Positions 1 through 64,000 of a stretch of DNA of 64,000 nucleotides are shown here, piece by piece. Made by a program: the position numbers and the translations under genes. How positions within the stretch are numbered: the stretch's first letter is position 1; every line of letters begins with the position of its first letter. The notes beneath the pieces were generated by a model. That model saw only the letters and a program-made list of their open reading frames with translations, did no database searches and had not been told where the DNA came from. Origin of the DNA: Arthrobacter jinronghuae (GTDB lineage Bacteria; Actinomycetota; Actinomycetes; Actinomycetales; Micrococcaceae); NCBI RefSeq assembly GCF_025244825.1, contig NZ_CP104263.1, positions 3,576,818 through 3,640,817 of the forward strand, read 5' to 3'.

Positions 1-193
1 CGGCGAAGTACTCACCGGCGAATTCGGCGTTCTTGATCCAGGACAGGTTCACGTCCAGGGTGTCGTACTCCGCGTCCCCCGCGTCGGCGGATCCGCCACA
101 GGCGGTGACCATCAGAAGGCTGGACGCGGCAAGTGCGCCGAACAGGATTCGTGCGTTCGCGGCGCGTGTGCGCAGCCGGGGCAGGACGTTCAT
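1..193 (-). CDS. Substrate-binding lipoprotein of an ABC importer, NMT1/THI5-like (5' part only)
   Basis: Only the first 64 codons are in the window; the gene runs off the left edge. The protein starts MNVLPRLRTRAANARIL, has a hydrophobic segment and a lipobox ending VTAC at about residues 28-31, so it should be exported and lipid-anchored. The mature part reads LSWIKNAEFAGEYFA, the usual first strand of the NMT1/THI5-like and SsuA family of periplasmic-type binding proteins (pyrimidine precursors, nitrate, sulfonates). The ligand cannot be told from this fragment. No strong Shine-Dalgarno is visible before the ATG. The upstream region carries a tandem palindromic element at 271-305. Confidence 0.7.
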   Translation of the reverse strand, partial: MNVLPRLRTRAANARILFGALAASSLLMVTACGGSADAGDAEYDTLDVNLSWIKNAEFAGEYFA

Positions 194-270
194 GGGTACC
201 GCTTTCAGTAGGTGCGGGGTGATGAATCCCGAGCCTAGGAACGCTTTGTTTCTGCAACGGACACCCCCTG

Positions 271-305
271 TTACGGTGCGGTATCGGTCCGTTACGGTGC
301 CGTAA
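271..305. promoter_or_regulatory. Tandem operator-like element upstream of the binding-protein gene
   Basis: The 14-mer TTACGGTGCCGTAA at 292-305 is an inverted repeat (TTACGG, two bases, CCGTAA). A second, imperfect copy TTACGGTGCGGTAT lies at 271-284, exactly 21 bp (two helical turns) away. Such phasing is typical of two regulator dimers bound to one face. It lies about 80-110 bp before the lipoprotein start, just upstream of a possible minus-strand promoter (CCGTTG, 17 bp, TAGGCT). The regulator is unknown. Confidence 0.5.
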
Positions 306-343
306 ACTCCCTTTCCTGCGCTGGCTCCAAGGGGATCCCGGCG

Positions 344-1498
344 TTAGCCCAGCAGCTCGTCGACGTCGGCCCACACCTCTGCTGCCCGCACTTCCGCCAC
401 AAACGAGTCGTCATGTTCGCACCGCTCCGCCGTCCAGCCGACCTGCGTGACGTCGGCCTTGCAGGTGGGGCACTCCGACACCCAGGACATGTGCACCCGG
501 TGCCGGGTGCGGCCCATCGCCCCGGCGTTGACGACGTTGCCGAACCAGTAGATGCCCACCGTGGCGGCTCCAACCGCCTGCGCCAGGTGCCGGGGCCCGC
601 TGTCATTGCCCACCATCACCGCACTGGCCTGCAGCAGGGCTGCGAGCGTGCCGATGCCCAGTTCGCCGGCCAGCGAGCGGACGGGCACCTCGGGTCCGGC
701 CGCCGCGAGCGCCCGGTCCACAACCTCCTGCGCGAGGCCCCGGTCGGCGTCGTCGCCCACCACCACCACCTGGCAGCCCCGGGCGACGGCACGCACCGCC
801 ACCTCCGCGAAGCACGACGCCGGCCACCGCCGCCGCGGGTCCGTGGCCCCGGGATGCAGGCTCACCAGGTTCCGGTCCGGCAATAGCAGGGCCCGCGCCG
901 CTGCTGCCTCTTCAGGCAGGACGGGCAGCTGCGCGTCGAGGCTGACAGGGGCGGCTCCGGCGAGCCCGGCCACTTCCAGGGCCCGGAAGACCTCGTGCTG
1001 GTAGTAGATGTAGGGGATGTTCCGTTCCAGGGCGGCGGCATCGGGGGTGCGGGTCCCTACTGTGTGCCGTGCCCCCAGGCGGAGCAGGAAGGGGTTCGAG
1101 TTCCGGCCGCCGCCGTGCACCTGGACGGCCAGGTCGAACCGCTCCCGCTGCATCCGGGCCAGGAACGCCTCGACGGCCTCCGGGTCCTCCGGTCCGGAGG
1201 CAATGCCGGGGGCGGCTGGCAGGACCTCCACCCGCTGCACCGGTCCGGGCCGGTTCGCCAGGAGGGCGGCGTGCAGCGCAGTGCCAAGCAGTGTGATGGA
1301 TGCGGACGGATACGCGGCGGCGAGCGCTTCGACCGCAGGCAGGGCGAACATCAGGTCCCCCAGCCCTCCGCCGCGCAGCACGGCGATTTTCTCCACATTC
1401 GGAAAGGGCACGGCCAGGGGGCCGACCCCGCGGACAAGTCCCGGCCGGTCCCCCCGGGGCTGCAGCGGCCCGCACTGTTCCGTGGTCTTCTGCTTCAT
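344..1498 (-). CDS. Glycosyltransferase family 9 (heptosyltransferase-like)
   Basis: 384 residues. The N-terminus has the GT9 pattern (AVLRGGGLGDLMFALPAVEA, about residues 39-58) and the C-terminal half has the sugar-nucleotide binding segments (LVSLHPGA, VMVGNDSGPRHLAQAVG) of ADP-heptose:LPS heptosyltransferases. The start at 1498 is preferred over an ATG 27 codons upstream because AAAGGAAG lies 6-8 bases before it. It is divergent from the aldehyde dehydrogenase/hldE/GT2 operon, which supports transfer of an ADP-heptose-type sugar to an envelope glycan. The acceptor is unknown, since Gram-positives lack LPS. Confidence 0.8.
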   Translation of the reverse strand: MKQKTTEQCGPLQPRGDRPGLVRGVGPLAVPFPNVEKIAVLRGGGLGDLMFALPAVEALAAAYPSASITLLGTALHAALLANRPGPVQRVEVLPAAPGIASGPEDPEAVEAFLARMQRERFDLAVQVHGGGRNSNPFLLRLGARHTVGTRTPDAAALERNIPYIYYQHEVFRALEVAGLAGAAPVSLDAQLPVLPEEAAAARALLLPDRNLVSLHPGATDPRRRWPASCFAEVAVRAVARGCQVVVVGDDADRGLAQEVVDRALAAAGPEVPVRSLAGELGIGTLAALLQASAVMVGNDSGPRHLAQAVGAATVGIYWFGNVVNAGAMGRTRHRVHMSWVSECPTCKADVTQVGWTAERCEHDDSFVAEVRAAEVWADVDELLG

Positions 1499-1686
1499 TG
1501 GGCTTCCTTTCGCCGAGGACCCGCGCGCGCGGTCTGCCCCGTGGGCACTCACCATAGGTGCTGGCGACGCCGGACCCAAGGGAGGTGTTTACTCCAGGTG
1601 AGCCGGGCCCGCACCTGCTTGCCCCGCCTGTCTGAACCCGCCGGAAACGGGGTATGGGAGCTATACAACGCGCGAGAAGGAGCAGC

Positions 1687-3141
1687 ATGTCCACCACCAT
1701 TCAGCCGCCGGCTCCCCCGCCCGCTTCCCCGCCCGCTTCCCCGATGGACCCCAACGGTTCCCTCGAGCCGATCACCATTTTCGATCCGCGGGACGGAACC
1801 CTGGTGGGTCGGATGGAGCAGGACGGACGGGACGGCATCCGAGCCGCCGTGGCGGCAGCCCGCGGCGCCCTCCCCGGGTGGGCAGGCACCGACCCCGGCG
1901 AGCGGGGACGCCTCTTGCGCGCCGCTGCCGCTGCCCTGGAACTGCGGGCCGCCGAAATGGCCGCGTGGAACACCCGCGAGACCGGACGGCCGGAGACTGA
2001 GGCCCTTGCCGGGGTGCAGGCCGGGGTGGCCACGTTGGAGCAGTACGCCGAACTCGGTCCGGTGCACCGGGGGCACAGCCTCCGCGGTGCCGCACTGGCT
2101 GCGGATTACACGGTAACCGGGCCGCGCGGCGTCGCCGTTGTGCTGACCCCCTGGAACGACCCGGTGGCCGTGGCCGCCGGGTTGATCGGCGCGGCGCTGG
2201 CCACCGGGAACACGGTAATTGCCAAGCCCAGCGAGCGTTCGCCCCACACCGGGAAACTGCTCGGGGAAATCCTCGCCCCGGTGTTCCCCGCGGGTGTCCT
2301 GACAACACTCGCCGGCGGGGCGGATGTGGGTGCCCAGCTGAGCATGGAGGCAGGGGTGGACGTCCTGGCGCACGTGGGTTCCAGTGCAACCGGCGCGAGG
2401 ATTGCCCGGGCGGCTGCGCTGACGGGAGCCCACGTCATTCTTGAGAACGGCGGCAACGATCCGCTGCTGGTTGATGCGGATGTGGACCCGCGATGGGCGG
2501 CCGGACAGGCAGCTGTCGGGGCATTCAGCAACAGCGGCCAGATCTGTACCTCGGTGGAGCGCATCTACGTGCACCGGAACATCGCGGATGCGTTCTGCGC
2601 CGAGCTCATTGCCGAAGCGCGGCGACGTAATCGGGAGGGTGCGGTGGCGCCCCTTGTGGATGCCCGGCTCCGCGACACCGTGCACCAGCAGATAACCCAG
2701 GCGCTGGTCCGCGGCGCCACGATTGCGGAGGGCGGCGTGTTGCCGGAAGGACCCGGTGCCCACTACCCCGCGACCGTCCTGCTGAACTGTTCGGCCGGGA
2801 TGGAGGTCTTCGACGCCGAAACGTTCGGCCCCGTGGCCCCCATCCAGGTGGTGGACAGCTTCGACCACGGGCTCGCCCTGGCAGCTGCGGGGCCCTACGG
2901 ACTGGCCGCCACTGTCTTGACGGGCAGCATTGCTCACGTGCAGCAGGCAGTGGCGGCCCTGGACGTGGGCACCGTGAATATCAACGCCGTCTTCGGCGGC
3001 GCCCCGGGAGGCTCGGCGCAGCCCCGGCGCCGGAGCGGCCGCGGCTTTGGCTACGGCCCGGAACTCCTGGACGAGTTCTCCCTGGTAAAGGTGGTCCACG
3101 TCGGTTCCCCGGGCACCGCGGCACCGGGAATACCGGAGTGA
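1687..3141 (+). CDS. Aldehyde dehydrogenase family protein
   Basis: 484 residues, the normal ALDH length. Visible catalytic elements: Asn157 in TPWNDP, Glu253 in ILENGGNDPL and the nucleophile Cys287 in SNSGQICTSVER, so it should be an active NAD(P)-dependent dehydrogenase. The N-terminal 20 residues are Pro/Ala-rich. The ATG at 1687 is preceded by GAGAAGGAG, which decides the start over an ATG 11 codons upstream. Its stop overlaps the hldE start by 4 bp (GTGA), so the genes are co-transcribed. Its substrate cannot be told from sequence; its place in a heptose cluster suggests a sugar-derived aldehyde, which is inference. Confidence 0.9.
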   Translation: MSTTIQPPAPPPASPPASPMDPNGSLEPITIFDPRDGTLVGRMEQDGRDGIRAAVAAARGALPGWAGTDPGERGRLLRAAAAALELRAAEMAAWNTRETGRPETEALAGVQAGVATLEQYAELGPVHRGHSLRGAALAADYTVTGPRGVAVVLTPWNDPVAVAAGLIGAALATGNTVIAKPSERSPHTGKLLGEILAPVFPAGVLTTLAGGADVGAQLSMEAGVDVLAHVGSSATGARIARAAALTGAHVILENGGNDPLLVDADVDPRWAAGQAAVGAFSNSGQICTSVERIYVHRNIADAFCAELIAEARRRNREGAVAPLVDARLRDTVHQQITQALVRGATIAEGGVLPEGPGAHYPATVLLNCSAGMEVFDAETFGPVAPIQVVDSFDHGLALAAAGPYGLAATVLTGSIAHVQQAVAALDVGTVNINAVFGGAPGGSAQPRRRSGRGFGYGPELLDEFSLVKVVHVGSPGTAAPGIPE

Positions 3142-4706
3142 CGGACTTCCGGAACCCCGGGGAGGTTCGCAGCCTCGCGCCAGGGCTGCCTGACCGTCTC
3201 GCGGCAGCCTCCCTGCGCATAGCGGTCATCGGCGACGTGATGCTGGATGGCTGGTGGTCCGGGGTCACCGAACGGTTCTGCCGGGAGGCGCCGGCACCCG
3301 TGGTGGATGTGCAGCGGAAGGACTACGCACCCGGCGGTGCGGCAAACACCGCCATGAACCTGCAGGCCCTCGGTGCACGGGTGCGGCTTGGCGGACTGAC
3401 CGGCACCGACGCCGCCGGGGACCGGCTGCGCAGCATTCTGGCCGAGGCGGGCGTGGACCTGCGCGGGCTGGTGCAGCACCCCGATGCCGCGACCGCCACG
3501 AAGGACCGGATTGTCGCCGCGGAACAGGTACTGTTCCGGCTCGACGACGGCGGGCGGTTCCCGGCCGAGGCAGCAGAACTGCTGGCGGCCTCCGTGCCTG
3601 CATTGCTGGCGGACGCCGATGCATTGGTGGTCTGCGACTACGGCACCGGGCTGCTGCACGGCGCCGTCCGAGACGCCCTGGTGGCACTGCGCGGCGGTCG
3701 CCTCACCGTCGTGGATGCCCACGACGCCGCGGGCTGGGCCGCTCTGGCGCCCGACCTGGTCACACCGAATGCCGCCGAAGCCGCGCAACTGCTGGGCGGG
3801 ACAAAGCCGCTCGGGCCGGACCGTGCCGCAGCGGTTCGCACCTATGCACCGGACCTGCTGGCCGCCGCCGGTGCGGCAGCGGCAGCTGTCACCCTGGACC
3901 GCGACGGCGCGGCCGTGATCGGCGCCGACGGCGGGTTCCACCGCACCTGGGCGCGTCCCGCTGCCGAAAAACAGGCGTCGGGAGCAGGTGACACCTTCGT
4001 TGCCTGCCTGACACTGGCTCGTGCCGCAGGGCTGCCGCTGTCCACCGCTGCGGACCTGGCGCAGAACGCCGCCGATATTGTTGTCCAGCGGCCCGGGACC
4101 TCCGTGTGCAGCACCGCCGACCTGGAAAAGCATCTGGACGGCTTTGCCGACACGGCGCTCAGCCAGGCGGATCTCCTGGCCCGGACCGCCGTCGAACGGG
4201 CTGCCGGGCGCAGGATTGTCCTGACCAACGGCTGCTTCGACGTCCTGCACCGCGGGCATACCCGGTACCTGAACCAGGCCAAGCAGCTCGGTGACATCCT
4301 GGTGGTCGCCCTGAACAGCGACGCGTCCGCCCGCCGGCTGAAAGGACCGGGCCGTCCCATCAATCCCGTCCATGACCGGGCCGGGATCATCGCAGCGCTC
4401 AGCTGCGTGGACTACGTGACCGTGTTCGAGACGGACACCCCGATTCCGCTCATCCGGGAACTGCGGCCGGATATTTACGCCAAGGGCGGGGACTACTCCG
4501 CGCAGATGCTGGCGGAGACCCCGGTGGTGGAGGAGTGCGGCGGCCGGGTGCTGATCCTGGACTACGTCTCCGACCACTCCACCACTGCCTTGGTGTCCCG
4601 GATCCGGTCGGGCGGCACCGCGAATGATGCCGGGGAGACCGGCGGGAACCCTGCGGGCAGCGGCGGCATTGCCGCAGGCGGGAACAATCCCGGGGACCCG
4701 CCGTGA
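3138..4706 (+). CDS. hldE: Bifunctional heptose 7-phosphate kinase / heptose 1-phosphate adenylyltransferase
   Basis: 522 residues. Residues about 25-330 are a PfkB-type sugar kinase: GDVMLDGWW at 32-40, GGAANTAMNL at 66-75 and the anion-hole motif GAGDTF with catalytic Asp285. Residues about 350-490 are a nucleotidyltransferase of the RfaE/TagD type with GCFDVLH from 365 and HRGH at 371-374. This is the HldE fusion that makes ADP-D-glycero-beta-D-manno-heptose from heptose 7-phosphate, with a phosphatase step (GmhB) in between. The last 30 residues are Gly/Asn-rich low complexity. The start is a GTG that overlaps the preceding stop. GmhA and GmhB are not in the window. Confidence 0.9.
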   Translation: MTDFRNPGEVRSLAPGLPDRLAAASLRIAVIGDVMLDGWWSGVTERFCREAPAPVVDVQRKDYAPGGAANTAMNLQALGARVRLGGLTGTDAAGDRLRSILAEAGVDLRGLVQHPDAATATKDRIVAAEQVLFRLDDGGRFPAEAAELLAASVPALLADADALVVCDYGTGLLHGAVRDALVALRGGRLTVVDAHDAAGWAALAPDLVTPNAAEAAQLLGGTKPLGPDRAAAVRTYAPDLLAAAGAAAAAVTLDRDGAAVIGADGGFHRTWARPAAEKQASGAGDTFVACLTLARAAGLPLSTAADLAQNAADIVVQRPGTSVCSTADLEKHLDGFADTALSQADLLARTAVERAAGRRIVLTNGCFDVLHRGHTRYLNQAKQLGDILVVALNSDASARRLKGPGRPINPVHDRAGIIAALSCVDYVTVFETDTPIPLIRELRPDIYAKGGDYSAQMLAETPVVEECGGRVLILDYVSDHSTTALVSRIRSGGTANDAGETGGNPAGSGGIAAGGNNPGDPP

Positions 4707-5797
4707 CGCGCCGCTGGTCCGGGGACTGGGCCGGCCCGCCCGGTTCGGGCAGCGCGGCGGAGGTGGACGTGCTGATTCCGACCCGCAACCGGCCGGCCGA
4801 ACTCGCGGTCACCCTCGCGGGGCTGGCCGCGCAGGACGGGCCGGACTTCGCCGTCGTTATCAGCGACCAAAGTACCGATGTCCCGTCCTGGAACCATCCG
4901 GCCGCGGAAGCGATGGTCCGGGTCCTGGAGGCGCAGGGCCGTCCGGTCCGGCTCCTGAGGCACCTGCCGGCGCGGGGGCTGGCCGAACAGCGGCACTTCC
5001 TGCTGGGACAGTCCGGTGCTCCGCAGGTCCTGTTCCTGGACGACGACGTCTGGCTGGAACCGGACATGCTGGCCCGGCTGACGGCGGCCCTGGCGTCGTC
5101 CGGCGGCGGATTCGTGGGGGCGGCCGTGCAGGGACTGTCCTATCTCGCCGACCGGCGGCCTGAGGAACAGCAGCCGTTCGAGGTGTGGGAAAACGGACAG
5201 GTGCAGCCGGAACGGATTCGCCGCAGCCAGCCGGGCTTCTCGCGTTGGACCCTGCACAACGCGGCGAATCTGGCGCATGTGGCTTCCGGCCTCGGCATCC
5301 CGCCGGGAGAATGGCGGTTGTACCGGATCGCCTGGGTGGGGGCCTGCGTCCTCTATGACCGGCAGGCACTGCTTGAGTGCGGAGGCTTCGGATTCTGGGA
5401 CCAGCTGCCGCCCGGGCACGCCGGGGAGGACGTTGCAGCCCAGTGGCGGGTGATGGAAAGGTTCGGCGGCGCCGGGATGGTTCCCTCCGGTGCAGTCCAC
5501 CTGGAGTCACCGACCACGGTTACCGACCGGTCCGCTGACGCCGCCGAGCTCATCCTGGGCACCGCCGAGTACAACCCGTCCATCAGCAACCACAAAGGAG
5601 AACGCATGGCCGAGAAACCCAGCCCGATTGACGTGCAGAAAACCCTCGGAGGCCTGGACTATCCGGCCTCGAAGGAGGACATCGTGAAAAAGGCCGAGGG
5701 GGCGGGCGCCGAAGGCACCGTTCTGGAGGCGCTAAAGAACCTGCCGGAGCGCCAATACGACGCACCGACGGACATCAGCAAGGAGATTTTCGACTAG
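4703..5797 (+). CDS. Glycosyltransferase family 2, reading in frame into a DUF2795 domain
   Basis: The frame of 364 residues opens with a GTG overlapping the hldE stop. Residues 21-280 are a GT-A fold transferase: VDVLIPTRNR at 21-30 and the metal-binding acidic cluster FLDDD at 111-115. With no stop codon the frame continues through 302-364, which is a complete DUF2795 protein with its own ribosome binding site (next entry). The product could therefore be a GT2-DUF2795 fusion, or the upstream gene may have lost its stop. It is the last gene of the ALDH-hldE-GT2 operon and probably adds a sugar to the same glycan. Confidence 0.8.
   Translation: MTRRWSGDWAGPPGSGSAAEVDVLIPTRNRPAELAVTLAGLAAQDGPDFAVVISDQSTDVPSWNHPAAEAMVRVLEAQGRPVRLLRHLPARGLAEQRHFLLGQSGAPQVLFLDDDVWLEPDMLARLTAALASSGGGFVGAAVQGLSYLADRRPEEQQPFEVWENGQVQPERIRRSQPGFSRWTLHNAANLAHVASGLGIPPGEWRLYRIAWVGACVLYDRQALLECGGFGFWDQLPPGHAGEDVAAQWRVMERFGGAGMVPSGAVHLESPTTVTDRSADAAELILGTAEYNPSISNHKGERMAEKPSPIDVQKTLGGLDYPASKEDIVKKAEGAGAEGTVLEALKNLPERQYDAPTDISKEIFD
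5606..5797 (+). CDS. DUF2795 small protein nested in frame at the end of the GT2 gene
   Basis: 63 residues beginning MAEKPSPIDVQKTLGGLDYP, the size and start of stand-alone DUF2795 proteins of actinobacteria, which have no known role. The sequence AAAGGAG lies six bases before this ATG, a much better signal than expected inside a coding region. It is likely translated independently even if the longer fusion is also made. The frame relation to the GT2 gene is exact (903 bases from the GTG). Confidence 0.7.
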   Translation: MAEKPSPIDVQKTLGGLDYPASKEDIVKKAEGAGAEGTVLEALKNLPERQYDAPTDISKEIFD

Positions 5798-5806
5798 CCC
5801 GGCTGC

Positions 5807-6175
5807 TCAGGCGGTGGGATCCGTGGGCCGGGGAGACTCGTCGTCGTCCGTGTGAGCCGCGGGCGGGGTCGGCTTGCCGACGTTTCCCGCACCGCCCGGG
5901 ATGTTCGCCGAGCTGCGGTGGATGCCCGAACCCTGGCTGAGGTGCTCGGGGTTCGGCTTCTCCGTCATCAGCAGCAGCGAGGAAACCAGCAGCGACGCGA
6001 TAAACGCAATGCCGACGGCGATGAGCCCGAGGTCGAACCGCAGCTCCTGTTCCGCTCCCCCGGTGGCGAAGATCATGGTGGCAAGGCCCGCAATCAACGC
6101 CAGCACGGCAGAGAAAATCAGCGGTGCCTTTACGGAGTTCCGCCTCTGCGGTCCACCGGTTGAGCTGTTCGCCAC
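5807..6175 (-). CDS. Small two-pass membrane protein, unknown function
   Basis: 122 residues from the GTG at 6175. Two hydrophobic segments (about residues 18-37 and 50-70) are followed by a hydrophilic Pro/Asp-rich tail. The sequence AGGAGG lies 8 bases before this GTG but only 2 bases before an ATG at 6181, so the GTG is preferred. It is convergent with the GT2/DUF2795 gene, nine bases apart. I do not recognise the family. Confidence 0.65.
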   Translation of the reverse strand: MANSSTGGPQRRNSVKAPLIFSAVLALIAGLATMIFATGGAEQELRFDLGLIAVGIAFIASLLVSSLLLMTEKPNPEHLSQGSGIHRSSANIPGGAGNVGKPTPPAAHTDDDESPRPTDPTA

Positions 6176-6251
6176 GATCATTGCCTCCTGCTGCGTTGGG
6201 GTGGCGCGGATCGGTGCGTAAATGCACCGCGCGCGATACCTAGTTTACGGC

Positions 6252-6806
6252 CTATGCCTGCTCGTCCACGGCGGCGCGGGAATCATGCCGGGCGCCCAGC
6301 GCGGAAATGGCCACGATCACCGCAATGATGATCGCCGCGCCACCGGTCACGCCGAGCAGCGCCCGGACGCCCAGGTCGTAGACGAGCGGCACCAGGACGC
6401 CGGCCACGAGGGCGGCGGCACCAGTGATCAGCCAGTCACGGGCCGGCAGGAAGCCGGTGCGGTTCCGGACCCAGAGGGTGAGTTCCAGGATTCCCCCGAG
6501 AATGAGGGCCGCGGCGGCCGACACCCGGAATGCTTCGGCCGAGGCGAAGACCAGCGTGGCGGCACCGGCAAGAACATAGGCAGCGGCTTCAACGAGCAGG
6601 AAGGTCCGAACGTTGCCGTGTCCGCGGGCCGCGGTAAGCATGGGCCAGAGTGCGACGCCGGTGAGCAGCAGATACGTGCCGCCGGCAATCACCAGGACAG
6701 GCTCGGTGGGATCCTGCCAGAACACGGTCAGCACGCCGTAGACTGCTGCGACCATTGAACGGACCAGCATGGGTCCCCAAGGTGCTCCGGGATTGGATGC
6801 GCCCAC
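6252..6806 (-). CDS. Multi-pass membrane protein, unknown function
   Basis: 184 residues with about six hydrophobic segments arranged in pairs, which resembles HdeD/DUF308-type proteins, although no signature residue confirms that. GGAGG lies seven bases before the GTG start. The C-terminus is short and charged. It follows the MATE gene on the opposite side of a 59-bp gap and precedes the small membrane protein on the same strand, so it may share a transcript with it. Confidence 0.65.
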   Translation of the reverse strand: MGASNPGAPWGPMLVRSMVAAVYGVLTVFWQDPTEPVLVIAGGTYLLLTGVALWPMLTAARGHGNVRTFLLVEAAAYVLAGAATLVFASAEAFRVSAAAALILGGILELTLWVRNRTGFLPARDWLITGAAALVAGVLVPLVYDLGVRALLGVTGGAAIIIAVIVAISALGARHDSRAAVDEQA

Positions 6807-6865
6807 TGCAGAGCCTCCGCTTTCACTTTTACGTCATATCGGTGGCCGGTTGGCCACCGTCAAGC

Positions 6866-8224
6866 TTAGTCGCTCCCTGCACCGGACACGGCACCGGTCA
6901 CCATCCAGGCGTCCCGCCGGGTCCGCCAGGACAACGTGATTCCGCGTGCGCTCATATAGCCGAGGGCGAATGCCGCCCACAGCCACGCGATCCCTCCGGA
7001 ACCGGACAGGTCCGCAGCGTGCACCCAGATCAGCAGGGGCAGATAGGCGGCCAGGTTCAGCACGCCGGTGAGGGCCAGGTATCTGGCATCCCCCGCCCCG
7101 ATCAGCACTCCGTCCAGCACAAACACCAGCCCGCAGATCGGCTGGGACACCGCGAGGATCCACAGCCCGGCGGTCATGGCTTGCTGCACTCCGGCGTCGC
7201 CGGTGAAGAGCACGCCTGCCACCGGCGCCACCAGCGCCAGCAGCGCGCCGGTGATAACGCCGAAGCCCACACCCCACACAATCATCCGCCGGGTCAGTGC
7301 GCGGGCCGTCGCCGTATCTCCGGCACCCAGTTCCTTGCCGATCATTGCCTGCGCCGCGATGGCCAGCGCGTCCAGCGCGAACGCCAGGAAGGTAAACACG
7401 GTCATAACCAGCTGGTGGGCTGCGAGGGATTCCGGCCCCTGCGCGGTGGCTACCAGGACTGTGGCAAGCACCGCGGCACGCAGGCTCAGTGTCCGCAGCA
7501 TCAGCCACGAGCCGACGTGGGCGGTGGCCCGGATCCCCGCGACCGCGGGACGCAGGGGTACACCGTGGGAGCGTGCCATCCGCGCCACCGCGATCAGGTA
7601 GAACACCGCCATGCCCCACTGCGCGATGCTGGTGCCCAGGGCAGACCCCGCCACAGACAGGGAGAACCCGTAGACGAGCAGGTAATTCAGTCCGATGTTC
7701 ACGGCGAAGCCAGCCGTGGCGACCACCAGCGGGGTACGGGTGTCCTGCAGCCCGCGCAGTACCCCGGTGGCGGCCAGGACCACCAGCATCGCGGTCAGGC
7801 CCGGCATTGAAAAGCGCAGGTAGTCGACGGCGTAGCGGTGCACGTCACCGGTGGCACCCATGGCGCTGCACAGCTGTGGAGCGAACAGGTACCCCGCGGT
7901 CGAAAGCACCGCGCCCAACACGACGGCCAGGGCAATGCCGTCCCGTCCTGCCGCGAGCGCCTCAGGCTGCCGGTTGCCGCCGAGGTAGCGCGCCACCGTT
8001 CCGGTGGTGGAATAGGCCAGGAAAACCATCAGCCCGACGGCGGTCTGCAGCACCGTGGAGGCCAGGCCGACGCCGGCCAGCTGGGCCACGCCGAGGTGCC
8101 CGACGATCGCGGAATCCGCCAGCAGGAACAGGGGTTCGGCAATCAGCGCGCCCAGTGCCGGGAGGGCCAGGGCCAGGATCCGGCGGCTGAGCCGCCGGGA
8201 GGAAAGGTCCGCTTCGGTCTTCAC
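6866..8224 (-). CDS. MATE family efflux transporter (DinF-like)
   Basis: 452 residues with twelve predicted membrane helices in two repeats. The N-terminal ILALALPALGALIAEPLF and DSAIVGHLG are the typical first-helix motifs of the DinF branch of MATE exporters, which extrude cationic drugs or metabolites using a Na+ or H+ gradient. The open frame extends far upstream, but the family N-terminus fixes the start near the GTG at 8224; its ribosome site is close (GGAAGG directly before it), so the exact start is uncertain. Confidence 0.85.
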   Translation of the reverse strand: MKTEADLSSRRLSRRILALALPALGALIAEPLFLLADSAIVGHLGVAQLAGVGLASTVLQTAVGLMVFLAYSTTGTVARYLGGNRQPEALAAGRDGIALAVVLGAVLSTAGYLFAPQLCSAMGATGDVHRYAVDYLRFSMPGLTAMLVVLAATGVLRGLQDTRTPLVVATAGFAVNIGLNYLLVYGFSLSVAGSALGTSIAQWGMAVFYLIAVARMARSHGVPLRPAVAGIRATAHVGSWLMLRTLSLRAAVLATVLVATAQGPESLAAHQLVMTVFTFLAFALDALAIAAQAMIGKELGAGDTATARALTRRMIVWGVGFGVITGALLALVAPVAGVLFTGDAGVQQAMTAGLWILAVSQPICGLVFVLDGVLIGAGDARYLALTGVLNLAAYLPLLIWVHAADLSGSGGIAWLWAAFALGYMSARGITLSWRTRRDAWMVTGAVSGAGSD

Positions 8225-8270
8225 ACCTTCCAGCCTACGTTTTGCGCAGGCCCCGCATCGAAAGCGGGCG

Positions 8271-9515
8271 CTACTCCCCGCCGTCGTCGTTACTGCGTAG
8301 GACCAGGACGGCCACCAGTGCCGCAGCCAGCAGCAGCACCCCGACGAAGAGCACCAGGAACCGCCAGCCGCCCTGCTGGAAGTAGTAGCCGCCCACCCAG
8401 CCCAGCAGGCTGGACCCGGTGTAGTAGAAGAGGTTGTAGAGCGAGGATGCCTGCGCCCGTCCCTCCCGGGCGAGGAGCGGAGTCCAGCCGGAGGCAATGG
8501 AATGCGCGGCGAAGAAACCGGCGGTGAAGACCAGCAGTCCGGCGACGATTGCCGGAAGGTTGTCCGCCAGGGTCAGGGCAAGGCCCGCCGCCATGCCGCC
8601 GAGGGACAGCAGCAGCACCGGCTTCCGCCCGCCGCGAAGCCGGGCCGCCAGGGTACCGGCGGCCCGGGAGGACCAGGTTCCGGCGAGATATGCGAGGAAC
8701 AGGGAGCTCGCCAGGCTCTGGGGCAGCCCGAAGGGTGGCTCGCCCAGCCGGAAACCCAGATAGTTGTAGACCGCCACGAAGCCGCCCATCAGCAGGAAGC
8801 CCTGTGCATACAGGGCCAGCAGCCGCGGGCTGCGGAGGTTCGCCGCCAGCCGCGCAGCCAGTCCGTGTCCGGGGGCGGCCCGGCGTACGGGCACAAAACC
8901 GTGCTGGCGGGGTGCGGTAAGCATAAAAACGGCTGCGGCTCCGGCGGCCAGGAGGCTCACGGCGGCTACACCCACCCGCCAGTTCACCAGTTCCGCCAGG
9001 GGTGCGGCCAGGATCCGGCCCGCGAGGCCGCCGATGGTGGTGCCCGAAACGTAGGTCCCGGCAGCCACGGCGGCATGCAGCCTGCTCACTTCCTCGCTCA
9101 GGTAGGCCAGCGCCACCGCCGGAATCCCGCCCAGTGCCGCCCCCTCGAGGAAACGGAGTCCCAGCAGCACCGGCAGATTGGGGCTCAGGGGAACGGCCAG
9201 GCCAAGCACTACCGCGGCCAGGATCGCCAGGCGCATGGCCGGCAGCCGGCCGAACCGGTCCGCTGCGGCGGACCAGGGAATCACCGTGACGGCGAGTCCG
9301 AGGGTGGCTGCGGAAACCGTCAACGCGGCCGAAGACGCAGAGATACCCAGATCGGCAGCGAGTTCGGGCAGGACTCCCTGCAGCGAGTACAGCTGGGCGA
9401 AGGTAGCTACACCTGCCGCGGCCAGTCCCACCAGGACGCCGCGGTAACCGGGGCTGCCGCGCCGGTGCCCGGTGAACTGGCCGCTGAACCCGGTCGCGTC
9501 ATCGCGTCTTGTCAT
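8271..9515 (-). CDS. Major facilitator superfamily exporter
   Basis: 414 residues, twelve helices. The loop after helix 2 carries ADRFGRLPAMR, a variant of the MFS signature, and the overall pattern (LQGVLPELAADLGIS, then TVSAATLGLA) resembles the YnfM/arabinose-efflux type of proton-driven exporters. The start ATG overlaps the stop of the DUF4031-HD gene by 4 bp (ATGA), so both are translated from one message. The substrate is unknown. Confidence 0.85.
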   Translation of the reverse strand: MTRRDDATGFSGQFTGHRRGSPGYRGVLVGLAAAGVATFAQLYSLQGVLPELAADLGISASSAALTVSAATLGLAVTVIPWSAAADRFGRLPAMRLAILAAVVLGLAVPLSPNLPVLLGLRFLEGAALGGIPAVALAYLSEEVSRLHAAVAAGTYVSGTTIGGLAGRILAAPLAELVNWRVGVAAVSLLAAGAAAVFMLTAPRQHGFVPVRRAAPGHGLAARLAANLRSPRLLALYAQGFLLMGGFVAVYNYLGFRLGEPPFGLPQSLASSLFLAYLAGTWSSRAAGTLAARLRGGRKPVLLLSLGGMAAGLALTLADNLPAIVAGLLVFTAGFFAAHSIASGWTPLLAREGRAQASSLYNLFYYTGSSLLGWVGGYYFQQGGWRFLVLFVGVLLLAAALVAVLVLRSNDDGGE

Positions 9516-10390
9516 GGCTGGTCAGTTCCCGCCAGTTCCGCAGCAAGGTTGCGGCGGGCGCGTTCCTCCCAGAGCTGCCGTCCGACGGGCGTCCGGTAGA
9601 GCGGGTCGGCTGCGGCAAGCTGACGGACCACCCGGCGTCGTCCGGCAGTGAAGTCCTCCGCTGAAAGGTGCGCGTATTCAGCGCGGACTGCCTGCAGATA
9701 CGCGGCATAGCCCGCTGGTTCGCGGGCCAGCACTGCCAGGTCCGCGTCCGTGAGCAGCGACCCGTTGCTGTCCGCTGCAGCCGGGTCATGGCCGGCCGTC
9801 AGGCGGACCAGCCGTGCGCATTCCGCGGTCTCTACGGCAGGCACACCCGCGCCGGGCAGCAGCTGCTCGGCCAGCCGGGCCGAGGCATCCTCGTCCGCGC
9901 CGGCCCGGCCGGTGTACACGGCGTCATGGAACCAGGCCGCTAGGGCCACGGGCCGGGGAATTTCACCGCCGGCAAGCAGGTCCAGAGCCTCCAGGACCTG
10001 CAGCAGATGCCTGCGGTCGTGGTAGCGGCGATGCGGTTCATTCCAGAGCTGAAGCAGGTATTCGCCCAGCTCCGGTGTCCCGGGCAGCAGCCGGTTCCAC
10101 CGGTGGCGCAGCGGGGCGGCAAGGGCAGAAGGACGCTCCCGTGCCGGGATCCGCAGCCCGCTGGCGATGAGGATGCGGACCAGATCGCCGCAGCTGACCG
10201 GCACGGCCCCCAGCGACACAAGCGCGTCATAGCGTTCCCGGGGCACGTCGTAGTGGTCGCCGTCGAACGCCCGGTCCGAGATGCCCGCCTCCCGGGTGAA
10301 CGCGTGCAGCTCGTCCAGCCCGGAGTTGGAAATCAGGTGCGAGAAGAGGGTGTTGTGCGCCGGCCACATCGGCGGATCGATGTAGATCAT
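9512..10390 (-). CDS. DUF4031 - HD domain fusion protein
   Basis: 292 residues. Residues 1-80 are a DUF4031 domain (MIYIDPPMWPAHNTLFSHL, then DGDHYDVP), which is uncharacterised. Residues about 105-290 contain an HD-type metal-binding pattern with YHDRRHLLQVLEAL and AAWFHDAVY, as in phosphohydrolases. The start was placed at 10390 because family members begin with this motif; no clear Shine-Dalgarno is seen. It is divergent from the BNR-repeat gene and translationally coupled to the MFS exporter. Confidence 0.75.
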   Translation of the reverse strand: MIYIDPPMWPAHNTLFSHLISNSGLDELHAFTREAGISDRAFDGDHYDVPRERYDALVSLGAVPVSCGDLVRILIASGLRIPARERPSALAAPLRHRWNRLLPGTPELGEYLLQLWNEPHRRYHDRRHLLQVLEALDLLAGGEIPRPVALAAWFHDAVYTGRAGADEDASARLAEQLLPGAGVPAVETAECARLVRLTAGHDPAAADSNGSLLTDADLAVLAREPAGYAAYLQAVRAEYAHLSAEDFTAGRRRVVRQLAAADPLYRTPVGRQLWEERARRNLAAELAGTDQP

Positions 10391-10546
10391 GGACGCCGGG
10401 ATTCCGGGTGCAACAACAGCATCCTGTATGTCTATCGCACCCGGGGCAGCAATTTCCATGCGGCGGTGCGCATCCGTTGGGCGTCCGGTCGGCCGGTCTT
10501 TGGGAACGCCCTTGTTCCAGGGCACCCCCGGTGCTGGAATAACCGC

Positions 10547-11680
10547 ATGGATGCCGTGCCCGAAGCGATGCCTGCTGCCATGTCCCCCGCCGGATCACCC
10601 GGCGCCTCCACCGTGGTCGCCATTGGAACCCGTAAGGGGCTGTGGCTGGCCACGAGCCGCGACCGTCGAAACTGGGAGGTGCGCGGGCCGGAGTTTGCCA
10701 TGACGGAGGTCCCGTCCCTGGCTTTCGACGCCCGCAGCGGGACCCCTCGCCTGCTGGCCGGTGTCCGGTCCGAGTGGTGGGGCACCAATGTAGCGATTTC
10801 GGATGACCTGGGGCGGACCTGGCAGGAACCCGAGCAGGCGGCCATTGCCTTTCCCGAGGACACCGGCGCCTCGCTGGAGCGCATCTGGCAGCTGGCACCG
10901 GACAGCGCGGACCGGCCGGGCGTGGTCTGGGCGGGCTGCGAACCGATCTCCGTGTTCCGCTCCGAGGACGGCGGGAAACACTTCGAACTGGTGCGGGGAT
11001 TATGGGACCACCCGCACCGCACCCAGTGGGGCGCCGGCTACGGCGGCCCGGCCGCCCATACGGTGCTGCCGAGTCCAAGTGACGATTCCGTCCATGTGGC
11101 GATCAGCAGCGGCGGGGTCTACCGCTCCGATGACCGCGGCCGGAGCTGGGGTGCGTTCAACACCGGCATCATCGCGGATTTTATGCCGGAGAAATATCCC
11201 GAGTTCGGACAGTGCGTACACAAGGTTGCCCGGGACGCGGGCAACCCGCAGCGGTTATACGCCCAGAACCACGGCGGGGTGTACCGCAGCGACGACGCCG
11301 GCGGACAGTGGTTGTCCATAGCGGACGGCCTGCCCGCGGATTTCGGGTTCGTGATGCTTGCCCACCCAACCCGCCCGGATACCATCTGGACAATTCCGCT
11401 GGGTTCGGCGGGGGAACGCAATCCGCCGCAGGGCCGCCCCGCGGTGTACCGCAGCACCGATGCAGGCGGGAGCTGGGAACGGTTCGACGCCGGTCTGCCC
11501 GCCTATGATTTCAACGCCGTGCTGCGCGATGCTGCCTATGTGGACGACGCCGATCCTGCCGGCATCTACTTCGGCACCCGCGGCGGCGAGGTGTATGCCA
11601 GCGCCGACGAGGGTGAGAGCTTTCACCTGGTAGCGGCCAATCTTCCGGATGTGCTCTGTGTCCGCGCAGTTGCGGCCTGA
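10547..11680 (+). CDS. BNR/WD40-type beta-propeller protein (exo-alpha-sialidase-like)
   Basis: 377 residues made of recurring Asp-box units such as YRSDDRGRSW, YRSDDAGGQW and YRSTDAGGSW, so a beta-propeller of the sialidase/photosystem-assembly type. There is no signal peptide, which argues against a secreted sialidase. Genes of this type are often paired with a MoaD/ThiS carrier in actinobacteria, as here with a 32-bp overlap. The activity is unknown. Confidence 0.8.
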   Translation: MDAVPEAMPAAMSPAGSPGASTVVAIGTRKGLWLATSRDRRNWEVRGPEFAMTEVPSLAFDARSGTPRLLAGVRSEWWGTNVAISDDLGRTWQEPEQAAIAFPEDTGASLERIWQLAPDSADRPGVVWAGCEPISVFRSEDGGKHFELVRGLWDHPHRTQWGAGYGGPAAHTVLPSPSDDSVHVAISSGGVYRSDDRGRSWGAFNTGIIADFMPEKYPEFGQCVHKVARDAGNPQRLYAQNHGGVYRSDDAGGQWLSIADGLPADFGFVMLAHPTRPDTIWTIPLGSAGERNPPQGRPAVYRSTDAGGSWERFDAGLPAYDFNAVLRDAAYVDDADPAGIYFGTRGGEVYASADEGESFHLVAANLPDVLCVRAVAA

Positions 11681-11996
11681 CGCTCCCGGCCGCACCGACG
11701 TCGAGCTGTTGCTCCCTGCGGCACTGGCCGACGCCGCGGACGGGCGGCGCATGCTGACCCTTCGTCCCGCGCTTGGTGCAGGGACACCGGAAAACGTCAC
11801 GGTTGCGGATGTCCTGGCGCTCCTGCAGGCGGATTTTGCGGGCGTGTACCGGCGGATCTGTGACGAAACCGGGGAGCTGCGCCGCTATGTGAACCTGTAC
11901 CTGGACGGAGAGGACGTCCGGGACCTGGAGGGTGCGTCCACCGTGCTGCCCGCCCGCGCGGAGCTTCTGGTCCTGCAGTCGATCGCCGGCGGGTGA
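11649..11996 (+). CDS. MoaD/ThiS family sulfur-carrier-like protein
   Basis: 115 residues (112 if a GTG at 11658 is the start). The C-terminus SIAGG ends in the Gly-Gly needed for adenylation and thiocarboxylation in ubiquitin-like sulfur carriers, and the body has the expected RRYVNLYLDGEDVRDLEG strand-turn. It overlaps the end of the propeller gene, implying coupled translation. The partner enzyme is not nearby, so the pathway (molybdopterin, thiamine, cysteine or tRNA thiolation) is not known. Confidence 0.8.
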   Translation: MCSVSAQLRPDAPGRTDVELLLPAALADAADGRRMLTLRPALGAGTPENVTVADVLALLQADFAGVYRRICDETGELRRYVNLYLDGEDVRDLEGASTVLPARAELLVLQSIAGG

Positions 11997-12013
11997 GGAA
12001 AGTTAAAGGAAAG

Positions 12014-12059
12014 TTAAAAAGGAACGGGCGCTATACGCATTTGCGTAAAGCGCCCGTTC
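12014..12059 (-). terminator. Intrinsic terminator of the rpf-LysM gene
   Basis: GAACGGGCGCT at 12022-12032 pairs with AGCGCCCGTTC at 12049-12059, and the inside pairs again (TACGCA with TGCGTA). On the minus strand the hairpin is followed by CCTTTTT, so it ends transcription from the rpf gene. It may also stop the convergent moaD message. Confidence 0.8.
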
Positions 12060-12114
12060 TGCTTCGATTCCCGCACTAAGGCGGAACAGCTACCGAAGAC
12101 TCACTCTGCCCTAA

Positions 12115-13531
<1,417 letters not shown>

Positions 13532-15529
13532 GTGCTCACATTCTTCAATGCGCTCAAACGCATTCTGGTCGGGCGTCCTTACGGCAACGAACGGCTCTCG
13601 CACACCCTCCTCCCCAAGCGGATCGCGCTCCCTGTTTTTGCCTCGGACGCCCTCTCATCTGCTGCCTACGCGCCCGATGAGATTCTCCTTACCCTGGCGC
13701 TGGCCGGCGTCGCTGCCGTCACCCTCTCCCCCTGGGTGGGGCTGGCCGTCATCATTGTGCTGCTCACGGTGGTCGCCTCCTACCGGCAGAACGTGCACGC
13801 GTATCCGTCCGGCGGCGGTGACTATGAAATTGCGAGCACCAATCTGGGCAAGCCCGCCGGCCTGACCGTCGCCTCCGCACTGCTGGTGGACTACGTGCTC
13901 ACCGTCGCTGTGTCGATGTCCTCCGCGGCGTCCTACCTTGTGACGGCCATCCCCGCGCTGCACGGCACCCAGGCCACCATCGCCGTGATCGGCGTCGCGC
14001 TGCTGGTTCTGGTGAATCTGCGCGGCATCCGGGAGGCCGGCGCCTTATTTGCCGTACCTACCTACATCTTCATGGCTTCCGTGCTGGGTATGTGCCTCAC
14101 CGGCTTCCTCCAGTTCCTCAGCGGAAACCTCCGTCAGGCCCCTTCGGCATCCTTTGAACTGGTGCGGGAATCAGGTTTCGACGAAGGGCTGGTAGGGCTT
14201 GCCGGCGTCCTCCTGCTGCTGCGTGCCTTTTCCTCGGGCGCAGCCGCACTCACCGGCGTTGAAGCCATCAGCAACGGCGTCCCGACGTTCCGCAAACCCA
14301 AGAGCGCCAATGCCGCCACCACTCTGCTGCTCCTGGGCGTGATTTCCGCAGCAATGATCGGCGGAATCATCGCCATGGCCAACCTCACCAAGGTCCACGT
14401 AGCCCAGGACCCGGCCACCCAGCTCACGGCCAACGGTTCCCCCGTGGGCGAGGACTACGTGCAGCATCCGGTAATCAGCCAGTTGGCGGAGACCATTTTC
14501 GGCGACGGCAGCATCGCGTTCTACCTTGTCGTGGCCGCCACCGGACTGATTCTGGTCTTTGCCTCCAACACCGCGTTCAACGGCTTCCCCGTGCTGGCCT
14601 CGATCCTGGCGAAGGACGGGTTCCTGCCCCGCCAGATGCGCACGCGCGGGGACCGGCTGGCGTTCAGCAACGGCATCATTTCCCTGGGCCTGGGCGCCCT
14701 GGTGCTCATCGTGGCGTTTGACGCCGATGTGACCCAGCTGATCCAGCTCTATATTGTCGGGGTCTTCGTTTCCTTCACCGCCAGCCAGCTGGGCATGATC
14801 CGGCACTGGACCGGCAAGCTGCGCACCGAACGGGACAAGGACGTACGACGCCGGATGCAGCGTTCGCGGGCGATCAACTCCATCGGCTTCGGCATGACCG
14901 CCCTGGTGCTGCTCATCGTCATCATCACCAAATTCACCCACGGTGCGTGGATTGCCCTGCTGGCCATGGCCGTGCTCTACGTGATCATGTACAGCATCCG
15001 GGTCCATTACGACACGGTTGCCCGCGAGCTGGCGCTCAGCGCCGACGACCACGGTCTGGCCCTGCCGTCCCGGGTCAATGCGGTGATCCTGATTTCGCAG
15101 GTCCACAAGCCCGCCCTGCGCGCCATTGCCTATGCACGGGCGTCCCGTCCCTCCAGCCTGAACGCGATCATTGTGGATCTTGATCCGGAGGACACCCGCC
15201 GCACACTGGCCGACTGGGAGCGCCTGCAGATCCCAGTGCCGCTGACGGTCCTCTCCTCGCCGTACCGGGAGACCATCTCCCCCGTGCTGGCGTACCTGCG
15301 CGATGCCCGGCGCAACGCGCCGCGGGAACTGTTCGTGGTCTACATTCCGGAGTACGTGGTGGGCCGGTGGTGGGAACAGCTGGTGCACAACCAGACTGCG
15401 CTGCGCATCAAAGCCCGGCTGCACTTCGAGCCGGCCATCATGGTCGCCTCCGTGCCATGGCAGCTGGCCTCCAGCCACGATACCCATGGCGAGCCGGCCG
15501 GCGGCCCCGGCGCCTCAAGCCGGGGCTAG
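13532..15529 (+). CDS. KimA-like potassium transporter (APC superfamily)
   Basis: 665 residues: an APC-type membrane domain of about twelve helices (residues 25-500) and a soluble C-terminal domain. Blocks such as FASDALSSAAYAPDEIL, SYRQNVHAYPSGGGDYE, AFSSGAAALTGVEAISNG, NTAFNGFP and RGDRLAFSNGII, and the C-terminal VHNQTALRIKARL, match Bacillus KimA (YdaO) along the whole length from memory. KimA is a high-affinity K+/H+ symporter inhibited by cyclic di-AMP. The GTG at 13532 was chosen because family members begin at LTFFN; a TTG at 13523 is possible. The ion specificity is inferred by homology. Confidence 0.75.
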   Translation: MLTFFNALKRILVGRPYGNERLSHTLLPKRIALPVFASDALSSAAYAPDEILLTLALAGVAAVTLSPWVGLAVIIVLLTVVASYRQNVHAYPSGGGDYEIASTNLGKPAGLTVASALLVDYVLTVAVSMSSAASYLVTAIPALHGTQATIAVIGVALLVLVNLRGIREAGALFAVPTYIFMASVLGMCLTGFLQFLSGNLRQAPSASFELVRESGFDEGLVGLAGVLLLLRAFSSGAAALTGVEAISNGVPTFRKPKSANAATTLLLLGVISAAMIGGIIAMANLTKVHVAQDPATQLTANGSPVGEDYVQHPVISQLAETIFGDGSIAFYLVVAATGLILVFASNTAFNGFPVLASILAKDGFLPRQMRTRGDRLAFSNGIISLGLGALVLIVAFDADVTQLIQLYIVGVFVSFTASQLGMIRHWTGKLRTERDKDVRRRMQRSRAINSIGFGMTALVLLIVIITKFTHGAWIALLAMAVLYVIMYSIRVHYDTVARELALSADDHGLALPSRVNAVILISQVHKPALRAIAYARASRPSSLNAIIVDLDPEDTRRTLADWERLQIPVPLTVLSSPYRETISPVLAYLRDARRNAPRELFVVYIPEYVVGRWWEQLVHNQTALRIKARLHFEPAIMVASVPWQLASSHDTHGEPAGGPGASSRG

Positions 15530-16140
15530 GCGCGGCCGGCCAGGATTGACCGGTAGGCGTACTCAGTAAGCCTGCCGTCCTGCACGGCCTGCTCCACGAC
15601 CGCAAAGGAACGCGGACCGGCCTCGTTGCTGTACGGGAAGTGGATGAGCTCTGCAATGAGCTCCCATTCCTCGGTAATGGAGTCGATGAGATCGCCGGGT
15701 GTCTCTTCAGCCGACGGGCCTCCGCCCAGAACGGTCCACGCGTCGTCGGGCACCCGGTAGGCCTGCAGCCGGTCCAGGTCCGCCTCGAGTGCCTCCAGCG
15801 AGTCGTACTCCGTCTGCGCCACGGGGGGAACGGAACCGTCCGGTGTCGCCAGCTGGCTCACGAAGGTGCTCTCGGAAGACGGGTAGATGGAGGTGGGGAC
15901 GGGTTCGCCTTCCTCCAGGTACGCCGGCAGCTGGGACGGCATCCAGTACCAGGCGTCGCCCTGGTCCGGGCCGCCGGGCTGGTCCCGCTCGCTGATCCAG
16001 CCACGGGCGGTGAGCAGCGCCTCTGCCTCATCGCTGAAGTAGGCGGTTTCGCCCCGCAGCAGAGCATTGACTTCATGCTCGGCGCGGCGGGCCTGCTTCT
16101 TTTTGGAGACGGCTTTCTTGCGGGGCTTGGACTTGGGCAT
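15526..16140 (-). CDS. Hypothetical cytoplasmic protein
   Basis: 204 residues, Lys/Arg-rich start (MPKSKPRKKAVSKKKQARRA) followed by an acidic body with LTARGWISERD and DAWYWMPSQLPAYLEEGE. There is no signal peptide or membrane segment. I do not recognise a family. The stop codon overlaps that of the convergent transporter gene. It lies 54 bp downstream of dnaB on the same strand and may be co-transcribed with it. Confidence 0.7.
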   Translation of the reverse strand: MPKSKPRKKAVSKKKQARRAEHEVNALLRGETAYFSDEAEALLTARGWISERDQPGGPDQGDAWYWMPSQLPAYLEEGEPVPTSIYPSSESTFVSQLATPDGSVPPVAQTEYDSLEALEADLDRLQAYRVPDDAWTVLGGGPSAEETPGDLIDSITEEWELIAELIHFPYSNEAGPRSFAVVEQAVQDGRLTEYAYRSILAGRA

Positions 16141-16194
16141 GCTGGATCTCCTGGGGCGGTGGGGGAAGCGGTGGAGGAGCGGTGAACGCGGCGG

Positions 16195-17577
16195 CTAGAA
16201 GCCGCTGCCGCCCTCAACCGCCATGTTCGAGAAGCGTGAGTAGTGGCCCTGGAACCCTACAACGATGGTCTTGGTGGGGCCGTTACGGTGCTTGGCCACA
16301 ATGACGTCGGCCTCGCCGGCACGCGGCGATTCCTTGTCGTAGATGTCCTCGCGGTGCAGCAGGATGACCATGTCCGCATCCTGCTCGATGGAGCCCGATT
16401 CACGCAGGTCGGAGACCATGGGCTTCTTGTCGGTGCGCTGCTCCGAACCTCGGTTCAGCTGCGACAACGCGATCACGGGAACTTCCAGTTCCTTCGCCAG
16501 CAGCTTCAGTGCACGTGAGAACTCGGAGACTTCCTGCTGGCGGGATTCCACGCGCTTGCCCGAGGACATCAGCTGCAGGTAATCCAGCACCACGAGCTTG
16601 AGGTCATGGCGCTGCTTCAGGCGGCGGCACTTCGCACGGATTTCCATCAGGGACATGTTGGGGCTGTCGTCAATGAACAGCGGCGCGTCATTCATGCGCC
16701 CCATCGTGGTGGCGATCTTGCCCCACTGTTCGTCCTTGATGGTGCCCTTACGCAGGTCCTGAAGGCCGATGGTCGCTTCAGCCGAGAGCAGACGCATGGC
16801 GATTTCGTTGCGGCCCATTTCGAGGGAGAAGAAGACGGTGGTCATGTTGTTCTTGATGGCCGCGGACCGGGCGAAGTCCAGCGCGAAGGTGGACTTGCCG
16901 ACGGCGGGGCGGGCAGCGATAACGATCATCTGGCCCGGGTGCAGGCCCTGGGTGAGCTCGTCCAATTCGTAGAAGCCGGTGGGCACGCCGGTCATGCCTT
17001 CGCCGCGGTGTCCGGCGGACTCAATCTCGTCCACCGTGCCCTCGATGATGTCCTTCAGGGGCACGTAGTCTTCTGCAGTCCGGCGTTCGGCCACAGCGTA
17101 GATTTCGGCCTGGGCAGCGTTGACGATGTCATCCACTTCCATGCCCTCGTTGGAGTAGCCCAGCTGGACAATCTTGGTGCCTGCGCCAACGAGCCGACGC
17201 AGAACCGCCCGCTCGCGCACGATTTCGGCATAGAAACCGGCGTTGGCCGCGGTAGGAACGGACTGGATCAGCTCGTGCAGGTAGGCCGGGCCGCCGATCC
17301 GGCCAATCTCGCCGCGCTTGGTGAGTTCATCAGAAACGGTGACGGCGTCGGCCGGTTCCCCGCGGCCGTAGAGGTCAATGATGGCCTCGTAGATGGCCTC
17401 ATGGGCAGGACGGTAGAAGTCGAGTCCGCGCAGGACTTCCACGCAGTCTGCGATGGCGTCCTTGGAGAGCATCATGCCGCCAAGCACCGATTGTTCTGCG
17501 ACCAGGTCCTGCGGCGGTGTCCTCGCGAAGTCCGGACTTGATGTTGATGCCGGGGAGTCCGTATGCGTGAGCGACAC
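16195..17577 (-). CDS. dnaB: Replicative DNA helicase DnaB
   Basis: 460 residues, normal length, with no intein. N-terminal DnaB domain begins PPQDLVAEQSVLGGMML; the RecA-like core has Walker A ARPAVGKSTFALDFA and Walker B LKLVVLDYLQLM, and the arginine-rich H4 segment QLNRGSEQR. It unwinds DNA at the replication fork. The GTG at 17577 has GAAAGGG five bases upstream. It sits downstream of rpsF-ssb-rpsR-rplI but behind a 575-bp gap with a terminator and DnaA boxes, so it should have its own promoter. Confidence 0.95.
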   Translation of the reverse strand: MSLTHTDSPASTSSPDFARTPPQDLVAEQSVLGGMMLSKDAIADCVEVLRGLDFYRPAHEAIYEAIIDLYGRGEPADAVTVSDELTKRGEIGRIGGPAYLHELIQSVPTAANAGFYAEIVRERAVLRRLVGAGTKIVQLGYSNEGMEVDDIVNAAQAEIYAVAERRTAEDYVPLKDIIEGTVDEIESAGHRGEGMTGVPTGFYELDELTQGLHPGQMIVIAARPAVGKSTFALDFARSAAIKNNMTTVFFSLEMGRNEIAMRLLSAEATIGLQDLRKGTIKDEQWGKIATTMGRMNDAPLFIDDSPNMSLMEIRAKCRRLKQRHDLKLVVLDYLQLMSSGKRVESRQQEVSEFSRALKLLAKELEVPVIALSQLNRGSEQRTDKKPMVSDLRESGSIEQDADMVILLHREDIYDKESPRAGEADVIVAKHRNGPTKTIVVGFQGHYSRFSNMAVEGGSGF

Positions 17578-17769
17578 TGTGACCCTTTCAATAAAGGCTA
17601 AGACGTTTCGATCCCTGCCCTGCCGGAGGGCTTGTCTATCTCTATCAGCCCGCACTGACTTTCGGCCGGAACGGCGGCGGCGGTGCTGACGGATCCGAGC
17701 CGGCGGACATGCGTCTGAAGAAGGGATTCACCGCAACCGTATGCCTCCTTCGCCCTGCCGACAAACGAG

Positions 17770-18096
17770 TTATCCACAGGTCCTGTGGACAGTCTGTGCA
17801 TAACGCGGCGTGTCTTGTGCACAGGCTGGGCATAAGCATGTGGATAAATCTTAGTTTTTTCCACAAAAGGGCCTCTGACTAGGGCAAACGCTTGTCCACA
17901 CCTGTGTAAACAAACTATTTTTCCGCCGCGCCGGGGCGCCGGGGCCGTGTTGACAGGAGCTCCAAACAGGCCTAGGGGTGCCGAAATCCACAAATGTCCC
18001 CCGCGATATCCACAACAGCCGCCTCAGCGGACCATGCATTGCGGAGGGCTGCGGCCGGAGCTTGGAGAAAGGCGGCCGCGGCAGCGGTTCTCCACA
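17770..18096. promoter_or_regulatory. Cluster of DnaA boxes upstream of dnaB
   Basis: Two perfect boxes (TTATCCACA at 17770-17778; inverted TGTGGATAA at 17839-17847) and five with one mismatch: TGTGCATAA 17795-17803, TTTTCCACA 17857-17865, TTGTCCACA 17892-17900, ATATCCACA 18006-18014, TTCTCCACA 18088-18096. They occupy the otherwise gene-free stretch between the rplI terminator and dnaB. Short AT-rich runs lie at 17845-17870 and 17905-17920. Likely a DnaA-controlled dnaB promoter or a DnaA-titrating site. Confidence 0.65.
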
Positions 18097-18099
18097 CAA

Positions 18100-18134
18100 A
18101 AGCACCCCCCGGCCCAGAGGGCAGGAGGGTGCTT
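18100..18134 (-). terminator. Intrinsic terminator after rplI
   Basis: AAGCACCC at 18100-18107 pairs with GGGTGCTT at 18127-18134; on the minus strand the hairpin is followed by TTTTGTG. It closes the rpsF-ssb-rpsR-rplI message, 19 bp after the rplI stop. Confidence 0.8.
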
Positions 18135-18152
18135 GCGTGTCTGCGTCAGACG

Positions 18153-18602
18153 TTAGCCTGCAACGACCTCGAGGTCGATGACGGCTGCAACATCGTTGTG
18201 CAGGCGGACGTTGGCCTGGAAGGAACCAACCGACTTGATGTGCGTCGGGAGTTCAACCTTGCGCTTGTCGATGGCGCCGAGACCGGCGGCTTCGACAGCA
18301 GCGGCAACGTCGGCGGGCTTGACGGTACCGAAGAGGCGTCCGGACTCGCCGGCCTTGACGGTCAGCTTGACCGGCTTGGCGGAGAGAGCAGCAGCCTGCT
18401 TCTGAGCATCTTCCAGGGAAGCGTGCTCGCGGGCAGCGCGGGCAGCCTTGATGGACTCAACCTGCTTCTCGCCACCCTTGGTCCAGGTCAGAGCGAAGCC
18501 GCGGGGCAGGAGGTAGTTACGTGCGTAACCGTCCTTAACCTCGATGACGTCGCCGGCAGCGCCGAGACCGGTTACTTCGTGGGTCAGAATGAGCTTTGCC
18601 AT
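18153..18602 (-). CDS. rplI: 50S ribosomal protein bL9
   Basis: 149 residues with the bL9 N-terminal RNA-binding motif ([20 protein letters not shown], then [12 protein letters not shown]), a connecting helix and the C-terminal domain. Last gene of the rpsF-ssb-rpsR-rplI operon, 18 bp after rpsR, and followed by a terminator. Confidence 0.97.
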
Positions 18603-18620
18603 GAGTTAGGTTCCTTTCCT

Positions 18621-18860
18621 TTAGCCGCGGCCAGCGCCGGAGTAAGGCAGGAGAGCAACTTCGCGGGCATTCTTGATTGCCTGGGCGATCTTGCGCTGTT
18701 CCTGCACGGAGACGCCAGTTACGCGACGAGCGCGGATCTTTCCGCGGTCGGAAATGAACTTGCGCAGCAATGCTACGTCCTTGTAGTCGATGACAGTGAT
18801 GTCAGCGGCCTTCAAGGGATTGGACTTTGGTTTGGGCTTGCGAAGTTCAGCCTTAGCCAT
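18621..18860 (-). CDS. rpsR: 30S ribosomal protein bS18
   Basis: 79 residues starting [16 protein letters not shown], with the family block [30 protein letters not shown] lies before the ATG at 18860, so the longer frame upstream is not used. It binds 16S rRNA together with bS6, encoded two genes upstream. Confidence 0.97.
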
Positions 18861-18917
18861 CGTGGAGCTCCTTATGTCTAGTGGAGCCCGTGGATACATT
18901 TTCCACGGGATGGGCTC

Positions 18918-18956
18918 GACGGCGGTTGCCGTCTGAGGATGGCGCCCGAAGGCGCC
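18918..18956. repeat. Two tetraloop hairpins between ssb and rpsR
   Basis: GACGGC-GGTT-GCCGTC at 18918-18933 and GGCGCC-CGAA-GGCGCC at 18941-18956. They lie in the 150-bp gap inside the operon and have no T-run. They may stabilise or process the message, or tune rpsR-rplI against ssb; this is inference. Confidence 0.5.
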
Positions 18957-19010
18957 GGGTGAAGGGCCGCTTCTCCCGAATGGGGGTAGCCGCTCTTCGA
19001 ATGAAGAGGT

Positions 19011-19574
19011 TTAGAAGGGCGGATCGTTCGAATCCGGGCCGCTGCCCCATCCACCGGAGTTGCCGCCCGCAGGGGCGCCCCAGGGATCGTCAGCCGGTGC
19101 GGACTGCGCCTGCTGCTGCTGGCCGCCGCCCCAACCGGAGTTGGAGTTGCCGCCGAAGCCGCCGCCACCGCCGCCGTTGTTGCCGCCGAAACCGCCACCA
19201 CCGCCGGAGCGCTGGGTGCGGGTGACCTTGGCAGAGGCATAACGCAGCGAGGGGCCGATTTCGTCGACCTCAAGCTCCATCACGGTGCGCTTTTCGCCTT
19301 CTTTGGTTTCGTACGAACGCGACTTCAGGCGGCCCTGGCAAACTACGCGGGTTCCCTTGGTGAGGGACTCGGCGACGTTTTCAGCAGCTTCACGCCAGAC
19401 AGACGCGCGGAGGAACAGCGTTTCGCCGTCCTTCCACTCGTTGGACTGACGGTCGAAGGTCCGCGGGGTCGAAGCAATGGTGAAGTTCGCCACTGCCGAA
19501 CCGGACGGAGTGAACCGCAGTTCCGGGTCGTTGGTTAGGTTACCGACGACGGTGATTGTTGTCTCGCCTGCCAT
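19011..19574 (-). CDS. ssb: Single-stranded DNA-binding protein
   Basis: 187 residues. N-terminal OB fold (about 1-115: [19 protein letters not shown], then [13 protein letters not shown]), then a long Gly/Asn/Gln-rich linker and the acidic tip DSNDPPF that recruits replication and repair proteins. Located between rpsF and rpsR as in most bacteria. Confidence 0.97.
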
Positions 19575-19608
19575 GAAAGCCTCCTGATATCAGTACGGGT
19601 TGCCGAAA

Positions 19609-19959
19609 TTATTCTGCGGAAACCTTTGCAGCGTCCTTAGCGGCCTTCTTGGCATCCTTCTTCGAGATCTTCTGCTCTTCCGGGCGGATGATCTTGGTGC
19701 GCATGATGGTTTCGTTAAGGCTCAGCTGGCGATCAAGCTCGGCTGCTGCTGCAGGCGTACCGGTGAAGTTAACCACCGCGTAGATGCCTTCAGTCTTTTT
19801 CTGGATTTCGTAGGCCAGTCGACGACGGCCCCAGATGTCTACCTTGTCGATGGTTCCACCATCGTTGCGGACAACATTGAGGAACTTATCGAGCGAAGGC
19901 TCGACGGTACGCTCTTCGACCTCGGGGTCGATGATTACCATCAGTTCATAAGCACGCAT
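19609..19959 (-). CDS. rpsF: 30S ribosomal protein bS6
   Basis: 116 residues starting [19 protein letters not shown]. The ATG at 19959 has a near-perfect Shine-Dalgarno (AAAGGAGGTG) ten bases upstream. C-terminal Lys/Ala-rich tail. First gene of the rpsF-ssb-rpsR-rplI operon; the promoter should lie in 19970-20170. Confidence 0.97.
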
Positions 19960-20174
19960 TTGTGAACCCACCTCCTTTGGGCTATACGGTCACGGCATTT
20001 CCGTAACAGGAGGTTCTTTTGCGTTGTCTCCCCCACGGCTTGCAGCTGATCCGCAGCGGGGGGAATCTGCCGACCGAAGCCGACAGCACAGACTTTCCTA
20101 TCCTATCCGATTTCCCGGGACGGGATTGACACGCCGGGATCCGGCGGTCCTTCCGGCGGCCCGTCCACCCGGGA

Positions 20175-21455
20175 TCAGGCAGCCCCTGCCGCGAAGAACA
20201 GCTGCGCCACTGCGGCCAGGCGCCGGGGGTCCTCTACGCCTGCCATTTCCCGGGCCGAATGCATGGAGAGGACGGGGATCCCGACATCCACGGTCCGGAT
20301 TCCGAGCCGGGTTGCGGTCAGGGGTCCAATGGTAGAGCCGCAGGGAACGGAGTTGTGGGAAACGAATTCCTGGTACGGCACCTCGGCGGCCGCGCAGAGG
20401 CTCGCCCAGCGGGCCATGCCCGGGGCGTCCGTGGTGTAACGCTGGTTGGCGTTGATCTTCAACAGCGGCCCGCCGTTGAGCACCGGGTGGTTGACGGGAT
20501 CGTGCCGCTCCGCGTAGTTGGGATGAACGGCATGTCCGACATCAGCGGAAATACAGAAGGACGCGGCCATCGCCCGGGCACGGTCCGCCGTCGTCGCGCC
20601 GAGCCCGTCACCGATCCGCAGCAGTACATCTTCGAGGAACGGGCCGGCAGCGCCTGACCGGCTGCCGCTGCCCACCTCTTCGTGGTCGAACGCCGCGAGC
20701 ACGGCAACCGGCGCCGTGGGCGCGACGTCGGCCGCGATAAGTGCGACGACGCCGGCGTGGACTGAGGAAAGGTTGTCCAGCCGCCCCGAGGCGAAGAACT
20801 CCCCCTCGGCTCCGAAAACCTGCGGTGCCTGGGTGTCTGCGGCAACGATGTCGTAGCCGCCTATCTCCTCAGGTGCCAGGCCGGCCTTGGCCGCCAGCAG
20901 CGCCACGAGGTCGGACGTAGACGGGTCCCCCAGTCCCCAGACCGGGTTCATGTGCTGTTGCTTGTCCAGCTTCAAGCCCTCGTTCACGGCCCGGTCCAGG
21001 TGGATGGCCAGTTGCGGAAAGCGCATCAGCGGGCCGGTCTCCACCAGCCGCTCTTCGCCGGCCAGGGTGACCATCCGTCCGGCGAGCTGCAGCTCCCGGT
21101 CCAGCCAGGAGTTCAGCAGCGGGCCGCCGTAGACTTCGACGCCGGCCTGCAGCCAGCCGAGCCGTCCGGTGGTGGGCCGCGGCTTGAGCTTGAAGGACGG
21201 GGAATCGGTGTGGGTACCAAGGATCGAGAACCCGGTGGCGGGGCCGGCGTCCTCCGGCGTGACCCAGGCGATGAACGCGCCGTCCCGCACCACAAAGAAC
21301 TTTCCGGCCGAGCGCGGGAAATCTTCGGTCTCGAATACTTCCGTGAACCCTGCCTCCGCCAGACGGCGCGCTCCTTCACGCGCAGCGTGGAAGCTGGAGG
21401 GCGAGGCGCTGACAAACGCGCCGAGGTCATTTATGTGGGCCAATGCGTCAGACAT
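20175..21455 (-). CDS. M18 family metallo-aminopeptidase (aspartyl aminopeptidase type)
   Basis: 426 residues, normal for M18. The zinc ligands are visible in GTHTDSP, AAFDHEEVGSGS and SADVGHAVHPNY, so it should be active, releasing N-terminal acidic residues from peptides in the cytoplasm. The start at 21455 (MSDALAHINDLGAFVSASPSSFH) fits the family; the frame extends 26 codons further without homology. A terminator lies just upstream, so it has its own promoter. Confidence 0.9.
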   Translation of the reverse strand: MSDALAHINDLGAFVSASPSSFHAAREGARRLAEAGFTEVFETEDFPRSAGKFFVVRDGAFIAWVTPEDAGPATGFSILGTHTDSPSFKLKPRPTTGRLGWLQAGVEVYGGPLLNSWLDRELQLAGRMVTLAGEERLVETGPLMRFPQLAIHLDRAVNEGLKLDKQQHMNPVWGLGDPSTSDLVALLAAKAGLAPEEIGGYDIVAADTQAPQVFGAEGEFFASGRLDNLSSVHAGVVALIAADVAPTAPVAVLAAFDHEEVGSGSRSGAAGPFLEDVLLRIGDGLGATTADRARAMAASFCISADVGHAVHPNYAERHDPVNHPVLNGGPLLKINANQRYTTDAPGMARWASLCAAAEVPYQEFVSHNSVPCGSTIGPLTATRLGIRTVDVGIPVLSMHSAREMAGVEDPRRLAAVAQLFFAAGAA

Positions 21456-21515
21456 GCTCCGATTCAACCAGAGCCCGCCGCCCCGGCGTAACCATCGGCC
21501 TTCGCGGGCGTAAAG

Positions 21516-21544
21516 AACCCCCGGCACGAGCATTGCCGGGGGTT
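21516..21544 (-). terminator. Intrinsic terminator of the ABC exporter cluster
   Basis: AACCCCCGGCA at 21516-21526 pairs perfectly with TGCCGGGGGTT at 21534-21544 around a 7-base loop; on the minus strand it is followed by CTTTAC. It lies 85 bp after the last ABC permease gene. Confidence 0.7.
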
Positions 21545-21629
21545 GTGGAGGAATTGTTCGTGAGACTTGATTCCGGCAAGGGTGGCGGCGGCCGTTCTTC
21601 CGCCGCCGCCCTTGCCGAAGTTCAGTGCC

Positions 21630-22508
21630 CTAGACGTCCCGTTTCTTGGTTACGACCAGGGAAGCGATCAGCAGTACAGCTGCCCAGGCTGCGAGGACCA
21701 GGCCGCCCTGCAGCTGGGTGAGGGCTCCGTCCGCAATCGGGCCGGCCGTCACCAGCTGGGTTCCCGCGTTGCTCGGCAGGAACCGTGCGGCGTCCGGAAT
21801 CCAGTCCGCCAGGTTCTCCACGATGGCCACAACGAGGGGCAGGACAAAGATGATGCCGATGGCAGTCACCACACCTCCGGCTGTGTTCCGCAGCAAGGTT
21901 CCGATTGCCATGGCAAACACGGCGATCAGCGCCAGGCACGTTCCGGTGTTGAGGATGCTGGCAAGCACTCCGTCATCATCCAGGGACAGGGTGAGGTCCG
22001 CGCTGCCCAGGATCGGCTGGGCCACCAGGAAGGAAATGAAGGCGGCACCGGCGCCAACCACGAAGGAAATCAGGGCGATAAGCAGGTTCTTTGCCAGCAG
22101 CGCCGGAATGCGCTTCGGAACAGCACTGAAGGTGGAGCGGATCATTCCGGTGCCCCATTCCGAGGCGATAAGCACCACCGCGAGGGAAGCGATGAGCAAC
22201 TGGCCGAAGAAGAGTCCGCTGGCGGGGATCTCCGGAACCAGGCTGTCGGCCGCAGGCGGCCCGGCCTGCGCTGCTTCCGGGCTGCCGGCGCCGCCGCCGA
22301 ATTCATTGACAATCTGGGCTGTGCCCCAGGCAGCGAGAGCTGCGAGTCCGACCATCACCACCACGGTGATGGCCAGGAGGATTACGGTGGAAGGGACCGT
22401 AGTGATCTTGATCCACTCGGATTTCAGGACCCGGAGGAAGCTCAGCCCGGAGCCGGAGGAGGCCGCCGGCGATGACGCGGGATTCTTGGATGTTGTAGCG
22501 GTACTCAT
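21630..22508 (-). CDS. ABC-2 type exporter permease
   Basis: 292 residues, N-terminal cytoplasmic Ser/Ala-rich segment, then six hydrophobic segments with a larger outer loop after the first (VNEFGGGAGSPEAAQ). SFLRVLKSEWIKITTVPST is the usual N-terminal amphipathic motif of ABC-2 permeases of the NatB/YhgE-like group. It follows its ATPase by 4 bp, so the two form one exporter. The substrate is unknown; related systems move peptides, ions or antibiotics. Confidence 0.85.
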   Translation of the reverse strand: MSTATTSKNPASSPAASSGSGLSFLRVLKSEWIKITTVPSTVILLAITVVVMVGLAALAAWGTAQIVNEFGGGAGSPEAAQAGPPAADSLVPEIPASGLFFGQLLIASLAVVLIASEWGTGMIRSTFSAVPKRIPALLAKNLLIALISFVVGAGAAFISFLVAQPILGSADLTLSLDDDGVLASILNTGTCLALIAVFAMAIGTLLRNTAGGVVTAIGIIFVLPLVVAIVENLADWIPDAARFLPSNAGTQLVTAGPIADGALTQLQGGLVLAAWAAVLLIASLVVTKKRDV

Positions 22509-22512
22509 GGTT

Positions 22513-23466
22513 CTAGTTCCCCTTCCCGGAGGCAGTTCCCGCGGCGGTTAGCTCCTGCGGGAGGTCCTGGGACCGGTATTCGACGTCGTCTCGGGTCAGC
22601 TCCATGTAGGCGTCCTCGAGGGAAACCTGCAGGGGCGTCAGTTCGTACACCAGGATCCGGCGGTCCAGGGCGGCCTCGGCGATCGTGCGTGGTCCCGCAC
22701 CCGTGACCTCCAGCAGCCCGGATTCCTTCTCCACGCCGCTGACTCCCGGCCCGGCCAGCGCTTGGAGCAGTTCGCCCGGGCTGTCCGTACGGACCAGGAC
22801 GCGGACCTTGTTCTGGCCGGCAATGATCTCGGCGATGGGCGCATCGGCAATGATCCGGCCGCGGCCGATCACAATCAGGTGGTCCGCGGTCTGCGCCATT
22901 TCACTCATCAGGTGGGACGAGAGGAACACGGTGCGGCCTTCCGCGGCCAGCCCCCGGGCCAGGTGGCGGACCCAGAGGACACCTTCCGGATCGAGTCCGT
23001 TGACCGGCTCGTCCAGGATGACCGTGTGCGGGTCTCCCAGCAGCGCCGATGCAATTCCAAGCCGCTGCCCCATGCCCAGGGAGAAGCCGCCTACCCGTTT
23101 CTTGGCTACCGGGCCCAGGCCGGTGAGCTCAATGACTTCGTTCACCCGCTTGGCGGAAATGCCGTGGGTGGCCGCCATGGCCCGCAGGTGGTTGTACGCG
23201 CTGCGCTTGGTGTGGACGGCTTTCGCGTCGAGCAGGGCACCGACCTCGCGCAGCGGTGCCTTGTGCCGGGCATAGGGTTTGCCGTTGACCAGCACCCGGC
23301 CCGAAGTTGGACGGTCCAGACCCACAATCATGCGCATGGTGGTCGATTTACCGGCCCCGTTGGGACCCAGGAAACCGGTGACCTTGCCGGGCTGGACAGT
23401 AAAGGAAACATTGTCGACAGCGGTTTTGCCGCCGTAGTGCTTCGAGAGGCCGGATGCCTCGATCAT
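22513..23466 (-). CDS. ABC exporter ATP-binding protein (copy 1, with permease)
   Basis: 317 residues. Walker A GPNGAGKSTT, signature GGFSLGMGQRLG (the first Ser-Gly-Gly is Ser-Leu-Gly), Walker B TVILDEPVNGLDP, and a switch His in SSHLMSE. A C-terminal extension of about 80 residues is typical of NatA/CcmA-type exporter ATPases. Very similar along its length to the neighbouring ATPase at 23580-24512, so the two are tandem duplicates. It is paired with the permease 4 bp downstream. Confidence 0.9.
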   Translation of the reverse strand: MIEASGLSKHYGGKTAVDNVSFTVQPGKVTGFLGPNGAGKSTTMRMIVGLDRPTSGRVLVNGKPYARHKAPLREVGALLDAKAVHTKRSAYNHLRAMAATHGISAKRVNEVIELTGLGPVAKKRVGGFSLGMGQRLGIASALLGDPHTVILDEPVNGLDPEGVLWVRHLARGLAAEGRTVFLSSHLMSEMAQTADHLIVIGRGRIIADAPIAEIIAGQNKVRVLVRTDSPGELLQALAGPGVSGVEKESGLLEVTGAGPRTIAEAALDRRILVYELTPLQVSLEDAYMELTRDDVEYRSQDLPQELTAAGTASGKGN

Positions 23467-23579
23467 GGGTGATCCTCACGTTGGGAAGCAAAAGCTGGGG
23501 GGTCTACCTCCACCATAGGGGGCCGGCGCCGCAACGGGACCGGTCCAAGGGATGAATCAGGGGTCCCCCTTAGGGATGA

Positions 23580-24512
23580 CTAGGGATTTCCCCGACCGTC
23601 CTCATGGATATCCCGGGACTGGTACTCGACCTCTCCGCGGGTCAACTCCATATAGGCGTCCTCCAGGGATGCCTGCCGCGGGGTCAGCTCAGTGACCAGG
23701 ATCCGCCGCGACAGCGCGGCTTCGGCAATGCCGCGGGCGGACAGCCCGAGGATTTCGAGCTGACCCGGTGCCGGGCGGCGTACTTCCACGCCGTCCGAAC
23801 CTATTGCCGCTGCCAGGGCATCGACGTCGTCCGCGCGCACCAAGGTGCGTTCACGGCCGGTACCGGCGAGGACCTGGTCCATGGGCGCATCCGCCAGGAT
23901 CCTGCCGCGGCCGATCACGATCAAGTGGTCAGCGGTGACTGCCATCTCGCTCATCAGGTGCGAGGAAATGAACACCGTGCGGCCCTCCGCGGCCAGGCCC
24001 CTCGCAAGATGGCGGACCCACTGCACGCCCTCCGGGTCCAGGCCGTTGACCGGCTCGTCGAAGATGAGCGTGCGGGGATCTCCCAACAACGCCGCCGCGA
24101 TTCCCAGCCGCTGGCCCATCCCCATGGAGAAACCGCCCACGCGCTTGTTGGCCGCCGCACCGAGGCCCGTCAGTTCGATGACCTCGGTGATGCGTTCCTT
24201 GGGGATGCCGTGGCTGGCGGCGAGCGCCCGCAGATGGTTGTAGGCCGTCCGCTTAGGGTGGACAGCCTTCGCCTCCAAGAGCGCACCGACCTCCCGCAGA
24301 GGCGCCTTGTGCTCGGCGTAAGGCCGGCCGTTGACCGCCACGCTGCCGGCGGTGGGATAGTCCAGCCCCATGATCATGCGCATGGTGGTCGACTTACCTG
24401 CCCCGTTCGGGCCGAGGAAGCCGGTGACCTTGCCGGGCTGGACATCGAAGGTGATGCCGTCGACGGCAGTCTTGCCGCCGAAGACCTTAGCGAGACTGCG
24501 GGCCTCAATCAT
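23580..24512 (-). CDS. ABC exporter ATP-binding protein (copy 2, no adjacent cognate permease)
   Basis: 310 residues with Walker A GPNGAGKSTT, GGFSMGMGQRLG, Walker B TLIFDEPVNGLDP. It shares long identical blocks with copy 1, such as KAPLREVGALL, ARGLAAEGRTVF and SLEDAYMELTR. Unlike copy 1 it is followed by another ATPase, not by a permease, and it lies 33 bp after a DrrB-like permease. It could serve either neighbouring permease, or its own permease has been lost. Confidence 0.9.
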   Translation of the reverse strand: MIEARSLAKVFGGKTAVDGITFDVQPGKVTGFLGPNGAGKSTTMRMIMGLDYPTAGSVAVNGRPYAEHKAPLREVGALLEAKAVHPKRTAYNHLRALAASHGIPKERITEVIELTGLGAAANKRVGGFSMGMGQRLGIAAALLGDPRTLIFDEPVNGLDPEGVQWVRHLARGLAAEGRTVFISSHLMSEMAVTADHLIVIGRGRILADAPMDQVLAGTGRERTLVRADDVDALAAAIGSDGVEVRRPAPGQLEILGLSARGIAEAALSRRILVTELTPRQASLEDAYMELTRGEVEYQSRDIHEDGRGNP

Positions 24513-24545
24513 GGTTGATCCTCGTTTCCAAAAGGCTCCGGCCCG

Positions 24546-25388
24546 CTACCGGGAGCTGATCGACTCGAACTTCCGCACTGCCAGCGGCACGAAAATCACG
24601 AGCATTACAACCGCGCCGATCAGCACCGTGGCAACGGCGTTCTGCATCGGCCAGGTGTCCGGCACGGGGGCGGTGCCGAGGTTGCCGAACAGCTCCCGCA
24701 CGGCCTGCACAAGTGCCGAGACCGGGTTCCAGTCCGCAAAAGTCTGCAGCGGGCCGGGAAGGTTGGAACTCTGCACAAACGCGTTGGAGATAAAGGTGAT
24801 GGGAAACAGGATCATAAAGGACGCGTTGTTGATTGTCTCCGGTGAACGCACCGACATACCCAGCAGGGCCATGACCCAGCTGAAGGCGTAGGAGAACAGC
24901 AAAAGCAGCGCGATGGCGGCCAGGAACCGCCCGGGTGTGGTGTTCACCCGCCAGCCCACCAGCAGGCCGGTACCCATCATGATGACCATGGAGATCGCGT
25001 TCAGCGCCAGGTCGGCGTTGGTCCTGCCGATCAGCACCGCGGACGGGCTCATCGGCAGGGTCCGGAACCGGTCAATGATCCCCTCCTTCAGGTCCTGTGC
25101 CATGGCGGAGCCGGAGAACGTGGACCCGAACACCACGGTTTGGGCAAAGATGCCTGCCATCAGGAACTGGGTGTAGTCCGTTCCCGCAACAGCAATGGAC
25201 CCGCCGTAGACCTGGCTGAACAGCAGCACGAACATGATCGGCTGCAGGACGGCGAAGATGATCATGTCCGGTGAGCGCTTGATCTTGATCAGGTTCCGCT
25301 TGGTGACCGTCCAACCGTCCCCGATCCAACGTGCCGGAAGGCTTGGGGTGCCGGCCCGGATGCCGGTGGCCGATACTGCCGCACTCAT
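24546..25388 (-). CDS. ABC-2 type permease, DrrB-like
   Basis: 280 residues, six hydrophobic segments. The stretch KRSPDMIIFAVLQPIMFVL and the later MAQDLKEGIIDRFRTLPM are hallmarks of DrrB/NodJ-type permeases that export daunorubicin-like drugs or lipids. The start overlaps the ATPase stop by 4 bp. With the upstream DrrA-like ATPase it forms a complete two-gene exporter. Confidence 0.88.
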   Translation of the reverse strand: MSAAVSATGIRAGTPSLPARWIGDGWTVTKRNLIKIKRSPDMIIFAVLQPIMFVLLFSQVYGGSIAVAGTDYTQFLMAGIFAQTVVFGSTFSGSAMAQDLKEGIIDRFRTLPMSPSAVLIGRTNADLALNAISMVIMMGTGLLVGWRVNTTPGRFLAAIALLLLFSYAFSWVMALLGMSVRSPETINNASFMILFPITFISNAFVQSSNLPGPLQTFADWNPVSALVQAVRELFGNLGTAPVPDTWPMQNAVATVLIGAVVMLVIFVPLAVRKFESISSR

Positions 25389-26392
25389 GGGCGTGCCTCC
25401 TCTTTCTCCGTTTCGCTGTCCGCTTCGGCCGGCTTGCCGGTGAGCTGCAGGAAAACGTCGTCCAGGGTTGGGCGGCGGATGCCGGCGTCATGCAGTTCGA
25501 TGCTGCCGGCCTCCAGCTCGGACAGGATGCGCTGGAGCGCGGCGGGACCGTCGACGACGGCGACCTCCAGCGTGCGGCCGTCGCCGGAAACGTGCGGATC
25601 CCCGGAGCCGTGCCGGCCCAGGATGGACAGCGCTTCGTCAGCATCCTCCTGGCGATGCAGCGCCACCGCCACGCGGTGCCCGCCGATCTGTGCCTTCAGG
25701 TCATCGGAGGTGCCCTCGGCAATAACCTTCCCCTCGTCGATCACGGCCACCTTGTCTGCCAGCTGGTCCGCTTCCTCCAGGTACTGTGTGGTCAGCAGCA
25801 GGGTGGTCCCCCGGGCCACGAGGTCGGTGATGACGCCCCACAGTGCGATCCTGGACCGCGGATCCAGCCCCGTTGTCGGTTCGTCTAGGAACAGGACCCG
25901 GGGTTGGTTCACCAGGGCGCCGGCGAGGTCAAGGCGGCGGCGCATGCCGCCGGAATAGCCCTTAACTGGACGGTTGCCGGCGTCGGACAGCTCGAACATG
26001 TCGATGAGTTCGATTGCCCGTTCCTTCGCGCGCCGGGCGGGCAGGTGGTACAAATGCCCCACCATGTCCAGGTTTTCGATCCCGGTGAGGTTTTCGTCCA
26101 CGGCGGAGTACTGGCCGGACACTCCAATGATGCGGCGTACTTCCTTGGGGTCGGAGAGGACGTCGATGCCGTCAATGACGGCCGTGCCCGAATTGGGCCG
26201 GATCAGGGTGGTCAGGACCTTGACGGCCGTCGTTTTCCCGGCCCCGTTGGGGCCCAGCAAAGCCGTCACCGTTCCTTCGGGGACAGTGATATCCAGTCCG
26301 TCCAGCGCTTGCACGGGACCGGATTTCGAGGAGTAGACCTTGGTCAGCCCCTCGGCGGAAATCAACGGCGCGGACTGTGGTGAAAAGGACAT
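25385..26392 (-). CDS. ABC exporter ATP-binding protein, DrrA-like
   Basis: 335 residues. Walker A GPNGAGKTTAVKVL, signature GYSGGMRRRLDLAG, Walker B RVLFLDEPTTGLDPRSR, then a C-terminal regulatory domain with IRRPTLDDVFLQLTG, as in DrrA. First gene of the ABC cluster; the next gene (DrrB-like permease) overlaps it. It powers export of a hydrophobic compound, identity unknown. Confidence 0.9.
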   Translation of the reverse strand: MSFSPQSAPLISAEGLTKVYSSKSGPVQALDGLDITVPEGTVTALLGPNGAGKTTAVKVLTTLIRPNSGTAVIDGIDVLSDPKEVRRIIGVSGQYSAVDENLTGIENLDMVGHLYHLPARRAKERAIELIDMFELSDAGNRPVKGYSGGMRRRLDLAGALVNQPRVLFLDEPTTGLDPRSRIALWGVITDLVARGTTLLLTTQYLEEADQLADKVAVIDEGKVIAEGTSDDLKAQIGGHRVAVALHRQEDADEALSILGRHGSGDPHVSGDGRTLEVAVVDGPAALQRILSELEAGSIELHDAGIRRPTLDDVFLQLTGKPAEADSETEKEEARP

Positions 26393-26458
26393 GCGTCGAG
26401 GGTAGGACCGGGGAGGCCCGCCGCGCCCGTCCTTTGCGGACAGAAACGGTCCGCAGCT

Positions 26459-27691
26459 TTAGGCGGATTCGGGTTCGGCCTTCTGCTCGGCGGCGGCAGG
26501 AGCAAAAGCAATGGATACCAGCATGGCCGCGCCCACCACCAGCAGGGCGTTGCGCACCCCCCAGTGCTCGCCCAGGAAACCCAGCACCGGCGGGCCGACA
26601 AAGAAGGCCATGTAGCCGATGGTGGACACCACGGATACCCGGCCGGCGGCATGTACGGGGTCCTCCCCCGCGGCGGACATGCCCATCGGGAAGCCCAGGG
26701 CCGCACCGATGCCCCACAGCACGGCGCCGAGGGCGGCGAGCCCGAGGTTCGGGGCGAAAACGAAGAGCAGCAGGCCGGCGAGCGAGGCGCTCATGCACAC
26801 CCGCAGCGCCGGTACGCGGCCCATCCGGTCGATCAGCCGGGCGCCGAACCAGCGGGTGAGGGTCATGGCGGCCACGAAAATACCGAACATCACGGCACCG
26901 GCGGACTCGCTGGTGCCCAGTCCGTCCACGGTCGCCTTCGCCACCCAGTCATTTGCCGCACCTTCGGTGAGCGCTGCGCCCATAACGACGACGCCGATCA
27001 GCAGCGTCCGCCCCTCCCGCCAGGCGCCGAACCGGGAGGGGTTAGCCGTCGCGTCGGCCCCGCCGGCGGAAGCATGGTGCGGCAGCTGGAGGAAGTTCCG
27101 CGGCACGATCAGCACCGCGATGCAGACCACCGTCAGGATTCCCAGCAGATGCAGGGACAGCGAGATTCCCGCCCAGGAGAGCACCGCACCGATCATGGCG
27201 CCCACGAACGCCCCCGCGCTGAACGCGCCGTGGAACTTGGGCATCACTGTCCGGCCCACCCGGCGTTCGACGTCGGCACCCTCCAGGTTCATGGCGACAT
27301 CCCAGCCGGCAATGCCAACGCCGAAGACCAGGAGGCCGGCACCGGTCAACGGAATCGACCCCAGACTGAGTCCGGCGGCAATAGCCAGGGAGGCCGCCGA
27401 CGTCGTAATGCCGCCGGCCCGCACGGTGCCTGCGGTACCGATGCGCTGCGCCACCGAACCGGCCAGCGGCAGCGCAGCCACGGATCCGATGGCCGAAAAG
27501 AGCAGGAGCAGGCCGACGCCGGCGGCACCGATGCCCAGATCCTCGGCGGCGGCCGGAATGCGGGCCGCCCAGCTGGCAAACACCAGGCCGTTGAGGCCGA
27601 AGATTACGAAGACGGCAATGAGTGCTTTATTCAGGGCTGTTTCGTGCCGGGGGGCGGCATCGTTGAGGGGCTGCGCACTGTTTTCGTTCAC
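26459..27691 (-). CDS. MFS transporter, YbjJ/fucose-permease-like
   Basis: 410 residues, twelve helices. The N-terminal half has FGLNGLVFASWAARIP and AGWDVAMNLEGADVERR, and the later GVVVMGAALTEGAANDW, typical of the YbjJ group of MFS proteins. The transported compound is unknown. The start is 15 bp from the ABC-F stop, so both may be in one transcript. Confidence 0.85.
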   Translation of the reverse strand: MNENSAQPLNDAAPRHETALNKALIAVFVIFGLNGLVFASWAARIPAAAEDLGIGAAGVGLLLLFSAIGSVAALPLAGSVAQRIGTAGTVRAGGITTSAASLAIAAGLSLGSIPLTGAGLLVFGVGIAGWDVAMNLEGADVERRVGRTVMPKFHGAFSAGAFVGAMIGAVLSWAGISLSLHLLGILTVVCIAVLIVPRNFLQLPHHASAGGADATANPSRFGAWREGRTLLIGVVVMGAALTEGAANDWVAKATVDGLGTSESAGAVMFGIFVAAMTLTRWFGARLIDRMGRVPALRVCMSASLAGLLLFVFAPNLGLAALGAVLWGIGAALGFPMGMSAAGEDPVHAAGRVSVVSTIGYMAFFVGPPVLGFLGEHWGVRNALLVVGAAMLVSIAFAPAAAEQKAEPESA

Positions 27692-27705
27692 GCCAGTATT
27701 GTCCC

Positions 27706-29388
27706 CTACCGCACGCGCTCCACGCGTTTCTCGTCCCAGACCGGAGTCTCGGACTCGTAGACCCTGCCGTCGGAGCCGAACACCAGGAACCTGTCGAAGC
27801 TGCGGGCAAACCAGCGGTCGTGGGTGACCGCCAGTACGGTCCCCTCAAACGCGTCAATAGCCTTTTCCAGCGCCTCGGCCGAGTGCAGGTCCAGGTTGTC
27901 GGTGGGCTCGTCCAGCAGGAGCAGGGTGGCGCCGGACAGCTCCAGGAGCAGGATCTGCATGCGTGCCTGCTGGCCGCCGGAAAGGGACTCGAACTTCTGC
28001 TCCGAAGAGGAGGCCAGACCGTAGCGGTCCAGGGCTCCCGCGGCTGCCTCGCGGCCCAGCCCGGACCGGTGTTCATCGCCGCGGTGCAGGATGTCCAGCA
28101 GGGTCCGTTCGGCGAGGTCCGGGCGCATCATGGTCTGGGCGAAGAATCCGGGACGGATGCGGGCACCCAGCTTCACCGACCCGGCATGCGGTACCGGGGC
28201 GATCTCCACCTCCGACACCGGCTCGTGTTCCCGATCCGGATCGCTGCCGCCCAGTGCCAGCAGGCGCAGGAAGTGGGATTTTCCGGAGCCGTTGGAGCCG
28301 AGCACCCCCACCCGGTCGCCGAACCAGATTTCCGTACTGAACGGTTTCATCAGTCCGGTCAGTTCCAGCTTCTCGGCGACGACGGCGCGCTTGGCCGTGC
28401 GGCCCCCGCGCAGCCGCATCTTGACGTTCTGTTCAACGGGCAGGGCTTCCGGCGGGCCGGCTTCGAGGAACTTAGCCAGCCGGGTTTGGGCGGCGTGGTA
28501 GCGGTTGGCCATGTCGGAGCGGAACGCGGCCTTGTTTTTGTACATGTTGACGAGTTCCTTGAGCTTGAGATGCTCCTCGTCCCAGCGCCGGCGCAGTTCC
28601 TCGAACCGGGCGTTGCGGTCTTCCCTGGCTTTGACGTAGCTGCCGAACGCGCCGCCGTGGATCCACGCGGAGGCGCCGTTGATGCCCGGCTCCAGGGTCA
28701 CGATGCGGGTGGCGGCATTGTCCAGCAGCTCCCGGTCGTGGCTGACGAACAGCACCGATTTCTTGGAGGCGGCAAGTTTTCCTTCGAGCCAGCGCTTGCC
28801 GGGCACGTCGAGGTAGTTGTCCGGTTCGTCCAGGAGCAGGAGCTCGTCGGGGCCGGCGAAAAGCGCTTCCAGGACCAGCCGCTTCTGCTCGCCGCCGGAA
28901 AGGGTTGCGGCCTTGCGGTACTGCGCCCGGTCGAAGGGCAGGCCGAGCGCGGCCATGGTCACCTCGTCCCAGACGGTCTCCTGCTCGTACCCGCCGACGT
29001 CGCCCCATTCGGTGATGGCGGTGGCGTAGCGCATCTGGGTGGGCTCGTCGTCGTGCTCCATCATGGCCAGCTCGGCGGCGTCCACTTCGCGGGCAGCGGC
29101 AGCGAGTGCCGGCGGCGCGGCCGAGACGAGCAGGTCGCGGACCGTGCTGTCATCCCGGACCTGCCCGACGAACTGGCGCATGATGCCCATGTTCCCGGAC
29201 CGTGAAACCGTGCCTTCGTCCGGCAACAGGTCCCCGGCGATAATCCGCAGCAAGGTGGTTTTCCCGGTGCCGTTGGGGCCGATCAGGGCAGTCTTATGCC
29301 CGTCGCCGACCTTGAAACTGACGCCGTTGAGCAGCTGCCGTCCGTCGGAGAGGAAATAGTCAATGTTGGATACGTCGAGGTGCGCCAC
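27706..29388 (-). CDS. ABC-F family ATPase
   Basis: 560 residues with two ABC domains and no membrane segment: Walker A GPNGTGKTT and GSNGSGKSH, signatures LSGGEQKRL and LSGGQQARM, Walker B LLLLDEPDNYLD and LLLLDEPTDNLD, joined by a charged linker (about residues 245-310). ABC-F proteins act on ribosomes, in translation control or antibiotic protection. The GTG at 29388 (M-A-H-L-D-V-S-N) matches the family start; the frame extends upstream without homology. Confidence 0.9.
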   Translation of the reverse strand: MAHLDVSNIDYFLSDGRQLLNGVSFKVGDGHKTALIGPNGTGKTTLLRIIAGDLLPDEGTVSRSGNMGIMRQFVGQVRDDSTVRDLLVSAAPPALAAAAREVDAAELAMMEHDDEPTQMRYATAITEWGDVGGYEQETVWDEVTMAALGLPFDRAQYRKAATLSGGEQKRLVLEALFAGPDELLLLDEPDNYLDVPGKRWLEGKLAASKKSVLFVSHDRELLDNAATRIVTLEPGINGASAWIHGGAFGSYVKAREDRNARFEELRRRWDEEHLKLKELVNMYKNKAAFRSDMANRYHAAQTRLAKFLEAGPPEALPVEQNVKMRLRGGRTAKRAVVAEKLELTGLMKPFSTEIWFGDRVGVLGSNGSGKSHFLRLLALGGSDPDREHEPVSEVEIAPVPHAGSVKLGARIRPGFFAQTMMRPDLAERTLLDILHRGDEHRSGLGREAAAGALDRYGLASSSEQKFESLSGGQQARMQILLLELSGATLLLLDEPTDNLDLHSAEALEKAIDAFEGTVLAVTHDRWFARSFDRFLVFGSDGRVYESETPVWDEKRVERVR

Positions 29389-29502
29389 GTACCCATCTTC
29401 CCATTTCGTCCGTCCCGCCCTCCGGTGGCCCGGTGCCGCCGTCCGGGCATACGATGAAAACCCTTGGAATTTCAAGGAAAACCTCAAGAAAGCAGGACCG
29501 AA

Positions 29503-29823
29503 ATGATCTTCATTACCGTCAAGTTCCTCGTCAAGCCCGAGTGGACCGAGCGTTGGCCGGAACTGACCGCAGGGTTCACCGAAGCCACCCGCGCAGAGCC
29601 CGGCAATCTCTGGTTTGACTGGTCCCGCAGCCTGGAAAACCCCAACGAGTTTGTCCTCGTCGAGGCGTTCAAGGACGACGCCGCGGCCGCCCACGTCCAG
29701 AGCGACCACTTCCAGCAGGCCATGAAGGACATGGTCCCGGCGCTGGTGGAAACCCCGAAGATCATCAACACCGTTATTGAGGGCGAAGAATGGTCGCGGA
29801 TGGGTGAGCTGACGGTCGAGTAG
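29503..29823 (+). CDS. Antibiotic biosynthesis monooxygenase (ABM) domain protein
   Basis: 106 residues, a single ABM/dimeric alpha-beta barrel: IFITVKFLVKPEWTERWPEL, then EPGNLWFDWSRS and FVLVEAFKD. Family members are small cofactor-free oxygenases such as quinol monooxygenase YgiN, or heme-degrading enzymes. It is divergent from the ABC-F gene. The substrate is unknown. Confidence 0.85.
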   Translation: MIFITVKFLVKPEWTERWPELTAGFTEATRAEPGNLWFDWSRSLENPNEFVLVEAFKDDAAAAHVQSDHFQQAMKDMVPALVETPKIINTVIEGEEWSRMGELTVE

Positions 29824-29853
29824 GGCTACGTCCCGTCCGGAGCGGGAGTGCTG

Positions 29854-31041
29854 TCAGTCAGCGAAGGTGAGGGACAGTTCCTCGCCGTTGATCTCCACAC
29901 CGGCGTACATCCAGTAAAGCTGGTAGCTCTCCCGCTGCGGTTGCCACGAGTCGCCCCGGTTCACTTCGGAGTCCAAGATGAATTCCCCGTTCACGGCCCT
30001 CACCGAAAACGGTCCCGTGGGATCGCTTTCGATGGGGTCGAGGGTGGGGGCAGTCTGCATGCTCCAGGAGATGTTCCGGTAACTATCCGGATCCTCGGCC
30101 TCCCACTGGTTCGGGCAGCCCTTCGGCATCAGTTCCGTGGACTTCATGCATTCTTCGAGGTGGGCCGTTATCCCGGCCTGAATTTCCTCGCGGCCGGCGT
30201 CCGTCAGAACCGGTTTCAGGTCAACGGTGGGTTCCTGCGCAGCAGCAGTGCCGTCCCGGTTCAGCCGCACGCTCACCGACTCGTCAGGATAATCGGCGTA
30301 GGGACTACCGGTAGAGGCATCCAGGGTGTAATCGCCGGGCAGGAAACTAAACATCGTGCTGCTTCGGAGCAGCTCCATGTCCTGGCCGGGAATGTCCACA
30401 CCGTTGACGGCCACGGCAGTTGCATCCCCCCGCAGTATGTAGTGCACCGCGGCGCTCTCCAGGCCGATGTTCAGCTTCCATTTGCGAAAGAACAACGCCT
30501 CAGTGCCATCGCTGCGCAGGTCCAGGGTTACCGCTTGGGTGTCGTCGCCCTGCTCGATGTCGACGCTGATGTCAGCCTTGCCGTCGGTGACCACCACATC
30601 CGTCACTTCGAAGCCGGTGATCGTGTTTTCCGCCTTGGCGTAGACCTCATCGGTCATCAAGGAGAAGTTCTGCCAATTGTGTTCGGGACCCATGCCGACG
30701 GCCCGTTCCACGTCCCCGTCGACGATTGCCTGCAGATACTCTTCTGCCAGCACCTGCGGGCCGTACACGTTCTCGTTCAGGTGCTTGAAGCCGAAGTACC
30801 CTCCGACGATGAGGGCCACCAGCACTGCCGCGGTAACTCCGCCGGCGATCATCAGGGTTCTACGCTGCTTGGGGTCCGCTTGGGGCGGCGCCTGCCCCTG
30901 CTTGGCGCTCTGTCCGGGCGTCGGCGGCCACTGCTGCTTTGGCCAGTGCTGCTGGTTTTCGGTGCCGGCACCGGGCGTCGGCGAGGCTGGATATACTCCG
31001 GCCCCCGTCCCGTAGTAATCCACCTTGTTGTTGTCCCCCAT
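29854..31041 (-). CDS. Membrane-anchored extracellular protein, paralogue A
   Basis: 395 residues. Residues 1-75 are cytoplasmic, Pro/Gln-rich; 76-98 form one membrane helix (MIAGGVTAAVLVALIVGGYF); the rest is outside the cell and starts with an NTF2/DUF4878-like stretch (VLAEEYLQAIVDGDVERAV). Two conserved Cys-containing segments (HLEECMKSTELMPKGCPNQ) may be disulfide-bonded. It is a tandem paralogue of the gene at 31155-32435, with the same domain plan. GGGGGAG lies six bases before the ATG at 31041. Function unknown. Confidence 0.8.
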   Translation of the reverse strand: MGDNNKVDYYGTGAGVYPASPTPGAGTENQQHWPKQQWPPTPGQSAKQGQAPPQADPKQRRTLMIAGGVTAAVLVALIVGGYFGFKHLNENVYGPQVLAEEYLQAIVDGDVERAVGMGPEHNWQNFSLMTDEVYAKAENTITGFEVTDVVVTDGKADISVDIEQGDDTQAVTLDLRSDGTEALFFRKWKLNIGLESAAVHYILRGDATAVAVNGVDIPGQDMELLRSSTMFSFLPGDYTLDASTGSPYADYPDESVSVRLNRDGTAAAQEPTVDLKPVLTDAGREEIQAGITAHLEECMKSTELMPKGCPNQWEAEDPDSYRNISWSMQTAPTLDPIESDPTGPFSVRAVNGEFILDSEVNRGDSWQPQRESYQLYWMYAGVEINGEELSLTFAD

Positions 31042-31118
31042 GACTTGCTCCCCCGGTTCAGTGACCGGCTGCGCGGCCGGCACCCGATAACTTATCGGGT
31101 TTATGACGGAGGTAACAA
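31042..31118 (-). promoter_or_regulatory. Promoter and palindrome before paralogue A, conserved before paralogue B
   Basis: On the minus strand TTGTTA, 18 bp, TAAGTT is a plausible promoter. The -10 lies inside a perfect 9-1-9 palindrome at 31082-31100 (arms ACCCGATAA and TTATCGGGT). The 55 bases before the start codon closely match the leader of paralogue B (GTTATCGGGT then CCGG, then GGGGGA and CAAGTCATG in both), where the promoter reads TTGTGA, 19 bp, TATGTT. Confidence 0.5.
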
Positions 31119-31120
31119 TT

Positions 31121-31148
31121 GCGGCCCCGCCGGATCCGGCGGGGCCGC
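31121..31148. terminator. GC-rich hairpin between the two paralogues
   Basis: A perfect palindrome: GCGGCCCCGCCG at 31121-31132, GATC, and CGGCGGGGCCGC at 31137-31148, seven bases after the stop of paralogue B. There is only a weak T-run (AATTGTT) on the minus strand. Probably separates the two paralogous transcripts. Confidence 0.6.
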
Positions 31149-31154
31149 CTGCTG

Positions 31155-32435
31155 CTATTGGGGGAACAGGATGGAAATGGCGTCCCCCAGGATGTAGACC
31201 TCGGCCGGCAGCGAGTAGAGCTCTACCGTGCCCGTTTGCGGTTCCCAGGAGTCGCCCTGCTTCATCTCGCAGTCCAAGGCAAAGGCCCCGTCGACGGATT
31301 CCACCCTGAACGGTCCGGTCGGGTCACCCTCGATGCTGTCGTACCGGGGTGCCTTGGTCATGGTCCACTTGATATTGCGGAAGTTGTTCGGGTCCTGGTC
31401 ATCCATCTGGTTCGGGCATCCCTTGGGAATCAGCTCCGTGGACGCGACACATTCCTCGATGTGCGCAGCGGTTTTTGCCTTGATCTCCTCGCGCGCCGCG
31501 TCCGTGATCTCCGGGGTGAATCCGACCCCCATCAATGCTTCCTGGCCGTTCAGGCGGACGGACATTTTCTCGTCCTCGCCGTAGCTGATGAACTTCGTTC
31601 CGGTAGGTGCGTTGAAGGTGTACTCGCCCGGCAGCACGGCCAGCTTTCTGCCGTCCTCGGGCAGTTCGATGCCTACGCCGTTTACGGCGGGTTCGGAGGC
31701 GTCCGCGTCCAGACTGTACTTCAGCGACCAGCTGCCCAGCGGGGCATCCAGCTTCCACTTCTTGAAAAGCACGGCCTCCGTCCCATTCTCTGACAGCTTC
31801 AGCTGCATGGACTCGGTATCGTCCCCCTGCTTGACGTCAACACTCACGTCGGCAGTGCCGTCGTCGTTGACCTCCACATTGGTCACTTCGAATCCGGAGA
31901 TCCGGTCGGTCGCCTTGGAGTAGATCTCATTGGTCATGAGCGAGTAGTCCAGCTGGTCCTTTTCGTCCCCGCTGGCGGGAGCCATTTCCATCGCGCGTTC
32001 CACGTCCGCGTCGACGAGTGCCTGGAGGTATTCCTCTGCCTGCACCCGGGGGCTGTAAGTCGTCTCGCTGAGGTGTTTGTAGCCGAAGAACCCGCCAACA
32101 CCGAGAATCACCAGCAGTCCAGCGGCAACACTGCCGGCAATGATCAGGCCTTTACGCCGCTTCGGGTTCGGCTGCTTCGATGCCTGTCCCGGCAGTCCGG
32201 GTCCCCCGGGTGGCGGAGGAGCCGCCTGGGGCCATTGCCCCTGCGGAGCCGGTGCCTGCGGAGCCGGCCCCTGCGGAGCCGGTGCCTGGGGAGCCGGTGC
32301 CTGGGGATTGGGCTGGTGCGGCTGCTGTGGGTGCTGCTGCTGCTGGATGCCCGGGCCGGGCGGCGGCGGCGGAGCCCCCTGGTTCCCCTGTGCGCCATCA
32401 ACCGGGCTGCGGCTATCCATTTGTCTGTCCCCCAT
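31155..32435 (-). CDS. Membrane-anchored extracellular protein, paralogue B
   Basis: 426 residues with the same plan as paralogue A: a longer cytoplasmic segment of Pro/Ala/Gln repeats (APQAPAPQGPAPQAPAPQG), one membrane helix near residues 105-125 (IIAGSVAAGLLVILGVGGFF), and an outer domain starting VQAEEYLQALVDADVERAM, with the paired Cys segment IEECVASTELIPKGCPNQ. The homology to A covers the whole outer domain, so the pair arose by tandem duplication. The Ala/Pro repeat is a likely spot for length change. Function unknown. Confidence 0.8.
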   Translation of the reverse strand: MGDRQMDSRSPVDGAQGNQGAPPPPPGPGIQQQQHPQQPHQPNPQAPAPQAPAPQGPAPQAPAPQGQWPQAAPPPPGGPGLPGQASKQPNPKRRKGLIIAGSVAAGLLVILGVGGFFGYKHLSETTYSPRVQAEEYLQALVDADVERAMEMAPASGDEKDQLDYSLMTNEIYSKATDRISGFEVTNVEVNDDGTADVSVDVKQGDDTESMQLKLSENGTEAVLFKKWKLDAPLGSWSLKYSLDADASEPAVNGVGIELPEDGRKLAVLPGEYTFNAPTGTKFISYGEDEKMSVRLNGQEALMGVGFTPEITDAAREEIKAKTAAHIEECVASTELIPKGCPNQMDDQDPNNFRNIKWTMTKAPRYDSIEGDPTGPFRVESVDGAFALDCEMKQGDSWEPQTGTVELYSLPAEVYILGDAISILFPQ

Positions 32436-32574
32436 GACTTGTTCCCCCAGTTCAAGTACCCGGCTGCGGTGCCGGTACCCGATAACATACAAGGTTCTAT
32501 GGCATGGATCACAATCTCAGGCAGTGTGGATCCCGGGCGCCAAGGAACCCCCGGTTGACCGGGAGGCGGAGGTC

Positions 32575-34029
32575 CTAACGGGCTCCGTGCACGGGTTCCA
32601 GCGACGGCATCGGCAGCCCGAACACGTCCTTCAGTGCCAGCTTCGCAGCATGCAGGCCACCCATCCCGTGGACGCCCGGTCCCGGCGGGGTTGACGCCGA
32701 GCTGAGGTAGACACCGGGAAGCGCCGTGCGCCACGGCTTCGGGGACAGGACCGGACGAATCAGCATCTGGGCCAGCGTCACCGCCCCGCCGCCGAAGTCC
32801 CCGCCCACGTAGTTGGCGTTGTACTGTGCCAGGTCCGCCGCCGTCGTCACCCGCGAATCGACAATCACATCACGGAATCCGGGCGCGAAACGCTCGATCT
32901 GCGCCGTGACCGCTTCTGTCATGTCCACCGTGGATCCGGCGGGCACATGGCAGTAGGACCAGAGCACGGAACGGCCCGCGGGCGCCCGGGTGGGATCGAA
33001 GCCGCTGGGCTGGGACAACAGGACATAGGGGCGGGCAGGGTGCCGGCCGGCCGCGACGTCGGCCTCCGCTGCGGCCAATTCCGCCCGGGTGCCGCCCAGG
33101 TGGGCGGTGCCGGTGCGGGACATCTCCGGATTGGCCCAGGGGACCGGGCCGGAGAGGATGAAGTCCACCTTGCAGGCAGCATTGCCGTAGCGGAAGCGTT
33201 CCAGCGCCCGCGCATAACGCGGCGGCAGGCGCTCCCCGCCCAGCTCCAGCAGCACCGACGGGGAGACGTCGAGGATGATGGCCCGGGAGCCCGCCACCTC
33301 GTCCAGGGAGGTGATGCGGTGGCCGGTGGAAATCTTTCCGCCGTGCGCCCGCAGATCGTCGGCCATCGCCTCGGCGATGGCCTGGGAACCGCCTACCGGG
33401 ATGGGCCAGCCGACTGAATGGGCGAGGGTGCCCAGCATCAACCCGCCGCCAGCGGAAGGCAGCGAGGGCATTTTCCCCACCGGATGCGCCGCTACGCCGG
33501 AGAGCAGCGCCGGCGCCGCGTCTTCCAAGAACCGCCGGTTCCACAGCGGCGTGCCCTGGTCCAGGGCGGCCAGTCCGAAGCTTGCCAGCGCAATCGGATC
33601 CCGGGGAACACTCAGGAGGGAACCCATCAGCAGTTCGGTGATTGCCTCGCTGCGCCGGACCAGCGGCTCCATCAGCCCCCGGTAGGCGGCACCGTCCCTT
33701 CCGAGCCCCTCCACCGTCCGGTCCAGGTTCCGGTACGCCAGGGCGGCGCGGCCGCCGTCGAGCGGCGAGGCGTAGGAAATCTCCGGCACCACCAGGTTAA
33801 TCCGCCGGTCCAGTCCGAAGCTGCGGAAGAACGGAGAGGCCAGGGCCATGGGATGCACTGCGGAGCAGATGTCGTGCAGGTGGCCGGGTTCCATCAGTTC
33901 CTTGGTGCGGCTCCCGCCGCCGACCGTGGACTGGGTTTCGAACACCTCGACCTCGAGGCCGGCGCGGGCCATGATGACCGCCGCCGCGAGTCCGTTGGGA
34001 CCGGCCCCGACTACACTGACATCGCTCAT
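32575..34029 (-). CDS. FAD-dependent oxidoreductase, phytoene-desaturase-like
   Basis: 484 residues. N-terminal Rossmann fold VSVVGAGPNGLAAAVIMARAG with the downstream acidic residue in VEVFETQ, and a C-terminal FAD segment VYLSSASTPPGPGVHGMGG. These match the CrtI/NAD(P)-FAD amine-oxidase-like family, several members of which are annotated in error as phytoene desaturases, so the substrate is open. Its start overlaps the FemX-like stop (TAATG). No other carotenoid gene lies in the window. Confidence 0.85.
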   Translation of the reverse strand: MSDVSVVGAGPNGLAAAVIMARAGLEVEVFETQSTVGGGSRTKELMEPGHLHDICSAVHPMALASPFFRSFGLDRRINLVVPEISYASPLDGGRAALAYRNLDRTVEGLGRDGAAYRGLMEPLVRRSEAITELLMGSLLSVPRDPIALASFGLAALDQGTPLWNRRFLEDAAPALLSGVAAHPVGKMPSLPSAGGGLMLGTLAHSVGWPIPVGGSQAIAEAMADDLRAHGGKISTGHRITSLDEVAGSRAIILDVSPSVLLELGGERLPPRYARALERFRYGNAACKVDFILSGPVPWANPEMSRTGTAHLGGTRAELAAAEADVAAGRHPARPYVLLSQPSGFDPTRAPAGRSVLWSYCHVPAGSTVDMTEAVTAQIERFAPGFRDVIVDSRVTTAADLAQYNANYVGGDFGGGAVTLAQMLIRPVLSPKPWRTALPGVYLSSASTPPGPGVHGMGGLHAAKLALKDVFGLPMPSLEPVHGAR

Positions 34030-35120
34030 TAGGCCGCCTTTTCGCCCTTCCGTCCGGTGATCCGGCCTGCAAGACCCTTGGCGGAGGCCGGCAGGCTGCG
34101 CAGCTTCGCGGGCGCCTCGCGCCGCAGCTTCAGAGCGTTTGCCACCAGAGCGTACCGCAGCGGATGCAGGGGAATGTCATAGGTCGTGGGGATGGTGACC
34201 ACCGTCTTGGAGAAGTTCCGCTTGAACGTGGTGACGTTAATCAGGCTCGGGTAGTTGTCACTGACGATCCCGGTCAACCCGCACGCCGTGTTGCCCGCTT
34301 CCTTGAGGACCTTGAAGGCCTCCCAGAGCAGCAGGTAGGGCGCATTGGTCTTGCGGGCGCTGTGCGAGCTCGCCGCGAAGTAGTAAACGGAGTAACCGCG
34401 GTACTCGGTGGTGATCAGCCAGGACACGGCCTGTCCGTCCATGTACGCCACCATGAGGCGCAGATGGTCGCCGAGTTCGGTAAGCAGGGTTTCGTAGAAC
34501 GAGGACTCGAAGCTCGAGAAGCCGTCCCGCGAAGCGGTTTCCTGCATGATCGGGAACAGTTCCGTGCGGAACACCTCTGCCCAGCGGGCGCGCTCGATGG
34601 TCTGGACCTTGACGCCCAGCTTCTCCGCCTTGCGGATCAGGTTCCGCGCGTTGGACCGGAACGACGCAAAGATTTCGTCCGTATCCGGAGTCAGGTCGAC
34701 GACGATTTCCCGTTCGTACCAGCCGTGTTCCAGCGGACCGGTGACGGGCGGCTGCGGATGCGCGATCTGCATCCGGATATACAACGGGTCCACGGCGGGA
34801 TCGGTCCGGAACTGTTCCTGCACAGTGGACACGAGCCGGGCTTCGGCGTTGTGCGTGCGCGTGGTGAACCAGGTGGGACCGTTGACGACCACGAGGGACG
34901 GCCGCAGCCGCCGTTCGGAGCGAAGGTAGCTGGCGGTGGCAACCAGGGTGTCGCCGTCGTAATAGGCCCAGATGCCGTACGGGCTGCGGCCAAGCTTCCG
35001 CTCAAAATCCGCCCAGTAAGGGGTTTGCTCCAGCGGGATCACCACATCGGGGTGCGCGGCGGCGAGCGCCTCGAACGCCTCTTGGGTGAGCTGCTCGGAA
35101 CGGTATGGAACGGGGGTCAC
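34029..35120 (-). CDS. FemX/FemAB-like aminoacyl- or peptidoglycan-linked transferase
   Basis: 363 residues, two GNAT-like halves of the FemABX family: YWADFERKLGRSPYGIWAYYDGD near the start and SFRSNARNLIRKAEKLGVK in the middle. FemX proteins add the first amino acid to lipid II interpeptide bridges from aminoacyl-tRNA. The GTG at 35120 overlaps the GT87 stop (GTGA). The operon of glycosyltransferase, FemX-like enzyme and oxidoreductase suggests envelope polymer or peptidoglycan work. The activity is assigned by family only. Confidence 0.85.
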   Translation of the reverse strand: MTPVPYRSEQLTQEAFEALAAAHPDVVIPLEQTPYWADFERKLGRSPYGIWAYYDGDTLVATASYLRSERRLRPSLVVVNGPTWFTTRTHNAEARLVSTVQEQFRTDPAVDPLYIRMQIAHPQPPVTGPLEHGWYEREIVVDLTPDTDEIFASFRSNARNLIRKAEKLGVKVQTIERARWAEVFRTELFPIMQETASRDGFSSFESSFYETLLTELGDHLRLMVAYMDGQAVSWLITTEYRGYSVYYFAASSHSARKTNAPYLLLWEAFKVLKEAGNTACGLTGIVSDNYPSLINVTTFKRNFSKTVVTIPTTYDIPLHPLRYALVANALKLRREAPAKLRSLPASAKGLAGRITGRKGEKAA

Positions 35121-36577
35121 TGTGCTTCTTTCGCCGGGGCCGCATGCGTTTCCAAGGATACCGGCCTTCGCCGCCGCAGGGCCCAGCGGTCGGGGGCACC
35201 GTCGAACGGTCCGCCCTGCGGATCGTCGACGCCGCCCCGGCGAACGGGGTCGCCGTCGGGTTCCAGAATGTCGGACACCACCCGGTACATCAGATAAGCG
35301 GTGGCCAGCACATGGCCCAGAACAGCCAGCACGTAGTAGGGCGAATCGAGGTTGTTCTCGGCGGCGCCGCCGGAGGTCTCTTTCGCGAGGTACATCCAGA
35401 TAGCCCACCAGTGCATCACTTCGAAGAACTGCCAGATCAGGAAGTCGCGCCACCTCGGCCGGGCCAGGGCGACCAGCGGAATGAGCCAGAGAACAAACTG
35501 CGGCGAGTAGACCTTATTGGTGAGGATGAAGGCCGCAACAATCAGGAAAACCAGCTGCGCCAACCGCGGCCGCCGTCTGCATCGCAGCGCCAGCACGGCG
35601 ATTCCAAGGCACGCCAGTGCAAACAGCAGGTAGGCCCATAGATTGATGAATTCGGGTCCGACGCCGGTTCCGCCGGCCCGCTCCACGGTCAGGTTCCAGG
35701 CGAACCAGATGGAAGAGTAGCCCGCCGGGCGGTCCTGGGTGAACGTGAGGAAGAAGCGCCAGGACTCGTAATCGCGGAGCAGGAACGGCAGGTTGACGGC
35801 CAGCCAGGTTGCTGCCGCAGCCGTAAAGGTCAGCACCGCCGGGCGCAGGCGGAGCGTCCGCAGCGCGAGCACCAGCACGGCGCCGAGAATCAGCACGGGG
35901 TAAAGCTTGAGCGCGGTTCCCAGCCCGATCAGCACGCCTGCTGCCACCGGACGGTTCCGGGCAAAAGCCAACATGCCGGCCGTGGCCAGCATCACTGCGA
36001 AAATGTCCCAGTTAATGAAGACGGACAGGATCGCCGCCGGGGCTACCGCCACCATGGCAGCGTCCCACGGGCGGCGCCCGGCCAGGCGCATGGTGGCTAT
36101 GACCGTGGCAATCCATGCCCCCGTGGCCAGGAGTGCGTTGACGTCGAAATACTGCAGCGACCTCAAGGCCGTGCCGCCTTCGCCGGGCACCACCAGGGCG
36201 GCGGCACCGGCCAGGAGTCCCAGAAGGACCGGATACTCAAAAAGCGCACCCTCCGTAAGGAACGGGAAAACGCCGTCGCCTATCCCCCGGGTACGGAAGA
36301 GTTCCGGCCAGTCCGAATAGCAGGCGGCGTAAAACTGGTCCGGGGTGCCCCAGCCGCCCACACGGCAGGGTGTCTTAATCAGGACGGCCAGCAGTGCGGA
36401 GACGATCGTGAATAGGACCAGCACCCGTTCCACGGTGAAGAATCCGGGCGAGACGATGCCAGGGGCGGCATGGCGGCCCAGGGGACCGCCGATGCCTTCC
36501 GTGAACTTCCTCAGGAACGGATCGTTGCGGGAGGGCGCCACAATGCGCTGCGGACCGCGCCGGGAGTTGGGCTGCAT
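35117..36577 (-). CDS. Membrane glycosyltransferase, GT87-like
   Basis: 486 residues with about ten to eleven hydrophobic segments, ending in a charged cytoplasmic tail. The motif FEYPVLLGLL and ALKLYPVLILGAVLVL are typical of polyprenyl-phosphate-mannose-dependent mannosyltransferases of the GT87/GT-C type (PimE-like). The ATG at 36577 begins MQPNSRRGPQR; the longer frame lacks support. It heads an operon of three overlapping genes. It likely transfers mannose or arabinose outside the membrane; the acceptor is unknown. Confidence 0.8.
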   Translation of the reverse strand: MQPNSRRGPQRIVAPSRNDPFLRKFTEGIGGPLGRHAAPGIVSPGFFTVERVLVLFTIVSALLAVLIKTPCRVGGWGTPDQFYAACYSDWPELFRTRGIGDGVFPFLTEGALFEYPVLLGLLAGAAALVVPGEGGTALRSLQYFDVNALLATGAWIATVIATMRLAGRRPWDAAMVAVAPAAILSVFINWDIFAVMLATAGMLAFARNRPVAAGVLIGLGTALKLYPVLILGAVLVLALRTLRLRPAVLTFTAAAATWLAVNLPFLLRDYESWRFFLTFTQDRPAGYSSIWFAWNLTVERAGGTGVGPEFINLWAYLLFALACLGIAVLALRCRRRPRLAQLVFLIVAAFILTNKVYSPQFVLWLIPLVALARPRWRDFLIWQFFEVMHWWAIWMYLAKETSGGAAENNLDSPYYVLAVLGHVLATAYLMYRVVSDILEPDGDPVRRGGVDDPQGGPFDGAPDRWALRRRRPVSLETHAAPAKEAQ

Positions 36578-36773
36578 GGGTCCAGTATCCACCAGAGCGC
36601 GTCCCGTTCGGCCACGGCGGGGACCGAGGGGAAACGGACGGGAACGAGGGAAAACGGCCCCCTGGGAACCCGGCGGTCCGGGCCGAACGGAAGATGTGAT
36701 GCCAAGCACGTAGACTGTGGAGGTTGTCTGCGCCGGGGGCGCAGCGTTCAACATTTTTCTTCAAAGGAGAACC

Positions 36774-37859
36774 GTGTCCGAGAACCCCATCCGGGTCGCA
36801 ATTGTGGGTGTTGGAAACTGCGCAGCTTCGCTGGTGCAGGGTGTCCAGTACTACCGCAGCGCCGATCCCAACGAAACCGTCCCTGGCCTGATGCACGTGA
36901 AGTTCGGCGACTACCACGTCAATGACGTGCAGTTCGTTGCCGCTTTCGACGTCGACAGCAAGAAAGTCGGCCTCGACCTGGCTGACGCGATCGGCGCAAG
37001 CGAAAACAACACCATCAAGATTGCCGATGTGCCGCAGACCGGCATCACCGTGCAGCGCGGGCACACCCTCGACGGGCTCGGCAAGTACTACCGGGAAACG
37101 ATCACTGAATCCGATGCGTCGCCGGTGGACATTGTTGCTGCCCTTCGGGACAACGCAGTGGACGTTATGGTCTGCTATCTGCCGGTCGGCTCCGAGCAGG
37201 CTGCCAAGTTCTACGCCCAGTGCGCCATCGACGCCGGCGTCGCCTTCGTCAACGCGCTGCCCGTCTTCATTGCCGGCACCAAGGAGTGGGCGGACAAGTT
37301 CACCGCTGCCGGCGTGCCGATTGTCGGCGACGACATCAAGAGCCAGATCGGCGCCACCATCACGCACCGCGTCATGGCCAAGCTGTTCGAGGACCGCGGC
37401 GTCATCCTGGACCGCACCTACCAGCTGAATGTCGGCGGCAACATGGACTTCAAGAACATGCTCGAACGCGAGCGCCTGGAATCCAAGAAGATCTCCAAGA
37501 CGCAGGCCGTCACGTCCAACACCTCGGCCCATCTGAAGGCCGACGACGTCCACATCGGCCCGTCGGACTACGTCGCGTGGCTCGATGACCGTAAATGGGC
37601 CTTTGTCCGCCTTGAGGGACGCAACTTCGGCGACGCTCCGGTGTCCCTGGAGTACAAGCTGGAAGTGTGGGACTCCCCCAACTCCGCCGGCGTCATCATC
37701 GATGCAGTGCGTGCCGCCAAGATTGCCCTGGACCGCGGTGTGGGCGGGCCTATCCTCTCGGCCTCGAGCTACTTCATGAAGTCGCCGCCGGAGCAGTACA
37801 ACGATGACCTGGCCAAGGAAAAGGTAGAGCAGTTCATCCGCGGCGAGGTTGAGCGCTAA
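36774..37859 (+). CDS. ino1: myo-Inositol-1-phosphate synthase (Ino1)
   Basis: 361 residues, the short actinobacterial type. N-terminal NAD-binding [17 protein letters not shown], and the catalytic-core segments [10 protein letters not shown] and the Lys-rich [14 protein letters not shown]. It makes 1L-myo-inositol 1-phosphate from glucose 6-phosphate, precursor of phosphatidylinositol lipids and mycothiol; mshA, which uses it, lies 2 kb downstream. The GTG at 36774 has AAAGGAG six bases upstream. Terminator at 37871-37914. Confidence 0.95.
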
Positions 37860-37870
37860 GACCCCCGGCG

Positions 37871-37914
37871 GCAATGCCCCTGGTTCCGGACGACTCCGGA
37901 ACCAGGGGCATTGC
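37871..37914. terminator. Bidirectional terminator between ino1 and fhs
   Basis: A 20-bp perfect stem (37871-37890 with 37895-37914) around a CGAC loop, in the gap between two convergent genes. The stem is much longer than needed for simple termination. There is a weak TGTGTT run after it on the plus strand. Confidence 0.8.
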
Positions 37915-37927
37915 TGTGTTCCACCCT

Positions 37928-39613
37928 TTAAATCAGTCCGCTGGGCGTGCCGTCCGCGGCTACGTCCATGCGCAGCGCTGCCGGGTTCCTGGGCAGTCCG
38001 GGCATGGTCATGACGGCGCCCGTCAATGCCACCACGAAGCCGGCACCGGTCTTGATGATCAGGTCCCGCACATGGAGGGTGAATCCGGCCGGCGCGCCGA
38101 GGACCGTGGGGTCGTCCGTGAAGGAGTACGGAGTCTTGGCCATGCAGACCGGCAGGTGCTCCAGGCCCCGCTCTTCGATCTCCTGCAGCCGGCGCCGGGC
38201 GGGGGGAGAAAATTCGACGTCTGCGGCCCCGTAGATTTCCCGGGCCACGGTACTGATCTTCTCCGCCACCGGCAGCTCATCCGGATACAGGAACCGGAAA
38301 TCGGAGGGCTGCTCCAACGCCCGGAGCACAGCTGCCGCCAGGTCGTCGCCGCCGGGGCCGCCGCCGCCCTGCGCCCACACATCGGCCACCGCGGCCGTCA
38401 CGCCCTCCTCCGCGCACCAGTCAATGAGCCAGCGCAGCTCCGCCTCGGTATCCGTGATGAACCGGTTGACCGCCACCACGGGGTTGATTCCGAACCGGCG
38501 GATATTCTCCAGATGCCGGTGCAGGTTCACCGTCCCTGCCTGCAGAGCAGGCAGATTCTCCGCGGCCAGATCACTCTTGGGTATTCCGCCATGCATCTTG
38601 AGTGCACGGACGGTGGCCACCACCACGACGGCGGCCGGGGCGACATCGGCCACCCGCGCCTTGATGTCCAGGTACTTCTCCGCGCCGAGGTCGGCGCCGA
38701 AACCGGCCTCCGTGACGACGACGCCCGCAAGTCGGCGCGCTGTGGCCGTGGCAATGACCGAGTTGCAGCCGTGGGCAATGTTGGCGAACGGGCCGCCATG
38801 GACGAGTGCCGGCGTTCCGGCCAGGGTCTGCACCAGGTTTGGTTTCACCGCATCGCGCAGCAGCAGCGTCATGGCACCCTGTGCACCGAGGTCCGCAACG
38901 GTGACCGGCCGGCGGTCATAGGTGTAGCCCACCGTGATCCGGGACAGGCGGTCGGACAGGTCCGATAGATTCCGTGCAAGGCAAAAGACGGCCATTACCT
39001 CCGACGCGACGGTGATGTCGAAGCCGTCCTGCCGCGGGACCCCCTGGGCCGGACCGCCGAGGCCGATCACGATGTCCCGCAGGGCGCGGTCATTCATGTC
39101 CATCACCCGCTTGATGGTGATGCGCCGCGGATCCAGCCCCAGCTGGTTTCCCTGGAAGATATGGTTGTCCACCAGTGCGGCCAGAGCGTTGTTGGCTGCG
39201 GTGATTGCATGGAAATCGCCGGTGAAGTGCAGGTTGATGTCCTCCATGGGCACCACCTGGGAGTAGCCGCCGCCCGTGGCGCCTCCCTTCATCCCCAGGA
39301 CCGGACCCAAGGACGGCTCACGCAGGGCAATCATCACGTTTTCGCCTGCCCGCTGGAGGGCGTCGGCCAGTCCCACCGTCACAGTGGATTTGCCTTCGCC
39401 GGCGGGCGTGGGACTCATGGCCGTAACCAAAACCACCCGACCGCGCGCCGGACTCTCGGGCAGGAGGGCCGGGTCAACCTTCGCCTTGTAGCGTCCGTAG
39501 GGTTCCAGCGCGGCGTCGGGAATGGACGCACGGCGGGCTATCTCGGTGATGGGCAGCAGGCGTGCCGCCCGGGAAATCTCGAGGTCCGAGGGCGTATCGG
39601 CACCGACAGTCAT
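37928..39613 (-). CDS. fhs: Formate-tetrahydrofolate ligase
   Basis: 561 residues, usual length. P-loop [15 protein letters not shown] (about residues 68-82), and family motifs [21 protein letters not shown] and [18 protein letters not shown]. It activates formate as 10-formyl-tetrahydrofolate in one-carbon metabolism. The ATG at 39613 has GAAAGG upstream. It is a monocistronic gene between convergent ino1 and the co-directional mshA. Confidence 0.95.
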
Positions 39614-39728
39614 CTTCTGCCTTTCCACTGTGCCGTCAACGAAAACCCTTGGCGGCAGCTGGTCGTATGGATGCAAGACAAGCTATCAGCAGGGAGGCGG
39701 CGGCAGCAGCCTGTGGAGCTGCCCAGTG

Positions 39729-40973
39729 CTACTTGCGCACGGAGCGGCTGGCGAACTGCTCGGCCGCCTCACGGTAACTTTCCGCGGTCAGCATGGCGGT
39801 CCGGCGCCAGCCGAACGCCTGAGCGTGGGCGGCAGCCCCTTCGCCGAGCGCACGACGGCGGTCGGTGCCGTCGTAGAGTGCCTCCAGTTCGGCGGCCCAG
39901 CGGCCCGGGGCATGGCCGTCAACAAGGACGCCGCTGCATCCGTTGCGCACGGCCTTGGGCAGCCCGCCCACATTGGCGGCGAGGACGGGGGTGCCGCAGG
40001 CCTGGGCCTCGAGGGCCACCAGGCCGAACGATTCGCTGAAGGAAGGCACGGCCACGACGTCGGCGGCGCGGAACCAGGCAGCGAGCTGGTGCGGCTCGAC
40101 CGGCGGGCGCAGGGACACCGTGTCCTGCAGTCCCAACCGGCGGACCAGCGGTGCCAGGTCAAGCACCGAGGAGCCGCTGCCGGCGCCGAGGATGCTTACG
40201 CGCAGGGGGATGTCCGGCCGGCGGCGGCGCAGCTCGGCGGCGGCCTCCACCAGAATCTGGGGGCCCTTCATGCGCTGGATCCGGCCGGCGAAAACCACAT
40301 GGAAGACCCCGGGGAGGAATCCCAGCCCTGCCTGCACTCCGGGCCTGCCCCGTGGGGAAAACACATTCAGGTCCACGCCCGGTGCCACCACGTCGACGGA
40401 CTCCGGATCGGCTCCGTAAAAGGTTTCCAGCTCGGCGGCCTCGGTGCTGGTATTGGCTATCAACCGGGTCGCACCGCGGACTATCTGCTCCTCGCCGTCA
40501 ATCCGGATCTGCGGCTCGAGTGCTTCACCGGGCTGCCCCTGCAGGTTCTTGACCCGAGCCATGGTGTGCATGGTGTGGACCAGCGGGAGGTCCCACTGCC
40601 GCGCCACGGATAGTCCTGCGGCGCCTGAAACCCAGTAATGGGAGTGGACAACATCGAAGCCGCCGTCCAGCAGGAACGGCTGGGCTTCAGCCACCGCGCC
40701 GGCCAGATCCAGGTACGGCAGCTCTTCCTTGGCCACCTTGCGGACGGGACCGGCAACCACGTGGCGGACCTTCACTCCGGGGGCCAGGGCAACGTCGGCG
40801 GTCTGCAGCGGGTCCGTGGCCCGGGTGAAGATCTCCACCTCGGTACCTGCGCGTGCCAGTTCCAGGGCAACGGACCGGACGTAGACGTTCATGCCGCCGG
40901 CATCGCCGGACCCGGGCTGTTCAAGCGGGGAGGTATGAAGGGAGAGCATGGCCACACGCTTGACCTGGGGCAC
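39729..40973 (-). CDS. mshA: D-inositol-3-phosphate glycosyltransferase MshA
   Basis: 414 residues, GT4/GT-B fold. MshA-specific blocks: MLSLHTSPLEQPGSGDAGG near the start (uridine-diphosphate binding), VHSHYWVSGAAG, and the C-terminal ESFGLVALEAQACGTPVLAA. It joins GlcNAc from UDP-GlcNAc to 1L-inositol 1-phosphate, first step of mycothiol synthesis. The GTG at 40973 has GGAAGGGAG upstream. The inositol phosphate is made by Ino1 encoded at 36774. Confidence 0.95.
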   Translation of the reverse strand: MPQVKRVAMLSLHTSPLEQPGSGDAGGMNVYVRSVALELARAGTEVEIFTRATDPLQTADVALAPGVKVRHVVAGPVRKVAKEELPYLDLAGAVAEAQPFLLDGGFDVVHSHYWVSGAAGLSVARQWDLPLVHTMHTMARVKNLQGQPGEALEPQIRIDGEEQIVRGATRLIANTSTEAAELETFYGADPESVDVVAPGVDLNVFSPRGRPGVQAGLGFLPGVFHVVFAGRIQRMKGPQILVEAAAELRRRRPDIPLRVSILGAGSGSSVLDLAPLVRRLGLQDTVSLRPPVEPHQLAAWFRAADVVAVPSFSESFGLVALEAQACGTPVLAANVGGLPKAVRNGCSGVLVDGHAPGRWAAELEALYDGTDRRRALGEGAAAHAQAFGWRRTAMLTAESYREAAEQFASRSVRK

Positions 40974-41088
40974 TTCGCTCCCTTCCTGACCGTTAACTTC
41001 TCTATCGACTTTATAACGCCGCGGGCTCGAGCTTTGTTTCCTGTCAGCCAGAACACGTCCGTCCCCTCGCCGGATGCCGGACACGGCA

Positions 41089-41117
41089 CTGCCCGGCATC
41101 CACAGGGTGCCGGGCAG
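41089..41117. terminator. Hairpin between a small ORF and mshA
   Basis: CTGCCCGGCA (41089-41098) pairs with TGCCGGGCAG (41108-41117). It lies between a small orphan gene and mshA on the minus strand. No T-run follows, so it may only attenuate or stabilise the message. Confidence 0.45.
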
Positions 41118-41150
41118 CGACGGTTGAACAGGTCCAGGCGGGACCTTCGA

Positions 41151-41453
41151 TTATTTGACGGAATTGAAGTAGTGCATCAGCAGGTGACCTTGTTCACCGG
41201 TCAGGGCCGCGTCCATCCGGGCGTGATGGACGGCACTGGACCGAAGGTAGGAACTCCGCAGTCGCTTGAGCATTGCGTACACCCCCTTGGCTGCACGTCG
41301 CAGGACAGGAGCGGGTTGTTCCGGCGGCCGTGCGCGGGGCAGCAGCGACTCATCAAGGCTGGCGGCAGCATGTAGCCGGCTCTGAAGTCCGGACCGGGGG
41401 CCGGGTTGGTTGGTTTTGGGCAGAGTGGTACCGGGCAGGGGTAATTCAGGCAT
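41151..41453 (-). CDS. Small basic protein, unknown function
   Basis: 100 residues. The C-terminal half LRRAAKGVYAMLKRLRSSYL is basic and amphipathic, the end is HLLMHYFNSVK. GGAG lies six bases before the ATG. No signal peptide. It is the only gene-like frame in this interval with coding character; I do not recognise a family. Confidence 0.45.
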   Translation of the reverse strand: MPELPLPGTTLPKTNQPGPRSGLQSRLHAAASLDESLLPRARPPEQPAPVLRRAAKGVYAMLKRLRSSYLRSSAVHHARMDAALTGEQGHLLMHYFNSVK

Positions 41454-41760
41454 TGGAATCTCCGACAGGAAGGCCCGAAAAAGGGCACAAAAGAATAAGG
41501 GGATAAAATAACGTCGAAATGACGCAGGGAGCCAATAAAGGACGTTAAAGCGACGTCAAGGCGATTTGCGGGAAATACCCGACCTTAGACGCGGCAATGT
41601 CTTTCAAAGGGGAATGCCGGCTACCGTTCCGCGGCTAATCCACTACACGGGCCCGGCCAGCTCCCCACGAAAGGGGAGGGGCGATGGAAGAGCGTGTGTG
41701 GAGCTGGACGGGAGTGCCTGGCGCCGGTGGCGGTGGACTGTTTTGCCGGGCCGGCAGCGT

Positions 41761-41922
41761 TTACGCTGAAACGGGCCAGCTGGCAGTTCCGGCAAACCGG
41801 GAAGCGGCGCGGGGCCGACCGGGGAGGACCGAGGTTGGTACCTGGGACTTCCGGAAGGACGGCCGGAGATTGCTGCCGGTTTTGCCGCCGGTAACTACGA
41901 TGTGAATTCCATTAGTGTTCAT
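41761..41922 (-). CDS. Candidate small ORF with strong Shine-Dalgarno
   Basis: 53 residues beginning MNTNGIHIVVTGG. On the minus strand AGGAGGTG lies seven bases before the ATG, the best ribosome binding site in this region. No family recognised; the composition (Arg/Ser/Pro-rich end) is not clearly coding. Could be a leader peptide or a small protein. Confidence 0.35.
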   Translation of the reverse strand: MNTNGIHIVVTGGKTGSNLRPSFRKSQVPTSVLPGRPRAASRFAGTASWPVSA

Positions 41923-42061
41923 CAATCTCCACCTCCTGTTCGCGGTACCCGGGGTACTGGACACTGACGTAAAGCTGCAGAAGCAGCTCCGTAAGCAGGG
42001 AATCCAGTTCGGTCTATTGCGGACGATTAATGTGCCCGCAAAAGAAAGGTACAACAGACTT

Positions 42062-42134
42062 CACGGCCCTGCCAAGCACTTTCTCCAAATTCCCTGAAAA
42101 ACTTTTATTCCAGGGTCGTGCGGGCAGGGCCGTG
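42062..42134. repeat. 12-bp inverted repeat after the histidine phosphatase gene
   Basis: CACGGCCCTGCC at 42062-42073 and GGCAGGGCCGTG at 42123-42134 are exact inverted copies around a 49-bp, AT-rich spacer that itself contains a smaller CCCTG/CAGGG pair. It lies directly after the stop of the minus-strand phosphatase gene, so it may act as its terminator. Confidence 0.5.
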
Positions 42135-42142
42135 TCGCAGTA

Positions 42143-42799
42143 CTAGAGGTTCCAGCCGACAACGGCAGGCGTGTGCTTGTCCCAGCCGAGGGTGCAGACC
42201 GCTGCGGTGCTGAGCGCAAAATGCCGGCCCATCTCAGGGGCAAGGCCGAGCCAGCGGGCAGCCAGGATACGCAGGAAATGGCCGTGGGCCACGAGCAGGA
42301 CCTTCTCCACCGGCGTCGCCTCGGGGTCGCGGTCCATTTCGGTGCCGCAGCCGGCCTGCACGGAGGAGATGATGAGGTCGGCCCGTTCGGCAACCTGCGC
42401 CAGGGTCTCTCCGTTGGGCACGCCGTCCTTCCAGATCAGGTAGCCGGGGTTTTCTGCGCGGACCTGCCGGCTGTTGCGGCCCTCGTTGTCCCCGTAGTCC
42501 CACTCGTGGGCGTGCGGAACCACCTCGGCGTCGGGGTAACCCACCAGTTCTGCGGTGCGGCGGGCACGGATCAGCGGGGAGGTCAGTACCCGGTCAAAGG
42601 TCACCGGACCGATCTTGGCCCGCGCGGCCTCAGCCTGGGCCTCACCCTCGGACGTAAGGGGGATATCGGTCAGGCCGGTGTAGTTGCCTTCCCGGGACCA
42701 TTCGGTTTCCCCGTGGCGCAGCAGCCAGAGGCGGGGCAACCGGGTTCCGGACGGAGTCAGGTCCGGGACTGCCGGGCCGAAATTTTCCCCGTTGCTCAT
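42143..42799 (-). CDS. Histidine phosphatase family protein (phosphoglycerate-mutase-like)
   Basis: 218 residues. The catalytic motif LLRHGETEWSREGNYTG (His-phosphorylation site, about residues 27-43) and the C-terminal HGHFLRIL carry the second His. Family members dephosphorylate small phosphoesters or act as mutases. The start overlaps the cca stop by 4 bp. The natural substrate is not evident from sequence. Confidence 0.85.
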   Translation of the reverse strand: MSNGENFGPAVPDLTPSGTRLPRLWLLRHGETEWSREGNYTGLTDIPLTSEGEAQAEAARAKIGPVTFDRVLTSPLIRARRTAELVGYPDAEVVPHAHEWDYGDNEGRNSRQVRAENPGYLIWKDGVPNGETLAQVAERADLIISSVQAGCGTEMDRDPEATPVEKVLLVAHGHFLRILAARWLGLAPEMGRHFALSTAAVCTLGWDKHTPAVVGWNL

Positions 42800-44322
42800 T
42801 TTTCGCTGTCCTTCACGTTCGTACCTGATGCTTCCGGTTCCCGCTGGGGTTCCTTTTCCGTTGTATCAGGTGCTGTGCCAGCGGCAGCAATCTGGTTCTC
42901 GGGCTGTTCCGCCCACCAGGCGCGGAGCAGCTCAGCTGTTTCAGCCTCGCTCCGCGGACCGTTTTCCATCCGTTCCTCCAGCAGGAACCGGTACGCGCGG
43001 CCCACCACCGGTCCGGGACGGATCTGCAGCAGGGCCATGATCTGTTCGCCGTCCAGGTCCGGACGGATCGCGGCCAGCTCTTCCTGCTCGGCCAGGGCGG
43101 CTATGCGCTGCTCCAAATCGTCGTAGGCGAAGGCCAGCCGCTCGGCCTTGCGCCGGTTGCGGGTGGTGACATCGGAACGCGTGAGCCGGTGCAGTCGCTG
43201 CAGCAGCGGACCGGCGTCGTTCACGTAGCGGCGCACCGCCGAGTCGGTCCAGCCTGCATCACCGTAGCCGTAGAAGCGCATGTGCAGTTCCACCAGCCGG
43301 GCCACGGCCTTGATGGTGTCATTGTCGAACCGCAGGGCCTTCATCCGCTTGGCGGTCAGCTTGGCGCCGACGGCGTCGTGGTGCAGGAAGCTCACGGACC
43401 CGGTCGACTCAAAGCGGCGGGTGGAGGGTTTTCCGACGTCGTGCATCAGGGCCGCGAAGCGCAGCACGAAATCCGGTGCCGGCACCGGACCGTCGCCGTC
43501 GGTTTCCAGTTCGCACGCCTGGCGGAGGACCGTCAGGGAGTGCTGGTACACGTCCTTGTGCCGGTGATGCTCGTCAATCTCGAGGCGCAGCGCTGAAACC
43601 TCAGGCAGCACGTGCTCGGCCAGGCCGCTCTCCACGAGCAGGTTCACGCCGGTCCACGGGGCCTTGCCGCAGATCAGCTTGGTCAATTCGTCCCGGACCC
43701 GTTCGGCGGAGATGATCTCGATCCGCCCGGCCATGTCCCGCATCGCTTCAAAAACGTCCGGCGCCACTTCCACCCCCAGCTGGGAGGCGAAGCGGGCGGC
43801 CCGCATCATGCGCAGCGGATCGTCGGAGAACGACGTCGACGGCGCACCGGGGGTACGCACCATCCCCGCATGCAGATCGCGGGCACCGCCAAAGGGATCC
43901 ACCAGTTCCATCGACGGCAGCCGCAGCGCCATCGCGTTCATGGTGAAGTCACGGCGGAACAGATCGTCTTCAAGCTTGTCGCCGAAAGCCACGGCGGGCT
44001 TGCGGGAGTCGGGATCATAGGCATCGGCCCGGTAGGTGGTGACCTCCACCTGGAAGCCGTCCTTGCGCATCCCGATGGTGCCGAACTCCCGGCCGATCTC
44101 CCAGTAAGTGTCGGCCCAGCCCTTGATGACCCTGATGATGTCGTCCGGGCGCGCGTTGGTGGTGAAATCCAGATCCGGGGAAACCCTGCCCAGGAACAGG
44201 TCGCGGACGGGGCCGCCAACGAGCGAAAGCTCGTACCCGGCATCCTCGAAACGCGCCCCGAGTTCCGGGATCACCTCGGGTAACGGGGACTTCAAAGCCG
44301 AACTATCAAAAAGGTGCACCAT
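42796..44322 (-). CDS. cca: CCA tRNA nucleotidyltransferase
   Basis: 508 residues. The class II nucleotidyltransferase core has SLVGGPVRDLFLGRVSPDLD, with the metal-binding acidic pair in DLDFTT, then the EDxxRR-type region (RDFTMNAMALRLP, DDPLRMMRAARFA) and a C-terminal HD domain (FAALMHDVGKPSTRRF). It adds or repairs the CCA end of tRNA. The order cca, NUDIX, murJ matches the M. tuberculosis pcnA-mutT4-MviN region. Confidence 0.95.
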   Translation of the reverse strand: MVHLFDSSALKSPLPEVIPELGARFEDAGYELSLVGGPVRDLFLGRVSPDLDFTTNARPDDIIRVIKGWADTYWEIGREFGTIGMRKDGFQVEVTTYRADAYDPDSRKPAVAFGDKLEDDLFRRDFTMNAMALRLPSMELVDPFGGARDLHAGMVRTPGAPSTSFSDDPLRMMRAARFASQLGVEVAPDVFEAMRDMAGRIEIISAERVRDELTKLICGKAPWTGVNLLVESGLAEHVLPEVSALRLEIDEHHRHKDVYQHSLTVLRQACELETDGDGPVPAPDFVLRFAALMHDVGKPSTRRFESTGSVSFLHHDAVGAKLTAKRMKALRFDNDTIKAVARLVELHMRFYGYGDAGWTDSAVRRYVNDAGPLLQRLHRLTRSDVTTRNRRKAERLAFAYDDLEQRIAALAEQEELAAIRPDLDGEQIMALLQIRPGPVVGRAYRFLLEERMENGPRSEAETAELLRAWWAEQPENQIAAAGTAPDTTEKEPQREPEASGTNVKDSEK

Positions 44323-44465
44323 AGTGCTTTAAGCCTGCCAGATAAAACGGTGAAGGCCGACAAGGGGTGAGAGCTGGAGCGCGGACACGCCGAGGGTTCC
44401 CGCTTCCTCTCCGGCAGCCCGCATAACAGTCATCATCCCCCGGCAAAGATCGTTACAGTGGGAGT

Positions 44466-44996
44466 ATGGCCCATCCCGTACCGAGCGCCCCCAAGCGGAC
44501 CCCGTTGACTGCGTCAATGGGCGGCGCCGGTGCGCATTCGGTGCATACCCCCCTCCCCACGGTGGAGGAGGTTTCGGCCGGCGGGATTGTGGTCGACACC
44601 TCAACGGAGCAGCTGCACGTCGCGATTATTGCCCGACTGAACCGCGGCGGCCGGCTGGAATGGTGCCTGCCCAAGGGCCACCCCGAAAACGACGAAGACA
44701 ATCAGGCTGCCGCCATCCGCGAAATTGCGGAGGAGACGGGCATTGACGGCCGCATCCTGACGGCACTGGGCAGTATCGACTACTGGTTTACGGTCAGCGG
44801 GCACCGGGTGCATAAGACGGTCCACCACTTCCTCCTGGAAGCCTGCGGCGGGCATCTGACCATCGAAAATGATCCGGACCACGAAGCCGTGGACGTCGCC
44901 TGGGTTCCGCTGGCGGAGCTCGGCCGGCGGCTCTCCTTCCCCAACGAGCGCCGCATCGCGGACCTCGCCCGCGAGATCCTCCCCCGCTACCTTTGA
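44466..44996 (+). CDS. NUDIX hydrolase
   Basis: 176 residues. NUDIX box GHPENDEDNQAAAIREIAEE followed by TGI fits GX5EX7REUXEEXGU. N-terminal 40 residues are a disordered Pro/Thr-rich leader. Probably sanitises a nucleotide such as an oxidised dGTP or a Nudix-linked sugar; equivalent to mycobacterial MutT4 by position. It is divergent from cca and 62 bp before murJ. Confidence 0.9.
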   Translation: MAHPVPSAPKRTPLTASMGGAGAHSVHTPLPTVEEVSAGGIVVDTSTEQLHVAIIARLNRGGRLEWCLPKGHPENDEDNQAAAIREIAEETGIDGRILTALGSIDYWFTVSGHRVHKTVHHFLLEACGGHLTIENDPDHEAVDVAWVPLAELGRRLSFPNERRIADLAREILPRYL

Positions 44997-45058
44997 CTCC
45001 CCCGGGGCGCAGCGCCGTTTGAGGCAATCCGGACCGGAGGTGAGAACATAGGGTCACG

Positions 45059-46720
45059 ATGGCCGAAAAGAACATAGCCCCCAGTACTACGCGTTCGAGT
45101 GTCGTGATGGCATCGGGAACACTCGTTTCCCGTGTCCTTGGACTGGTCCGCACCGCCCTGTTGGCAATCGCCATCGGCAGCACCGGACTGGTCACCGATA
45201 TCTTCAGTTCAGCGAACGTGCTGCCGAACTTTATCTACCTGATGGTGGCCGGCGGCGTCTTCAACGCAGTGCTGGTCCCGCAGATCATCAAGGCGAGCAA
45301 GCGGCCTGACGGGGGCGCCGAGTACGTTTCGCGGATCCTCACCCTCTGCCTCCTCGTGCTGGCCGGCATAGCCCTCGTGGCCACGCTCGCTGCACCCGTG
45401 ATCCTGTCCACGGTCTTGTCGCTGAGCCCGGACCAGCTGGCCCTGGCGACCACCTTCGCCTACTGGCTTTTCCCGCAGATCTTCTTCTACGGCGCCTACG
45501 CGGTGATCGGGCAGATCCTCAACGCCAACGGCAGGTTCGGCGCCTACATGTGGGCGCCCGTGGTCAACAACATCATCGCGATCGCCGGCCTTCTCGTCTT
45601 CATTACGTTCATCGGCAGGGAGGAGACGTCGTCGTTCTCTCCGGAGAACTGGACTACCCAGGCCACCGTCATCCTGGCCGGCAGCACCACCCTCGGCATT
45701 GTGATGCAGGCACTGATCCTGCTGGTCCCGCTGCGCCGCCTTGGACTGGGGCTGCGTCCCTCGTTCGGGCTTCGCGGGGTGGGCCTGCGGGAAACCGGGA
45801 AGGTGGCCAAGTGGACCATCATCACGATGCTTGTGGGCAACGGCGCTTACCTGGTCTATACAGCCGTGGCCACGATCGCTTCCGAAGCCCGGCCCGAATA
45901 CCAGGCCATGGGCCGTGAGATTGCCGGTCAGCTGAACCTGGAAACGGCGTCGATGCTGTACATCATTCCGCACTCCGTCATCACGTTGTCCCTCGCCACG
46001 GTGCTCTTCAACCAGATGTCCCACGCCTACTCGGAGAAAAACTACGACGGCGTCCGGGCGACCCTGTCGCAGGGGCTGCGGGCCATCGGGGTGGCCACCG
46101 TCTTTTGCTCCGCGGTGCTGATTGTCCTGGCCGGACCGATCAGCATCTGGTTCAGCGGCGGATCGAATGTCTCCGCCGCGCTGCAGGCCCAGGTGCTGGT
46201 GCTGCTGGCGATCAGCGCACCGTTCCTCAGCGCCACCTTCCTGATGAACCGTGCCTTCTACGCCAACGAGGACGCGAAGACCCCGCTCGTTATGCAGCTG
46301 ATTCTTTCGGCCTTCGGCATCACGCTTGCCCTGGGGGCAGCCACCTTGCCCGCCGACCGGATCATCTTCGCCCTGGCCATCGCCTATTCCTTGGGCAACG
46401 TCGCGGCCGTCGTCCTCAGCCACATCTTCCTCCGCCGCAGCCTCGGCGACTACGGCGGCGCCCGGGTCTTCGACGTCCACGTCCGGCTCGTGGTTGCCGC
46501 TTTGGCTGCTTCCGCCGTCGGTTCGGCCGCCTTGGCTGTGCTGGGCGGCTACTCGGCCGACGGCTTTGCCTGGCAATCGCTGCCTTCCGCCACCGTAGTC
46601 CTGGTGGTCTGCGGCGCCCTGATGGCCGTGGCGTACTACCTCATGCTGCGCGTTCTGAAGGTCTCCGAGCTGGACGCGTTCCTGGCACCGCTCCTTGCCA
46701 AACTCCGGCGCACTCCCTAA
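45059..46720 (+). CDS. murJ: Lipid II flippase MurJ
   Basis: 553 residues, about fourteen hydrophobic segments. TLVSRVLGLVRTALLAI near the start and the central ANGRFGAYMWAPVVNNI are MurJ/MviN hallmarks. It flips lipid II across the membrane for cell-wall synthesis. In M. tuberculosis the homologue (Rv3910) is fused to a pseudokinase and a carbohydrate-binding domain; here those parts are the next gene. A DUF6049 gene that usually sits between NUDIX and murJ in actinobacteria is absent. Confidence 0.93.
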   Translation: MAEKNIAPSTTRSSVVMASGTLVSRVLGLVRTALLAIAIGSTGLVTDIFSSANVLPNFIYLMVAGGVFNAVLVPQIIKASKRPDGGAEYVSRILTLCLLVLAGIALVATLAAPVILSTVLSLSPDQLALATTFAYWLFPQIFFYGAYAVIGQILNANGRFGAYMWAPVVNNIIAIAGLLVFITFIGREETSSFSPENWTTQATVILAGSTTLGIVMQALILLVPLRRLGLGLRPSFGLRGVGLRETGKVAKWTIITMLVGNGAYLVYTAVATIASEARPEYQAMGREIAGQLNLETASMLYIIPHSVITLSLATVLFNQMSHAYSEKNYDGVRATLSQGLRAIGVATVFCSAVLIVLAGPISIWFSGGSNVSAALQAQVLVLLAISAPFLSATFLMNRAFYANEDAKTPLVMQLILSAFGITLALGAATLPADRIIFALAIAYSLGNVAAVVLSHIFLRRSLGDYGGARVFDVHVRLVVAALAASAVGSAALAVLGGYSADGFAWQSLPSATVVLVVCGALMAVAYYLMLRVLKVSELDAFLAPLLAKLRRTP

Positions 46721-46885
46721 AGTGCCGCTTCCGGCATTCTGTGACGGCACGGGTAGCATGGGAACAAAGCAGGCAGTTCAGGGCTGCGGCAGCCGGCCGC
46801 GTTCCGTGTCCGTGAACGAACATCCGAGTACGCAATGTCAGATAAGCCTGACGCAGTCTTATTGCCGTTTTCATGGGAGGAACAC

Positions 46886-48373
46886 GTGCCACAGTCCGTA
46901 GACGTCGGTTCAGTACTGGGCGGGCGTTACAAGGTGACAGCCCTGGTACTCGCTTCAGCTGAGCAGGACATGGTGCTCGATGGTGTGGACCAGGTCCTGA
47001 ACCGCTCCGTCAGCATCCTCGTAGCCGCCCCCGTGAATGCCAGCCAGGTCTCGGCCAGCGCCCGTGAAATCGCCACCGGTGAACGCCACGGCAACGTCCA
47101 GGTGCTGGATCTGGGTGTCAGCGACGGCCGTACCTATCTGGTCACGAATACTGCCAGCGCGGCGGATCTCCTGGATCTCGTGATTGAGCGGGATGCCCCC
47201 TACGTCGAGCCTTTCTTTACCGACACCCTCGGCTCGGAAATCTTCGGTATGCCCCGCTCCCGCGAGCCGGAAACCGTTGAAGAAGACCGCTACGTTGAAC
47301 ACGAGGAGCGTGAGCCGCGCAAGCCGCTGCTCTCCGGTGCGCACAAGCCCAAGCTCCCCCGGTTTGGACGCAGCGCCGCTGCTGCTGCTGGAGCCGGCGC
47401 CGGGGCCGCTGCGGCCGAGCGCGACCTTCAGTTCGGCGAGTCAGCCGACGCTCCGGCCGAGGCCGCCACCGGCGGTGCCAACGTCCCCCCGCCTCCCGCT
47501 AACCGGCCCAGGCAGTCGGCCGCCGAAGCGCAGCCGGCCAAGGTCACTAAGTGGGAAGATGACGAGCCCCGGGCTGCACCGGTTCCGGAACGGAACTCCC
47601 GCTCGGCGTCGACCTTCCCCAAGTCCGCCCTGGCGGCAGGCAGTTACGACGATGACGGCTACGGGTACGGTGATCCGGACGAGGACTTCGAAGAGGACAG
47701 CGCCGAGGAGAAACCGAACCGCAAGTCCGGCCGCGTGCTTATCGGCGCGATCCTGAGTCTCGTGCTTGTCCTCGCAGTGGTCCTCGCCGTTTCCCAGCTC
47801 GGGAAAATGGGCGATATGTTCGGGTCCAACCCGGAAGCCGGTGCCTCCACGGAACCGACGCAGGAGGCTGCGCAGGCCGCCCCGAGCGCGGACGCCGCCG
47901 CACCTGCACCGGCACCCGAGATTGCAGGCATCACCCGTCTGGTTCCGGGCAATCCGCAGCTCGATTCCGCCAACGACGGCGCCCTGCCGCAGATCATCGA
48001 CGGCAACCCGTCCTCTTACTGGTCCAGCTACGTCTATGCCAGCGACACGTTCGGCGGGCTCGCCCCGAGCCTGGCCATGGTGGTGGATCTGGGTTCGGAA
48101 TCGGCGATCAATGAGATCAACATCACCCAGCTGAACGGCACGGGTGGCAGCTTCTCCGTAATGCTCAACGACACTCCGGATCTGGAGGGTGCGACGTCGG
48201 TTGCCCAGAGCGGCTTCACCGGTCCCACCACCAGCATTCCGGTGCCGAAGACGGACGGGCAGGCTGCTTCTGCCCGCTACGTCATCGTCAACTTCACGCA
48301 GCTGCCCCGCCTCAGCGGGGTGCAGGCCGCGTACCCGTGGGGACTTAGGATCGCCGAAATCGGCGTGTCCTGA
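46886..48373 (+). CDS. Pseudokinase-like membrane protein with discoidin-like C-terminus
   Basis: 495 residues. Residues 5-110 resemble the N-lobe of a Ser/Thr kinase (VGSVLGGRYKVTALV) but lack the catalytic HRD and DFG motifs, so it is a pseudokinase. A charged disordered linker leads to one membrane helix (near residues 300-325) and an outer F5/8-type C (discoidin-like) domain, residues about 355-495. Equivalent to the C-terminal part of mycobacterial MviN, which recruits FhaA. GGAGG before the GTG at 46886 decides the start over an ATG 17 codons upstream. It lies next to murJ, so it probably regulates lipid II flipping. Confidence 0.75.
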   Translation: MPQSVDVGSVLGGRYKVTALVLASAEQDMVLDGVDQVLNRSVSILVAAPVNASQVSASAREIATGERHGNVQVLDLGVSDGRTYLVTNTASAADLLDLVIERDAPYVEPFFTDTLGSEIFGMPRSREPETVEEDRYVEHEEREPRKPLLSGAHKPKLPRFGRSAAAAAGAGAGAAAAERDLQFGESADAPAEAATGGANVPPPPANRPRQSAAEAQPAKVTKWEDDEPRAAPVPERNSRSASTFPKSALAAGSYDDDGYGYGDPDEDFEEDSAEEKPNRKSGRVLIGAILSLVLVLAVVLAVSQLGKMGDMFGSNPEAGASTEPTQEAAQAAPSADAAAPAPAPEIAGITRLVPGNPQLDSANDGALPQIIDGNPSSYWSSYVYASDTFGGLAPSLAMVVDLGSESAINEINITQLNGTGGSFSVMLNDTPDLEGATSVAQSGFTGPTTSIPVPKTDGQAASARYVIVNFTQLPRLSGVQAAYPWGLRIAEIGVS

Positions 48374-48431
48374 CCCCTGCGCTCGGATCCTTCTGCCCAG
48401 CCGTGACGAGCCTGTCCCCGCCGGGCCTGCC

Positions 48432-48457
48432 GGAATAAGCTGGGCCCGGTATTCGTT
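48432..48457 (+). promoter_or_regulatory. SigR-type promoter of trxBA
   Basis: GGAAT at 48432-48436, 18 bp, GTT at 48455-48457 fits the GGAAT-N18-GTT consensus of the redox sigma factor SigR (SigH in mycobacteria). It lies about 95 bp before the trxB start. Thioredoxin genes are standard SigR targets in actinobacteria. Confidence 0.65.
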
Positions 48458-48552
48458 GTGCCGGGTGATCCACATAGGAATCGGTCCTTTGGGATTCGAT
48501 CTCGATTTTTAGTTCAACACTGTAGTTCTACAAGGAAGAGGTTCACCGCCCC

Positions 48553-49596
48553 GTGAGCACCGAAAACCCCGTAGCCAACGACGGCGCCGCCGCTGCCGGC
48601 GACGTCCGCGAGGTCATCATCGTCGGCTCCGGCCCCTCCGGATACACTGCTGCCGTCTACGCAGCGCGCGCCAACCTGAAACCGCTCCTGATTGCGAGTT
48701 CAGTTACCGCCGGCGGCGAGCTGATGAACACGACCGATGTGGAGAACTTCCCCGGCTTCCCCGAAGGCATCATGGGACCGGATCTGATGGCCAACTTCGA
48801 AAAGCAGGCCGCTCGATTCGGGACCGAAATCCTTTTCGAGGACGTCACAGAGGTAGACCTCACCGGCGACATCAAAACGGTAACCATCGGTACGGGCGAA
48901 ACCTTCCGCGCCCGCGCAGTCATCATCTCCACCGGGTCCGCGTACCGGGAACTGGGACTGCCGGACGAAAAGCGCCTCTCCGGGCGCGGTGTCAGCTGGT
49001 GTGCCACGTGTGACGGCTTCTTCTTCAAGGGCCAGGACATCGCCGTCATCGGCGGCGGGGACTCCGCTTTGGAGGAAGCACTGTTCCTGACGAAGTTCGC
49101 CTCCTCGGTAACCGTGGTGCACCGCCGGGACAGCCTGCGTGCCTCCAAGATCATGCAGGAGCGTGCCCTTTCCCACGAGAAGATCCGCTTCGCTTGGGAT
49201 TCGGAAGTAGCCGCTATCCGCGGCGAGGACAAGGTCACCGGCCTGGTGCTGCGCAGCACCAAGGACGGTTCCGAATCCGAGCTCAACGTCACGGGCGTGT
49301 TCGTGGCCATCGGCAACGACCCCCGGGTGGATCTGGTCCGCGGCCAGCTTGAACTCACCGAGGAGGGCACCATCGCCGTCCTGGGACGTACCTCCAAGAC
49401 ATCCCTTCCGGGCGTCTTCGCGGCCGGCGACGTCATCGACCCGACCTACCGGCAGGCCATCACCGCCTCCGGCTCGGGCTGTGTGGCCGCCGTCGACGTC
49501 GAACACTACCTCGCCGATCTGGGCGATTCCGTCTCCACTGCGGCGGAGGTCCCCACCCCGCCGTCAGAGGCTGTTTCCGAACACGCAGCCCTCTAA
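48553..49596 (+). CDS. trxB: Thioredoxin-disulfide reductase
   Basis: 347 residues. FAD-binding IIVGSGPSGYTAAVYAARA, redox-active WCATCDGF, NADPH-binding VIGGGDSALEEALFL. It reduces thioredoxin with NADPH in the cytoplasm. The C-terminal 25 residues are a disordered tail. It is a GTG start; trxA follows 28 bp later. A SigR-type promoter sits upstream. Confidence 0.96.
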   Translation: MSTENPVANDGAAAAGDVREVIIVGSGPSGYTAAVYAARANLKPLLIASSVTAGGELMNTTDVENFPGFPEGIMGPDLMANFEKQAARFGTEILFEDVTEVDLTGDIKTVTIGTGETFRARAVIISTGSAYRELGLPDEKRLSGRGVSWCATCDGFFFKGQDIAVIGGGDSALEEALFLTKFASSVTVVHRRDSLRASKIMQERALSHEKIRFAWDSEVAAIRGEDKVTGLVLRSTKDGSESELNVTGVFVAIGNDPRVDLVRGQLELTEEGTIAVLGRTSKTSLPGVFAAGDVIDPTYRQAITASGSGCVAAVDVEHYLADLGDSVSTAAEVPTPPSEAVSEHAAL

Positions 49597-49624
49597 TTCC
49601 GTTCCTCGCTTAGGAGAGCAAAAA

Positions 49625-49951
49625 ATGAGCAGTGCAAAAGCAGTAACCGACGCTTCTTTCGGTACCGATGTCCTGACCGCAGACAAGCCCGTAATCGTGG
49701 ACTTCTGGGCTGAATGGTGCGGCCCGTGCCGCATGCTGTCCCCCATCCTCGACGACATTGCCGCGCAGTACAGCGACAAGGTGGACGTAGTGAAGGTGAA
49801 CGTGGATGAAAACCCCGCGATCGCCGCGCAGTACGGCATCACTTCCATCCCCGCCGTTTACGTGTTCCAGGGCGGTGAGGTTGCGGCGACTTCCATCGGC
49901 GCCAAGCCGAAGCAGGTCCTGGAGCAGGAATTCGCGGCCTTCCTGAAGTAA
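49625..49951 (+). CDS. trxA: Thioredoxin
   Basis: 108 residues with the active site WAEWCGPC and the conserved cis-Pro SIPAVYVFQGGEV. AGGAGAG lies before the ATG. It is co-transcribed with trxB (28 bp) and followed by cwlM after six bases. Confidence 0.96.
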   Translation: MSSAKAVTDASFGTDVLTADKPVIVDFWAEWCGPCRMLSPILDDIAAQYSDKVDVVKVNVDENPAIAAQYGITSIPAVYVFQGGEVAATSIGAKPKQVLEQEFAAFLK

Positions 49952-49957
49952 ATAGCA

Positions 49958-51151
49958 ATGACTGTGCATGGTGAAAGCCTGCGGAGGCTGGATGCCGGCC
50001 GGCGCGTGGTAGCGCTTCGTGAAGCGTTGCTGCGCGCCGGCGTCACCCTGTCCTACCTGGCACCGGACGCCGTTAATGATCCAACCGTTTTCGATGACCA
50101 CGTAGACGCCGCGGTCCGGGCTTTCCAACAGAGCCGAGGCCTGATTGTCGACGGCGTTGCCGGTCCGGACACCCAGCGGGCCCTGTCCGAGGCGCAGTTC
50201 CGCTTCGGCGACCGGACCCTGAACTACGTTGAGGGCGGGCAGCTGCGGGGCGACGACGTCGCCGAGCTCCAACGCCACCTGTCCCACCTCGGGTTCTACT
50301 ACGGTCACATTGACGGCAGTTTCGGAGTGCGTACCCGCTACGCAGTGGCCGAGCTGCAGCAGAACCTGGGGCTGCCGGGCACTGGCGTGTGCGACCGCGA
50401 CACCATGCTGTCCATGTCCCGGGTGAACCGCGCCATCTCGCCCAGCCAGGCATTCGCCCTGCGCGACTACGAACGGCTGGACCGCTCCACCGCGGCCCTG
50501 CGCGGACGCGTTATTTCCGTAAACATCGGCCGTTCGCAGCTGGTGTCCCGGCACTGCGTCGAGCGGCTCACCGGTGATCCGCTGACCGAACTGCTGGTCA
50601 CCACGGATATCGCCGGGCGTGTGGAACGCATCCTGCGTGAATTCGGTGCCCGGCTGGTTCCGCAGCAAAGCGGTGCCGCATCCGAATCGGGATCTCCGCG
50701 GAACGTGCCCAGCCTGAACCTGGATATCCACTGTGACTGGCTGAACCAGCAGGCCGCCTCCGGCATGGCTGCCTACTACTGGGGCCTGCCGGGTACCGGT
50801 GAAGCACGCTCCCCCATCGGCCACCGGGCCGCCGTCCTGCTCTTGAAGGAACTAGGCGCCCGCACCGACTTGGACAACCTGGGCGTGCATGCCCGCACCT
50901 GGGACACTCTGAAGGTGCCGGGCGTACCGTCCGTGGGGCTCGATCTGGGCTACCTCAGCAACGCGCACGACGCCGAGCGCCTCGCCGATCCGGTCTTCCG
51001 CCAGACGGTTGCCGATTCAATCGTGATTGGTATCCAGCGCCTGTACCTCCTCGAGGAGGAGGACCAGCCCACGGGCACCCTGGCCCTGGACGATGTGCTG
51101 AAGTTCAATCCGGCGGAAGAGCCGGCTGCGAGACGGGTTTCCGGCCTCTAG
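49958..51151 (+). CDS. cwlM: CwlM-like N-acetylmuramoyl-L-alanine amidase homologue (degenerate active site)
   Basis: 397 residues: two peptidoglycan-binding-1-like domains (residues about 10-75 and 90-145) and an amidase_3-like domain (180-370). The usual DPGHGG zinc motif reads VNIGRS, so the first His ligand is lost; the third motif (normally ExGFLSN) reads DLGYLSN, with Asp for the catalytic Glu. The second zinc His (LDIHCDW) remains. There is no signal peptide. This fits mycobacterial CwlM, a cytoplasmic activator of MurA rather than a hydrolase. Order trxB-trxA-cwlM matches that of mycobacteria. Confidence 0.85.
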   Translation: MTVHGESLRRLDAGRRVVALREALLRAGVTLSYLAPDAVNDPTVFDDHVDAAVRAFQQSRGLIVDGVAGPDTQRALSEAQFRFGDRTLNYVEGGQLRGDDVAELQRHLSHLGFYYGHIDGSFGVRTRYAVAELQQNLGLPGTGVCDRDTMLSMSRVNRAISPSQAFALRDYERLDRSTAALRGRVISVNIGRSQLVSRHCVERLTGDPLTELLVTTDIAGRVERILREFGARLVPQQSGAASESGSPRNVPSLNLDIHCDWLNQQAASGMAAYYWGLPGTGEARSPIGHRAAVLLLKELGARTDLDNLGVHARTWDTLKVPGVPSVGLDLGYLSNAHDAERLADPVFRQTVADSIVIGIQRLYLLEEEDQPTGTLALDDVLKFNPAEEPAARRVSGL

Positions 51152-51272
51152 ACAGTCCGGCGTTTCCTATGGAAACCCGGTATTGAGCGCGGAGATCCCG
51201 CGTTTTTCACTCTCCGTGAGGTTGGAGCGCCCGCTCTGCAGGACATCCTGAGGATCCCGCCGGGCCTGTCAG

Positions 51273-51935
51273 CTAAGGGCATTGTGCGCTGATGAATCCC
51301 TGTGCATGGCCTTCCCCGGCGGTCGGGGGGCGGTTCAGGCTTTCATAGATCTGGAAACCTGCTCCCTCCAGCACCGCGGCTGTTTTCGGGATGTCGTGGA
51401 GGTAGGCCGTAAGTTCCATTTCTTGTCCGTAGGCCTTTGTGATTCTGCGGGGCCCTAGCCCCGCATGGAAACCCAACAGGAGCCGTCCACCGGGGCGCAG
51501 TATCCGCCGGAACTCGGCGAAAACCTCCGGTAGTGCTGCAGCCGGGGTGTGGATAATCGAATACCAGGCCAGCACCCCGTGGAATGATCCGTCGGCGTAG
51601 GGCAACGAGGATATCGCAGCTATCTCAAACCGCCTTCGCGGATGGGCTTTCCGGGCCTGGCGGACCATACCTTCCGAAATGTCGCACCCTTGGATAGCCA
51701 CTGGCACCAGTGCGTCGAGATAGCTAATCATCCGCCCGGCGCCGCAACCCGCATCCAGGACGGCGGCTCCGGCCGGCAGTGAGAAGGCAAACCTGCGCAC
51801 CACGGCCAGGTCCAGCTCATCCTCCGGCCCCCCGGCCCCGCCCGGCGTCGGGATCAGTTCCGCGTAGGCCCGCGCAACGGCGTCGTAGGCCCGGGCGACC
51901 GCACCCGGGACGCCGAGCAACCCGCCATCATTCAT
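51273..51935 (-). CDS. Class I SAM-dependent methyltransferase
   Basis: 220 residues. SAM-binding motif VLDAGCGAGRMISYLDAL, GCDISEGMVRQAR and the post-motif LPYADGSFHGVLAWYSIIHT. The substrate is unknown. The start at 51935 (MNDGG) is uncertain since no ribosome site stands out. It is an extra gene between cwlM and parB, convergent with cwlM. Confidence 0.8.
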   Translation of the reverse strand: MNDGGLLGVPGAVARAYDAVARAYAELIPTPGGAGGPEDELDLAVVRRFAFSLPAGAAVLDAGCGAGRMISYLDALVPVAIQGCDISEGMVRQARKAHPRRRFEIAAISSLPYADGSFHGVLAWYSIIHTPAAALPEVFAEFRRILRPGGRLLLGFHAGLGPRRITKAYGQEMELTAYLHDIPKTAAVLEGAGFQIYESLNRPPTAGEGHAQGFISAQCP

Positions 51936-51972
51936 CGCACCAACGTACCGTGCCGTGTGCCATGCTTCTGGC

Positions 51973-53126
51973 ATGACGGTCCCGGGTATGACTGAGGAGA
52001 CCATCCTCGTCTCGGGACCGATGATGCAGTGGCAGGATTACACCGGTTGCCAACGCTTGGCGGTTGTTGGCGCCGCCGTATTCGAAGGGCTCGCTGCCAC
52101 CCCGGCAGAGGCTGACGCCTTGCTTCACTCGGGGGAGATCCGGTTGGCTCCTGCCACGAGTACGGCGCCGTTGGTTCGCTTACGGGGGTTTGCTCTGCCT
52201 CCATGCCCGTACTGGTGGTGCAGGACCGCCTGTCCGGGCGCACCGCTACGTGCAGGATGAATGAAGGTCCAGGGACGCAGGCGCTTACCTTCGGATCCCA
52301 GGGACCAGCGGTTGACGACAATCTGGTCCGAATCAGGAACCACGTGGCACCGGCCTTGGCGCAGATCCTCCGGGAATCTCCGATACCGCTGCTGCCCATC
52401 ATGGCGCAGGCGCTGGCGATGGGCGATGAACTCCACGGCAGGCAAACCGCTGCCGGGCTTCTGTTCCGGAATGCCGTCCTGGAACGCATCCTCCGGCGTC
52501 CGGGCGATGGCCCGGAGGCCGCTTCATTGCTGGCGTACCTCGACACAGCGGAATTCCATTTCCTGCACGTCGCCATGGCAGCCGCAAAGGTGATTGCAGA
52601 CGGAGCAGAGTCAATTCCGGGCAGTTCCATCGTCACGGCCATGGCAATGAACGAGAAGGAGTTCGCGGTCAGGGTTTCCGGCGTGCCGGGTCAGTGGTTC
52701 CGTACACCCCTGCCGCCGATCGCCGGGTTTTCCGGAAAACTCATAGCGCCTTGGACGTCCGCTGATCTGGGGTACAGCGGTGGCGACAGCCTGATCATGG
52801 AAACACTGGGGCTGGGCGGCGCCGCTGCGGCGGCGGCTCCCGCGCTGAGTCCGGTCTCCATCGGGACCCCGGCGCAAATGATGGAACTGACCAGCTCCCT
52901 GTATGCGGTCGCGTCGACGGAGCATCCGACGATGCGGATTCCGGCGCTCGGCGGGCGCGGGGTCCCCTGGGGTATGGATGCTGCCGCCATTGCGGGGCTC
53001 CGCCTCGTACCTCCGGTGCACATCGGGGCGACCCTGCGCAGCGGCGGACTCGCCGGCGCGATTTTCTTCACTCCGCCGCTCCAGCCCTTTATCGACGCGG
53101 CCGAACGGCTGCAGTCAATCCGATAA
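51973..53126 (+). pseudogene. DUF1116 (YlbE-like) gene, frameshifted and N-truncated
   Basis: Two frames join to one DUF1116 protein. The first (from 51973) reads ETILVSGPMMQWQDYTG and ends its family match at RLAP near 52152. The next frame, beginning at 52152, continues at once with CHEYGAVGSLTG and then MPVLVVQ to the normal C-terminus at 53126. One base is missing at about 52150-52152. The usual N-terminal 35-40 residues are also lacking. Family partners (FdrA, carbamate kinase) are absent. Likely a decayed gene; a sequencing error could explain the shift but not the missing start. Confidence 0.8.
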
Positions 53127-53127
53127 C

Positions 53128-53143
53128 CGTTTCACGTGAAACA
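53128..53143. promoter_or_regulatory. parS site 1
   Basis: CGTTTCACGTGAAACA, core exact. It begins one base after the stop codon of the DUF1116 remnant. Farthest site from parB (4.7 kb from the parB stop). Confidence 0.9.
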
Positions 53144-53167
53144 ACACGCTCCCCGGCGCCGTGTAGC

Positions 53168-53208
53168 CCTGGGTGCCCTGGGTGACCTGGGTGCCCTGGG
53201 TGACCTGG
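53168..53208. repeat. 9-bp tandem repeat next to parS 1
   Basis: Four units of CCTGGGTGM (M alternates C, A, C, A), then CCTGG. It starts 24 bp after parS 1. Confidence 0.9.
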
Positions 53209-53232
53209 TCAAAATAAGCCCCTGCTAAACCG

Positions 53233-53808
53233 TCAGGGGTTGGCTTCGCGGGCATTGCCTGGTTGCCGCTCTAGCTGCGTTTCGGGTGGGGAGTCAGGAT
53301 GGATCGCCATAAAAAGCGAGTAGTGTGTGCTGCCCTCAGGAGGTTCTTCGGCTTCGAACTCATCCAGCAGAGCCTGGAGGCGTTCGAGGAGCCGGGCATG
53401 TCCCTCTTCGGTGAGACGTATACCTAGCCGGGAGATTTGGACCTGTTCCGACGCGGGGACCTGTCCGACCTCGGAAACAAACGCGCCGATAGCTGCGCCC
53501 CGCAAGCGGAGATCCCGGCCATCGAGGTTTAACTGCCATGACTTGTCCGTGGCGCTGTAAGGGATCTCGTATGCGCCACTCGGCCCGGACCGCGCCTCCT
53601 GCGGTTCCAAGAAGCCTACTGAGACGAGCTTGCGGACGTGATAGAGCACTGTCGCCGGATTGGCTGCGAGCCTGGTCGCAATTTCCTTGTTGGTCAGCTG
53701 CTCTTTCCTGCAGAGGCGCAAAATGCGGATACGCATTGCCGATGCAAGGGCTTTCGCCTCTTCCTCGCTTGCTGACCGCCGAGGGACCGTGCCGCTCTCG
53801 TCTGTCAT
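53233..53808 (-). CDS. ArsR-type (winged-helix) transcriptional regulator
   Basis: 191 residues. Winged HTH near the start: ILRLCRKEQLTNKEIATRLA and ATVLYHVRKLVSVGFLEPQ, followed by a longer C-terminal domain with a LERLQALLDEFE helix. No metal-binding Cys pair, so it probably senses a small molecule. It is divergent from the MFS gene and a 32-bp dyad lies between them, so it should repress that transporter and itself. Confidence 0.85.
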   Translation of the reverse strand: MTDESGTVPRRSASEEEAKALASAMRIRILRLCRKEQLTNKEIATRLAANPATVLYHVRKLVSVGFLEPQEARSGPSGAYEIPYSATDKSWQLNLDGRDLRLRGAAIGAFVSEVGQVPASEQVQISRLGIRLTEEGHARLLERLQALLDEFEAEEPPEGSTHYSLFMAIHPDSPPETQLERQPGNAREANP

Positions 53809-53832
53809 GTGTGCACAATACCAGAAGGCCTA

Positions 53833-53864
53833 TTGACAAAGATCAATCGATTGGTCAGAGTCAA
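53833..53864. promoter_or_regulatory. Operator-like dyad between regulator and exporter
   Basis: A 32-bp dyad centred on ATCGAT: outer arms TTGAC and GTCAA, inner GATCAATC and GATTGGTC; 12 of 16 positions match. It overlaps a TTGACA that could be the -35 box of the MFS gene, so a bound regulator would block transcription. Confidence 0.6.
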
Positions 53865-53868
53865 CCGC

Positions 53869-55155
53869 ATGACGACTGAAGACGGCGACGCGGCTGTGGC
53901 CCCTGGTGGGGTCCTACGGGATCACGACTTCCGATTCCTGTTCTATGCCACTTCCCTGAGCCAGCTAGGGCAGCAGGTTTCGGGCTTGGCGCTGCCACTC
54001 GTGGCGGTGGTGACACTGACGGCCAGTGAATTCGAAGTTGGACTGCTTTCGGCCATGGGCACCGTTGCGTTCCTGTTGATCGGACTGCCCGCCGGAGTAT
54101 GGGTCGATCGGCTGCGCTACCGCCAAGTGCTCGTCTCTTCGGACCTGATTCGGGCGGCGGTCCTGCTCACTGTTCCGCTCGCCTGGTGGCTTGGGGTACT
54201 CACAGTCTGGCAGCTTTACGTCGTGGCGTTGCTTATCGGCGTTTTCAGCGTCTTCTTCGACGTCGCTTACCAAAGCTATCTGCCGCGGCTTATCGGGCGA
54301 GACCATTTGGTCGAAGGAAATGCCAAGTTGGAAACGGTGCACTCAGTTGCCCAACTTGGGGGTCCGGTCGCAGCCGGCCAGCTCATTGCCTGGCTGACGG
54401 CGCCCATTGCCCTGGCCTTGGATGCAATCGCGATGGGATTGTCCGCGCTGTTCATTGGGCGCATGCGTCACCGGCAGCCCAAGCCAGAGCCAGTGCCGGG
54501 ATCCCAGCTGGGCAGGGACATCGCAGAGGGCCTGCGTTTCGTTCTGGGCAACCCCCTGCTGCGGGCCATTGCTGGTGCCACAGCATTGTTCAACCTGGCC
54601 TTTGCCGCGTACATGGCGATGCTGGTGTTCTTCCTTCCGAGAGAGCTTGGCCTTGGTGCGCACCAAATCGGCATGGTCTTTTCGGTTCTTGGGATTGGCG
54701 GCCTTGCCGGCGCGCTGGCGACCCGGCGGCTAACCCTGTGGCTGGGTGAAGGACCTGCCATCTGGCTGTCCATGGCTGTGACAGCGCCTTTTGCTCTTCT
54801 GTTGCCTGCTGCGGGAGGCGGATGGTCGGTTTGGTTGGGCGCGGCTGGACTGGCCGTGGCCAGCTTCGGCACGGTGGTCTACAACGTCACTCAAGTGAGC
54901 TTTCGGCAAAGTCTGACCCCGGACCGCTTGCTGGGCCGCATGAACGCAACCATGCGTTTCCTGGTCTGGGGTACTCAGCCCGTCGGCGCGTTGCTGGGCG
55001 GAGTGCTTGGGCAGCTGTATGGAGCGGAGGCAGCACTCTGGATCGCGGCGGCGGCCGCCTGTGTAGCCTTCCTGCCGGTCGCGCTGTCACCCCTGCGAAG
55101 AATGCGGAAGCTACCCGATGAACAGCCCGCATCGGCCAATCCTTCCGCCGGATAG
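53869..55155 (+). CDS. MFS exporter, DHA3/macrolide-efflux type
   Basis: 428 residues, twelve helices. The N-terminus DHDFRFLFYATSLSQLGQQ, LVAVVTLTASEFEVGLL and GLPAGVWVDRLRYRQVL match the MefA/EntS-like branch of MFS drug exporters. The ATG at 53869 lies five bases after the operator dyad, so the mRNA leader must be short or absent. Paired with the divergent regulator. Confidence 0.85.
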   Translation: MTTEDGDAAVAPGGVLRDHDFRFLFYATSLSQLGQQVSGLALPLVAVVTLTASEFEVGLLSAMGTVAFLLIGLPAGVWVDRLRYRQVLVSSDLIRAAVLLTVPLAWWLGVLTVWQLYVVALLIGVFSVFFDVAYQSYLPRLIGRDHLVEGNAKLETVHSVAQLGGPVAAGQLIAWLTAPIALALDAIAMGLSALFIGRMRHRQPKPEPVPGSQLGRDIAEGLRFVLGNPLLRAIAGATALFNLAFAAYMAMLVFFLPRELGLGAHQIGMVFSVLGIGGLAGALATRRLTLWLGEGPAIWLSMAVTAPFALLLPAAGGGWSVWLGAAGLAVASFGTVVYNVTQVSFRQSLTPDRLLGRMNATMRFLVWGTQPVGALLGGVLGQLYGAEAALWIAAAAACVAFLPVALSPLRRMRKLPDEQPASANPSAG

Positions 55156-55195
55156 GCGTTCTTGAGCCACCGGGCTCCACCATCCACCCTGTCCT

Positions 55196-55211
55196 CGTTT
55201 CACGTGAAACA
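55196..55211. promoter_or_regulatory. parS site 2
   Basis: CGTTTCACGTGAAACA, 40 bp after the MFS stop codon. Core exact. Confidence 0.9.
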
Positions 55212-55239
55212 CGGCGTCGAGGGCGGAACTGGTCAGCGC

Positions 55240-55308
55240 GGTGCGGTGCGGTGCGGTGTTCGGTGTCCGGTGTCCGGTGTCCGGTGTTCGGTGTTCGGTG
55301 TCCGGTGC
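55240..55308. repeat. Tandem repeat next to parS 2
   Basis: Three 5-bp units GGTGC, then seven 7-bp units GGTGTYC (55255-55303), then GGTGC. It starts 28 bp after parS 2. Confidence 0.95.
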
Positions 55309-56273
55309 TGCTTCGACCAGGTTAAATGAGGAACACATCCAGCCTCAGACAAGGACGCCCCCCACTGGCGACGTCCGGCAGCACTTAGCCGAAGCGCAGC
55401 CAGGCTCGATCGGACGCTTGGAAGAATCACAGGAGCGGCAAACACTCGACGGCTACAAACCCTAGCCGGCCAGGAGAAGCTCAACCGCGGACGGCAGGCC
55501 GAGCGGGTCTTCGGAGGCCCCACCTCCATCCACACGTTGAGCACGGACTTGGCTTTAGCGGGACGGCCGCCCGACGTACTTTCCGGCACGGGGACAAGCT
55601 GGCGGTATCCGGCGCGGCACTTCTCCAGGTTTGGAAAGATACCGAGCCGCTACCCGTGGTGCCGCATGCGCCAGCCGTCACCTGTGTTCTCGGTTCAGTA
55701 GTCGTCTGCGTCTTCGCGAACGTATTCAGGAGCGGCGGTGTTCAGTTGTCTCCATCTTGGCTAAGCAACTGAGGCGTCGTGTGCCGTTACCCTGGAACCT
55801 CCGCCCTGACGCCTCGGCGACACATGACACGGGATAACACCCAACCGACTCCACCAGTCACGTGAATCCTTCATGCCGGCATCCTGCTAATTGCTCCCCT
55901 GTAGTTCCAGCCTCGAGCTTCGGTGGAAGTAGAGTCCGTGGGGCCCTTCTCGGGCACCTAGGGCCCGTTTCTTGTCAGCACCAGACCAATAGGTCTGCTT
56001 GGCTGCAGTTCGAATCCGCACCCCATAATCGACGCCAAGTTAAAGCGGGATACTGGTCGGCAACCGCAGGGCCGGCGGCGAGGCAGAGCCTGCTCATAAA
56101 CCGCCAGGCGGGCTGCAGTCCGCCTGGGTGCACAGAACCCCCCTGCTGGGTGGTCCATGACTTCACGGGGGAATCCCTCGGCCGCACGTAGCCCTCCTGT
56201 TCCTCGCGCCCACGTCTCGCCCGCTTAGGTGCAGCGGCCCGGTGAAGGGCAGCCTCTCCACCCCGCCGGCTGG

Positions 56274-56289
56274 TGTTTCACGTGAAACG
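56274..56289. promoter_or_regulatory. parS site 3
   Basis: TGTTTCACGTGAAACG. Core exact. Confidence 0.9.
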
Positions 56290-56464
56290 CCGCCAAGCGA
56301 TGACGCCCGCTTCCTACAATCCCTGCATCATCTGTGCAGCGGTAGTGCGGACTGACGGGCTGCTAAACATCCCGTCCATTCACCTCGCTTTCCACCATGT
56401 CCGGTGGACGCATGCCTTTCTCATGGGCCTAGCTAAGTGCCCCCCCCTGACCACACGCCCGCGT

Positions 56465-56480
56465 GGTTTCACGTGAAACA
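56465..56480. promoter_or_regulatory. parS site 4
   Basis: GGTTTCACGTGAAACA. Core exact. A 19-bp tandem repeat starts two bases after it. Confidence 0.9.
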
Positions 56481-56481
56481 G

Positions 56482-56519
56482 TCCGGGGCTACTATGGGAA
56501 TCCGGGGCTACTAAGGGAA
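56482..56519. repeat. 19-bp tandem duplication next to parS 4
   Basis: Two units, 56482-56500 and 56501-56519, differing at one base (TCCGGGGCTACTAWGGGAA). Confidence 0.95.
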
Positions 56520-56556
56520 TACGAACAATTCGCAGCGTGGCGCAGGCCCAATACCC

Positions 56557-56616
56557 AATGACGGACCGCTGCGCTTCACGTTTACCGCCAAACCGAATGA
56601 AGGACCGCTGCGCTTC
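56557..56616. repeat. 21-bp direct repeat
   Basis: Copies at 56557-56577 and 56596-56616 differ at one base (C or A after AATGA) and share GGACCGCTGCGCTTC. A shorter relative (GTGAAGGACCGTG) lies at about 56737-56749. Confidence 0.9.
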
Positions 56617-56897
56617 GCCCGCCCCACATTTACAGCGCACGGTTTCATCTGGGTTCCCGCTGTGTGGCACAGCGCCAGGACCTCGATGCCGGTGGCGGGG
56701 TATGTTCTTAAGCCATCGCCCTGTCCCTATGAGTCAGTGAAGGACCGTGTTCAACCCTTGACAATGGCCGTCAACAATACCGCCGATGACCACCCAGATA
56801 CCCGTACATGAGCGATCACCCGGCCGGACAGTGCCCGCATGACTTCGGAAGGCCCTGCGCTAAGGGGTGCCGGCGTCCTCGCTGTCTGCAAGCACGT

Positions 56898-56913
56898 CGT
56901 TTCACGTGAAACA
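56898..56913. promoter_or_regulatory. parS site 5
   Basis: CGTTTCACGTGAAACA. Core exact. Confidence 0.9.
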
Positions 56914-57121
56914 GCCCAAGTCTTGCGGCTCGTCTCAGCCTCCAGCAGGGCGGCAATCAGCTGGTGCCGTGTAGCCGTGCCGGCCTTTGAGGGGTTCCGC
57001 AGCGCCCAATTTGCATACGGAGACCTGCCGGTCCACAGCCATAACGGGTTTCATCAACCCTATAGTAGTTCGTAACCGCACCAAACCGCGGAACCGGTCT
57101 ATCCACGTCGAAGGTACCTCG

Positions 57122-57167
57122 GACGTGCTGGGGCCTAAGGTTCAGACGTGCTGGCGCCTAAGGTTCA
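57122..57167. repeat. 23-bp tandem duplication
   Basis: Units 57122-57144 and 57145-57167 differ at one base. Each starts GACGTGCTGG and ends CCTAAGGTTCA. Confidence 0.95.
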
Positions 57168-57393
57168 CTAGCACCGTGGGTTTCGCCGGAGGGATTGGCC
57201 GGCGCCCAGGCATTGCGCGCACCCGACTCTAGGGAGCCGCAATTACAACACGTGGACGTAGCCGACACGACCTCAATCGGCTCAGTACGCCCCTCCGGGC
57301 ATGTATTCGCCCAGTCGGGTGGTCGAATGGAGGGCTGCGGCAGAGGAGGCGCGAGACCACAAGGTGTAGGTATTGCCGCCGTAGCTGGAACTG

Positions 57394-57409
57394 GGTTTCA
57401 CGTGAAACC
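57394..57409. promoter_or_regulatory. parS site 6
   Basis: GGTTTCACGTGAAACC, a perfect 16-bp palindrome. Core exact. Confidence 0.9.
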
Positions 57410-57496
57410 TAGCATTCGCCGATGCGCCTGACCTGCAATCCCGCCCTTCAGGCCAGGGATCAGAGACGCGGAGCAAGGTCCCTCCCTTGCCAAGTC

Positions 57497-57512
57497 TGTT
57501 TCACGTGAAACG
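57497..57512. promoter_or_regulatory. parS site 7
   Basis: TGTTTCACGTGAAACG. Core exact. Confidence 0.9.
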
Positions 57513-57775
57513 TCGAGAACCGGGACCGTGGTGGAGACTGCCTGACACTGACGGAGCTACCGCCCAGTGTGTCGATGTGCGGTACATGCGTCCCGGGGCG
57601 AGCATCTGACACATCAACAGCGCAATAAGACGGGCGGCAGCGAAACAAACCGGCCGCCTGCGGTCCGTAGAGCCGCTCAACCGTTCGGTCGCAGTAGCGT
57701 GGGCGGCCGCCGAGCTTGCACGGTGACAGCCGATCCCGGCAAACCAGCCCATGCGACCTTTCCTCAAAAAGCACT

Positions 57776-57809
57776 AAGGGCCGGTGTTTCACGTGAAACA
57801 CCGGCCCTT
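57776..57809 (-). terminator. parB terminator built on parS site 8
   Basis: parS 8 is TGTTTCACGTGAAACA at 57785-57800. The palindrome continues on both sides (AAGGGCCGG and CCGGCCCTT) to a perfect 34-bp inverted repeat. It lies 24 bp after the parB stop and is followed on the minus strand by AGTGCTTTTT. The same DNA should be both a ParB site and the parB terminator. Confidence 0.8.
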
Positions 57810-57832
57810 TAGGCACCTCGTTGGGCTAGGAA

Positions 57833-59260
57833 CTACTCAGCGGGCGTAGAGAGGACACCCATAATACGATTCAGGTCATCCACGCTGGCGAACTCGATAC
57901 TGACCTTACCCTTCCGCGCACCAAGGGTGATCTTCACGTTTGTGTCCAGGCGGTCAGCGAGGGACGTCGCCAGATAATCCAGCCGTTCGTGCCGGGCGCC
58001 GATCTTTGGCTTCGATGTCTTGGCTGGCTTCCGCAGGCCGTCCGCAAGCGAAACGATCTCTTCGGTGGCACGAACGGAGAGGCCCTCGGCTACGATCTTC
58101 TGCGCCAGCTTCTCCATCTCAGCAGGATCCCCAAGCCCGAGCAATGCGCGTGCATGCCCAGCAGACAGAATTCCGGCGGCTAAGCGGCGCTGAACCAACG
58201 GAGGAAGCTTCATCAACCGCAGGGTGTTGGTTACCTGGGGCCGGGAGCGGCCGATGCGATCTGCTAGTTCTTCATGGGAGCAACCGAAGTCATCCAGAAG
58301 CTGCTGGTATGCAGCAGCTTCTTCCAGCGGGTTCAGCTGGCTGCGGTGCAGGTTCTCGAGGAGTGCATCCCGGAGAAGGTCAACATCCTGGGTGGACCGG
58401 ATGATAGCCGGCACCGAGGAGAGTCCTGCTTCGCGCGACGCACGCCAGCGCCGTTCACCCATAACAAGTTCGTAGGGGTGCTCCGCATCGCCCTCGAGCG
58501 AGGGACGAACGACAATCGGCTGGAGTACGCCGATTTCGCGAATGGAATGTACCAGTTCGGCCATGTCTTCTTCATCGAAGACCGATCGAGGCTGCTTACG
58601 GTTCGGATGAATCGAATCAATAGGAAGCTCGGCGAACGTTGCACCTGGCACCTGAACCAGGCCTTCCTCTCCGCTGTAATCCGGGGTCGATGTTTCACGG
58701 GAAACATTCGCATCCACCGGGCCAACAGCATCCTGAACCGCTTCCTTAGCCGCATCCGCCGGAGCAGGCACCGGAGCGGCCTGAGTGGCTTCAACCGCAG
58801 CCTTAGGACCGTCGGAGGGCTTGGTCTTCGCCGCACCCTTTACGTCGCTCTGGGTGGCCTTGGAAGCCGCATTGGCGCCCTTGTTGGTGGAACCCAGGGC
58901 GGGGGCCGGGGTGGACCCAGCAACCGTCCCTGCGGCCCCTGAGTCGTCGGGTTTGGCAGCCGGAGCAGGGCTGGGAGCCTCTGCCTCCGCAGGCTTGCGG
59001 GCTTCCGGACGGGACGCGGAGCTGCGCGTGGTCGACTTCTTTGCCGGACCGCGAAGCGCTTCCTTGTTAATGCCTGCGCCCCTGCGCGGACCCGTACCGC
59101 CGAACTGGGAGCGGGACTCATCCGCCGCAGCAAAGAACAAATCAGCCGGACGCCCAGGAGCAACGGTTCCCTGGTTCGGGTTTTCTGTCTCCGCAGGCTC
59201 CGCACTGCTAGGAATCAAAGCTCCCAGACCGCGGCCTAAACCCCGACGCTTCTCGGCCAT
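57833..59260 (-). CDS. parB: Chromosome-partitioning protein ParB
   Basis: 475 residues, long for ParB. Residues 1-20 ([15 protein letters not shown]) are the ParA-binding tip. Residues 25-200 are a low-complexity Ala/Pro/Lys-rich extension. From 206 the CTP-binding ParB domain follows ([41 protein letters not shown]), then the parS-binding HTH ([20 protein letters not shown]) and the dimerisation end. A near-parS lies inside the gene at 58691-58706, coding for VSRET at 186-190. Confidence 0.95.
58691..58706. promoter_or_regulatory. Degenerate parS inside parB
   Basis: TGTTTCACGGGAAACA, one mismatch from the consensus, at the centre of the dyad. In the gene it encodes VSRET; the changed base is synonymous (Ser TCA to TCC). 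ParB binding is probably weak here. Confidence 0.5.
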
Positions 59261-59365
59261 GGGTAAGTCCTTCCCTTATGCCAGCACTTCAAGCGGCACG
59301 GATTGATTGTGAGAGTATTCTATGGCGCGGAAGCTAGCTGGCAGCCGAACCCCGCCGGGGTGTCA

Positions 59366-60604
59366 CTAGGCGCGCTGGGCTATCTCGGCTGCCGCTTCCA
59401 AATAGGAAAGCGCACCAGTTGAAGACGGGTCATACGTCATCACGGTCTGCTGGTAGCTCGGCGCCTCCGAAACGCGTACCGAGCGCGGAACGACCGCGCG
59501 CAGCACCTGCTCGGGGAAGTGTTCGCGTACCTCGGCGGCAACCTGTGCGGCGAGGTTCGTTCTACCGTCGTACATGGTGAGCAGAATCGTGGAGACAACC
59601 AGATCAGCGTTCAAATGCTTTTGGATCATCTCGATATTCTTCAGCAGCTGGCTGAGGCCCTCGAGCGCGTAGTACTCGCACTGGATCGGGATCAGGACTT
59701 CCCTTGCCGCTACAAAGGCATTGACGGTGAGCAGACCGAGGCTCGGCGGGCAATCAATGAATATGTAGTCCAGGCGCTCCAGCCCCTGCTTTTCCCGTTC
59801 GGCCGCATAGACATTGATGGCGCGGCTCAAACGCTGTTCACGCGCAACCAGGGAAACCAGTTCGATTTCTGCCCCGGCGAGGTGGATAGTCGCCGGCGCA
59901 CAGATGAGGTTGCTGATGTCCGGGCACTGCGCAACCACATTGGCCAGCGGAAGGTCATCGATCAGTACATCGTAGATGCTCTCCACGTCAGCACGGTGGT
60001 CGATGCCAAGGGCCGTAGATGCGTTTCCCTGCGGATCGATGTCGATAACCAAAACGTTCTGGCCGGCGGTCGCCAGGGCAGCAGCAAGGTTGACCGTGGT
60101 GGTCGTTTTCCCCACCCCGCCCTTCTGGTTGCTCACCGTCATGATGCGCGTCTGGGGCGGCCGCGGCAAAACGCGTCCGCGAAGCTTCTCCCGACGCCGG
60201 TTTTCACTGGCCAGTTCCCGCGCCAGCGGGGTGCTCTCGTCCATCAAATCCATAACGTCTTCCGAGGTCGCCACAGGAGCGGCTCCTTCGGATACACCAC
60301 CTTCGATAGCTCGGGGGGCCTGCACGAGTGCGGCACTGCTTTCAGTCTGGGCGGGTTCCAACTGCTCGGCCGGTTCCAGCGACTTAGCGGGTTCCGGCGA
60401 CTTAGCGGCTTCCAACGACTTAGCGGGTTCCAGCCGCTCGGCCGGCACCGTTTCACGTGAAACGATCGCTGGCTTTTCCACAACCACTTGTGGTTGCTTT
60501 CTACCGAACGAGGCGGACAGGGCAGAACCGAGTGCGGCGAAGGGAGGAATTCGTTTTGCGGCAGAATCACGCGCACTCACCTGGTCATGCTCACTTTCCA
60601 ACAT
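59366..60604 (-). CDS. parA: Chromosome-partitioning ATPase ParA
   Basis: 412 residues. The ParA/MinD core starts near 152 with the deviant Walker A NQKGGVGKTTTT (lysine signature at 161), then DIDPQGNAST and IFIDCPPSLG. An extra N-terminal 150 residues hold a repetitive Leu-Glu-Pro-Ala-Lys-Ser stretch at 58-86. It moves ParB-parS complexes. parS 9 lies inside the gene, encoding VSRET at residues 48-52. The start ATG at 60604 has a weak ribosome site. Order parA-parB is standard. Confidence 0.95.
   Translation of the reverse strand: MLESEHDQVSARDSAAKRIPPFAALGSALSASFGRKQPQVVVEKPAIVSRETVPAERLEPAKSLEAAKSPEPAKSLEPAEQLEPAQTESSAALVQAPRAIEGGVSEGAAPVATSEDVMDLMDESTPLARELASENRRREKLRGRVLPRPPQTRIMTVSNQKGGVGKTTTTVNLAAALATAGQNVLVIDIDPQGNASTALGIDHRADVESIYDVLIDDLPLANVVAQCPDISNLICAPATIHLAGAEIELVSLVAREQRLSRAINVYAAEREKQGLERLDYIFIDCPPSLGLLTVNAFVAAREVLIPIQCEYYALEGLSQLLKNIEMIQKHLNADLVVSTILLTMYDGRTNLAAQVAAEVREHFPEQVLRAVVPRSVRVSEAPSYQQTVMTYDPSSTGALSYLEAAAEIAQRA
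60449..60464. promoter_or_regulatory. parS site 9, inside parA
   Basis: CGTTTCACGTGAAACG, core exact, within the disordered N-terminal coding region of parA (encodes VSRET on the minus strand). Confidence 0.9.
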
Positions 60605-60701
60605 AAAGCGTTAAGGCATTAGTTCATCTAGACTATCCGCTTCGCGGCCATTCCCCGGGACCGGCATGGGTGTGTGCATGAAAGCTAAGGTGTCGGGCTC
60701 C

Positions 60702-61334
60702 TCACCCCACGGTTATGCGTACCACCGTGGTGGGTTCTTCAAGGACGTCTGCCCCTACGGTCAGCACCGCAGTATCCCGTCCGCCCAACTTGCGGATTGC
60801 TTTCGCGGCCTTCTGCACTTCTTCTTCGGCGCTGCGGCCCTTGATGGCCAGCACCTGGCCCCTGCCATGCAGCAGGGGCACCGTCAGTCCGGCCAATCCG
60901 CCGAGGGCCGAGACAGCCCGGGCCGTGGCTACATCCACGTTTACCTCGTCGACTACCTGTTCTGCGCGGCCGCGGATCACGCGGACATTGTCGAGTCCAA
61001 GATCCGTGACCACCTCATTGAGCCAAATGACCCGCCGCTCAAGCGGCTCTATGAGCGTCATGCTGAGGTCGGGCCGCGCAATGGCCAGGCACAGGCCGGG
61101 CAGCCCGGCACCGCTGCCCACATCGGCAACGGTGGCATTCGCAGGGATCAGCTCGGCCACCACAGCGCAGTTCAGGACGTGCCTGCTCCAGAGCCGCGGA
61201 ACTTCCCGCGGGCCGAGAAGGCCCCGTTCCATGCCCGACGTCGCGAGGTGCTCTACGTATCTTTGAGCCAGTTCCAGACGGTCACCGAAGATCTTCCGGG
61301 CGGCGTCCAATTCTGCGGGAGTTGTTTCAACCAC
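60702..61334 (-). CDS. rsmG: 16S rRNA (guanine527-N7)-methyltransferase RsmG
   Basis: 210 residues. SAM-binding site VADVGSGAGLPGLCLAIARP, WSRHVLNCAVVAELIP upstream and IRGRAEQV downstream are GidB/RsmG signatures. GTG start with AAGGAAT upstream. It methylates 16S rRNA; loss gives low-level streptomycin resistance in related species. It follows jag in the yidC-jag-rsmG order. Confidence 0.95.
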   Translation of the reverse strand: MVETTPAELDAARKIFGDRLELAQRYVEHLATSGMERGLLGPREVPRLWSRHVLNCAVVAELIPANATVADVGSGAGLPGLCLAIARPDLSMTLIEPLERRVIWLNEVVTDLGLDNVRVIRGRAEQVVDEVNVDVATARAVSALGGLAGLTVPLLHGRGQVLAIKGRSAEEEVQKAAKAIRKLGGRDTAVLTVGADVLEEPTTVVRITVG

Positions 61335-61373
61335 TTACTTGATATTCCTTGTCTGCACTGCCGGGTGGGGTAA

Positions 61374-61919
61374 CTAAGAAGCAGGCAGGGAAACGACGAT
61401 GTGGCGGTCCGCGCCTTCACCTTCGGATTCACTGACCAGGCCAAGTTCAGCCACGGCGTCGTGAACAATCTTGCGCTCATAGGCGCTCATGGGTACGAGC
61501 GCCACTTCCTGCCCGGTTTCCTTGGCACGCTTGGCTGCGTCCTCAGCTATGGACTGCAGCTGTCCGCCGCGCTCCTCACGGTAGCCAATGATGTCCAGGA
61601 CCAACCGCGAGCGGTTTTCCGTGGCCGTCAGCACCGACAGCCGCGTGAGTTCCTGCAATGCCTCAAGCACTTGACCATCCCGCCCCACCAGGGCCTGAAG
61701 AGCGGCGTCGTCGCCTTCCTCGGACACTACGGAGATGTACGTACGGCCGTTCCGGACCTCAATGTCGATATCCCCGTCAATGTCGGCGATATCCAGGAGT
61801 TCTTCCAGGTAGTCGGCGGCTACGTCGCCCTCTTCCTCAAGCCTCCCGCTGCGGACCTGTTCAGGTTCAGCAGCGTCTTCCAAGGGAACTGCGGGATCGT
61901 CAATGTGCTCGGTGCTCAT
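61374..61919 (-). CDS. jag: Jag/KhpB-like RNA-binding protein (KH and R3H domains)
   Basis: 181 residues. Acidic N-terminus, KH domain with the GRDG loop (ALVGRDGQVLEALQ), and the R3H motif in YERKIVHDAVAEL (Arg to His with three residues between). It binds RNA and is thought to regulate division and cell wall. Overlaps yidC by 4 bp. Confidence 0.93.
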   Translation of the reverse strand: MSTEHIDDPAVPLEDAAEPEQVRSGRLEEEGDVAADYLEELLDIADIDGDIDIEVRNGRTYISVVSEEGDDAALQALVGRDGQVLEALQELTRLSVLTATENRSRLVLDIIGYREERGGQLQSIAEDAAKRAKETGQEVALVPMSAYERKIVHDAVAELGLVSESEGEGADRHIVVSLPAS

Positions 61920-62878
61920 TTTCTCTTCCTGTTCTTCCTCTGAGGCTGGGTGCGCTGGCCTTTCGGTGCTGCGGGTACCTCTACGGGCGTCTCGCCCTTT
62001 TTCTCACCGAGGAGCGGAACCATCGGCAGACCCTTGCGGGCACGGCGCTCGGCGAGGGCCTTTGCCGCCGGCGAGCCGGGGGTAGGCATCCGCCGGATGA
62101 CGAAGAACTGCTGTCCCATGGTCCACAGGTTGGTGGTGGTCCAGTAGATGAGCACGCCAATGGGGAAGTTGATGCCGCCGACGCCGAAGACGATGGGCAG
62201 TACGTAGAGCATCATCTTCTGCTGGCGCATGAACGGGCTGGCAAGGGCCTCTTCGGACATGTTCTTGGACATGATCTGCTTCTGCGTGATGAACTGCGAA
62301 GCGGTCATGGCCAGGATCATGATGATCGAGAGCACTACAACCGAGAAGTGGCCTTCGTCGCCGAAACCGTGCAGGAGCGATGAGGACAGCGGGGCACCGA
62401 AGATGGTGGCCTCGTCGAACTGCTGGATGGCGCTGTGCGACAGCGCGCCCTGGCCCTCGCCCGCGGCATTGGACGAGGAAATTCCGTTCAGCACCTGGAA
62501 CAGGGCAAAGAAGAACGGCATCTGTACGAGCATGGGCAGGCAGGCCGCAAACGGGTTGGTGCCGTGCTTCTTGTACAGGGCCATCTGCTCCTGCGTCATT
62601 GCCTGACGCGAAAGCTGGTCGGTCTTGCCCTTGTACTTCTGCTGCAGCTTGCGCAGATCGGGCTGCAGGGACTGCATTCCGCGCTGCGCCTTGATCTGCT
62701 TGACGAAGACCGGAATCAACGCGGCGCGGATCACGATCACCAAGCCGATGATGGACAACGTCCAGGTCCACCCGGATGCGGCATCCATCCCGAGGAAAAC
62801 GAATCCCTCGTGGAAGATCCACATGATCCATGACACTACCCACTTAAAGGGGAACAGTATCGTCTCGAAGAAACCCAT
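61916..62878 (-). CDS. yidC: Membrane protein insertase YidC
   Basis: 320 residues, five hydrophobic segments, no lipobox. The middle block LVQMPFFFALFQVLNGIS and GINFPIGVLIYWTTTNLW are YidC/Oxa1 signatures, and the basic C-terminal tail is present. It inserts membrane proteins. Confidence 0.95.
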   Translation of the reverse strand: MGFFETILFPFKWVVSWIMWIFHEGFVFLGMDAASGWTWTLSIIGLVIVIRAALIPVFVKQIKAQRGMQSLQPDLRKLQQKYKGKTDQLSRQAMTQEQMALYKKHGTNPFAACLPMLVQMPFFFALFQVLNGISSSNAAGEGQGALSHSAIQQFDEATIFGAPLSSSLLHGFGDEGHFSVVVLSIIMILAMTASQFITQKQIMSKNMSEEALASPFMRQQKMMLYVLPIVFGVGGINFPIGVLIYWTTTNLWTMGQQFFVIRRMPTPGSPAAKALAERRARKGLPMVPLLGEKKGETPVEVPAAPKGQRTQPQRKNRKRK

Positions 62879-62887
62879 TTACTCTCC

Positions 62888-63259
62888 TCAGGCCGCCGAG
62901 CGGCTGTCTTCGTCAGCTGGAATCACGGGGTGATTCAGCACAATGATCCTCGGGACATTCGTTGAGTCCCAAATCCGGTGTCCATCAGGTACGTGGTCCA
63001 CGCCGCCGCCGTTCCAAGGATGGCAGCGGATAAGCCGTCGGAAAGCCAGCCAGGAACCTTTTACGGCTCCGTGGACGGTGACTGCTTCGAGGGCATAGGC
63101 GGAACACGAAGGGAAAAATCGGCAGACCTGGCCGTAGAGGGGCGAAACGGCCTTCCGGTACGCCATCAGCAGGCCGATGAGGAGCATGCGCGGGAGGTTC
63201 CATAAGAAACGGGCAACAGCAATCAAGGCCCTCAACGGAATAGATCCGGAGTCCCTCAT
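62888..63259 (-). CDS. yidD: Membrane protein insertion efficiency factor YidD
   Basis: 123 residues. [20 protein letters not shown] and the Cys-rich C-x(6)-C pattern, then [11 protein letters not shown]. The ATG at 63259 is preferred over a GTG 7 codons upstream because AGGAAGG lies before it. Positioned between rnpA and yidC as is usual. Confidence 0.9.
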
Positions 63260-63289
63260 CGCTGGCTCATCCTTCCTCACCTGACATGT

Positions 63290-63637
63290 CTAAAGCTGCG
63301 AAAGTTTGGCTATGCAGGCGTTCAAGGCGCTGTGGTAGTCCGCACTTAGTGCCGGCCACGACGCCGACGCGGAAGCAGGCAAGGCCCGCACCACCACGTC
63401 AAACCCGGTGGGGTGGAGAGCGAGGCTCTGCGCTGCCGCTTCCCTCAGTCTTCTCTTAACGAGGTTGCGTGTCACCGCGTTCCCGACGGATTTGGCCACT
63501 ATAAAGCCTATGCGGCTCGGCTGGTCACCCGTAGGAAGCGCATATAGCACTACGTTCCGGCGCCCACTGCGGGCACCGGAACGTACAGTACGAGAAAAAT
63601 CTGCCGATACCCTTACCCGGTTCCGTACGGCCAGCAT
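63290..63637 (-). CDS. rnpA: Ribonuclease P protein component
   Basis: 115 residues. The RNR motif IVAKSVGNAVTRNLVKRRL is intact. ATG at 63637 chosen since AGGTGG lies five bases upstream. Protein partner of RNase P RNA in tRNA 5' end maturation. Confidence 0.95.
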   Translation of the reverse strand: MLAVRNRVRVSADFSRTVRSGARSGRRNVVLYALPTGDQPSRIGFIVAKSVGNAVTRNLVKRRLREAAAQSLALHPTGFDVVVRALPASASASWPALSADYHSALNACIAKLSQL

Positions 63638-63700
63638 TAGGACCACCTGGAATCCGGGGTAAAGCTGCTAAGAGGCAGCATCGACAAACTTTGAGGTTAT

Positions 63701-63838
63701 TTAGGCCGACAGTTCGGTACGGCCCTTGCCACGGCGTGCGGAAAGGATGGCACGGCCGGCACGGGTACGCATGCGAAGGCGGAAGCCGTGCTTCTTGGCA
63801 CGACGGCGGTTATTCGGCTGAAAAGTCCGCTTGCTCAC
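63701..63838 (-). CDS. rpmH: 50S ribosomal protein bL34
   Basis: 45 residues beginning with GTG ([18 protein letters not shown]) and ending GRTELSA, typical of actinobacterial bL34. GGAGT lies before the start. rpmH normally faces dnaA across the origin region. Confidence 0.97.
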
Positions 63839-64000
63839 GGTAGTTACTCCAAGACAATCTTGAGTCGCGCCGGCACTTGTTGCGACAAGGGGGAAGAACA
63901 AGCGGCGCTTTGTTTCATGTGTCTGTCTGTACTCGCCCGGACCTGGACCCTGATTTCCAGAACCCCTGCAGGGCATGTGTGAGTACAGATAGCAGACACA
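63839..64000. promoter_or_regulatory. rpmH-dnaA intergenic start with long inverted repeat
   Basis: Contains TGTGTCTGTCTGTACTC at 63918-63934 and its near-exact inverted partner at 63981-64000 (GAGTACAGATAGCAGACACA), differing by a short insertion. Nothing else recognised before the window ends. It should contain the rpmH promoter and part of dnaA's control region. Confidence 0.5.

Follow-up and report, generated by a model that had tools for sequence, protein, structure and literature searches.

The ParABS locus and its parS sites

The window considered here, a 64,000-nucleotide stretch of Arthrobacter jinronghuae DNA, carries adjoining parA and parB genes together with nine exact copies of the parS core GTTTCACGTGAAAC, the same core sequence as that of Bacillus subtilis. 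The features at the locus are as follows:

52203-53126, AllG-like gene, with the leftmost parS directly after it
53129..53142, exact parS, intergenic, just past the stop of the AllG-like gene
53809..55155, plus strand, MFS transporter gene, convergent with parB and forming the left flank of the array
55156..57832, gene-free interval (2,677 bp) flanked by parB and the convergent MFS gene, with seven exact parS
55197..55210, exact parS, about 40 bases past the MFS gene stop, without an extended hairpin
56275..56288, exact parS within the gene-free interval
56466..56479, exact parS within the gene-free interval
56899..56912, exact parS within the gene-free interval
57395..57408, exact parS within the gene-free interval
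57498..57511, exact parS within the gene-free interval
57776..57809, minus strand, perfect 34-base palindrome centred on parS 57786-57799, predicted parB terminator
57786..57799, exact parS nearest parB, palindrome centre
57833..59260, minus strand, parB, 475 aa, with ParB_N, HTH_ParB and ParB_C domains (PF02195, PF17762, PF23552)
58692..58705, single-mismatch parS (GTTTCACGGGAAAC) within parB, coding for VSRET
59366..60604, minus strand, parA, 412 aa, with an AAA_31 domain (PF13614, 190.7 bits; PF01656)
60450..60463, exact parS in the 5′ part of parA, coding for VSRET

The closest solved chains to the parB product are ParB/Spo0J proteins. At the opposite end of the same contig from the parS cluster, a gene that we take from its translation to be dnaA-like starts at base 365; if the contig is assumed to be circular, the last parS therefore lies about 4 kb to the left of it. 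ParB domains, an adjoining ParA-type ATPase and parS sites that are near the origin (given a circle) and rare elsewhere are the features of a class I ParABS system. They support the identification of the locus as a chromosomal ParABS system, as the initial annotation had it, with predicted binding of ParB to the parS sites.

That annotation had also listed nine exact parS copies and held their number to be beyond chance, and both claims stand. A search of the whole 3.64-Mb genome with up to one mismatch returned the same nine and no further exact copy, along with two single-mismatch copies (at 58692, inside parB, and at genome position 230647), while the reversed pattern gave 0 matches in the same search. 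With up to three mismatches the window holds 10 matches, the tenth being the copy in parB, as compared to a mean of 1.6 and a maximum of 6 in 100 shuffles. The shuffle comparison and the genome-wide count thus rule out a chance origin. All nine copies span 7.3 kb at one contig end, and six of them fall within 1.53 kb (56275-57799) of the gene-free DNA beside parB, as had been described. The copies at 53129 and 55197 are likewise intergenic. The span had been given as running from cwlM to parA; its right end, at 60450 inside parA, is correct, but the leftmost copy follows the AllG-like gene. An asymmetric variant, GTTCCACGTGAAAC, occurred in mixed orientation, with no rule, in the eight loci examined.

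The gene-free interval

In a survey of 444 kb of the same genome (the window and 19 sampled 20-kb stretches, analysed with a home-made gene caller), the 2,677-bp interval was the longest of 335 gaps, the second-longest being 684 bp. At 118 aa, its longest ORF falls short of the 5th percentile, about 130 aa, obtained from 200 sequences simulated with a similar composition. Ten ORF translations from the interval gave no Pfam match at E-values up to 0.1, Pfam likewise revealed no decayed genes, and gene models trained on the own genome and genus called no gene there. The absence of long ORFs, Pfam matches and own-genome gene calls argues against a gene-calling artefact as the cause of the gap. 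A model trained on mixed order-level loci called, at a lower cut-off, one frame 757 bases past the parB stop, which fits a 78-aa ORF (56839-57075) with no Pfam match. A tRNA search of the interval found none, and an Rfam search gave no match at the gathering score; a sub-threshold match to the trypanosome snoRNA snoTBR5 (57348-57433, 25.6 bits, where the gathering score is 44) is taken as chance.

The interval contains short duplications, namely 19 and 23 bases in tandem and 25 bases repeated 39 apart. A plasmid-type tandem-repeat centromere was considered and rejected: in the repeat families shown, no common unit extends past the parS core and some neighbouring bases, and the spacings of the copies differ. 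The sopC locus of the F plasmid, a tandem repeat of near-identical units, resembles the interval in being an array of ParB-type sites in gene-free DNA adjoining a ParB-type gene; unlike sopC, the spacers here are mutually unrelated and the core is that of chromosomal parS.

The array across relatives

All 29 genomes of the genus, including the present one, carry 5-11 exact parS, and in the 10 genomes where all places are fully known (the present one and G001-G009) every copy lies in a single cluster of 2.5-7.3 kb. Across 80 related loci, analysed using gene models with a higher score and a minimum length, 50 have a gap with at least four parS (51 gaps, median 2,724 bp); low-score small gene calls split some of these arrays (such as L016 and L022) under laxer models. 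In comparison, the 826 gaps without parS have a median of 95 bp, with only one of at least 1,500 bp, making the array gaps about 29 times as long as the median parS-less gap. Of the 35 arrays downstream of parB, 30 lie between convergent genes; among the 38 convergent gaps without parS the median length is 97 bp and the longest measures 581 bp.

The side on which the array lies varies. It is downstream of parB in 38 loci and between parA and parB in 16, never both in the 80 loci, and it has switched at least three times on the ParA+ParB tree. Neither layout is seen in 26 of the 80 loci. These include most of the Glutamicibacter and Paeniglutamicibacter loci, whose sites are spread, and some contigs are cut. 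Among the other families of the order, 15 of 20 loci lack a gap with four parS, and two have an array that, judged by position, lies upstream of parA.

The sites, their order and their rough spacing are kept while the spacer sequences drift beyond alignment. Thus, the spacings are 288, 103, 496, 433 and 191 bases in the window, 310, 104, 455, 390 and 185 in L013, and 372, 106, 473, 403 and 170 in L016, and none of the five L016 spacers gives an alignment that outscores all 30 shuffles. Spacing is evener than chance (p<0.05) in 24 of 46 arrays, and in 9 of 14 after thinning to below 85% identity; in the window alone evenness is not significant (p 0.42 when all seven sites are taken, 0.12 with six). 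This persistence of the sites, the pooled evenness, the varying side and the hairpin at the parB end go beyond what the initial annotation had noticed.

A predicted parS-centred hairpin downstream of parB

The parS nearest parB lies at the centre of the 34-base palindrome, downstream of which the parB strand reads AGTGCTTTTT. The region 57758-57832 has a predicted fold of -39 kcal/mol (z -6.2). The 8 sites that a simple terminator scan finds in the region do not stand out from the 7.2 seen in shuffles, although the one at parS forms 15 stem pairs, as against 5-6 for the rest. Among the relatives, such a hairpin is present at 42 of 54 parS located just after parB, 15-48 bases past its stop, and absent at the remaining 12, as against 19 of 557 other parS. 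None of the 16 interposed arrays had a hairpin with at least 7 of 10 outer pairs at the parS that comes first after parA. In other-family loci, hairpin-bearing parS also follow other stops (both convergent flanks in L149; L154).

The hairpin arms differ among loci with pairing kept: in a test free of selection on pairing, the value is 79%, as compared to 36% (maximum 45%) in 5,000 arm re-pairings. In 25 loci chosen for long arms the covariation score is 0.691 against 0.160 when shuffled, with none of 500 shuffles reaching it; in the same long-arm loci 12 pairs changed on both sides, a number that 234 of 500 shuffles reach and that is not exceptional. The 12 bases after the stem hold 4.2 T versus 3.1 (42 loci, p 0.0014), a modest excess on the parB strand, and some stems lack a clear T run. 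We predict from these sequence properties that the palindrome is the parB terminator. Like intrinsic terminators, it has a stable predicted hairpin shortly past the stop, with a sense-strand T excess that is no more than modest; unlike them, it varies in the lower arms only, its stem top being a fixed DNA site for protein binding.

Relationship to known systems

In Corynebacterium glutamicum, ten origin-near, redundant 16-bp parS, of which nine are intergenic, are spread over 35 kb (PMC7083940). The present system is similar in its actinobacterial ParA and ParB and its origin-near, mostly intergenic parS, but differs in having seven of nine parS in one 2.7-kb gene-free interval adjoining parB, and one parS as the centre of a hairpin after it. 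Most bacteria have their parS within 5-40 kb, according to PMC8357415. The same paper gives B. subtilis eight parS over about 0.75 Mb, bound by ParB, which is there the SMC loader; binding is predicted here, to one compact array. A tight origin-near parS cluster is hence ordinary. What is out of the ordinary is the gene-free array, though within the family it is common. The initial view that such packing is unusual accordingly holds against the own genome and against C. glutamicum (PMC7083940), but not within the family (50 of 80 loci). A search of open-licence papers for parS combined with a terminator and hairpin found none, and among the matches listed in wider searches (titles and abstract starts of open-licence papers) nothing describes the arrangement seen here.

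Alternative explanations

The interval might be an ordinary ParABS centromere in a neutral gap, where parS is selected and the absence of genes is a by-product; a convergent origin-side gap would gain filler and reject inserts since the parS must stay together. The free evolution of the spacers and the short duplications, suggestive of filler growth, are in line with this, as is the fact that parS sites lying between or within genes suffice for many bacteria (the other-family loci; PMC7083940). Against it stand the length of the array gaps relative to parS-less ones in 50 of 80 loci, the recurrence of the layout on the opposite flank of parB, and in two other-family loci at what, going by position, is upstream of parA, and the evenness of the pooled, thinned arrays. 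We consider this explanation unlikely, though a serious contender. A coding role for the interval, for small proteins or for an RNA that escapes recognition, with parS secondary, is very improbable: the snoTBR5 match and the single low-cut-off frame of the foreign model speak for it, but the ten ORFs lack Pfam matches, the longest ORF of the interval is shorter than simulated, and there is little or no conservation between the parS sites in relatives.

As for the palindrome, it could serve ParB binding or DNA extrusion rather than termination. Its arms, which reach up to 26 bases from the centre, exceed a terminator's need, and the modest T excess and the stems without a clear T run would suit such a role. 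In contrast, the close placement of the hairpin past the parB stop, its rarity at other parS, the T excess on the parB strand and the other-family hairpins after other stops count against such a role, and we consider this alternative improbable.

A putative shielded ParB loading platform

We favor the reading that the interval is a centromere-like parS array, probably acting as a transcription-shielded platform for ParB loading. Each parS would be an entry point where ParB loads as a sliding clamp. RNA polymerase would be excluded from the array by the parS-hairpin together with the convergent flanks, and the spacing of the sites would let clamps load without mutual blocking. ParA and SMC would then act on the resulting compact, single ParB complex beside the origin. 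The hairpin would end the parB transcript, in which case the same sequence would be a terminator as RNA and a ParB site as DNA. The left-flank parS of the window has no hairpin, which goes against shielding. Interposed arrays lie between the same-direction genes parA and parB, where shielding is less obvious. As reported in PMC9242446, ParB ChIP profiles do not change strongly near genes, making a gene-free track less necessary, and a single parS is enough in C. glutamicum (PMC7083940), which also counts against the platform.

As a bolder and rather doubtful proposal, the centromere of the Micrococcaceae and some of their kin may be a chromosomal element in its own right, in which selection maintains evenly spaced parS on a track free of transcription, movable across parB and bounded by a dual-role parS-terminator, with ParB occupancy tuning termination and thereby its own supply. 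The family bears on the interplay of ParB clamps, SMC loading and transcription: in models, ParB sliding is limited by roadblocks, whereas ChIP profiles give hardly any sign of such limits (PMC9242446). With its kilobases of gene-free, spaced parS, drifting spacers and varying array side, the family offers a natural test. The parS-hairpin, if true, would be one sequence kept at the same time for its fold as RNA and for protein binding as DNA, and its covariation would be directly readable.

Genomic location and anatomy of the parS array

The parS 14-mer, GTTTCACGTGAAAC, occurs as nine exact copies in our motif scan of the window, each at the position listed in the initial annotation; parB contains a further, one-mismatch copy at 58692. 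Genome-wide, these nine are the only exact copies in the single contig of 3,640,817 bases, of which the window forms the final 64 kb. Outside the cluster, the genome has a single one-mismatch copy, at genome position 230647 (5647-5660 of the L111 record); simple base counts give a chance expectation of about half a copy for such a site. The contig also has a dnaA-like frame beginning at its base 365, with dnaN- and recF-like frames next (all named by likeness of their translations); therefore, if the contig is circular, the cluster lies immediately left of the origin region.

Features of the parS region (gene calls and motif matches)
52203-53126, + strand: AllG-like gene
53233-53808, - strand: HTH regulator gene
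53809-55155, + strand: MFS transporter gene
55156-57832, no strand: gene-free interval of 2,677 bp with seven exact parS
57786 (centre on this parS), - strand (that of parB): perfect 34-base palindrome, with a T-rich tail next on the parB strand
57833-59260, - strand: parB
58692-58705, no strand: parS with one mismatch within parB, encoding VSRET
59366-60604, - strand: parA
60450-60463, no strand: exact parS within parA, encoding VSRET
Beyond parA: rsmG/gidB and an R3H-domain gene

The MFS gene and parB point toward each other across the interval, and the parS at 53129 is intergenic to its left. Among 335 gaps in the window and 19 sampled 20-kb stretches (444 kb of genome), the runner-up measures 684 bp. 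The longest ORF of the interval spans 118 aa, as compared to a median of 179 aa in 200 simulated sequences, and none of ten translated ORFs from it matched Pfam at E up to 0.1. Counting against its gene-free status, a gene model with a lower cut-off, for which mixed loci from across the order served as training set, calls one frame, 757 bases beyond the parB stop, which fits a 78-aa ORF (56839-57075). The spacers carry short duplications at 56482-56519, 56553-56616 and 57119-57164 (tandem units of 19 and 23 bases, and a 25-base repeat whose copies are 39 apart), a possible route by which spacer DNA grew. A run of degenerate GTGTCCG/GTGTTCG heptamers (55246-55306) adjoins the parS at 55197.

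Distribution and placement of the array in relatives

All 29 genomes of the genus, the window's own included, carry 5-11 exact parS, with none for the reversed control. In the ten for which all parS places were available (the window's genome and nine others, one of them conspecific and by coordinates the same record as locus L012), all exact copies fall within a single cluster of 2.5 to 7.3 kb. Searching GTDB genomes for ParB yielded 92 par loci, the best 80 of which were surveyed with a home-made, clade-trained hexamer gene caller (genes of at least 180 bp; parS with up to one mismatch). Gaps with at least four parS number 51, in 50 of the 80 loci (median 2,724 bp), as compared to 826 parS-less gaps (median 95 bp), only one of which reaches 1,500 bp. 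Convergent genes flank 30 of 35 arrays downstream of parB; the 38 convergent gaps that lack parS reach 581 bp at most, with a median of 97 bp. Across the 80 loci, array-less ones counted in, the genes next to the parB end form 25 sequence groups, the largest with 33 members.

At least four parS lie downstream of parB in 38 of the 80 loci and between parA and parB in 16 (gap 0.87-4.6 kb); none shows both layouts and 26 show neither, some being on cut contigs. In 14 of the 16 interposed loci the gap past parB is at most 384 bp, the others being L054 (1,105 bp) and L057 (reaching the contig end). Interposed arrays occur in Micrococcus, Citricoccus, Yaniella, five of seven Nesterenkonia loci, two Zhihengliuella, one Kocuria record, Galactobacter and one MAG labelled Arthrobacter. 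At least three changes between the two layouts are required on a quick tree built from ParA+ParB, whose 77 rows comprise 16 interposed, 36 downstream, 20 other and 5 not scored; the number is provisional, since the tree draws on just these two proteins and includes long branches. In six loci (L026, L029, L031, L042, L043, L091) an asymmetric GTTCCACGTGAAAC replaces the palindrome at most sites, in mixed orientation along the array. Among 20 loci selected to represent 18 further families within the order, gene-free arrays lie downstream of parB in three (L143, L147, L152) and, judged by position, upstream of parA in two (L144, L153); 15 have no gap with four parS.

Conservation and spacing of the sites

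VSRET occurs within the first 140 residues of 47 of 77 ParA proteins, in every case spelled GTTTCACGTGAAAC. It is present in 55 of 80 ParB proteins, 46 with exact parS, eight with GTTTCCCGTGAAAC and one with GTTTCACGGGAAAC; in the window and L012-L016 the parB-internal site shows one synonymous change. Although the loci have common ancestry, this codon uniformity favours constraint on the parA codons at the DNA level.

The same-species L012 retains all seven sites of the interval, with spacers 86-96% identical and 4-fold sites at 98% (parA) and 96% (parB) identity. For the more divergent L013 (78% and 61%), the six parB-near sites lie at +33, 343, 447, 902, 1292 and 1477, as against +33, 321, 424, 920, 1353 and 1544 in the window, and blastn aligns only pieces of 18-86 bases, every one around a parS. 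By global alignment all five spacers outscore all 30 shuffles against L013, so some homology remains; against L016 (64% and 46%) none of the five does. Thus, the parS sites and their rough spacing have outlasted most of the intervening DNA.

Of 46 arrays with at least five sites, 24 are spaced more evenly than random placement would give at p<0.05, and p<0.5 holds for 41; their median spacing is 325 bp, with 9 of 270 spacings under 60 bp. When each group was thinned to a single locus, so that ParA+ParB identity stayed below 85%, the figures are 9 and 12 of 14. The window array by itself shows no significant evenness (p 0.42 with all seven sites, 0.12 with six), and five arrays (L013, L054, L057, L064, L066) have p>0.5; we therefore propose even spacing only at the family level.

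A parS-centred hairpin downstream of parB

The region with the palindrome centred on the parS nearest the parB stop has a predicted fold of -39 kcal/mol (z -6.2); six further hairpin loci give z of -4.6 to -9.7, as against 0.45 for the hairpin-less L033. A simple terminator scan found 8 sites overall versus 7.2 in shuffles, with 15 stem pairs at the parS site and 5-6 at the other seven. A parS lies 0-60 bases past the parB stop in 54 of 80 loci, and at 42 of these 54, versus 19 of 557 other parS, at least seven of the ten next base pairs are complementary. Measured without selection on pairing, 79% (54 loci) or 76% (16 thinned loci) of arm positions pair. Reassigning the arms between loci lowers this to 36%, and none of 5,000 such reassignments matches the observed value in either set. 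Covariation in 25 loci chosen for long arms scores 0.691 versus 0.160 in shuffles (0 of 500 reach it); all 12 varying pairs changed on both sides, a count that alone is unremarkable (234 of 500 shuffles). In the 42 loci, T is in excess after the stem on the parB strand (4.2 versus 3.1 per 12 bases, p 0.0014). L149, a locus from another family, has a hairpin parS at each end of its gap beside parB (7714, 8573), one behind each convergent gene. We read the parS-hairpin as a predicted parB terminator, and infer that the transcript would end there. Elsewhere in other families, hairpin parS occur behind another gene's stop (L154, 6928) and more than 150 bases from any called stop (L150, 7209).

Proposed role

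ParABS, parS by the origin and tight parS clustering are already known; among the titles and abstract openings listed by searches of open-licence literature, none describes parS arrays that are gene-free, evenly spaced and placed to one or the other side of parB, or a parS at a hairpin tip past parB. In ParABS systems generally, parS is where ParB is loaded as a CTP-dependent clamp, which then slides off and recruits SMC, and roadblocks stop the sliding in vitro (see PMC8357415, PMC9242446, PMC7083940). Counting against a loading platform, genes have little influence on ChIP profiles elsewhere (PMC9242446), a single parS can be enough in C. glutamicum (PMC7083940), and part of the family lacks the array layout. 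Because of these points, we hold a transcription-shielded ParB loading platform to be the best reading, and a moderately probable one, rather than proven: the gene-free array, its converging flanks and the predicted parB-side terminator would shield the loading stretch from RNA polymerase, and the spaced parS may allow clamps to be loaded in parallel.
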